In this document: piece by piece, positions 1-32,573 of the stretch
How the letters are laid out: each line of letters starts with the position of its first letter
How positions within the stretch are numbered: the stretch's first letter is position 1
Assembly: GCA_016283195.1 (NCBI GenBank)
Contig: JAEEML010000164.1
Coordinates: 1-32,573, forward strand
DNA: 32,573 nucleotides
Direction: 5' to 3'
Source of the DNA: Deltaproteobacteria bacterium
Lineage (GTDB): Bacteria > JAEEML01
Notes under the pieces: generated by a model
What the model saw: the letters and a program-made list of their open reading frames with translations, nothing else
Told to the model about the DNA's origin: nothing
Databases searched by the model: none
Position numbers and translations under genes: made by a program

Positions 1-1
1 A

Positions 2-586
2 GCCGAAGCCAAAGCTGAAGAAGCTAAGGCGGCTGAGGAGCCCAAAGCGCCCGAGATAAAAGAGGTGGTGATTGGCGGCAAAACCTGGATGGCGGCTAAC
101 CTTGCGGTTACAGTTGATAGAGATGGCAAAAAGGTCACCTGTTATGCCGATACCACCAAAGATGCCGATTTTGTGAAAAAATACGGCTGCTTATATAAAT
201 GGGACGAAGCTAAAAATATTTGTCCGGCCGGCTGGCATCTGCCCACTAAAGCCGACTTTGAAAGCCTTTTAAAAGCCAGCGGCAGTAATAATAACAAAAA
301 AATGCCCAACCCGGCTTTCCAGGCTTTGGTTGCCAAAGAGCCGATTTGGCAGAGCGAACACAGCGATAAAGCTACAAACAGCAGCGCCTTTGGGGCGCTC
401 CCGGCCGGCCACTGGAACGGCACTAACTATGACCTTTTGGGCAGTTTTGGCTATTTTATGTCGGCTACCGAGTATGAAGAGGAAGAGGCAGATTGCATCT
501 ATATTCTGAATCTTGGCGAAGGCTTTGCCAATGTAATTAACGATGACAGGGCTTACGCTTACTCGGTGCGCTGTATCAAAGATTAA
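2..586 (+). CDS. FISUMP-domain protein, 3' part (5' end outside window)
   Basis: The reading frame is open to the left edge, so this is the C-terminal part of a longer protein. The first ~20 visible residues are an Ala/Glu/Lys-rich linker (AEAKAEEAKAAEEPKAPE). They lead into a domain with the Fibrobacter succinogenes major paralogous (FISUMP, TIGR02145/PF09603) signature: GGKTWMAANL at the start, CPAGWHLPTKADFESLL in the middle, and an SVRC-type end. Such domains are usually on secreted or surface lipoproteins; their biochemical role is unknown. The GTG at 65 lies inside the conserved fold start and is unlikely to be the real initiator. The stop is TAA at 584-586. Domain identity is sure; function is not assignable. 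Confidence 0.85.
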   Translation, partial: AEAKAEEAKAAEEPKAPEIKEVVIGGKTWMAANLAVTVDRDGKKVTCYADTTKDADFVKKYGCLYKWDEAKNICPAGWHLPTKADFESLLKASGSNNNKKMPNPAFQALVAKEPIWQSEHSDKATNSSAFGALPAGHWNGTNYDLLGSFGYFMSATEYEEEEADCIYILNLGEGFANVINDDRAYAYSVRCIKD

Positions 587-641
587 AAAGGCCATAAGCT
601 GTCAGCTGGGCAGCAGCGAGGCGATTAAGCCACCGCTCTCT

Positions 642-668
642 CTTTCTTTCTTTCTTTCTTTCTTTCTT
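642..668. repeat. CTTT tetranucleotide microsatellite
   Basis: Six full CTTT units plus a partial one follow a CTCTCTCT stretch. The tract lies 55 bp after the FISUMP stop codon and in no recognised gene. Tracts of this kind are prone to slipped-strand changes in length; any effect here is unknown. Confidence 0.9.
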
Positions 669-796
669 GGGAAAAACCTCTGCCTGCGAATTATGGGCTC
701 TGCCTTCTGAACCGCCTATGGCTTAGCCGGAGCTAGCCGCCCCGGCACCCTGCCTGAGCTCGGTAGTCAGTTGCTTTTTTATTGACATTTTGCGGA

Positions 797-828
797 GCCC
801 CTCCCTGTATCGTGGAGGGGCGATTTTT
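797..828 (+). terminator. Hairpin with T run, possible intrinsic terminator
   Basis: A perfect 8-bp stem (GCCCCTCC at 797-804 with GGAGGGGC at 814-821) closes a 9-nt loop and is followed by GATTTTTAA. It fits an intrinsic terminator on the plus strand, but it is about 210 bases after the upstream stop codon, which is far for the FISUMP transcript. Confidence 0.4.
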
Positions 829-903
829 AATGATTTCCACTACTTGAGGAGGAGAAGTCCGCTTGGCCGGAGCGTCTGCCCGCGAAGACAAGATTCCCCT
901 GCT

Positions 904-988
904 TTGTCGACTATACTCGACAATTTTGCCAATTTTTGTCGACTATACTCAACAAAATTAGCCGATTATTGCGGAGTATAGTCGATAG
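904..988. promoter_or_regulatory. Array of three near-palindromic 20-bp sites
   Basis: Site 1 (904-923) reads TTGTCGACTATACTCGACAA, an inverted repeat around a central TATA broken only at the two bases flanking the centre. Site 2 (936-955) differs from it by one base. Site 3 (969-988) is the reverse-complement orientation with 16 of 20 matches. Starts are 32 and 33 bp apart, close to three helical turns, so bound proteins would lie on one DNA face. The array ends 36 bp before the predicted fba -35 box. It could be an operator set, or a remnant of a mobile or repeat family. I know no protein that binds it. Confidence 0.6.
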
Positions 989-1023
989 CGATGGCTACCG
1001 TCGCTACCCCCTAAAGAAAGTCC

Positions 1024-1052
1024 TTCACATGGGAGTAATCTTGCACTATTAT
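1024..1052 (+). promoter_or_regulatory. Sigma70-like promoter of fba
   Basis: TTCACA (1024-1029), a 17-bp spacer and TATTAT (1047-1052) each differ from consensus at one base. Transcription would begin near 1059, leaving a leader of about 44 nt before the ATG at 1103. This also argues against the TTG start at 1052. Confidence 0.55.
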
Positions 1053-1102
1053 TGCGCCGTCTGGTTATGGGAATCGGACAATTGCCAATATGGAGTGAAA
1101 AA

Positions 1103-2119
1103 ATGGCTGTAAGTTACAAAGAATTAGGTCTTGTCAATACCCGTGAAATGTTTGCCGCTGCTATCAAAGGCGGTTTTGCTGTTCCCGCTTACAATTTTAA
1201 TAATATGGAGCAGCTCCAGGCTATCGTCATGGGCTGTGCCGAGTCTGATTCGCCTTTTATTTTGCAAGTTTCTTCCGGCGCTCGTAAATATGCCAATCAA
1301 ACCCTTTTGCGCTATATGGCGCAAGGTGCCGTCGAGATGATGAAAGAGGTTAATCCGCATTTAAGATTTGCTCTTCACCTCGACCACGGCGATACTTTCG
1401 AGCTTTGCAAATCCTGTATCGATAACGGCTTCTCTTCCGTGATGATCGACGGCTCCAAATATAATTTTGAAGAGAATGCCGCTCTCACCAAGAAAGTGGT
1501 GGAGTACGCCCACCAATTTGATGTTACCGTTGAAGGCGAGCTCGGTGTTTTGGCCGGTATCGAAGACGAAGTTTCTTCTGAAAAATCGCACTATACCCAG
1601 CCCGAAGAGGTGGAAGCTTTTGTGGCCAAAACCGGCGTTGATTCTCTGGCTATCTCCATCGGCACTTCCCACGGCGCCATGAAGTTCACCCCTGAGCAAT
1701 GCACCCGCAATGCCGACGGCGTTTTGGTGCCCCCGCCGCTGCGTTTTGATATTTTGGAAGAGATTGAAAAGCGTATTCCCGGTTTCCCGATTGTGCTTCA
1801 CGGCTCTTCTTCCGTGCTGCCCAAATATGTAAAGATTATCAACAGCAACGGCGGCGCTCTGAAAGATGCCGTGGGTATCCCCGAAGAGCAACTGCGTAAG
1901 GCTGCTAAATCGGCTGTTTGCAAAATCAACATTGATTCCGATGGGCGCTTAGTGATGACCGCTATCTGCCGCCAGATTTTTGCCGAAAAACCGGCCGAGT
2001 TTGACCCGCGTAAATACTTGGGCCCGGCCCGCGAAGAGCTCAAAAAGATGATTATTGCCAAGAATGAAAACGTTCTCGGCTCTGCCGGCAAAGGCAAACT
2101 GATTTGGGGCGATAAATAA
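1103..2119 (+). CDS. fba: Class II fructose-bisphosphate aldolase
   Basis: Cleaves fructose 1,6-bisphosphate to dihydroxyacetone phosphate and glyceraldehyde 3-phosphate in glycolysis, and runs in reverse in gluconeogenesis; a cytosolic, metal-dependent enzyme. The class II signatures appear in order: PAYNFNNMEQ near the N-terminus, ALHLDHGD with the metal-binding His, SSVMIDGS, VEGELGVLAGIED, SISIGTSHG-type motif (AISIGTSHGAMKF), IVLHGSSSV and the helical tail GPAREELKKMI. The start chosen is ATG 1103, with GGAG at 1092-1095, giving 338 residues. A TTG at 1052 would add 17 residues but lies over the predicted -10 box. The LPP20-like lipoprotein gene begins 22 nt downstream and is probably co-transcribed. 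The assignment is firm. Confidence 0.97.
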   Translation: MAVSYKELGLVNTREMFAAAIKGGFAVPAYNFNNMEQLQAIVMGCAESDSPFILQVSSGARKYANQTLLRYMAQGAVEMMKEVNPHLRFALHLDHGDTFELCKSCIDNGFSSVMIDGSKYNFEENAALTKKVVEYAHQFDVTVEGELGVLAGIEDEVSSEKSHYTQPEEVEAFVAKTGVDSLAISIGTSHGAMKFTPEQCTRNADGVLVPPPLRFDILEEIEKRIPGFPIVLHGSSSVLPKYVKIINSNGGALKDAVGIPEEQLRKAAKSAVCKINIDSDGRLVMTAICRQIFAEKPAEFDPRKYLGPAREELKKMIIAKNENVLGSAGKGKLIWGDK

Positions 2120-2141
2120 CCTCTTACTCATAGGAACTATT

Positions 2142-2660
2142 ATGAATCGTGCATGCCGAACAGGTTTATTGGTAGCGGCGCTGCTTCCAGCTTGCGCTGT
2201 TTACCATTATGAAGACCACCTGCCCGGGGAAAACGTAGTTTTTAAGGATGCGGCTGGTAGGTCCTCAGAAGGTGGCGGAGCTGATAGTGCGATAGTGGTT
2301 GAGAATAACAATCCGAGTACTGCGCCTTCTGCAGTGGAAGCGCCGGCTGCTACCGAAACCGCCGACCCCAGCGACCCCAATGCGCCTCCGGCTTGGACCA
2401 AGAAAACCTCTTTTGACGCCATTGAGCGCAGCAAGCAGGTTTATTATGGTGTAGGGCGCTTTTATTATCAGGCTCCAACCAAAAAGGAGCTCGATAAAGC
2501 GCGGGCTCAGGCTGATGAACGGGCTATCTTGGAACTAACTAAGATTGTGCGTGCTTCCACCAATATAAAAGGCGACCTGGACGGTGTGGTAATCCAGGAA
2601 ACATGGCAGGACAATGCCCAGATGGCTATTTATAGTCTGGCCAAGTACACAGTTAAATAA
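2142..2660 (+). CDS. LPP20-like lipoprotein
   Basis: A 172-residue protein with a type II signal peptide and lipobox LPAC (Cys18), so probably anchored in the outer membrane or periplasmic face. Residues ~25-80 are low-complexity, rich in Ala, Pro, Ser and Asp. The C-terminal ~80 residues (YYGVGRFYYQ... ARAQADERAILELTKIV) resemble the LPP20 domain: a GVG start followed by an Ala-rich helix with regularly spaced A-x-x-x-A and AILEL. The role of LPP20 proteins is poorly known; several sit in cell-envelope loci. ATG 2142 is preceded by AGGA at 2132-2135. It follows fba by 22 nt, but no functional link to the aldolase is evident. The family call is by motif only. Confidence 0.7.
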   Translation: MNRACRTGLLVAALLPACAVYHYEDHLPGENVVFKDAAGRSSEGGGADSAIVVENNNPSTAPSAVEAPAATETADPSDPNAPPAWTKKTSFDAIERSKQVYYGVGRFYYQAPTKKELDKARAQADERAILELTKIVRASTNIKGDLDGVVIQETWQDNAQMAIYSLAKYTVK

Positions 2661-2675
2661 ATTTTACCGCATCTT

Positions 2676-2705
2676 TTGAACTTTCCTTCACGCGCTTTCT
2701 ATGCT
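2676..2705 (+). promoter_or_regulatory. Possible promoter of the pseudokinase/TPR pair
   Basis: TTGAAC (2676-2681), an 18-bp spacer and TATGCT (2700-2705). The -35 is fair and the -10 weak. It would give a leader of about 50 nt that contains the hairpin at 2710-2738. Confidence 0.3.
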
Positions 2706-2709
2706 AGGA

Positions 2710-2738
2710 AAAAGCAGGCTTTTATTAGCCCGGCTTTT
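2710..2738 (+). terminator. Interrupted hairpin before the pseudokinase gene
   Basis: AAAAGC (2710-2715) pairs with GCTTTT (2733-2738) and GGCT (2717-2720) pairs with AGCC (2727-2730), with a small internal loop. The right arm ends in TTTTCTT. It may terminate the fba/lipoprotein transcript or act as a leader hairpin of the next gene; its position only 25 nt before the GTG start makes both readings possible. Confidence 0.35.
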
Positions 2739-2763
2739 CTTATAACTAAAGAGGGTTTTTGCT

Positions 2764-2979
2764 GTGCTTTGTTATCGCTGTGGTTCTCATGTTCCTGACG
2801 GAGCAGCTAAGTGTATGGTGTGCGGTCAGCCGCTATCAGGTAATCGCCGGCCGGCGGCAGCTAGTGAAGATAAAGCCAAAGGGCCCGGCCCTTTGAGTGA
2901 TGGAGAGCTCTTTGCCGATCGTTATTTGATTCATGAACTTATAGCTATCGGTACTATCGGCTGGCTCTATAAAGCTTAG
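2764..2979 (+). pseudogene. Zinc-ribbon and N-lobe start of a pseudokinase, cut by an amber codon
   Basis: GTG 2764 is preceded by GAGGG at 2751-2755. The protein starts with a four-cysteine zinc ribbon (CYRCG, then CMVCG), like that of the kinase at 7370-8299. A linker leads to the beginning of a protein-kinase N-lobe with the degenerate glycine loop IGTIGWLYKA. Translation then meets TAG at 2977-2979. The same frame continues at once with DQDLDLEVAVKII, exactly what follows YKA in this kinase family (compare YKARD...VAVK), so 2764-5259 was one gene. On its own this 71-residue fragment would not form a kinase fold. A CAG-to-TAG change is the simplest origin. Confidence 0.75.
2977..2979 (+). 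other. In-frame amber codon inside the pseudokinase gene
   Basis: TAG at codon 72 of the 2764-5259 frame lies between the beta-2 motif LYKA and the VAVK lysine strand. No frameshift is needed to continue. TAG is a normal stop here: it ends genes at 8314-8316 (minus), 12293-12295, 15599-15601, 17010-17012 (minus), 21772-21774 and 27728-27730. General reassignment is therefore unlikely. Nonsense mutation, assembly or base-call error, or local readthrough remain. Confidence 0.85.
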
Positions 2980-3030
2980 GATCAGGACCTTGATTTAGAA
3001 GTAGCCGTTAAAATAATCTCACCCAAGCTC

Positions 3031-5259
3031 TTGCAAGCGCCGGAAGAACAGGAAACATTTCTTGATGCTGTGAAACGGGCGCGGAAAATACGCCATACGA
3101 ATATTATCCGCATTTATGATTCCGGCAATGAAAAGGGCAATTTTTATTATACAATGCCCTTTATTAACGGCCTTTCGCTCGATAAGGTGATTTCGCGGCG
3201 CCAGGAAAACGGCTCGACGTTTGCTCCCGGCGAGCTCTATAGCCTTTTTAGCCAGCTAGCAGCTGCTATTGATGCTCTTAAGCCATACGGGCCGCTTTGT
3301 TCGGTAAAACCGGCCGGTATTTTGGTCTCGGCCAATGCTTTGCGCCTTACCGGTGTGCCGGATTACCAGGGCTTGCCCCATTTCCCTTATGTGGCGATGC
3401 AGCAAAAGCATGGTCTTTTAGGGTATTTGGCTCCCAGCGTGCAAAAAGTCGGAGAACCGGTAAATAGCTGTGCCGATATTTATTCCATGGCCGTTATTTT
3501 GGGTGAAATGCTCACCGGTTTTCGGCCCAGTGATGAGCGGGCTTCTTTTGAAAAGAGCGCTACCTCTTTGGCTGCCCCGGTGCGAGAAGCCATTATCTCA
3601 GCTCTCTTATCGGAAGAGATGAGTGCCAGTGAATTTGTAAATAGAGCTTTTCCGGAAGAGGCCGCCAGAGAGCAGGCGGCGGCTATGGCCGCGATAGATG
3701 GGCCGACGGAAGTAGATATTTCGTCGGCTGCCGGTTTGGCGGCAGAAGCAACTGTTTTGCAACCTATAGAGCCGGAAGTTCAGGCGCCTGTGGCGCCGCC
3801 GGCTCCGGCTCCTGCTCCGGCTCCTGCTCCGGTGCCTGCGCTAGAGCCTGTGGCTGAACCTGCTCCTGCCCCAATGGTTGATGAAGGCTCTATGGGTGGA
3901 GAGGAGATGGAAATCAGTGCCGATGATTTTGAAGAGGAGTTGCCGCCGGCTATTCCTACCTCTGAAGCATTGATTCCCCCGGCTCCCCCGGCTTCGCCGG
4001 CTCCGCTGTTGCCACCGGCTATCCCGGTAGTTAGCGCGGCCGCGCTTACTAAATCCAGAGAGCTGCCTTTGCCGGAATTAACGGCCGGCGAGCCGCCTAA
4101 AAAATCCCGTGGTGTTATTTATGTTATCTTGGGCATATTGCTTTTGGGTGCTATTGCCTGCGGGGCTATTTGGGCTCTTTATTACCGCCCTGTTGAAAAA
4201 GTAGCTGAAAGTAACAAAGCTCTTGATGCGGCGAGTGATACAGCTATAAGCAGTGAGACTGTGGCCCAGACACCAGAGCCGGAGGCCAAAGCCGAAAATA
4301 ATCGCAATAATAGGCGGGAAGAGCGCCAGGCGCGTCAGGGGCGCGGGCAAAATCGCGGCAATAGTGCTTCCCAGGAGCGCGGCAACGAAAAGAGCGATAA
4401 AAACGAGCCGCCGGCCAAGGCTGCCAAAGAGGCGGATAAAGCTAAAGACAGCGGGGCGGCCGCTAAAAATTCGCCGGCTGATAACCAGCCGAAAGAAGAA
4501 CCTAAGAGCGCTTCTAATGTTGAAACCACACCGGTAAATAATCAACCGCAGTTAGCAGGCAAAGCCCAGGTAGCCAAAGAAGATGACGCCGGACAAAATA
4601 GTGAAGCTAAAAAAGTGGTCAGCAAGAATCTCGGTGGCGGGCTGGCCGATATTTTTGGCGCTGAGGGCGGCGCGGCCGGCGGTGAAAAAGCCGGTTCCTG
4701 CCCGGCCGATATGATCTATATTCCGGCCGGCTCATTTAAAATGGGTACAGCGACAAATGATAGTATGCGCGGCTTTGACGACAAGGACTTAACCACTAAA
4801 TATGTTAAGGAATTTTGTATAGATATATATGAATATCCCAATAAAGAAGGGGCCAAAGTCACCCAGAGCCTCTCTTATGGCCAGGCTTTAAAACATTGCC
4901 AGCAAAAGGGCAAACGTCTTTGCAAAGAAGAAGAATGGGAAAAGGCCTGTAAAGGGCCGAATAATTACCGCTTTCCCTATGGTAATCGCTATAATGCTAC
5001 GCAGTGCAACATGACAAAAGGTGCGGCCAATGCCGGCCAGTATTCCCGCTGTAAGAGCGGTTATGGGGTGATGGATATGGCCGGTAATGTGGCAGAGTGG
5101 ACATCCACCAAACTTGAGCCCGATTTGCCGGATCGCATCTATAAAGGCGGCGCTTATGGCCTTGCCGACTGGTCGGGGCGTTGTGCTTCCCGCTTTGCCG
5201 ATGATCCCAATTCTCACCAAGCTATTATGGGTGTGCGCTGCTGTAAAAATGCCCTTTAA
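3031..5259 (+). CDS. Pseudokinase, TM and FGE-sulfatase protein (downstream part of an interrupted gene)
   Basis: The frame is open from 2980; TTG 3031 is the first weak start and leaves out the conserved VAVK lysine (3010-3012). The kinase-like domain spans ~1-210: RKIRHTNIIRIYDSG, then SVKPAGILV (90-98) where active kinases have HRDxKPxN, and GVP (108-110) instead of DFG. Both catalytic aspartates are missing, so it is a pseudokinase. Later marks are GYLAPSVQ and DIYSMAVILGEMLTG. A Pro/Ala-rich stretch (~255-350), one membrane helix (IYVILGILLLGAIACGAIWA, from ~363) and an Asn/Lys/Glu-rich linker lead to a C-terminal FGE-sulfatase/SUMF1-like domain (from ~557; MIYIPAGSFKMG, AGNVAEW, GVRCCK) placed outside the cytoplasm. 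The FGE-like fold often serves as a binding or sensor module. The TPR lipoprotein follows by 27 nt. Confidence 0.85.
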   Translation: MQAPEEQETFLDAVKRARKIRHTNIIRIYDSGNEKGNFYYTMPFINGLSLDKVISRRQENGSTFAPGELYSLFSQLAAAIDALKPYGPLCSVKPAGILVSANALRLTGVPDYQGLPHFPYVAMQQKHGLLGYLAPSVQKVGEPVNSCADIYSMAVILGEMLTGFRPSDERASFEKSATSLAAPVREAIISALLSEEMSASEFVNRAFPEEAAREQAAAMAAIDGPTEVDISSAAGLAAEATVLQPIEPEVQAPVAPPAPAPAPAPAPVPALEPVAEPAPAPMVDEGSMGGEEMEISADDFEEELPPAIPTSEALIPPAPPASPAPLLPPAIPVVSAAALTKSRELPLPELTAGEPPKKSRGVIYVILGILLLGAIACGAIWALYYRPVEKVAESNKALDAASDTAISSETVAQTPEPEAKAENNRNNRREERQARQGRGQNRGNSASQERGNEKSDKNEPPAKAAKEADKAKDSGAAAKNSPADNQPKEEPKSASNVETTPVNNQPQLAGKAQVAKEDDAGQNSEAKKVVSKNLGGGLADIFGAEGGAAGGEKAGSCPADMIYIPAGSFKMGTATNDSMRGFDDKDLTTKYVKEFCIDIYEYPNKEGAKVTQSLSYGQALKHCQQKGKRLCKEEEWEKACKGPNNYRFPYGNRYNATQCNMTKGAANAGQYSRCKSGYGVMDMAGNVAEWTSTKLEPDLPDRIYKGGAYGLADWSGRCASRFADDPNSHQAIMGVRCCKNAL
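3802..3831 (+). repeat. 12-bp tandem repeat coding for Pro-Ala
   Basis: Two and a half units of GCTCCTGCTCCG (first unit partial) encode alternating Ala-Pro in the linker between pseudokinase and membrane helix. Copy number could vary without breaking the frame, which would change linker length. Confidence 0.7.
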
Positions 5260-5286
5260 AAACCTAGCTCTTCTTTAGGAGGAAAA

Positions 5287-6627
5287 ATGAAATTTGCTCG
5301 CCTCCGCTTTTTAGCCTCTATAGTAATAATTTTTGCTTTTTCCGCTTGTGCCGGCCGGGCAGTGTCGCCGGAACTTTTAAAAAATGCCCGCGTAACGCTC
5401 GAGCAGGGAAATCACCACCAAGCTTATAATGAACTCAAAGAGTTGGTTGATAAATACAAACTCTCTTATGAACTGGTTTCCCTCCATGTGCAGGCCGGGC
5501 TTTTGGCCCAGGATTTAGAAGGGCTTAAAAAGCAATACGACGGCGACAGCGAATGGGATTTATATGGCCGGGGTATGTGGCAGGCGGCTATCGGTGATTA
5601 TATGAGCAGTATTTCCTCTTTTCAAAAGGCTTTGCTCATTAATCCCAAAGAGCCGGAGCTCTATTACCGCCTGGCCATTGCTTATCTGGAGTCCGGTAAA
5701 TACCAGGAAGCACTGGAGTATTTTGCCCTGGCCGAGCGTTATGGTGTAAATAGTCCCAAGCTGCCCATAAGGCGCGCTATGGCCTATGCCGGCTTGCAAA
5801 AATATGATGAAGCCATGGCCGAGCTGGTTAAAGGCCTTACGACAGAGCTTAGCCGCGAAGATTTGCAGAAATATATTGATTATTCCTTTAATATTGTTAA
5901 CAAGAGGCGGAATATTAACCAGCGTGAAATGGAAGCCATTTTGCCAATTCTCGGGCAGCTTACCACGCCGGATAGCGATATCGATAGTGTTTTGGTGCCC
6001 TTGCAAAATCTGATGCAACGCTTTCCCAATTCGGCGCTGCTCCATGCCGTTTTGGGACTCTATTATTTAAAAAGTCATGATGATGCCAAGGGTAACGAGG
6101 CCATAGACCGCGCTATTTCTTATGACCCGCAAGACCCATATCCGCCTTTAATTCTCGGTGAATATCTTTTAGAAGGGCAAAATCCCCAGGCCGCTATGCC
6201 CTATCTGAAAAAGGCCGAAGCGGCTAATCCTCTGGACATAAGAGCGGCCAAAAGTCTTCTTAATTGTGCGCGGAGCATAGGCGATCGCCAGACAGAACAA
6301 GAAATGCTCCTCCTTTTGTCGCGCCTTGACCCCTTGGAAATAGGCTATATTAAATCGCTGGCTACTTATGCTCAGGGTGAAGGTAAATTGGAACTTTCCG
6401 CTTCTTATTATCAAAAAGCCTTGCAACACGATAAACACGATTTGGCAGCTCTTTACGGACTGGCGGCCATCAGCTGGGAAAAAGCCAGAGTAGCTAAGAC
6501 AGCAGCCGAAAAGAAAGAGCATATTGCTTTAGCCCGTTCTTATTTAAAGCAGCTTTTAGCTGATGCTCCGGAGCATATCCAAGGCCTGCAATTACAAAAA
6601 GCTATAGATAATTATCAAGTAAATTAA
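5287..6627 (+). CDS. TPR-repeat lipoprotein
   Basis: A 446-residue protein with a type II signal peptide and lipobox FSAC (Cys21). It is followed by several tetratricopeptide repeats: the clearest are ~104-175 (SFQKALLINPKEPELYYRLAIA, then YQEALEYFALAERYG and KYDEAMAEL) and further copies near 270-330 and 365-405 (YYQKALQHDKHDLAALYGLAA). TPR lipoproteins act as envelope scaffolds (for example in outer-membrane assembly or pilus secretion); no partner can be named here. AGGAGG at 5277-5282 lies 4 nt before the ATG. With only 27 nt to the upstream gene it is likely co-transcribed with the pseudokinase/FGE gene, whose extracytoplasmic domain would share its compartment. No stem-loop terminator is visible after it. 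Confidence 0.88.
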   Translation: MKFARLRFLASIVIIFAFSACAGRAVSPELLKNARVTLEQGNHHQAYNELKELVDKYKLSYELVSLHVQAGLLAQDLEGLKKQYDGDSEWDLYGRGMWQAAIGDYMSSISSFQKALLINPKEPELYYRLAIAYLESGKYQEALEYFALAERYGVNSPKLPIRRAMAYAGLQKYDEAMAELVKGLTTELSREDLQKYIDYSFNIVNKRRNINQREMEAILPILGQLTTPDSDIDSVLVPLQNLMQRFPNSALLHAVLGLYYLKSHDDAKGNEAIDRAISYDPQDPYPPLILGEYLLEGQNPQAAMPYLKKAEAANPLDIRAAKSLLNCARSIGDRQTEQEMLLLLSRLDPLEIGYIKSLATYAQGEGKLELSASYYQKALQHDKHDLAALYGLAAISWEKARVAKTAAEKKEHIALARSYLKQLLADAPEHIQGLQLQKAIDNYQVN

Positions 6628-6638
6628 GAGCCGTTTTT

Positions 6639-6667
6639 TTGACCGTTTTTTTTAGAGCGGTTAGAGT
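6639..6667 (+). promoter_or_regulatory. Possible promoter of the 6704 gene
   Basis: TTGACC (6639-6644), a 17-bp spacer and TAGAGT (6662-6667). The -35 has five of six consensus bases and the -10 four. The start of transcription would fall near 6674. Confidence 0.35.
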
Positions 6668-6700
6668 CCTCCCAACATGTGGCTTGTCATAAAGGAGGAC
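6666..6700 (+). promoter_or_regulatory. Inverted repeat covering the ribosome binding site
   Basis: GTCCTCC (6666-6672) is the exact complement of GGAGGAC (6694-6700), which contains the Shine-Dalgarno of the gene starting at 6704. In an RNA that begins upstream, the 21-nt loop hairpin would hide the ribosome binding site. If transcription starts at the promoter predicted at 6639-6667, the left arm is not transcribed and no hairpin forms. Confidence 0.4.
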
Positions 6701-6703
6701 GCC

Positions 6704-7345
6704 ATGAGCAATGTAATGAGTGAAGCCCAAGAATTAATCGAGGCTCGGCTGGCTGAGTTGGAGCCTGGTAGCCCGCGCTATGAAGTTTTGCGTTCGGCCA
6801 GAGATTTTAAGGCCGCCTGGATTGATTTGGGTGAAAAGTTAACCATGGTGCTGGAACAAAAGCTCTATGATGATTGGGGCTATAGCACCTACGAAGAATA
6901 CTGCGAAGAAGAGCTCAGAATTCGTAAAGGCACAGCTTATAAACTTACCAGGAGCTATAGCTTCCTGCGCGATAATGAGCCGCAGATTTTAAGCCAAAAT
7001 ACTATTACCGCTACCGTGCCGCAATACGAAGTTGCCGACCTTTTGCGCCAGGCTCACGAGAGCGATAATATTGATGAAAATACTTATGAAGAGCTAAGGC
7101 AACAGGCTTTTCAGCCCGATACCACCAAAGCCTCCTTTTTGCGCCAGGTGCGCGAGGCCGACCCGGAGACTTTTAAGCCAGCCAAACCGCCGCGCCCCAA
7201 TCAGGAAGCCAGAAAAGCGCTTTCTATGGCCCGCCGCCTGATGGCCGTTATGGAAAGCATCGAAGATCTCAGCGGTTCGGCTATGGATGGCATTAAGGAT
7301 ATCATTGTGGAGCTGGAAGAGAAGCTCTCTGTTAAGAGCAAATAA
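6704..7345 (+). CDS. Unnamed helical protein, possibly DNA-binding
   Basis: 213 residues starting at ATG 6704 with AAAGGAGG at 6691-6698; an upstream ATG at 6677 has no ribosome site. The region ~35-100 (WIDLGEKLTMVLEQKLYDDW, then GYSTYEEYCEEELRIRKGTA and YKLTRSYSFL) has an aromatic-rich helical pattern I associate with conserved hypothetical proteins in myxobacteria-like genomes. The REL-IRKGTAYKLTRSY part could be a helix-turn-helix, and residues ~120-165 are charged helices with a Pro-rich linker (KPAKPPRPNQ) and a final coiled-coil-like helix. No signal peptide or membrane segment, so cytosolic. It is convergent with the kinase gene at 7370. No function is assigned; a regulator is a guess. 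Confidence 0.75.
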   Translation: MSNVMSEAQELIEARLAELEPGSPRYEVLRSARDFKAAWIDLGEKLTMVLEQKLYDDWGYSTYEEYCEEELRIRKGTAYKLTRSYSFLRDNEPQILSQNTITATVPQYEVADLLRQAHESDNIDENTYEELRQQAFQPDTTKASFLRQVREADPETFKPAKPPRPNQEARKALSMARRLMAVMESIEDLSGSAMDGIKDIIVELEEKLSVKSK

Positions 7346-7369
7346 TTTTCTTTTAAAAACCGCTCATAC

Positions 7370-8299
7370 TTATCTGGAAAATATTCTGCTGAAAAAACTC
7401 ACTTTTTCTCCGTTAGCCTGGCGGATGGCCAGGCTCATCTCTCTGGTGCTTTTAAAGCGCTCGGCCGGGTTTTTGGCCATAGCTTTTAAAGCAACCTTCA
7501 TGAGGAGGGGGGAAATTTCTCTTTCTACCGCTGAGAGTTTGAGAGATTTTTCCAGGTGGGCAGCCATAAAACCGGCGGTATTTTCCGCCGTAAAAGGTGT
7601 GCGCCCCAAAAGCATTTCGCTAAAAAGCAGGCCCAGCTGATAAATATCGGTGCGCTCGGTAAGTTTTTGGCCCAAAATCTGCTCCGGTGCCAAAGCTATG
7701 GGGGTGCCGACAATTATGCCGTAAGCTGTGCGCGAACTCTCGGCATCAAGCTCTTTAATGGCGCCAAGGTCTAACAAAATCGGCTGGTCTTTAGCGGCCA
7801 GAATAACATTTTCCGCTTTGATATCGCGATGAATAAGGCGGGCTTTGTGCAAGGTGCCAACGGCGTCTAACAGAGTGAGCATGATAGAACTGGCTACCGG
7901 CGGAGCAAAAGATCCAATACTCGCCAGTTTTTCGGCCAGAGTGGGGCCTTCTATATAGGGCATTACATAATAAGGCTCCGGAGAATTGCCAACCGCGAGC
8001 ACCTCTATGAGTGCCGGATGATGCACCTCGGAAAGAGTTTTTATTTCCAGCCAAAAGCGGCTCAGACCTATTTCACTTTCAGCCCGCTCGCTCTTTAATA
8101 ATTTTACGGCCACTTTGGCGCCGCTTTCTTCGTCGGTAGCCAGATATACTTTGGACATACCGCCTTCGCCGATAAGGGCTCCAAGGCGAAAGCGGCCGCC
8201 TAAAAGCTCATTTTGCGGCGCGGTAAGCGTGGCTCCGCAATAGAGGCAGAAAGGCATATCATCTTCATTGTTTTGCCCGCATGCTTTGCAAGTAAGCAT
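7370..8299 (-). CDS. Zinc-ribbon Ser/Thr protein kinase (catalytically intact)
   Basis: 309 residues. The N-terminal zinc ribbon uses C4, C7, C18 and C21. The Hanks-type kinase domain (~35-295) has all key parts: glycine loop GEGGMSKVYLA (44-54), Lys66 in VAVK, HRDIKAEN (157-164) with catalytic Asp159, DLG (177-179) in place of DFG, and APEQ (204-207). DLG is an accepted variant that keeps the metal-binding Asp. There is no membrane segment, so it is a soluble kinase acting on Ser/Thr in cytosolic targets. Start ATG 8299 follows AAGGA. It lies 14 nt after the pseudokinase-receptor gene on the same strand, so the receptor could control this kinase. Substrates may include the FHA protein's partners at 12417; that is only conjecture. 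Confidence 0.95.
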   Translation of the reverse strand: MLTCKACGQNNEDDMPFCLYCGATLTAPQNELLGGRFRLGALIGEGGMSKVYLATDEESGAKVAVKLLKSERAESEIGLSRFWLEIKTLSEVHHPALIEVLAVGNSPEPYYVMPYIEGPTLAEKLASIGSFAPPVASSIMLTLLDAVGTLHKARLIHRDIKAENVILAAKDQPILLDLGAIKELDAESSRTAYGIIVGTPIALAPEQILGQKLTERTDIYQLGLLFSEMLLGRTPFTAENTAGFMAAHLEKSLKLSAVEREISPLLMKVALKAMAKNPAERFKSTREMSLAIRQANGEKVSFFSRIFSR

Positions 8300-8313
8300 C
8301 GAATATCCTTGTG

Positions 8314-10281
8314 CTATTTTAATTCTGTGAGACCGCCCCAGGTGATTTGGCCGCTTTCATTCAATTTGGATATCCAAATATGCTTTACAGCTTCGTGGCG
8401 ACCGGCGGAAAGCTCCAAGGTAACTTCACCCAGATTTAGGGAGACTCCAAGTTCAAGAGCTTTGGAGAGTGTAGTGCCGCTCACCGGCCCGCTCTCAATT
8501 TTGTTTAGAGCGGCTAAGAAGAGCCTGGTAGCCAGGTAACCTTCAAAGGAGGTGCTATCGGCCTCGCCGCCTTCGCTGTATTTATTTACCGCTGCATTAT
8601 ATTCGCGGGCGATGGGGGAGGCAGTGCGATAATCAGGTACCAACTGGCTGATAGTTATATTGAATTTTTTAACCTTAAATTCTTTTAAAAGTTCGGCCAG
8701 CGCCTCCGTGCCAACAATCGACATGGTAACAAAATGGGGATGAAAGCCGCCATCATCAAGTTGCTGCACGAGATTGGCCAGCGGATCATAGGTGGCAATA
8801 GCTATTATGGTGTCTATTTTGTCGCGTGCAGCCAAAAAAGTGGCCGCAGCGGCGGAAACATCGAGGGAATTAGCAATATAAGAGGCGCGCGGAAGTTGTT
8901 TGGGATCGCTTACGCCCAGGGCTTTTAATGCCTTATTTACGCCGATGAGTCCGCTGGTGCCAAAAGGTCCCTCTTGGTAAAAAACGGCGACCCGCTTGGG
9001 GTCGAGATGCTCATTTTGGGCTAGGTAATTAATGAGCGTTTCGAGTTCATTGCTGTAGCGCGGGCGGTAGGTATAAACCAGCTCCTCCGGCGGCACACGG
9101 TGCAAAAAATCGGCTCCGGAAAGCGGGGCAAAAAAGAGAGATTTGTTGTTTAAAACCATAGCCCTGGTTTGGGCAGTGGCCGCTGTACCGGTAACGCCCA
9201 GTATTACCGGCGGATTATCTTTAAGGAGCTTTTTCACGTTATCTTCGGCTAATTGGGCGTTGTAGCCGTCATCCAAAGCTTTTAGCTTTATTTCATAAGG
9301 CTCATTTTTTTTGTTGTATTCGCCGATAGCCGATAAAATACCTTCGCGGTAGGAAATACCGATTTCCCGGTTTAAGCCGCTTAAAGAGACGCTCATAGCC
9401 ATAGCCAGCGTTTTTTTGGGGCCATTAAACTTTTTCTCTTCATCTTTAGGCATAAGGAAAAAGAAGGCACCGACCAGTACCAGCAAGATAATAACCAGCG
9501 AGCTTATTATGATAGGTGTATTACTACGTGACGGTAGTTCTACCGCGCCGCTGGCAGTACCTAAAGTCCAGGTATCGCGGCGCATACTTAAGGTGGTGCT
9601 GTGTTTGGCAAATTCTTGAAGCAGTTCATCCCAACCTGCCGGCATATTTTCGCCTTTATATAAATCATAAAGATGGTTAAGCCAGTCTTCATCGGCTGTC
9701 GGCGCCAGATTTTTCAGCTCTTCCGGGGATGAGGGAGTGTAATCCGGGCGGCCGGTAGCTATTTTTAGGCCTAACGCCGCCAGCTGGCGGGAAATTTGCT
9801 TGAAGCCTGGGCGGTTATCGGAAGCTTCGCCGAGCACTACCTTGAGCAATTTTTTGTTGTCACTGGTGGAAACAATAAAAAAATAACTTGGTTTAATATC
9901 GCCGAAGATGAGGTCATGCGTAGCCAGAACATTAATCGCCTGAGCCATTTGGTAAAAAATTTGTTCTATTTGCCAACGGGCCAGCGGGGCAGACTCGCTA
10001 AGCCATTCCATGAGGGGCTTGCCTTCAAGAAATTCTAAAACAACTATTAGCTCCAGTCCGTTTTTGGCGACATCAACCACGGCAGCCAAATTGGGGTGTG
10101 ATACTTTCCCGCAGTTTAAAACAGCTTGACAAGCTTTGTCCTGCTCTCTGGCATTGGAAAATTTATGAATAATTATTTCAACTTTACGCCCAAGAGGCTG
10201 CTGCACGCCGAAATAGCGCTTTATATGGTCGTTGGAAAATTTGAGCTCTTTTAATTCGTAACTGCCAAGTAGTAAGTCCAT
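8314..10281 (-). CDS. Transmembrane pseudokinase with LivJ-type ligand-binding domain
   Basis: 655 residues from ATG 10281 (GGAG 6 nt upstream; a longer frame to 10338 is not needed). Residues ~5-235 follow a protein kinase fold but lack catalysis: VEII (34-37) stands where VAIK should give the lysine, FGDIKPSYF (126-134) keeps the loop Asp and Lys but loses the Asn, and LGE (150-152) replaces DFG. One membrane helix is at ~255-278 (TPIIISSLVIILLVLVGAFF). The extracytoplasmic part (~290-655) is a periplasmic-binding-protein type 1 fold like the branched-chain amino-acid receptors LivJ/Peripla_BP_6: SVSLSGLNREIGISYREGIL, VILGVTGTAATA, FFAPLSGA, KRVAVFYQEGPFG. It looks like a one-pass receptor whose ligand, perhaps an amino acid, is sensed outside and signalled through a non-catalytic kinase domain. 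The active kinase gene follows by 14 nt. Confidence 0.92.
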   Translation of the reverse strand: MDLLLGSYELKELKFSNDHIKRYFGVQQPLGRKVEIIIHKFSNAREQDKACQAVLNCGKVSHPNLAAVVDVAKNGLELIVVLEFLEGKPLMEWLSESAPLARWQIEQIFYQMAQAINVLATHDLIFGDIKPSYFFIVSTSDNKKLLKVVLGEASDNRPGFKQISRQLAALGLKIATGRPDYTPSSPEELKNLAPTADEDWLNHLYDLYKGENMPAGWDELLQEFAKHSTTLSMRRDTWTLGTASGAVELPSRSNTPIIISSLVIILLVLVGAFFFLMPKDEEKKFNGPKKTLAMAMSVSLSGLNREIGISYREGILSAIGEYNKKNEPYEIKLKALDDGYNAQLAEDNVKKLLKDNPPVILGVTGTAATAQTRAMVLNNKSLFFAPLSGADFLHRVPPEELVYTYRPRYSNELETLINYLAQNEHLDPKRVAVFYQEGPFGTSGLIGVNKALKALGVSDPKQLPRASYIANSLDVSAAAATFLAARDKIDTIIAIATYDPLANLVQQLDDGGFHPHFVTMSIVGTEALAELLKEFKVKKFNITISQLVPDYRTASPIAREYNAAVNKYSEGGEADSTSFEGYLATRLFLAALNKIESGPVSGTTLSKALELGVSLNLGEVTLELSAGRHEAVKHIWISKLNESGQITWGGLTELK

Positions 10282-10308
10282 GATACTCTCCACAAGTTCC
10301 CGAGGCGC

Positions 10309-10338
10309 ACTATAACAAAAGGCCGATAAATTTGGCAA
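10309..10338 (-). promoter_or_regulatory. Sigma70-like promoter of the receptor/kinase pair
   Basis: On the minus strand, TTGCCA (10338-10333), an 18-bp spacer and TATAGT (10314-10309); each box has five of six consensus bases. Transcription would start near 10302, about 20 nt before the ATG at 10281, which supports that start over the longer frame. Confidence 0.5.
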
Positions 10339-10402
10339 TTGCAGAAGAATGAAGGATAAAAAGGTCCAAGATGCGGAAAGGCGGAATAAATGAGCGCGGA
10401 AA

Positions 10403-11098
10403 TCACATAGTTTTTTGGGCAGCTTTGGCGGCTCTGGCGGCTTTCATGGCTTCCAGTTTGGCTTTAGCGGAAACATCCACGCTGTCTTTGCGCAAAGCGG
10501 CGAGCTGTGAATCGAGGTCGCCGTCTTTGAGCTCTTTGTTAAGCTGAGCTTTGGCTTCCAGATTTTTGATATTTTCGCGCACGCTGTCGAGAGCTTTCAT
10601 ATCGTCATCAACGCTAAGCCCTTCGAGTTGCTCTTGCACCTGAATGCGGGCTTTGGCACTGGCCATTTTGGCCAAATTGCGATCTTTCTCGTCTTTGAGT
10701 TCCTGAATTTTGGCCTGAACTTCCTGGAGAGAAGATTTAGCGGAGTCGGCATCATCGGCAGCCTGTTTTAACTGGGCAGTTAAATCGGCAATTTCAGCTT
10801 CCAATTTTTCCTGCTTTTTAATGAGGATAACGGCCAAATCATCACGACCGGAATCAACGGCTGTTTCCAAATCGCCGTTTACCTGGTCGAGGTTCTTTTG
10901 AGCATCTTTCAGGCGGGCATCGATATCATTGCGCCGGCTGATGATGGACGCTGTGGCGGTTTTTAAAGCATTATATTTTTCCACCATGGAGTTAATACTG
11001 TTTTCGTAGGCGATTTCCGGATGTTCGGCTTCTACGTTTTTAATCCATAAGCTGGTGAATCCGCGCCATAAATTTGCTAGTCTTCCAAAAAATCCCAT
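10403..11098 (-). CDS. pspA: PspA/IM30-family membrane-stress protein
   Basis: 231 residues, nearly all predicted helix and coiled coil. The start MGFFGRLANLWRGFTSLW is an amphipathic membrane-binding helix, and the body has the PspA/IM30 (PF04012) pattern with long heptads (AQKNLDQVNGDLETAV, LIKKQEKLEAEIADLTAQL, LQEVQAKIQELKDEKDRNLA) and a late conserved segment near DDDMKALDSVRENIKNLEAKA. The family binds and remodels the inner face of the cytoplasmic membrane during envelope stress, forming ESCRT-III-like assemblies. AGGAGG lies 5 nt before the ATG. The partners pspBC or pspF are not nearby. It precedes the receptor/kinase pair on the same strand by 121 nt, and that pair has its own promoter. 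Confidence 0.9.
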   Translation of the reverse strand: MGFFGRLANLWRGFTSLWIKNVEAEHPEIAYENSINSMVEKYNALKTATASIISRRNDIDARLKDAQKNLDQVNGDLETAVDSGRDDLAVILIKKQEKLEAEIADLTAQLKQAADDADSAKSSLQEVQAKIQELKDEKDRNLAKMASAKARIQVQEQLEGLSVDDDMKALDSVRENIKNLEAKAQLNKELKDGDLDSQLAALRKDSVDVSAKAKLEAMKAARAAKAAQKTM

Positions 11099-11226
11099 TA
11101 CTGCCTCCTATGCATAACTGCATATTGCAAAAGTCACCCTTAGATACTACTCTTTTTCCATTACTTCAAGAGATAACTAAAAAAATGTTATATTTTCCCT
11201 CCGGGCGCACATCAGGCGAATAAAAA

Positions 11227-11255
11227 ATGACAATGAAGCTCTTCTGTGTTAGACT
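11227..11255 (+). promoter_or_regulatory. Possible promoter of the antiporter gene
   Basis: ATGACA (11227-11232), a 17-bp spacer and TAGACT (11250-11255) in the divergent gap between pspA and the antiporter. The predicted leader is about 53 nt. Confidence 0.3.
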
Positions 11256-11314
11256 CCGGCAGCTCTCTTTCCTAGGCCTACAGGGAATGAAGAGTAAATA
11301 CTAAGGGAGTAATA

Positions 11315-12295
11315 ATGCTGATTTTTATTATAGAACTTATTGCCGGTATGGCGCTGCTTTATTTTGGCGGCGATTGGCTCGTGGACTCTTCCAGCCACCT
11401 GGCGCGGCGTCTTGGAGTTAAGCCTTTGGTTATCGGCCTTACCATTGTGGCTTTCGGCACATCCTGCCCGGAACTTTTGGTCTCCACCATTTCGGCTTTA
11501 AACGGGCAGGACAGCGTGGCGCTCGGCAATGTGGTGGGCAGTAATATTACCAATATTGCTTTGGTGCTGGGGCTCGTGGCTCTTTTAAAGCCGATACCGA
11601 TAGAAAAAACGCTTCTCAAAAAGGAGTACCTCATCACCCTGATTGTAGCTTTTATTCTTTTGGCCTGCTGTCTCGATTTTAATGTCTCCCGCTTAGATGG
11701 CGCGCTGCTCACCCTGGGCGTGATTATTTTTACTTTCTGGGCCATTTGGGATGCTAAAAAGAACAAAGCGCCACTACCTAAAGAGGTAGCCGAACTGGCG
11801 GCCGATACCCCCGAAACTGCCGGCGAGGCTTCCTCTGCCGGCAAAGAACTGGCTAAAGATATCATCTTTTTGCTACTTGGCCTTGGCGCTTTGGTGGGCG
11901 GAGCCAAGCTTTTAGTAATTGGCGCGACAGGCGTAGCCAGAGCTCTCGGTGTTTCGGAACTGGTTATCGGCCTCACGATGGTGGCTCTCGGCACCAGTTT
12001 ACCGGAATTATCCACTTCGGTAATCGGCATACTTAAAGGCGAAGACGAGATTGCCGTAGGCAATATTTTGGGCAGTAACATCTTTAATATCCTGGCTGTT
12101 ATGGGCGTCTCTGCGGCTATCAGGCCGGTTGGTGTAGAAAAGATAGCTTTTTATCGTGATATTCCCATTATGATCGGCATAACCGTTCTTTTGGGCCTCT
12201 TAATGCGTCCGGGGTACAAGCTCTCTCGCTGGCGTGGCGCTCTTTTGCTAACTATTTATGCTGCTTACACCGTTTATATATATCTTCCCGGCTAG
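11315..12295 (+). CDS. Calcium/sodium antiporter (CaCA family, YrbG-like)
   Basis: 326 residues with about ten membrane helices and the two inverted alpha-repeats that define the Ca2+:cation antiporter family: GTSCPELLVSTIS with GNVVGSNITNIALVLGL in the first half, and GTSLPELSTSVIG with GNILGSNIFNILAVMG in the second. The Glu in each PEL and the Asn/Ser/Asp residues of the GN-GSN motifs form the ion site. A hydrophilic loop at ~150-185 separates the halves. It exchanges Na+ (or H+) for Ca2+ across the cytoplasmic membrane. The ATG is preceded by GGGAG at 11305-11309. It stands alone: pspA is divergent and the FHA gene begins 121 nt later. Length and topology are typical for YrbG. Confidence 0.95.
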   Translation: MLIFIIELIAGMALLYFGGDWLVDSSSHLARRLGVKPLVIGLTIVAFGTSCPELLVSTISALNGQDSVALGNVVGSNITNIALVLGLVALLKPIPIEKTLLKKEYLITLIVAFILLACCLDFNVSRLDGALLTLGVIIFTFWAIWDAKKNKAPLPKEVAELAADTPETAGEASSAGKELAKDIIFLLLGLGALVGGAKLLVIGATGVARALGVSELVIGLTMVALGTSLPELSTSVIGILKGEDEIAVGNILGSNIFNILAVMGVSAAIRPVGVEKIAFYRDIPIMIGITVLLGLLMRPGYKLSRWRGALLLTIYAAYTVYIYLPG

Positions 12296-12416
12296 CTAAT
12301 TGAATAGTCTTACCGCTTTTATTAAAATTCTCTCTTGGCCTCGGCGCTTTCCTATGATAGAAGAGAGCCTTGGATTTTTGGTGCTCTTAGCACAGTAGAG
12401 ATAAACGAGGTTTTAC

Positions 12417-12992
12417 ATGAGCGAACTTACCCCCGACAGTGGTCTTCCCCAAGCAGTTCCGCCGTATGTTGACGGCGCCAGGCGTATGAGTAAGGAACAA
12501 TTTTTGCAATATACCCCGCAGCCTTTCCTGCTTTTTCCCCGCTCAACGCTGTGGGATCCGCTATTGCTCCAAGTGCAAGCCAGCGGTGCCGAAGGGGCTA
12601 CCAAAGTAGTTTCTTATGATGTGCAAACGGGCGGGTATTCCTTTATTTGTCCTATAAGAAAGCGCAAACAAAACGAAGATCCCCGCATTTACCTGGGGCG
12701 TGTTAGCAAGTATAACGACTTAGTTATCCCTGTTTCTTCTGTTTCTTCGCGCCATGCTTGCTTTTTGAATCCCAGTGTTTCCATGAGCGGCAAGTGGGCC
12801 ATTATGGACCTCGGTTCTTCTAACGGTACTTGGGTTAACGATGAAGGTATTGCCCCAAACACGGAAACAGCTCTGGAAAGCGGTGTTTCTCTGCGTCTCG
12901 GCGGCAATCTTATTGCCTGGTTCTTTGATGCACCGGATTTTTACCAAGTGCTTATTGATGACCAAAAATTGCAATATTACGTCAGCTACTAA
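12417..12992 (+). CDS. FHA-domain protein
   Basis: 191 residues with a forkhead-associated domain at ~85-170, which binds phosphothreonine peptides. The hallmark residues are present: GR (94-95), SSRH (110-113) and SSNGTWVND (134-142). The N-terminal ~75 residues are not recognised. There is no membrane segment, so it is cytosolic. It is a natural reader of Ser/Thr kinase output, and the intact kinase at 7370-8299 is a possible source of its ligand, although they are not in one operon. ATG 12417 has GAGG at 12407-12410. Only 3 nt separate it from the uracil-DNA glycosylase gene, so the two are translated together. Confidence 0.92.
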   Translation: MSELTPDSGLPQAVPPYVDGARRMSKEQFLQYTPQPFLLFPRSTLWDPLLLQVQASGAEGATKVVSYDVQTGGYSFICPIRKRKQNEDPRIYLGRVSKYNDLVIPVSSVSSRHACFLNPSVSMSGKWAIMDLGSSNGTWVNDEGIAPNTETALESGVSLRLGGNLIAWFFDAPDFYQVLIDDQKLQYYVSY

Positions 12993-12995
12993 TCA

Positions 12996-13934
12996 ATGCC
13001 GCAAAAACCGCCCTTAATCGGTGAAGTTGATAACTATCTGAAGTGGGAGTGGGAAAACGGACTCCGCTATGTTGAATTGCCGGAGTTTGTTCCGCCGGCG
13101 TATCCCGTAAAAATTTCCGAGCCGGCCGAAGCTCATCCTACGCCTAAAATATCGGCTTCCGCATCCGCAGTAGAAAAGAGTGTAGTGCCCCAGGAAACAG
13201 CCGAAAGCCCCATAAAAGCGGCTTTAGGCGGGCTGGCTGATACTCTTCCGCCCAAGGTGGAACGGGCTAAGTTGCCAAAATTAAATCTGCCGCAGCTGGA
13301 CGCTCTTGGCGCGGATACAGTAGGGCCGCTATCTGCCGAAACAGTGGAGGCCAGAGCCAAAGCAATGGCGAAATTGCGCCATGAATGGGCGGCCTGTCGC
13401 CGCTGTGTTTTGGCTGAAAAGAGGCATAACTTTGTCTTTGGCGAAGGCAATTTTGCTCCGCGCCTTCTCTTTATCGGTGAGGGGCCGGGAGAAAACGAGG
13501 ATTTGCAAGGGCGCCCATTTGTCGGCCGCGCCGGCGAGCTTTTAACTAATCTCATAAAAGCCATGGGGCTTAGGCGCGAGGCCGTTTTTATTACCAATAT
13601 TGTCAAATGTCGCCCGCCAAATAATCGCGATCCGGCGCCGGAAGAAGTAGTCGCCTGCAGTGAGCTTTTAAAAAAGCAAATAAGTATTTTAAAACCTGAA
13701 GTAATAGTGGCTCTGGGGAAACCGGCTACCCACATGCTCTTAAATACCACTTTGCCAATCTCAAAACTTAGAGGAACATGGCAAAAATACGAAAATATTC
13801 CTTTAATGCCCACTTTTCATCCGGCTTATCTTTTGCGTAATCCCAAAGACAAGGGGCTTATTTGGGCCGATATGTGTGCGGTGCTGGATAAACTGGCCCT
13901 GCCTGTTCCCGATATTACCCGCAGGAAGCGCTGA
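12996..13934 (+). CDS. Family 4 (iron-sulfur) uracil-DNA glycosylase with N-terminal extension
   Basis: 312 residues. The enzyme removes uracil from DNA to start base-excision repair. The C-terminal ~185 residues carry the family 4 pattern: C134-x2-C137, C205 and C221 (C-x15-C) as 4Fe-4S ligands, GEGPGENED (161-169) as the catalytic motif A, GRPFVGRAGELL, TNIVKCRPPNNRDP, and FHPAYLLRNPK as motif B. The first ~120 residues are extra for this family: a short aromatic segment (LKWEWENGLRYVELPEFVPP) then a Pro/Ala/Ser-rich linker. No Shine-Dalgarno stands out before ATG 12996, and the FHA stop is 3 nt away, so coupling is likely. Its stop overlaps the next start by one base (TGATG). Confidence 0.93.
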   Translation: MPQKPPLIGEVDNYLKWEWENGLRYVELPEFVPPAYPVKISEPAEAHPTPKISASASAVEKSVVPQETAESPIKAALGGLADTLPPKVERAKLPKLNLPQLDALGADTVGPLSAETVEARAKAMAKLRHEWAACRRCVLAEKRHNFVFGEGNFAPRLLFIGEGPGENEDLQGRPFVGRAGELLTNLIKAMGLRREAVFITNIVKCRPPNNRDPAPEEVVACSELLKKQISILKPEVIVALGKPATHMLLNTTLPISKLRGTWQKYENIPLMPTFHPAYLLRNPKDKGLIWADMCAVLDKLALPVPDITRRKR

Positions 13935-15601
13935 TGCGCCGCCTCTTTTTTCGCTCATTTTTGGCCGCTGCCTGCTCTTTTTTATGGGGGCTTATAATAC
14001 CTGCTATACCGCTTAAAGCTGAAGAAAATCAGCAAGATGCGCTACCGTCAGGTTTGGAACTTCTCTATGGCGAGCGGGTTATTTTGCAAAAGAGCGGTGA
14101 GCCGCTTATTACCATTGGGCTTCTAAATGATAAAGAGAGCATCACCTTTAGTGCCGAAAAAGAGCCGCTTTTGCTCGAATGGTATGAAGGTGAAGTTTAC
14201 CGCCGCCTGGAGATGGCGCCGGGAACTACTCTTAAAACCACTATTTTAAAGAGTCGCCCGGCCGATATCAGTTACTTTGTGGACTTGCGCCTTGATGAGT
14301 GCCAGGAGGCGGCTAAAAATATTATAGAAAGCCGCTGGCCCGGCCGTCTCTTATTGGAATCTGGGACCATTTTGGGCAGCCGGGATTTGACTGTGGATAC
14401 CAGAGGGCACACTACTGTTATCCGGGCATCCTCTTTGCCGGAAGGTGAAAAACTGGCTGCCGCTTTGAAAAAGATTACCTCTCTGGAACATCCGCTTATT
14501 CAGCGCCTTACGCGGCTACCCTTTGGCGAAATCTCTCTAAATACATCCCTTGGCGCTCCTTTGGGCCAGGCTACCGGCTATATTCGGCTGACACCGCTAA
14601 ATGGCGGGCAGATAGCTTTTTTCGAGCGGGGGCCGGAAGAAAAGGGTCGGAGCAAGATGAACTATGCCGGCACGATATATATAGTTATAAATTCCGGTGG
14701 CAAGTTGGCGGCGGTGAATGTCCTTGGCCTGGAGACTCTTTTAGAGGGGCTGGTACCGGCAGAAATTTTTCCCTCGGCCCCGCTGGAGGCCTTAAAAGCG
14801 CAGGCTATAGCGGCTCGCAGTAATATTGTGGCCGAACTGGGAACCCGCCATTTCTTGGACCCTTTCCATATTTGCAGCCATGAGCATTGCCAGGTTTACG
14901 GCGGTGTAAATAAGAGAAGAGCTGAGACTGATAGAGCCATAGCGGAAACGCGCGGCATGGTACTTATGCACGCGGGAAAACTGGTAAATGCTCTTTATTC
15001 TTCCACTTGCGGCGGCCATAGTGAAGCCAACTGGGCAGCCTGGCCGCAAAATCCGTTGCCCTATTTAGTGGCCGCTCCCGATTGGCCGCCGGCCTATAAA
15101 AGCCTTGTGGCTGATTTAAGAAAGGAAGCGGCGGTGAAAGAATTTATTCTGCGCGATGAGCCGGCTTTTTGTCGCCCGGAGAAGCATAAGCCCGGCAAAA
15201 ATAATCATTATCGCTGGCAAAAAAGCTTTAGTGCTCGAGAGCTCGATGCTTTGGTTCAAGCTTTTTATCCCGAACTTGGCCATATTACCGATATAAAAGT
15301 GCTTAAAAGAGGCCCGGGCGGGCGCGTGATGGAGCTCGAACTCAGCGCAGCCGGTAAGAAGCGCATAATCGGCCCGGAACTCACCATCCGCCGCCTCTTT
15401 GGTAATTTAAAAAGTGCTTTTTTCTTTTTGGAAAAAGAAGGCCAAAATGGCGCAGAGCGCTGGGTTTTTACCGGAGCCGGTTGGGGACACGGCGTTGGAC
15501 TCTGCCAAATGGGCGCCATTGGCCGCGCTAAAAGCGGGGCCACATTTAAAGAGATTTTAGAGCATTATTATCAAGGTGCTAAAGTTACCAAGCTATATTA
15601 G
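13934..15601 (+). CDS. SpoIID/LytB-domain secreted protein (probable lytic transglycosylase)
   Basis: 555 residues. A signal peptide occupies ~1-29 (hydrophobic AAACSFLWGLIIPAIP ending at an Ala). Middle residues ~95-190 resemble a SPOR-like or other small wall-binding region, uncertain. The SpoIID domain (PF08486) follows at ~255-545: NVLGLETLLEGLVPAEIFPS, LKAQAIAARS, HCQVYGGV, YSSTCGGHSE and a late GWGHGVGLCQMGA. SpoIID proteins cleave denuded peptidoglycan glycan strands; in non-sporulating bacteria LytB-type relatives remodel the wall. The ATG overlaps the glycosylase stop by one base. It is convergent with the lipoprotein gene at 15610, with an 8-nt gap. There is no obvious reason for linkage to DNA repair. 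Confidence 0.9.
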   Translation: MRRLFFRSFLAAACSFLWGLIIPAIPLKAEENQQDALPSGLELLYGERVILQKSGEPLITIGLLNDKESITFSAEKEPLLLEWYEGEVYRRLEMAPGTTLKTTILKSRPADISYFVDLRLDECQEAAKNIIESRWPGRLLLESGTILGSRDLTVDTRGHTTVIRASSLPEGEKLAAALKKITSLEHPLIQRLTRLPFGEISLNTSLGAPLGQATGYIRLTPLNGGQIAFFERGPEEKGRSKMNYAGTIYIVINSGGKLAAVNVLGLETLLEGLVPAEIFPSAPLEALKAQAIAARSNIVAELGTRHFLDPFHICSHEHCQVYGGVNKRRAETDRAIAETRGMVLMHAGKLVNALYSSTCGGHSEANWAAWPQNPLPYLVAAPDWPPAYKSLVADLRKEAAVKEFILRDEPAFCRPEKHKPGKNNHYRWQKSFSARELDALVQAFYPELGHITDIKVLKRGPGGRVMELELSAAGKKRIIGPELTIRRLFGNLKSAFFFLEKEGQNGAERWVFTGAGWGHGVGLCQMGAIGRAKSGATFKEILEHYYQGAKVTKLY

Positions 15602-15609
15602 CGGAAAAA

Positions 15610-16992
15610 TTAAAAAATGAGATTTTCCTCTCCCTGATAAATAGCGGCCGGGAGGTAAAGATCGGTGCTGGTATCATCGGGAAAAACGGGCACAGTCCGT
15701 AACTGCTGGCCACGCGGATAATATGTGAGCTCAATTTTTATGCCTCTATGGTCCGAAACATCGACAAAATTTTCGCCGTCCATCACTGCATAACTTAAAA
15801 GAGCCATTTCCGGGCTGTAAAAAGAGTAATCAATAACGAGAGGCACGCCGCTATCGGTAATAACCTGCGGAATACCGGGATCGCCGGTAGAAGCATGGTC
15901 GTTTACGGCTACATTGTTGGCCAGAGCCTGAGCCCGTGAGCCGATAAGGCCGGAGCACTCTTCAAAAGTAGCTTTGCCGCCGGCAAAATCATCGCTGATT
16001 TGCACCTTACTGCCAAACATTTTGGCCAAAGTGGAAAGGGTGAAAAAACTGGTATCAAAATCCGGCAAAAGAGCGGCGATAAGGTTAAATAAAATAGAAA
16101 AATCAATGGTATTTAAATCGCCGCCGTAAATAAAGTGGGCTGTGGGATAAGCAGCTCTTAAATTGGCAATGAGATTGCAGGATTCTTCAGCCTGGCGCAC
16201 TCTCGTCTGCTCACATTCATAAACTTTATCCAGCGCTCCGCCCAGGCCGTTATCCAAATTAACGCCGTTATTGGGATCCCAGTGGGTGGAGAGAATGACA
16301 AAAATCTCGCCGCTCTCTTTTTCCTGAAAAACTCCGTAAGTAACGGCACTTTTCATGGCTGAGCCCCGGCCGCTGAAACGGGTGCTCAAATTGATATAAT
16401 TCTTTTCCAAAAGATTAAAGCGCTCTGGCCTATAAAGCACCTGAGTGAGCATAAAAGGAGTATGGGGATAAAGGGCTTTATAACCGGCTCCCAGCAAAAG
16501 GCCGTAATTCTCCGGCCATTTCCAAACAGGGTCCATCTCCATCACCGCTATAAAACCGGGTTTGTCGGTCATGGAATCAAGTGCCCGGCGCATGGCTTCG
16601 GCGCGCGGTGGCAGAGGCATGGAGCCGCCATATTGTGAATAATCTACAGTGTAAGTATAAGTTGAGCCTTCATAAAGTATAGAGCTCGTAACCTTTTGAT
16701 CGCTCACTAATATATTCCAATTCATATAAGTGAGTTTTTGTCCGGCCTCTTTTGTACAGTTACTGGAGCAGCCGTCATAAGAATCGCTGTTACCGTCGTC
16801 GCATTCTTCATTATGGCAAATTTTACCGTCACCACAGCGATTATCTAGGCAGGGATGCGGTTTATCATTCTGACTATCGCTTGGTTTAGCGGAATTTTCT
16901 TCCGGCTTTTGCTCGGCCGGCTGGTTATGACAATTAGATAAGATAAAAAGGGGAACAAGCACTAAAAATAGTTGCTGGCGGTAAAGTTTCAT
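15610..16992 (-). CDS. Endonuclease/exonuclease/phosphatase-fold lipoprotein, copy 1
   Basis: 460 residues with a lipobox LSNC (Cys21). A Myxococcus-type cysteine-rich repeat (DUF4215-like) lies at ~50-80: CGDGKICHNEECDDGNSD, then GCSSNC. The rest has the EEP-superfamily metal site motifs in order: NWNIL, VMEMDP (metal Glu), STHWDPN, GGDLNT and a final SDHRGIKIEL. EEP enzymes hydrolyse phosphodiesters of DNA, RNA or lipids; as a lipid-anchored protein it acts outside the cytoplasm, so an extracellular nuclease or phospholipase-like function is possible. The start has AAGGGG a few bases upstream. It lies 17 nt downstream of its paralogue. Confidence 0.88.
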   Translation of the reverse strand: MKLYRQQLFLVLVPLFILSNCHNQPAEQKPEENSAKPSDSQNDKPHPCLDNRCGDGKICHNEECDDGNSDSYDGCSSNCTKEAGQKLTYMNWNILVSDQKVTSSILYEGSTYTYTVDYSQYGGSMPLPPRAEAMRRALDSMTDKPGFIAVMEMDPVWKWPENYGLLLGAGYKALYPHTPFMLTQVLYRPERFNLLEKNYINLSTRFSGRGSAMKSAVTYGVFQEKESGEIFVILSTHWDPNNGVNLDNGLGGALDKVYECEQTRVRQAEESCNLIANLRAAYPTAHFIYGGDLNTIDFSILFNLIAALLPDFDTSFFTLSTLAKMFGSKVQISDDFAGGKATFEECSGLIGSRAQALANNVAVNDHASTGDPGIPQVITDSGVPLVIDYSFYSPEMALLSYAVMDGENFVDVSDHRGIKIELTYYPRGQQLRTVPVFPDDTSTDLYLPAAIYQGEENLIF

Positions 16993-17009
16993 TATGGCCC
17001 CTTATGGCG

Positions 17010-18368
17010 CTAATTCTTGGGCGGATATTTGTGCCCCTGGTAAATAGCAGCCGGTAGATAGATGTCGGTACTGGTATCATCCGGAAAAACTGGCACCGGC
17101 CGCATTTCCTCCCCGCGCGGGTAATATTCCAGCTCTATTTTAACTGCTTTATGGTCGGAAACATTAACAAAATCCTCGCTTTCCATTACTTCGTAGCTTA
17201 AAAGCTTAGATTCTTTGCTATAAAATGAGTAATCAATAACTATCGGCACGCCGCTATCGGTAATCATTGCGGGAATAGCCTCGTTTTCAATGGTAGTGGC
17301 ATCGTTTATAGCTACCCCGGTTTCAATGGCTTTAGCTCTGGTGCTGATAAGGCCGGAACAATTTTTAAAGGTTTCCACAGCTCCGGCAAAATCTGGGCTG
17401 ACCTCAGCCGTACTGCCGACAGCTTTAAAGGCCAGGGGCAGAATGAGTTCCGGAGAATCAAATTTGGGCAAAAGAGCGGCAATGAGCTCATAAAGAATAG
17501 CAAAGTCGATGGTATTCATATCGCCGCCAAAGATAATATGAGCCGTGGGGTAAGCTTTACGCACCTTTTCAATAAGATCGCAGGATTCTTCGGCCTGCTT
17601 CATCCGGATAAGCTCGCACTCATAAATGGTATCAAGGGCTTTGCCGATGCCGTATTTGGTAGTTACGCCGACATTAGGCTCCCAGTGAGAGGAAAGAATA
17701 ACAAAAATTTCCCCGCTCTCTTTTTCCTGAAAAACGGCATAAGTGGTGGCAGTTTTCATAGAGAGTCCGTATGTGCCGTAATAAGAGCTCAAATTAATAT
17801 AATTTTTTTCCAAAAGATTTACTTTATCGGGCTGATAGAGCACCTGGGTGAGCATAAAGGGGGTGTGCGGATAAATGGCTTTGTAGCCGTTGGCCGTGAT
17901 ATGAGCGTAATTTTCCGGCAATTTCCAAAGAGCATCCATCTCCACTACCGAAATAAAGGGCGGCTTTTCCGGAAGCGACTGAAGAGCGCGGTCCAGCGAC
18001 TCGGCACGCGGCGGCAAGGGGCTTGCTCCTTCCCAATCGGCATAATTGACCTGGTAAGTATAGGTCGTGCCTTCATAGAGCACCGAGCTCTTATATTTTT
18101 GGTTGCTCACCAGAATATTCCAGCTCATATAGGTGATTTTTTGCCCCGGCTCTTTATGGCAGGCGGTATCACAGCCGTCAAAAAGCCCGGTGTTGGCATC
18201 ATCGCACTCTTCCGGGGCACAAACTATGCCGTTGCCACAAAAATCGTTAAGACATTTTTCATCTATGGGCAGCGGTTCACCGATAGGAGTTGGGGTGTTA
18301 TTTTGATCGCAGGCGGTCAAAAGCAAAAGAATAGCTAAAAAAGGAGATGCATAGCGGCAAAAAATCAT
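17010..18368 (-). CDS. Endonuclease/exonuclease/phosphatase-fold lipoprotein, copy 2
   Basis: 452 residues with lipobox LTAC (Cys20), a cysteine-rich CGNGIVCAPEECDDANTG repeat and the same EEP motifs as its neighbour: SWNIL, VVEMDALW, SSHWEPN, GGDMNT and VSDHKAVKIELEYYPRG. The two align along their whole length and end in nearly the same segment (VPVFPDDTSTD-YLPAAIYQG), so they come from a tandem duplication. All metal and catalytic positions visible in copy 1 are kept here, so both may be active. The Shine-Dalgarno is poor. It is probably the first gene of the two-gene unit. Confidence 0.87.
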   Translation of the reverse strand: MIFCRYASPFLAILLLLTACDQNNTPTPIGEPLPIDEKCLNDFCGNGIVCAPEECDDANTGLFDGCDTACHKEPGQKITYMSWNILVSNQKYKSSVLYEGTTYTYQVNYADWEGASPLPPRAESLDRALQSLPEKPPFISVVEMDALWKLPENYAHITANGYKAIYPHTPFMLTQVLYQPDKVNLLEKNYINLSSYYGTYGLSMKTATTYAVFQEKESGEIFVILSSHWEPNVGVTTKYGIGKALDTIYECELIRMKQAEESCDLIEKVRKAYPTAHIIFGGDMNTIDFAILYELIAALLPKFDSPELILPLAFKAVGSTAEVSPDFAGAVETFKNCSGLISTRAKAIETGVAINDATTIENEAIPAMITDSGVPIVIDYSFYSKESKLLSYEVMESEDFVNVSDHKAVKIELEYYPRGEEMRPVPVFPDDTSTDIYLPAAIYQGHKYPPKN

Positions 18369-18420
18369 TTTAAAACACCCGAGGTAAAAGAAAAGCTTTG
18401 GAGTAAGAGGGAGAGAATAA

Positions 18421-20070
18421 TCATTTGGCCGGCGGATTTACCGCATGGCCCACGACATCTTTAAAAGTAAAGCCGCTATCGGTATAGGGGCGAATTTGTG
18501 TGAGCTGATATTGGCGTTTATTCTGGCCGGCAGAGCGCACGAAATCCGGGCGGAAGAGCATGCCGCTATCTTTATCGACATACAGCGGGCCTGTTCTTTG
18601 CGGGCCGCTCGTGGCCGGATCATTATAAGTGTAAACAATATTGCCGTCTTCGTCGGTTTTGCGGCCGGTGATGATGATGAAGTGGTCGGTTATTTTGTCG
18701 GTATTGTAATCGGCATCGCGATCGCTGATACCGATGATAACCGGGCGACCGGCTTCCAAACAGGTATCAATATATTTAACGGAATCGGTAAAAGCACCTT
18801 TACGGCCCATAACCCGGCCGGCGGCATCCTCGGAAATAGCGGTATAATGAGCGCCGTCACCGCCGGGGATTACTTTGGCATCTATCTTACTGTTAAAATC
18901 TTTGAGCATCTTACGGCAGGTGCGATAACAGCCTGTAGGATCGGTCTGCGGATAGCAAGGGACATTAAGAGCCACATCGGCTCTATGCGGTGTGCCCTCT
19001 TTGGCCGCCCGGGAAAGGTCGGTATATGAACGATATGGCTGCTCGAAACCGACATAGCATTTTTCTAAAATAGCATTAGCTTTGCCGGAACTGGTGAGGT
19101 CTTTTTCGGCCGGTTTTTTGCCCATAGCTATGGGGTTACTTAGGCGGAGCCTAGAAGCATCATTGCCGGCATCAATAGAGCTAAGGGAGGCAAAAACTGT
19201 CTCGGCAGCCTTTTTGCCCTGGATGATACCGCCTTTTTGTGCTCCCTGATAATTAATGGCCCCCATATTAAAGCCCAGCTCTCTTAAGGCCGATAAATCC
19301 TCGGGAGTCAGCATTTTAAGGTCATAATAACCGGCAGTATGGCTCTCTATATAATCATTTTTGGTGACAACTTGTGCTTTTTGGGCATGAGCGGTGAGAA
19401 TATCCAAAACATCACCGGCTATTGTCGATTTCATTTCAGTTTGGCCGAGAGCACTTTGCTTGGTGGTGATGAGGCCGTCTTCTGTGCCGTCTTTTTTGTC
19501 TAAAAGAGCGAAGAGGCGGTCAAATTCCTGCGGAGTGGAAATAGAGCCGTCCGGCCCGGCGCACTTTTTAAGTTCACCAAGTTCGGCAAAACTGAGTTTA
19601 ATGACCAATTTGCCGGCATCGATAGCGGTGGCGAAAGCTTCTTGAAGAGAATCAACCTTGATGCTTATAGCGGCATCGGCAAAGCGCATAGCCATATCCG
19701 AAGCAGTTATATTCTCTGATTTAGTGCGAGCACCCAACAGGGTATTTAAAATGGTTCCGCTCATGGTTGGTGTGGAAAGACCGTCTTTGGTGGTAGATGC
19801 GGTAAAAGATTTACCGGAACCGTTTTGGTCGTAACTATCGACAGCAGTAAATAAATCATTAAGCTCTGCGCCGCGAATCAGCCCATCCTGCCCGGCAACT
19901 GTCATGAGCTTTTCTTTGACGTTAGCGCGTTCTTCAGGAGTTTTATTAAGCCCTGATAAAGAATTATCAACCTGCGTTAAGAGGTTGTCGTCCACCTTAA
20001 TTGTGGTACCGCCGAAATCAGTGTTGAAATTCTGTTGGGTGTAAGTGGAAATGTTACCGATTGAGCTCAT
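18421..20070 (-). CDS. Leaderless protein with EF-hand-like segments and a C39-like peptidase domain
   Basis: 549 residues, no signal peptide. The N-terminal ~290 residues have repeated helical units with EF-hand-like loops: GQDGLIRGAEL, and further on AGPDGSISTPQEF and GTEDGLITTKQ (DxDG-type, incomplete). The C-terminal ~180 residues look like a papain-fold C39_2-type peptidase: VPCYPQTDPTGCYRTC with Cys381, DHFIIITG with His463, and YNDPATSG with Asn483/Asp484, the expected order for the triad. Proteins of this form often act after export; without a leader it may leave through a dedicated system or act in the cytosol. GGAGG lies 6-7 nt before the ATG. dprA is upstream on the same strand, with a 75-nt gap. 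Confidence 0.72.
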   Translation of the reverse strand: MSSIGNISTYTQQNFNTDFGGTTIKVDDNLLTQVDNSLSGLNKTPEERANVKEKLMTVAGQDGLIRGAELNDLFTAVDSYDQNGSGKSFTASTTKDGLSTPTMSGTILNTLLGARTKSENITASDMAMRFADAAISIKVDSLQEAFATAIDAGKLVIKLSFAELGELKKCAGPDGSISTPQEFDRLFALLDKKDGTEDGLITTKQSALGQTEMKSTIAGDVLDILTAHAQKAQVVTKNDYIESHTAGYYDLKMLTPEDLSALRELGFNMGAINYQGAQKGGIIQGKKAAETVFASLSSIDAGNDASRLRLSNPIAMGKKPAEKDLTSSGKANAILEKCYVGFEQPYRSYTDLSRAAKEGTPHRADVALNVPCYPQTDPTGCYRTCRKMLKDFNSKIDAKVIPGGDGAHYTAISEDAAGRVMGRKGAFTDSVKYIDTCLEAGRPVIIGISDRDADYNTDKITDHFIIITGRKTDEDGNIVYTYNDPATSGPQRTGPLYVDKDSGMLFRPDFVRSAGQNKRQYQLTQIRPYTDSGFTFKDVVGHAVNPPAK

Positions 20071-20145
20071 TTTTTACCTCCATAAAAAACACTCGTCGCT
20101 ATTATCGCCATTTTTGCAAAAAAGTCGCCTAAAAAGTTTCATTTT

Positions 20146-21270
20146 TTATGCGGCGGAAAAATAGCCGGCAGAATCTTTGGTAATATAGCCGCCAAGTTCC
20201 AGCTCTAAAAGCATGGTGGCGAGTTCGCCGTGACTATGGCCGCTATATGCCAGGAGCTCTTCAAGGAGGCGCGGCGCCGCACATATATATTTAAATATTT
20301 TCTCCTCCGGCGGCGGCAATTCACCTAAATTTGCGGCCGGTGCCGGTTTTTTCGGGGCCGCCGCCTTTTCCGCAAAAGGCAGATTTAAGTTTTTGCCTTT
20401 TAGCGGCAAGGTAGAATTAAAATCAGCGGCAATCTCTTTGGCCGAGGTTACACTTTTGGCGCCGCGCCTTAGCAGCAGATTATTGCCGGCGCTCGCTTTC
20501 TCCCAGGGAGAAAGCGGCAAAGTCATGAGCACCCGCCCCAGCTTTTGGGCAAAAGCGGCGGTGGAAAGGGCGCCGCTGGGAATGCCGGCGCTGCTGACCA
20601 AAACTCCGCCGGAAAGGGCGGCAATAAGGCGATTGCGGGCCAAAAACATATCGCGCCGCACTGTTGTACCAGGGGCATACTCGCTGATGACCAGGCCGCC
20701 CGCGGCAATAATCTGCTGCTGTAAGGCCTCCTCGCTCTTGGGATAAAAGGTGCCGGCCGGAACACCCAAAACCACTACCGGCGGCAAAGAGCCGAGGAGG
20801 CCGCCTTGAAGAGCGGCACTGTCTATCCCGCTGGCTCCGCCGGATATAATGCCAATATTGTAGTCGGCTAAATTTTGCGCTGTTTCTTTCGTCCAGCGGC
20901 AGGCTCTCTCCCCGGGGCTTCTCGTGCCCACGATGGCGCAAAGCGGCCCCAAAAGGCGTTTAATATTTCCGCGCGCAAAGAGTAAAAGCGGCGGATTTGT
21001 CAGTTCATAGAGACTTTTTGGATATTCAGCATGGCCGTAATATATGGTAATTACTTTCTTTTCTTCCAGAAAGGCCAGGATATCGGTTAACTCTTTTTCT
21101 TTGGGCAGAGTTATTTCTTCTGCTAGAGGTAAATTCTCCCACCAGGCGCTTCCGGGCAGCTTTTCCGGGCCAAGGTCGCTAAAAATTTGCCGTTTTTCTT
21201 TCAAACTAAGGCCCCGGCTCAAATAAAGACGACATAAGGCCATGGTTAAATATTGAGACATATCAGACAC
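20146..21270 (-). CDS. dprA: DNA-processing protein DprA
   Basis: 374 residues. DprA loads RecA on incoming single-stranded DNA in natural transformation. The Rossmann-like DprA fold is clear: YPKSLYELTNPPLLLFARGN, AIVGTRSPGE, IISGGASGIDSAAL, GGLVISEYAPGT, FLARNRLIAALSGGVLV and GNNLLLRRGA. A C-terminal ~65 residues form a winged-helix domain (EEKIFKYICAAPRLLEELL). I chose GTG 21270 because GAGG lies 7 nt upstream, the same arrangement as at the GTG of the 27745 gene (GAGG-TTTTAAA-GTG versus GGAGGTTTAAAGTG); the ATG at 21315 and the ATG at 21261 have no ribosome site. No other competence genes are in the window. Confidence 0.93.
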   Translation of the reverse strand: MSDMSQYLTMALCRLYLSRGLSLKEKRQIFSDLGPEKLPGSAWWENLPLAEEITLPKEKELTDILAFLEEKKVITIYYGHAEYPKSLYELTNPPLLLFARGNIKRLLGPLCAIVGTRSPGERACRWTKETAQNLADYNIGIISGGASGIDSAALQGGLLGSLPPVVVLGVPAGTFYPKSEEALQQQIIAAGGLVISEYAPGTTVRRDMFLARNRLIAALSGGVLVSSAGIPSGALSTAAFAQKLGRVLMTLPLSPWEKASAGNNLLLRRGAKSVTSAKEIAADFNSTLPLKGKNLNLPFAEKAAAPKKPAPAANLGELPPPEEKIFKYICAAPRLLEELLAYSGHSHGELATMLLELELGGYITKDSAGYFSAA

Positions 21271-21383
21271 TTTAAAACCTCTTTTCGCTTTCTGTAAGCC
21301 AAATTGGATAACCATCTTTTAACAGAAAAGCCTTTTGGGAGCAAGGAAAGATTGCATCTTTGTCAGTTAATTTAAAATTTAAC

Positions 21384-21416
21384 TTTTCAGAGGCCATTAG
21401 GCAGAGTATAATGGCC
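21384..21416 (+). promoter_or_regulatory. Promoter with an overlapping operator-like dyad
   Basis: A perfect TATAAT (21407-21412) has a weak -35 TTTTCA (21384-21389) 17 bp upstream. GGCCATTA (21392-21399) and TAATGGCC (21409-21416) form a perfect 8-bp inverted repeat with a 9-bp spacer whose right arm covers most of the -10 box. A repressor bound here would block the polymerase. It drives the plus-strand unit that begins at 21454. Confidence 0.5.
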
Positions 21417-21453
21417 GAGTTTATTGTCCATAGCGGACACAACTGAGGTAATG

Positions 21454-21774
21454 ATGAATTTAAGCAAAGTCGGTGGCCCTTCACAGATGATACCAACTCA
21501 AGCAGCCGGGCAGACGCATACTCCCGAGCAGCTGGAAAATATCAAAAAAAACCTGGTTAAAAACGGAGCCTCCCCGGAACGAATGGCCAAAATGAAACAG
21601 GTAGCTGCCAAAGCGGCCCAAAAAGCCAAAGGAGCGAAAGGCAGCGGGAAAGCCGGCAAAGCCGGTTTGTCTCATGAACTTTCCAGCTGGCTTGATGAGG
21701 ACGAAGAGGGCGATGCTTTGAAACAAAGAGCTCAGGACCTCAAAGAAGCCCTCGAAGAAGAAGAGGAAATTTAG
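21454..21774 (+). CDS. Small charged protein, unknown function
   Basis: 106 residues from the second of two adjacent ATGs; GAGG at 21445-21448 is 5 nt from ATG 21454 and only 2 nt from the first. There is no leader. Residues ~19-45 hold TPEQLENIKKNL, then a Lys/Ala/Gly-rich stretch (KAAQKAKGAKGSGKAGKAG) and an acidic tail (LDEDEEGDALKQ ... EEEEEI). The polarity of basic middle and acidic end suggests nucleic-acid or protein binding, but it is otherwise unrecognised. It is the first gene after the promoter at 21384-21416. TPE-x3-N-x-K-x2-L recurs in the N-terminus of the C39-like protein at 18421-20070. Confidence 0.7.
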   Translation: MNLSKVGGPSQMIPTQAAGQTHTPEQLENIKKNLVKNGASPERMAKMKQVAAKAAQKAKGAKGSGKAGKAGLSHELSSWLDEDEEGDALKQRAQDLKEALEEEEEI

Positions 21775-21809
21775 CTTACTTTAACTATACTGTCGGAATA
21801 GGGGGAGAC

Positions 21810-23447
21810 ATGAATAAGCCGGTAAAAGCAGGGCTTTTTATGGCACTTCTAGGTTTAAGCACAATGCTTGCTTCGTGCCAAAATGAGTCATTCGACTTCC
21901 AGCCTAATTATAATTATGATGCCGCCCATTTTAATTTTCGGGTGGAAACGCCGTCAAAAGCCGATATCCTTTTTGTTATTGATGATTCCGGTTCCATGCG
22001 CGAAGAGCAAGCCAATCTTAGAGCCAGTATCTCCAAAATGCTCTATGAGCTGGCCGCTAAAGATACCGATTACCGCGTCGGTGTTACTTCCAACGATATG
22101 GTGGAAGACTTTTCTTATGTCACTTGCGACAGCAACAGCGACTGTGCACCTATCGGGCCAACCTGGTCTTGTAGCACCACCTGCTTGGGTCATAAAGGCG
22201 AGCGCCGCTGTGTGGAAAAAGTCACTATTGAACTCGATGGCGGCACCGATGTCGATCTTTGTGTAAGTTTGGAGCATGATGGCAAAAAAGGGCGCCTGAT
22301 ATCCGTCAACGGCAATGCCCATGTCCTTGACCGGGGTGATATTGCCCGCAAAGTCGGCACAGAAAACGCCGAGCGCGAAGTTTTAAGGCAACTTTCGGAA
22401 AATATGTTTGGTCTGGGGATTTACTCTCCCGGTTACGAACAAGGGCTCAATGCTGCCGCTGTTGCCATCGGTATAGATCCCGATGATGTTATCGATCCTG
22501 TAAATCCCGCCAATGATTTAACAAGAGCACCTGATGGCCCCAATACTTATAAATCTTACGGCGAGGCCAGCCCCACATCCTGGGTGCGCCCCGACGCCAT
22601 GTTGGCCGTTATCTTTCTTTCTGATGAAGAGGATTGCTCTTATCCTGCTAATTTAAAAGATATTTTCTTGAGCGATGTTACCCTTGGTCACCCGGCCAGC
22701 ACCTCTTGTTATCTTTATAAAGATAGTCTGAGGCCGGTCAGTGATTTTACTGATTTGTTTATTAACAAAAAGGCCGATTCTTCGCTAAAAGGTGCTAAAA
22801 AGCTGGATTCCGGCAAAAGCCGTCTTACTTTTGGCTTTATCGGCGGGATGAGCCCGGCCACCCTATTTTCCGATGTTCCTGGCATTTGGACTCAGGGCAA
22901 ACCGGCCGATTGTCGTCGCTCTGCCTCCGGGCCTATTAGTGAATGTGCCTGTTTTGCTTTTAAATACGAGCCGCTTAGTGAGGGTATGTGCCCATTTACA
23001 ACTCTTAATAAATCCGATTTAAACGGTGGCGATGCCGCAAAATTTTCTTGTCTTGATAACTGCTGCGAAGCTATGTCCGGCGATCGTTACTTTAACTTTG
23101 TTTCCAGCATCAAGCGCCATATCGGCGATTCCATTTGTCAGGATGATTATAGTCGCGCTTTGGCAGAAATTGCCACCATTGCCACTGAGCCCTGCTTCCA
23201 ACTCCGCGTTTATCCGGCTTGCTCCGAAGCTGCACAAATATCCAGATTTATTAAAGTTAAACATTTTAATGATGTTTTGCCGATGGTTGATCCGGAAAAG
23301 CCTGAAAATGCCGATACCAAAGGTTGGTTTTACCGCTCCGAAACAAATGAAATCTGCCTCCATAATATGGACCGTCTGATTAATGATGAATACGACATTA
23401 CCGTAATGCACACCAACGATAACGGCCGTGACAAAGGCTGTATTTAA
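21810..23447 (+). CDS. VWA-domain lipoprotein
   Basis: 545 residues with lipobox LASC (Cys23). A von Willebrand factor A fold starts at ~50: ILFVIDDSGSMREEQ gives the MIDAS motif D58-x-S60-x-S62. Later fold parts are YRVGVTSNDM and AVIFLSDEEDCSY. About twenty cysteines across the middle and C-terminus suggest disulfides in the periplasm or on the surface. Such VWA lipoproteins are common in myxobacteria-like genomes, with metal-dependent protein binding as the usual role. GGGGGAG lies directly upstream of the ATG. It starts 35 nt after the small charged protein and ends 18 nt before the SurA-like gene. Confidence 0.92.
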   Translation: MNKPVKAGLFMALLGLSTMLASCQNESFDFQPNYNYDAAHFNFRVETPSKADILFVIDDSGSMREEQANLRASISKMLYELAAKDTDYRVGVTSNDMVEDFSYVTCDSNSDCAPIGPTWSCSTTCLGHKGERRCVEKVTIELDGGTDVDLCVSLEHDGKKGRLISVNGNAHVLDRGDIARKVGTENAEREVLRQLSENMFGLGIYSPGYEQGLNAAAVAIGIDPDDVIDPVNPANDLTRAPDGPNTYKSYGEASPTSWVRPDAMLAVIFLSDEEDCSYPANLKDIFLSDVTLGHPASTSCYLYKDSLRPVSDFTDLFINKKADSSLKGAKKLDSGKSRLTFGFIGGMSPATLFSDVPGIWTQGKPADCRRSASGPISECACFAFKYEPLSEGMCPFTTLNKSDLNGGDAAKFSCLDNCCEAMSGDRYFNFVSSIKRHIGDSICQDDYSRALAEIATIATEPCFQLRVYPACSEAAQISRFIKVKHFNDVLPMVDPEKPENADTKGWFYRSETNEICLHNMDRLINDEYDITVMHTNDNGRDKGCI

Positions 23448-23465
23448 AAATATCCAGCGGGTGTT

Positions 23466-24167
23466 ATGACTTTTTTCCTAGCCTCAGCATATCATGTTTA
23501 CCTGGCTGTTTTGGTGGAACAAGTGCTTTTGCTGGTGGCCGGGCATCCCATTACTTTAAGTGAACTCGAGCAGGAATCGCGCCTTTTTTTAGCCGGTTTC
23601 AGCGCTGAAGGCATGGGTAATGAAGCTGCTAATGTGCCTCTCGATGATGAGATTATGTGCAAAACACTCCGCACTTTGGTCATTCAATATGTCATTGAGG
23701 CGGAAGCCAATCGTTTAAGCGTCCCGGCAGCCAAACCTCAGGCGGTGCAGAAGGCTTTAGCCGGTTTGAAAATGCACTTTGCCGGGGAGGCCGATTTTAA
23801 AAATTTTATGCAAAAACTTGAACTTACTTCAACCGAGCTGGCAGCGATTTTATCGCGGCGCGTCAGGGTGGACCTCATGATGCAAAATCGCGGTAGCCGA
23901 GTGCAGATAGATGAAGAACAGGTGGCCGAACATTTTGGGCGCTATCCCGGGCGCTTTAAGGATATGCGCGAAGCTTATATCGACCTCTTGCGCAGTGAGA
24001 CCACCGAAGTGATGCAAAGCTGGTTTGAAGAGCTTTTTACCCGCCATACTTTGCGCCATATCAAAGTGCCCGATGGTTTAAAAAGTTCGATTGAAAATTG
24101 CCAAATAGATATTCATGACCTATTGGGCCTAGCCGCCACACAAGAAAAGGGAGCGCCAAAGAAATGA
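23466..24167 (+). CDS. SurA-N-like periplasmic protein without a PPIase domain
   Basis: 233 residues. A short N-terminal hydrophobic segment (MTFFLASAYHVYLAVLV) could be a signal peptide. The following LLLVAGHPITLSELEQESRLFL is the opening of the SurA N-terminal chaperone domain (typical V-NG-PIT-SELE), then a helical domain with IQYVIEAEANRLSV and a C-terminal charged helix region. The parvulin PPIase repeats of SurA are missing, so it would be chaperone only. SurA-type proteins carry outer-membrane proteins and lipoproteins across the periplasm. Its ribosome site is weak (GGGTG). Its TGA overlaps the next ATG by 4 bases (ATGA). Confidence 0.7.
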   Translation: MTFFLASAYHVYLAVLVEQVLLLVAGHPITLSELEQESRLFLAGFSAEGMGNEAANVPLDDEIMCKTLRTLVIQYVIEAEANRLSVPAAKPQAVQKALAGLKMHFAGEADFKNFMQKLELTSTELAAILSRRVRVDLMMQNRGSRVQIDEEQVAEHFGRYPGRFKDMREAYIDLLRSETTEVMQSWFEELFTRHTLRHIKVPDGLKSSIENCQIDIHDLLGLAATQEKGAPKK

Positions 24168-26185
24168 ATAATTACACTATATTGGAAATGCCGATTTGCG
24201 CTGTGGAAGTAATGTCCCAAAGAGCTCAAATTACCAGAAAGTGCCTTCTTACGCCGGCGGAAGTTCAGGGAAAAAACTTTCTTATTAAAAATTTGTCGCC
24301 GCTTTTAAGTGACACTTCGCTAAGGGTGGACATTACCGGCGATGCGCTTATTACAGCTGTTTTTGTTAAAACGGCTAAAAATGAAGAAAAAAGTGCGGCC
24401 AATTTTGAGCTAACCCGCCTTGAGCTAAAGGAAGCTGAAATTAGTAAGGCTCTTGAGTGGCACCAAAACCAAATTAAGGAGCTAGAAGAGCTGGAATTTG
24501 CTCTGCCTGATGAGGCTTATGGTGCGGAAAACCGTTTTCTTGTGCCAAATCCGGTGGAAAAATGGCAGGAATTTCTTAGTTGTCGTGCCGCGCTCGTGGA
24601 GCAACATATAAATGAGCTGGAAAAGTTAAAAACCCGGAAAGAAGCGCTTCTGGAAGAAAAAAAAGCCCTGCTAAATAAAACGCAAACTAAAGATTTATCC
24701 TATAATTTTAAGGAAATATATATTACTCTTGATAGAGAGCCGGCGATAAATACCGAAATAACAGTAACTTACCAGGTGCTTGGAGCCGTTTGGCATCCTC
24801 TTTATGAGCTGAGACTAAATAGCGGTGAAAAAAAGGCCACTTTGAGTATTAAAGCCGCTATTGCTCAGATGAGCGGTGAGGAATGGCCGGCAGTGCCCAT
24901 TACTTTATCTTCTTCCGATGTGACGCGCATAGCTTCTTTGCCCAAACTGCCGTCATGGCGCATTGGGCGGCCGGCCCCGGAAGCCGAAAACTGGCGTCCT
25001 TTGCCGGCAGACAGTGCCAGCCTGCTCACCGATTACCGAAATTTTGTTAAAGCTTCTAAAAAAGGCCCGGAGAGCTCCCGAAAAAGCCGCGATGAAATGA
25101 TGCTTGAGCGCTCCGCAATGAGTGTGGATAGGAACCCGGCCCCTATGATGGCCGCCGGCGCCATGGCGGCTCCGCCGGTACCCAAACCGGGATTTTTTTC
25201 CGGCATGATGATGGGGGCGGCGGCTATGGCCTCAGCTCCTCGGAAAATGGCCAGAAAAGCCGTGGCCGATAGCGCTCCATGTGAGATGATTTGCGATGAA
25301 GACGTTGTTTGCGAAGAAGCGGCGTGTGTGGAAAGTTTTGCTGCCGAGACTCCGGAAGAGTTTGCTGCCGGCACGGCCGGTGGCGGGACACCAGGCAGTG
25401 CGTTTTTGGATTATAGCCTTTTGCAAATGGGCGGAGCCGATGAGAAAAACGGTGGCGAGCTGCGGCCCAAAGCCGGGGAAAAGGCGGAGAGCTCTAGCGG
25501 CGTGCACAGTTGGTTAAAAAGTCAAAACCCTGTTACGCCGAGCTATCTTGTTAATTACAGCGGCTATTCGGCTGTGCCGATTGTGTCCGACGGGCTTTTT
25601 CACAAAGTGCCGCTTATGAGTATCAATGTGCCTTTTTCTATTGAATATTGGGCAGTGCCGAGAGAAGGGGAAGAACTCTACCGCAGCGGCCGCTTCACTA
25701 GTAGCGGCGATTTTCATTTGCTATCGGGAACTATTGAAATTTATTGGGATAACCAAATGCTCCTTTCTACAACTTTGCCGGCTACCGCTAGCGGTGAAAC
25801 AGTTAGTTTGCCGCTGGGAATTGAGGAGCGTTGTTCTATTTGCCGAACTGTGCAACATAATGAGCGCCAAAGCGGCCTTATTTCCCAGTCGGTTACTTAT
25901 ACCGATAATGTGACAATAGAACTTATTTCCCGGATGCCGGAGCCCATAGAAATTCACCTCTTGGACCGGATGCCGGTGACTACCTCCAGCGATATAAAAA
26001 TAGATTTACAGAGCGTAGAGCCTAAAGTGGCAGACTTTTTAGACCTTAAAGGCCAAAAGCTTTCTTCCGGTGTACTTGGCTGGCTTATTACCTGCCAACC
26101 CGGCCAAAAGCAGGAAGTTTCTTTTGCCTATTCTATTGAAATTCCCGCCAAGCAGGAAGTTATCGGCGGCGGCAGGAGGGCCTAA
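24164..26185 (+). CDS. DUF4139 (MuiA-like) protein, first paralogue
   Basis: 673 residues. The N-terminal ~110 residues follow the DUF4140 pattern (a short beta region, EVMSQRAQITRKCLLTPAE), a coiled coil at ~80-180 (LTRLELKEAEISKALEW, then INELEKLKTRKEALLEEKKA) and the DUF4139 body from ~185 (VTYQVLGAVWHPLYELRLNS, SGEEWPAVPITLSSSD). A low-complexity, Ala/Met/Cys-rich insert lies around 300-420 (MAAGAMAAPPVPKPG). The C-terminal beta region ends in FAYSIEIPA. The family was named for a mucoidy inhibitor; its biochemistry is unknown. No signal peptide is evident. It overlaps the SurA-like gene by 4 nt and is followed after 3 nt by its paralogue. Confidence 0.87.
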   Translation: MNNYTILEMPICAVEVMSQRAQITRKCLLTPAEVQGKNFLIKNLSPLLSDTSLRVDITGDALITAVFVKTAKNEEKSAANFELTRLELKEAEISKALEWHQNQIKELEELEFALPDEAYGAENRFLVPNPVEKWQEFLSCRAALVEQHINELEKLKTRKEALLEEKKALLNKTQTKDLSYNFKEIYITLDREPAINTEITVTYQVLGAVWHPLYELRLNSGEKKATLSIKAAIAQMSGEEWPAVPITLSSSDVTRIASLPKLPSWRIGRPAPEAENWRPLPADSASLLTDYRNFVKASKKGPESSRKSRDEMMLERSAMSVDRNPAPMMAAGAMAAPPVPKPGFFSGMMMGAAAMASAPRKMARKAVADSAPCEMICDEDVVCEEAACVESFAAETPEEFAAGTAGGGTPGSAFLDYSLLQMGGADEKNGGELRPKAGEKAESSSGVHSWLKSQNPVTPSYLVNYSGYSAVPIVSDGLFHKVPLMSINVPFSIEYWAVPREGEELYRSGRFTSSGDFHLLSGTIEIYWDNQMLLSTTLPATASGETVSLPLGIEERCSICRTVQHNERQSGLISQSVTYTDNVTIELISRMPEPIEIHLLDRMPVTTSSDIKIDLQSVEPKVADFLDLKGQKLSSGVLGWLITCQPGQKQEVSFAYSIEIPAKQEVIGGGRRA

Positions 26186-26188
26186 CAA

Positions 26189-27730
26189 ATGGTAACACAA
26201 ATAGAAAACCAAGCCTTGCCGGTGACTAGAGCTGTTATTATGGAAGATAGAGCTCTGGTAACGCGGGAAATAACCCTAGATTTACCTGGCGGCCTAGTGG
26301 AAATAACCTCACTACCCATCTCGCCGCTTATTGTGGAGAGCACGCTTGAAGCCCGGATTTTATCGGGAAAAGGGCAGGTTTTAGCCGCCACACTTATTAG
26401 ACAGCACACTATGGCGGAAACTTTGCCGGAGCGCTCGGCCGAGCTTTTAAAATTAAAGCGTGATCTGGAGAATAAATCGGCCGCGGCCACATTTAGGTCG
26501 AATTTAGCTGAGAGCCAAGTGCAGACAGTGACCGATTTTTGTGAGCTTTGGCGCGATAAAAGTGCCTTACAAGCTATGCGCGGCGATGGCTGTGAGGAAC
26601 TCTGGCAAAAAGAGTACACCTCTTTAATGGCTGCTTTTGAAGCTAAAACGGCGGCAGCGACAGAGGCACTCGGCATATTAAAAGAAACTGCGGCTTCGCT
26701 GGCCACGGTAACTAGAGAATATCAGGAAGCCAGCTCTTTGCGGGACTATTATTCAGCCGGCATAAAGATTATTCTCTCTCTCGAAGAGGCGGGCTCAGTT
26801 AAATTGGCTCTTTCCGCCATAGAGCCCTGTATTGCCTGGAGGCCGACTTATTTGGCCCGGCTGGATAAGGGAAAGCTTTTCCTAAAACGCGAGGCGGCTG
26901 TTTGGCAATATAGCGGCGAAGATTGGCAAGATATTGAACTCTCTCTCTCAACTGCCCGCCCGGGACGTGGTGCTGAGCTCCCATCACTGCCGGCTGATTT
27001 TATCTCTCTGCGCGAAAAAAGTGAAGAAGAACGCAAAGTTACTAAATTAACCTCTAATAATCGCCTCAAAAGTTCTCTCGGGGAAGAGGGGGCCGCGGCG
27101 TTGCCGGGAGTGGCTGACGGCGGTGAAGTACAGCTCTTTACTCTGCCGCAAAAGGTGACGCTTCTCTCTAAAGATAGCCCGGATTTTTACGAGCTGGAAA
27201 CTCTGGAAATGGCTAACAGCATTGCTCTTAAAGCGCGGCCGGAGATGGGGAGCTATGTGCTTTTAAGCAGCAAACAAACTTTATCTGCCCTAAAACCCCT
27301 CCTGCCAGGCCCGGTGTTATTGCAACGCGACGGTTGTTATGTGGGACGCCTCCTTTTGCCTTATGTGGCGGTGGGAGAAACTTTTGAGCTTGATTTTGGC
27401 TCGGAAGATGATCTTTTGCTGACGCGTAACCCATTTCCTGTAGCCGAAGAAAGTGTTTTTGGCGGTAAGGAATTTCGCTTTAATATTGCTTTAACGCTTA
27501 CTAACCGCGGTAATAATCTCCATGAGCTTACTTTAACCGAACGCCTGCCGGTTAGTGAGAACGCCGAAGTTACTGTTTCCATTGATGAAAAGAAAACCAG
27601 CAAAGGTTACACATTTAATAAGGAAGAAGGCTTTTTAAATTGGCCACTTACTGTGGAACCAAAAGAGACTAAGGCGCTATTCCTCGCTTTTACAGTCACT
27701 ACCGGTAAGAAAGTTTCCTGGCGCCCTTAG
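26189..27730 (+). CDS. DUF4139 (MuiA-like) protein, second paralogue
   Basis: 513 residues with the same architecture as the gene before it but without the low-complexity insert: an N-terminal beta region (VIMEDRALVTREITLDLPGG), coiled coil at ~85-190, and a DUF4139 body with LSAIEPCIAWRPTYLARL and YSGEDWQDIELSLSTARPG. The pair probably arose by duplication and diverged widely; they may form a heteromer. No leader is visible. The start is ATG 26189 with GGCAGGAGGG just upstream. It ends in TAG 14 nt before the NTPase-methyltransferase gene. Confidence 0.87.
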   Translation: MVTQIENQALPVTRAVIMEDRALVTREITLDLPGGLVEITSLPISPLIVESTLEARILSGKGQVLAATLIRQHTMAETLPERSAELLKLKRDLENKSAAATFRSNLAESQVQTVTDFCELWRDKSALQAMRGDGCEELWQKEYTSLMAAFEAKTAAATEALGILKETAASLATVTREYQEASSLRDYYSAGIKIILSLEEAGSVKLALSAIEPCIAWRPTYLARLDKGKLFLKREAAVWQYSGEDWQDIELSLSTARPGRGAELPSLPADFISLREKSEEERKVTKLTSNNRLKSSLGEEGAAALPGVADGGEVQLFTLPQKVTLLSKDSPDFYELETLEMANSIALKARPEMGSYVLLSSKQTLSALKPLLPGPVLLQRDGCYVGRLLLPYVAVGETFELDFGSEDDLLLTRNPFPVAEESVFGGKEFRFNIALTLTNRGNNLHELTLTERLPVSENAEVTVSIDEKKTSKGYTFNKEEGFLNWPLTVEPKETKALFLAFTVTTGKKVSWRP

Positions 27731-27744
27731 GCCGGAGGTTTAAA

Positions 27745-29094
27745 GTGCTAAAAGGCCATTTTGTTATTATCACCGGCCCAAGAGGGAGCGGGAAGAGCAC
27801 TTTTTTGGCCGACTTAGAGCAAGCGCTGAGCGGGGAAGGCTGGCAGTGCGGCGGCTATTATCAGCCTGTTTGTTACCAAAATAATGAGCGCCTCGGCTAT
27901 GATCTCCTGCTCATCGGAAAACAGGAGCGCCGCCCGCTGGCCAGGCGCGCAAAAGAAGGCCAAGAATTTGATTTTATTGCTGAAGCTTTTGCTGCTTCCA
28001 CTTTGGCTTTAAATGATGATTTAGCCCATAAAGAGATCTTTTTTATAGATGAAGCCGGTTTTGTTGAGGCCGGCGGTGCTGGCCATTTTCAGGATATTGA
28101 GCTTTTGGTAAAGAGTGAGCGCCCGGCCGTTATTGCCGCCAGAGAAGAGACACTGCCGAATCTTTTGGCCCGTTTGCCATTAGAGCCAATGGCCATTATT
28201 CGCTTACCGGCTGAGGCTTTGTCTTTAGAGGCTACGAAAAAACTACTGACACATGTTGCTCACCGCCCTCTGGAAATAAATTGGCAACAAAAGTGGCCGG
28301 CTATGGTGCGGGCTCGCGCCGCCGTGCCGCGTCCAAGTACGGCTACTGCGGCTAGCGATCCCTGGCAGAGGCGAGCCAAAGAGTATGATGAGAGCGCCAA
28401 AAACAAAGATGACGGCGGCCTTTTGGCGGCTCTTTGGGCTTTGCTTAAAAAAGAAGACACTTTTTTGGATATCGGCGCCGGCACCGGTTACCACGCCGTA
28501 AAAGTGGCTGAAAAAGTGCAAAAGGTACTGGCAATCGAGCCCTCGGCGGCCATGGCTGCCGTTCTTAAAGAAAAAATAGCAGTTAAAAAGCTAAAGAATA
28601 TCGCTATTGAGGCGGCCAGTTGGCCCGCGTGCGCTCGCCCCAAAATGGCCGATGTGGTCTTTTCTTCGCATGTTCTTTACGGCCAGGAAGAGGCGGCTCG
28701 TTTTATTTTGGCTATGGATAGAGCGGCGAAGCGCCTGGCTATTATCTCTTTAGCCTTAAAACCGGCCAGTATGGTTTTTGATGCTCTGCGCCGAGAACTT
28801 TGGGGTATTTCTCTTCCGCCGTCGCCCACCATTTTTGAGGCCCTGCTTTTAGTGCAGGAACTGGGGCTGAATCCTCGTTATCTGCCTTTTCCAAGGAGCC
28901 TACGCCAGGTGCTTTTTGGCACCGATGAGGAGTCTCTCAAAAAATTAGCCCGCCGTCTTGGCCTGCCGGAAGAGCTGGCAGAGCTCGAAAAACTGGCTCT
29001 TGCTCTGCCCAAAGTGGCCTTGAAGCAGGAGGATGGGCGCTACCTTTTGGGCGAAAGCGGGCCCAATGGCTTTATTATTTGGGAACCGCGCTGA
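27745..29094 (+). CDS. THEP1-like P-loop NTPase fused to a SAM-dependent methyltransferase
   Basis: 449 residues from GTG 27745 (GGAGG 6 nt upstream). Residues ~1-175 are a P-loop NTPase like nucleoside-triphosphatase THEP1/NTPase_1: Walker A GPRGSGKST (11-19), CGGYYQPVC, RLGYDLLLIG and Walker B IFFIDEAGFVEAGG. A linker leads to a class I methyltransferase (~215-420) with motif I FLDIGAGTG (240-248) and LAIEPS as the strand 2 acidic motif. The C-terminal residues are helical. The combination suggests a nucleotide-dependent methylation step, but the substrate is unknown. It is the last gene of the series, and its final 20 bases overlap the convergent PurA-like gene. Confidence 0.88.
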   Translation: MLKGHFVIITGPRGSGKSTFLADLEQALSGEGWQCGGYYQPVCYQNNERLGYDLLLIGKQERRPLARRAKEGQEFDFIAEAFAASTLALNDDLAHKEIFFIDEAGFVEAGGAGHFQDIELLVKSERPAVIAAREETLPNLLARLPLEPMAIIRLPAEALSLEATKKLLTHVAHRPLEINWQQKWPAMVRARAAVPRPSTATAASDPWQRRAKEYDESAKNKDDGGLLAALWALLKKEDTFLDIGAGTGYHAVKVAEKVQKVLAIEPSAAMAAVLKEKIAVKKLKNIAIEAASWPACARPKMADVVFSSHVLYGQEEAARFILAMDRAAKRLAIISLALKPASMVFDALRRELWGISLPPSPTIFEALLLVQELGLNPRYLPFPRSLRQVLFGTDEESLKKLARRLGLPEELAELEKLALALPKVALKQEDGRYLLGESGPNGFIIWEPR

Positions 29095-30271
29095 TTTTTT
29101 CCACCGCAAAAGGTGAAAAAGAAAGATATATTTTGCTGAAAATATCTTTAATTTCGCGCAGGTTAATGAAATCCTGCCAGGGAATGGCCGCTTCTTTAAA
29201 GAGTACCTTCCCGCTGGTTTCGTTGAGGTGAGTTAGGCCAAGCGCCCTGCTTTTTGGCGCTTTGGCGTCTTTTAGCACCGGAGCTATAAAATCCTCCAAA
29301 CTGCCATGTGGTGCAAAACGCAGACAGCCTTGCCAGCTATTGGGAATATTAGTCTCATCAAAGCCGCTTAGGCCAAGATCTTTAGGCTGGCACTCATGGG
29401 GTAAAAAACCGGCGCCGTGGCGGGTGACATAAGTGCGGGTAACATAAATGGCCTCATCTATTTGTGCCCCCATTTCGGCCAAAAGATTTTGCGGATTTTT
29501 AAGGCCGGTGTAAGAAGCCGTGACATGGGGCCAAAATGGCTCGTTGTCGCTATCCAGCAAAAGGCCCTGGCCGTGTTCAAAAATCACGCGTTCATAAGTA
29601 GCAAAGAGCTCTTTCATATCAGGCGCCGGTGTGATGAGGGGGATGTTTTTAAGAAGGCCTTGGGCATAATTTTTTAAAACATTATCATCTTGCAAAAGCT
29701 CGCCGTATTCGCCCAGATCGGCCGGGGTGAGGCCAAGTTCCTTTAGACGCCGGGGCAGATATTCGCGGCGCAATCTGGCTAATTTATTGGTGATTTCCGC
29801 AGCGGAGAGAGACAAAAGCTCACCGATGGTAAGGGCGTAACCGGCTTTACCGCGCAAATCGCACTCATTTATGCCCATGCCGCAGCTGCCATGCCGTGCC
29901 GTGCCGCGCCCGCTTTCTAGGGCCATATTGAGCAAAATATCGTCAATAATGGTGATAGCGGCCTCAGAAGCGGCATATATTTTGGGCCTAAAGCCGCTTA
30001 GGGCGGCAAAATTTTGCACTTCTTCGCCCAATTTATAAATATCCGGGTGAAAAGTTTTGGCCCAGTAAGTGGGCGCGCGGTTAAAAGTACCAGCCCCTAT
30101 TTCATGAAAGACAAAACGCCGCCCTTTATCTATTACCGTGTGGCCGGCCTGAGCACCGCCATTATGCCGTACCACCAGCGCAGATTCCGCCATTGCCAGG
30201 TGGTTAGTCATAAGGCCTTTGCCTTCATCACCGAAGTTTTTGCCGATAACCGAGTAATAGCGGGGGCTCAA
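29075..30271 (-). CDS. Divergent adenylosuccinate synthetase family protein
   Basis: 398 residues. PurA joins IMP and aspartate using GTP. The fold signatures are: NFGDEGKGL (12-20) with the catalytic Asp15 and Lys18, RHNGGAQAGHTV (35-46) with His44, a changed IMP loop GRGTARHGSCGMGINE, FEHGQGLLLD, WPHVTASY and YVTRTYVTRHGAGFLPHE. It is shorter than usual (~430) and differs where the base and aspartate are bound: the GIGP motif and the usual RRRRTGWLD region (here QGCLRFAPHGSLED). It may be a real PurA, or act on another nucleotide as PurZ-type relatives do. The start TTG 30271 overlaps the stop of the VWA gene, with GGTGAG upstream. This is not the expected housekeeping context. Confidence 0.8.
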   Translation of the reverse strand: MSPRYYSVIGKNFGDEGKGLMTNHLAMAESALVVRHNGGAQAGHTVIDKGRRFVFHEIGAGTFNRAPTYWAKTFHPDIYKLGEEVQNFAALSGFRPKIYAASEAAITIIDDILLNMALESGRGTARHGSCGMGINECDLRGKAGYALTIGELLSLSAAEITNKLARLRREYLPRRLKELGLTPADLGEYGELLQDDNVLKNYAQGLLKNIPLITPAPDMKELFATYERVIFEHGQGLLLDSDNEPFWPHVTASYTGLKNPQNLLAEMGAQIDEAIYVTRTYVTRHGAGFLPHECQPKDLGLSGFDETNIPNSWQGCLRFAPHGSLEDFIAPVLKDAKAPKSRALGLTHLNETSGKVLFKEAAIPWQDFINLREIKDIFSKIYLSFSPFAVEKISAVPK

Positions 30272-31164
30272 AGGACAATCTCACCATCTCTTGAGGGGAG
30301 AGAAAGCTGATTTAGCGAATTTTCCACTACCGGCCGCTCCAGCTTGGAACAATTTTTGAGAATATCAGCCATTTTTTTGCCCTTAACAAATTGCATGACG
30401 GCAATGAGTATATCGGGCAGGGCGCTAAGTTGATCCTTATGTAATTTGATTAAGCGGCCGGGCAGAGCTGCTCTTAAATTATTTTGCGGATATGCTGTTG
30501 AGCCATGCAGATCTATATGAAAAAGCTCATATTTTTCCAGGGCCTTCTCAGCCAGCTCTCGGCTGGTGTAGCCCTTTTCTTCATCATCAAAAATCTTTTT
30601 GATATTTTTAGCGGAAATGCCTTCGTGGCAGTCGGCATCACCGATGGTAAAGATAAAGCCCTTTTCCCGGCGCCTGGCAAAGGCATCGGTATAAGTGTGC
30701 TTAGCCGCAAAATACCAAAGAAGGGGGTAATCCTCAGGCCCGTCACCACCGGCTCCTTCCAGCCAGAGAGCCAAGAGCTGCTCGGCAATGCGGATATCGG
30801 ACTCAAAATGGGTAACTTGCAGAGGAGCATGGTCAACCACATCCCCTATAGCGGCAAACATCATTTGCGGATCCTCTACCGGCTTTTCTGAATAAATTTT
30901 CATCATGGTTTCATTGAGGCCGTTTTTGGCAATTTCAGCTGATAGATAGCCCATAGAGCCGGTGACGTCCAGGCCGATGATAATGGGGGTGGAGTGGGGG
31001 TGTTCTTCGGAATCGCGGGAATCGCGCATTTGGATAAAGCAGGGGTTAAAGCGCTCTTCTATATTGTTGGCTTTAAAAAGCTGCGAAGCTGTAGAACTAG
31101 ATGAAATTTTAGAACTTTCTTTTAGTTTTGACCAATCGGAACTGGTATAACTGCCAAAGCCCAT
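30268..31164 (-). CDS. VWA-domain protein coupled to the PurA-like gene
   Basis: 298 residues from ATG 31164 with GGGAG 6-7 nt upstream; an extension to 31236 has no ribosome site. The VWA fold starts at ~60: PIIIGLDVTGSMGYLS gives the MIDAS motif D66-x-T68-x-S70. Later parts are MMFAAIGDVVDHAPLQVTHF and EKGFIFTIGDADCHE. The N-terminus (MGFGSYTSSDWSKL) and the segment FNPCFIQMRDSRDSEEH are not general VWA features. No leader is present, so it is cytosolic, unlike the VWA lipoprotein at 21810. The stop overlaps the TTG of the PurA-like gene, so the two are translationally coupled and probably act together. Confidence 0.85.
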   Translation of the reverse strand: MGFGSYTSSDWSKLKESSKISSSSTASQLFKANNIEERFNPCFIQMRDSRDSEEHPHSTPIIIGLDVTGSMGYLSAEIAKNGLNETMMKIYSEKPVEDPQMMFAAIGDVVDHAPLQVTHFESDIRIAEQLLALWLEGAGGDGPEDYPLLWYFAAKHTYTDAFARRREKGFIFTIGDADCHEGISAKNIKKIFDDEEKGYTSRELAEKALEKYELFHIDLHGSTAYPQNNLRAALPGRLIKLHKDQLSALPDILIAVMQFVKGKKMADILKNCSKLERPVVENSLNQLSLPSRDGEIVL

Positions 31165-31207
31165 AATCTTCTCCCTGCTGCCCAAGGCAGGCAAATATTG
31201 AAGTGTA

Positions 31208-31236
31208 TGTATATAATGCTTTTTAGCGCTAAACAA
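31208..31236 (-). promoter_or_regulatory. Possible promoter of the VWA/PurA-like unit with a 12-bp palindrome
   Basis: On the minus strand TTGTTT (31236-31231), a 17-bp spacer and TATACA (31213-31208). The spacer and -35 edge contain the perfect palindrome TTTAGCGCTAAA (31222-31233), a possible operator. Both boxes are only moderate. Confidence 0.3.
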
Positions 31237-31374
31237 CTGCGAACTTTGGGTGACGGGAAATTGCTAATGAGGTATAGGCTTGTTTTTTTGCGGCAATGAA
31301 CCGAGAAAGCACTTTTAAACTCAAAATTATCGCCACAGCCGGAGTTATTTAGCAGCAGGATTGAAAAAGTATTT

Positions 31375-32439
31375 TTACAAATTTTCAATAGAAGCTATAT
31401 CGAGCCCTGTGCACTCGGCAATAAAGGTAATATCACAACCCCCAGCTAACATTTTTCTTGCTGTTTCCTGGGCCTTTTTGTGTTCGGCTTCCAGTTCTAT
31501 ATTCTGTTTTTGTTTTTGTAATTCAGCTTTCTCTTGCTGCAGCTCAGCTTTCTCTTGCTGCAGCTCAGCTTGCTTTTGCTCAAGCTGCGTGCGGATAGTG
31601 GCTAGTTCTTTTTCACCTTCGGCCAACTCTTTGGCTTTTTCAACAAACACTTTCTCTTTTTCGGCAAATTTTTGTTCAGTTTCAGCAAATCTCTGCTCGG
31701 TTTCTGCGAATCTCTTCTCAGTTTCCGCAAATTTTTTCTCAGTTCTCTCCTTATTGATATTCCATGAAACAAAATCGCGGTGTGCTCTTTCGCGGTCAGC
31801 GGCGGCACCCACCAGCTTGGTATTATGTAAAAGCTCGAGATAAAAGCTATGGGCCTTGCCGATAGCCGGTACCGCGCTTTCCATGTAATCCTCCTCGTGC
31901 GCATGGGCAAAAAAGCGTACCCAAGCAGCAAGTTCTTTTGTAATATTACCACATTTTTCCGCTTTGTGGAGCTCCAGAAAATGCATATTCATCTTATCGC
32001 TCAGCGGCTTACCTGTTGCCCGGTCAACCATCTGAGCTTTGTGGTGGGGCTGGTCATCGGCGGGGAAGAGGTCAAAATCCAAAATACTGATGCAAATTAC
32101 CTGGTGCAGGTCGCCATAAGATTTTCCGCTCTCCAGCTGCGAGCTCAGGTTGTGAGCGCAGTAATAGAGCGATCGGTCGATGTAATCGGCTTGCCTAACC
32201 ACTTGCATCTCAATGTCGATGATTTTTTCGCTCTCACTCATAGCTTTTATATCGCAGATGCTCTCTTTGGCATTAAAAACATCTGGCAAATTAAAGGGCG
32301 AGATAATTTCTAGACTTTTTATAAGCTCTTCGCCGCTATCGCCAAGAATAGCATTGATAAGAGCCAGCAGAACCTCCTTATGAGCCGGGTTGCCAAAGAG
32401 AGCCCGAAAGATGACATCGTTAATAACACTAATGCGCAT
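31375..32439 (-). CDS. Rpn-family nuclease / PD-(D/E)XK transposase-like protein
   Basis: 354 residues from ATG 32439 with AAAGGAG 5 nt upstream; the longer frame to 32523 has no ribosome site. The PDDEXK_2 domain is at the N-terminus (INDVIFRALFGNPAHKEVLL; Asp63 and Glu77-x-Gln79 in DIEMQ), with YIDRSLYYCAHNLSSQL and later SYGDLHQVICISIL. After ~235 comes a long coiled coil of 7-residue units (FAETEKR, FAETEQR, FAETEQK; then AELQQEK twice), and a small end domain (ISFIAECTGL-type, ITFIAECTGLDIASIENL). Rpn proteins nick or cleave DNA and promote RecA-independent recombination; similar proteins are also annotated as transposases. No terminal repeats were found around it, so mobility is unproven. 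Confidence 0.9.
   Translation of the reverse strand: MRISVINDVIFRALFGNPAHKEVLLALINAILGDSGEELIKSLEIISPFNLPDVFNAKESICDIKAMSESEKIIDIEMQVVRQADYIDRSLYYCAHNLSSQLESGKSYGDLHQVICISILDFDLFPADDQPHHKAQMVDRATGKPLSDKMNMHFLELHKAEKCGNITKELAAWVRFFAHAHEEDYMESAVPAIGKAHSFYLELLHNTKLVGAAADRERAHRDFVSWNINKERTEKKFAETEKRFAETEQRFAETEQKFAEKEKVFVEKAKELAEGEKELATIRTQLEQKQAELQQEKAELQQEKAELQKQKQNIELEAEHKKAQETARKMLAGGCDITFIAECTGLDIASIENL
31523..31564 (-). repeat. Two exact 21-bp repeats in the Rpn coiled coil
   Basis: 31523-31543 and 31544-31564 are identical and encode a seven-residue unit of the coiled coil (AELQQEK phase). Identity at the DNA level points to recent duplication. Confidence 0.85.
31661..31744 (-). repeat. 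Four diverged 21-bp repeats in the Rpn coiled coil
   Basis: Units at 31661-31681, 31682-31702, 31703-31723 and 31724-31744 encode successive FAETE(K/Q)(K/R) heptads. They differ at several bases, so this tract is older than the exact pair at 31523-31564. Confidence 0.85.
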
Positions 32440-32573
32440 GGTTGCTCCTTTCTTACCGGATAGCCTGGCCGGCGCATTTTTAAATGCAAATCGCGTGCCA
32501 AATGGCAAAAAAACATATAACAAGCTGTAATTATAAGGTTTTACTGCGTTTTGTATGGCTTTGGCAAAGTGTG

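Follow-up and report, generated by a model that had tools for sequence, protein, structure and literature searches.

A predicted pseudokinase receptor with a Peripla_BP_6 ectodomain encoded next to an intact zinc-ribbon Ser/Thr kinase in a deltaproteobacterial genome

The stretch of DNA that we analysed (32,573 nucleotides, contig JAEEML010000164.1 of the deltaproteobacterial assembly GCA_016283195.1; hereafter the window) carries on its minus strand a gene for a membrane receptor and, downstream of it on the same strand, a gene for a soluble kinase, with 14 nt between the receptor stop and the kinase start. The features of this region are as follows.

10309..10338, minus strand: candidate sigma-70-like promoter TTGCCA-18-TATAGT with an extended-10 TG, 10/12 matches
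10291-10287, minus strand: ribosome site GGAGA of the receptor gene, read from the sequence
8314-10281, minus strand: receptor gene, 655 aa (ATG at 10281, TAG at 8316-8314), encoding a pseudokinase, one membrane helix and Peripla_BP_6
9597..10272, minus strand: pseudokinase domain, about residues 4-228, with VEII at 10182, FGDIKPSY at 9906-9883 and no DFG
9451..9513, minus strand: single transmembrane helix, about residues 257-277, from hydropathy and the structure model
8317..9414, minus strand: extracytoplasmic Peripla_BP_6 (LivJ-type) domain, residues 290-655, from Pfam, the model and Foldseek
8310-8306, minus strand: ribosome site AAGGA of the partner kinase gene, read from the sequence
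7370-8299, minus strand: partner kinase gene, 309 aa (ATG at 8299, end at 7370), encoding a soluble Hanks-type Ser/Thr kinase with an N-terminal zinc ribbon
8234..8290, minus strand: zinc-ribbon motif CKACG..CLYCG, CxxC-x10-CxxC, Zn_ribbon_3 at 23.5 bits
7324..7339, minus strand: weak terminator-like hairpin 3' of the kinase gene, not above shuffle expectation

The natural reading of this arrangement is that the receptor and kinase genes form a two-gene unit. The promoter-like site lies 28-57 nt 5' of the receptor start and is the top-scoring such site within positions 6600-11350; because such sites are no more numerous in this region than in shuffled sequences, the candidate promoter rests mainly on its position. 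The next gene downstream of the kinase (6677-7345) is convergent. Upstream of the receptor, 121 nt apart and on the same strand, is a PspA/IM30-family gene (10403-11098), and 2.1 kb upstream, on the plus strand, is an FHA-domain gene (12417-12992) whose product could conceivably read phosphorylation by the kinase.

The N-terminal part of the receptor matched the Pfam Pkinase model (5e-11, residues 48-141), and we judged its catalytic state in an alignment with the kinases of its own genome and 13 kinases from elsewhere. In this alignment VAIK has become VEII, with loss of the beta3 lysine, the alpha-C glutamate is replaced by valine, and FGDIKPSY stands in place of HRDIKPxN, such that the histidine and arginine of the HRD motif are lost and the catalytic-loop asparagine is a tyrosine; there is neither a DFG motif nor a glycine loop, and the HRD aspartate (Asp128) and the next lysine (Lys130) are retained. 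An AlphaFold2 model of the receptor, built with an alignment of 23 relatives (mean pLDDT 84.9), arranges the secondary-structure elements of the two kinase lobes in the proper sequence over residues 8-227, and Foldseek also matched the model to kinases (~1e-10). Alpha-F follows beta8 in this model after ~11 residues, indicating that the activation segment is nearly gone, and the juxtamembrane stretch (residues 229-255), which is Ser/Thr-rich, is disordered. By sequence, a bacterial pseudokinase of the Hanks fold is a recognisable kinase fold lacking at least one of the VAIK lysine, the HRD aspartate and the DFG aspartate; here the first and the last of these are lost and the HRD aspartate is kept, so that by its sequence the receptor kinase domain is a pseudokinase.

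The one strongly hydrophobic segment of the receptor (hydropathy 3.08 over 19 residues, 257-275; a helix at 257-276 in the model) separates this domain from a C-terminal part that matched Peripla_BP_6 (1.8e-33, residues 295-644) and was modelled with a binding-protein fold at residues 290-653. Among solved structures, Foldseek matched the model best to 4kv7 from Rhodopirellula baltica, which is of the LivJ type (TM-score 0.88 by target), and next to leucine- and GABA-receptor-type binding proteins; a Pfam scan of the receptor gave no PASTA match. Pfam, the alignment, hydropathy and the model therefore agree with the original prediction that a single gene joins a dead kinase, a membrane helix and a binding domain, and its description of the ectodomain as LivJ-type holds at the level of the family (Peripla_BP_6, and 4kv7).

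The product of the downstream gene has kept its kinase motifs: it matched Pfam Pkinase at 3.1e-41, its nearest solved structure is PknB (2.2e-41), and in the alignment it keeps GEGGMSKVY (GxGGM), VAVK, the glutamate, HRDIKAEN, DLG and APEQ, the only departures being DLG for DFG and alanine for proline in HRDIKAEN. By sequence it is a Hanks-type kinase with all catalytic elements present, predicted to be active, and the coordinates, Pfam score and full motif set bear out the earlier claim of an intact soluble kinase 14 nt downstream. The zinc ribbon that had also been claimed for it is clear as a CxxC-x10-CxxC pattern, although its Zn_ribbon_3 score lies below the Pfam cut-off of 27 bits. A Pfam scan of the 309 residues showed no TPR domain, and the protein has no recognisable docking module. 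We considered its C-terminal KVSFFSRIFSR as a membrane anchor and set this aside: the hydrophobic moment (0.61) is equalled by other stretches of the protein, making such an anchor a guess. A single-sequence structure model of the kinase was useless (pLDDT 38.9).

A search with a profile of the ectodomain revealed ~28 distinct single-chain relatives in which kinase, membrane helix and Peripla_BP_6 are joined in one protein, all of them, including one in the same genome, missed by the original prediction. These are found in genomes G083, G527, G613, G273, G726, G905, G845, G135, G801, G934 and G935, and those in named records come from Acidobacteriota (Thermoanaerobaculia), Deltaproteobacteria/Myxococcota, Planctomycetota (Gimesia, Zavarzinella formosa, Gemmataceae, Phycisphaeraceae) and Gammaproteobacteria (Aliikangiella marina). 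The beta3 lysine, the HRD aspartate and the DFG aspartate are kept in all ~28, leaving the window receptor as the only dead member among the family receptors found. Most of the zinc ribbons belong to receptors from Acidobacteriota and Myxococcota and to the copy that the window's own genome has on contig C131 (L029:6256-8421), a 721-aa protein with zinc ribbon, intact kinase, TM and Peripla_BP_6, whose gene lies directly before grpE and dnaK. In Myxococcota and Acidobacteriota there are also related Peripla_BP_6 receptors with DUF4388 replacing the kinase, so that some members of the Peripla_BP_6 group have no kinase at all, and the neighbourhoods of these DUF4388-linked receptors contained no adjacent kinase gene. 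With the single-chain receptors as query, no place in plasmid records covered 80% of the query, and our literature search found no papers on Peripla_BP_6-kinase fusions or single-chain receptor kinases of this type.

Several loci seen alongside this family deserve mention in their own right. Two genomes of one planctomycete genus (L143:5495-9382 and L144:5350-9290) show a mirror image of the window pair: ~290 nt downstream of the gene for a live Peripla_BP_6 receptor kinase lies the gene for a degenerate kinase that retains VAVK, has HND and lacks DFG. The loci of two further genomes in that genus did not show this arrangement. The Myxococcota loci L254, L255, L257 and L258 encode membrane-anchored Peripla_BP_6 receptors, some with internal DUF4388, and in several of them the gene directly downstream encodes another Peripla_BP_6 protein, which is apparently secreted. 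The receptor genes of L153 and L154 have equal lengths (809 aa) and equal scores, and belong to MAGs from one groundwater co-assembly labelled Chloroflexi and Planctomycetota, while L209 is an 'Emcibacter' MAG with a Gimesia-like receptor; these receptor contigs are probably mis-binned. The genome of the window has no stand-alone LivJ-type Peripla_BP_6 protein except for one lipoprotein-like gene on contig C166.

To place the two kinases of the window by descent, we scored the pseudokinase against 67 kinase sequences. Among those of its own genome the best match was the C131 receptor kinase (45.8 bits), the next scored 25.9 and the neighbouring partner 16.7; the highest score overall (48.7) went to a G034 kinase that is itself partly degenerate and had been fetched with the window receptor as query. 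Receptor-linked kinases outscored the others (Mann-Whitney p 0.0016), a result to be read with the uneven sampling and the non-independence of related receptors in mind, and one against which the fetching of some non-receptor kinases with the window receptor as query would have worked. The pseudokinase branch in the kinase tree is extremely long (7.07). As its nearest kinase in the genome is that of the C131 receptor, the window receptor appears to be a degenerate member of the receptor-kinase family, and its domain order (kinase fold, one TM, Peripla_BP_6) is that of the family. In a tree of ectodomains the receptor-linked Peripla_BP_6 domains group together, ten of them with support of 100/93, and the window and C131 ectodomains, only about 25% identical to each other, lie nearest this clade on long branches; the window ectodomain falls tentatively on the receptor-linked side, with support of 85/50 (22/89 in another tree), again on a long branch. 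As judged from the kinase comparison and the domain order, the whole receptor, inner and outer parts alike, is probably a member of the receptor-kinase family that has lost its catalytic motifs. We considered whether a single receptor kinase had simply broken up into two genes and rejected this, as neither the pseudokinase nor the C131 kinase is a sister of the partner; its place on a different kinase branch suggests that the pair arose by assembly rather than by splitting.

We saw the pair in a single genome. Querying 84,980 species with the receptor did not turn up the same pair, and searches of genomes with the receptor or the ectodomain revealed no orthologous pair and no genome nearer than the 'same domain' level. 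The genome itself has ~22 kinases; of its ~23 kinase-fold genes three are degenerate, all three membrane-anchored. Besides the window receptor these are L054 (contig C18), with a C-terminal membrane segment, and the product of a plus-strand gene on the same contig as the pair (2764-5259), which has a zinc ribbon, a degenerate kinase that retains VAVK but neither HRD nor DFG, a membrane helix and an FGE-sulfatase domain, and is interrupted within the kinase domain by an in-frame TAG at 2977-2979 (a mutation or an assembly error).

We put at about even the chance that the window encodes a two-gene module derived from a Peripla_BP_6 receptor kinase, in which a ligand-controlled receptor acts in trans on the neighbouring kinase through its pseudokinase. 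In such a module the outer domain of the receptor would bind a small molecule and close on it, and this closure may rearrange a presumed receptor dimer, in its presumed membrane orientation, through the single membrane helix. The pseudokinase, transferring no phosphate, would then offer a docking and allosteric surface to the soluble zinc-ribbon kinase, which would be made from the same transcript as the receptor and would carry out the phosphorylation; the effect on the partner would presumably be activation rather than inhibition. We favour control in trans because of the gene spacing, the candidate promoter, the occurrence of a dead receptor beside a live kinase, and the ~28 relatives with a live kinase in the same chain; the sole receptor without catalytic motifs has a separate zinc-ribbon kinase gene directly behind its own. 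From what the genes encode, signalling in trans to the adjacent kinase is the most likely of the designs considered. More tentatively, and with somewhat less than even confidence, we speculate that the receptor kinase has been split by function, its fold kept as an allosteric switch and catalysis moved to a dedicated soluble partner, as a bacterial counterpart of EFR-BAK1 or HER3-HER2.

Several points weigh against control in trans: the partner kinase and the pseudokinase are not sisters, by score and by tree; the partner has no recognisable docking module; the live C131 paralogue could equally be the receptor's partner; and, the pair being known from one genome with ~22 kinases and another kinase-fold gene on the same contig, the adjacency could be accidental. 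The original prediction is partly supported: signalling in trans to the adjacent kinase stands as the most likely design, with direct allosteric activation as a candidate mechanism, but the same facts would suit a receptor that serves as scaffold or substrate, or one that pairs with its C131 relative. As a scaffold or substrate, comparable to mycobacterial MviN, the receptor would be phosphorylated by the adjacent or another kinase on its disordered, Ser/Thr-rich juxtamembrane stretch, creating a docking site for a reader such as the FHA protein, with the signal running from kinase to receptor. A review of bacterial pseudokinases describes the MviN pseudokinase as likewise lacking all motifs, with the activation loop deleted, and as recruiting FhaA once phosphorylated by PknB (PMC12599244), and an FHA gene does lie nearby in the window. 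That gene, however, is on the other strand and outside the transcription unit, FHA proteins are common, and an ectodomain of a ligand-binding type implies an input from outside; we consider this role unlikely, if still a serious alternative. Less likely again is a receptor heterodimer in which the dead receptor joins the live C131 paralogue, as HER3 does HER2, to modulate that paralogue's activity or the range of its ligands, with the soluble kinase as an unrelated neighbour. C131 is indeed the top own-genome match of the pseudokinase, and both receptors have one membrane helix and an ectodomain of the same family; but C131 is encoded on another contig, by grpE-dnaK, the two ectodomains have diverged to about a quarter identity, and the kinase 14 nt away would be left without explanation.

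The remaining alternatives deny the receptor either a function or a loss of activity. Its kinase domain is divergent enough (the branch of 7.07) for a decaying duplicate heading for loss beside an independent kinase, and a degenerate kinase domain, together with an in-frame TAG, is likewise present in the nearby gene at 2764-5259. On the other hand, the 655-aa reading frame is open, its GC content by codon position is coding-like and both domains were modelled confidently, all of which makes decay less likely; moreover the deletion of the activation segment is an ordered one, the promoter-like and ribosome sites are intact and the ectodomain scores well against Peripla_BP_6. We regard decay as very unlikely. 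Most improbable of all, in our estimate, is that the kinase fold kept some other ATP-dependent chemistry (as in SelO or SidJ) or a residual activity through Asp128 and Lys130: these two residues do remain (FGDIK), but the beta3 lysine, alpha-C glutamate, glycine loop, catalytic asparagine and metal-binding aspartate are all lost, whereas SidJ and SelO kept the ATP-binding lysine, according to a table in the same review (PMC12599244).

What is new here is that single-chain Peripla_BP_6 receptor kinases exist and that the window receptor appears to be a dead member of their family. A LivJ-type ectodomain on a Ser/Thr kinase is a widespread design, present in several phyla, for which we found no published description, and the single-chain form is a candidate route for nutrient sensing via Ser/Thr phosphorylation outside Actinobacteria. 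Bacterial pseudokinases are experimentally largely unexplored, as stated in the review cited above; the passages of it that we consulted mention no solute-binding receptor, and the word 'periplasmic' is absent from the review (PMC12599244). One genome here contains dead and live versions of one sensor design, with a candidate catalytic partner 14 nt from the dead one, and this makes the switching of separate kinases by bacterial pseudokinase receptors directly testable.

Among known systems, the window receptor shares its domain order with the single-chain Peripla_BP_6 receptor kinases, several of which also have a zinc ribbon; it differs in lacking the catalytic motifs, with catalysis and zinc ribbon residing in a second protein. 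Unlike the PASTA receptor kinases (PknB/StkP), it has no extracellular PASTA repeats. In the animal pair HER3-HER2, a receptor kinase domain whose own catalysis is dispensable allosterically activates a separate active kinase. In plants the kinase-dead EFR allosterically activates BAK1 (PMC11259431). These two pairs, unlike that of the window, are eukaryotic, their partner is itself a membrane receptor, and their ectodomains are unrelated. Within bacteria, the MviN/ActPs3 pseudokinases resemble the window receptor in motif loss, activation-loop deletion and a membrane segment after the pseudokinase, but are mainly actinobacterial and tied to a membrane protein that peptidoglycan synthesis requires, and the review mentions no solute-binding ectodomain for them (PMC12599244); the window receptor has instead a Peripla_BP_6 ectodomain and one TM, and no MviN membrane protein. 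EssB/YukC of type VII secretion are likewise transmembrane pseudokinases with a degraded glycine loop and a short activation loop, but are parts of a secretion machine with no kinase partner and no ligand-binding domain (PMC12599244). The original prediction knew of no described bacterial system with this pair, and with respect to Peripla_BP_6-kinase fusions our literature search agrees; it overlooked, however, the GlnH-GlnX-PknG system of Actinobacteria, in which a solute-binding protein signals via a membrane protein to a soluble kinase, mycobacterial PknG having an N-terminal rubredoxin (metal) domain (PMC6069109, PMC9769921, PMC8546545). That system comprises three proteins; the four membrane segments and the four-helix-bundle sensors of GlnX contrast with the one TM and the pseudokinase of the window receptor, and PknG has a C-terminal TPR domain that the window kinase lacks. 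Both nonetheless combine jointly encoded components: an amino-acid-type binding part outside the cell, a protein in the membrane, and a Ser/Thr kinase that is soluble and a protein of its own. By this analogy GlnH-GlnX-PknG would be the closest described system working in a similar way.
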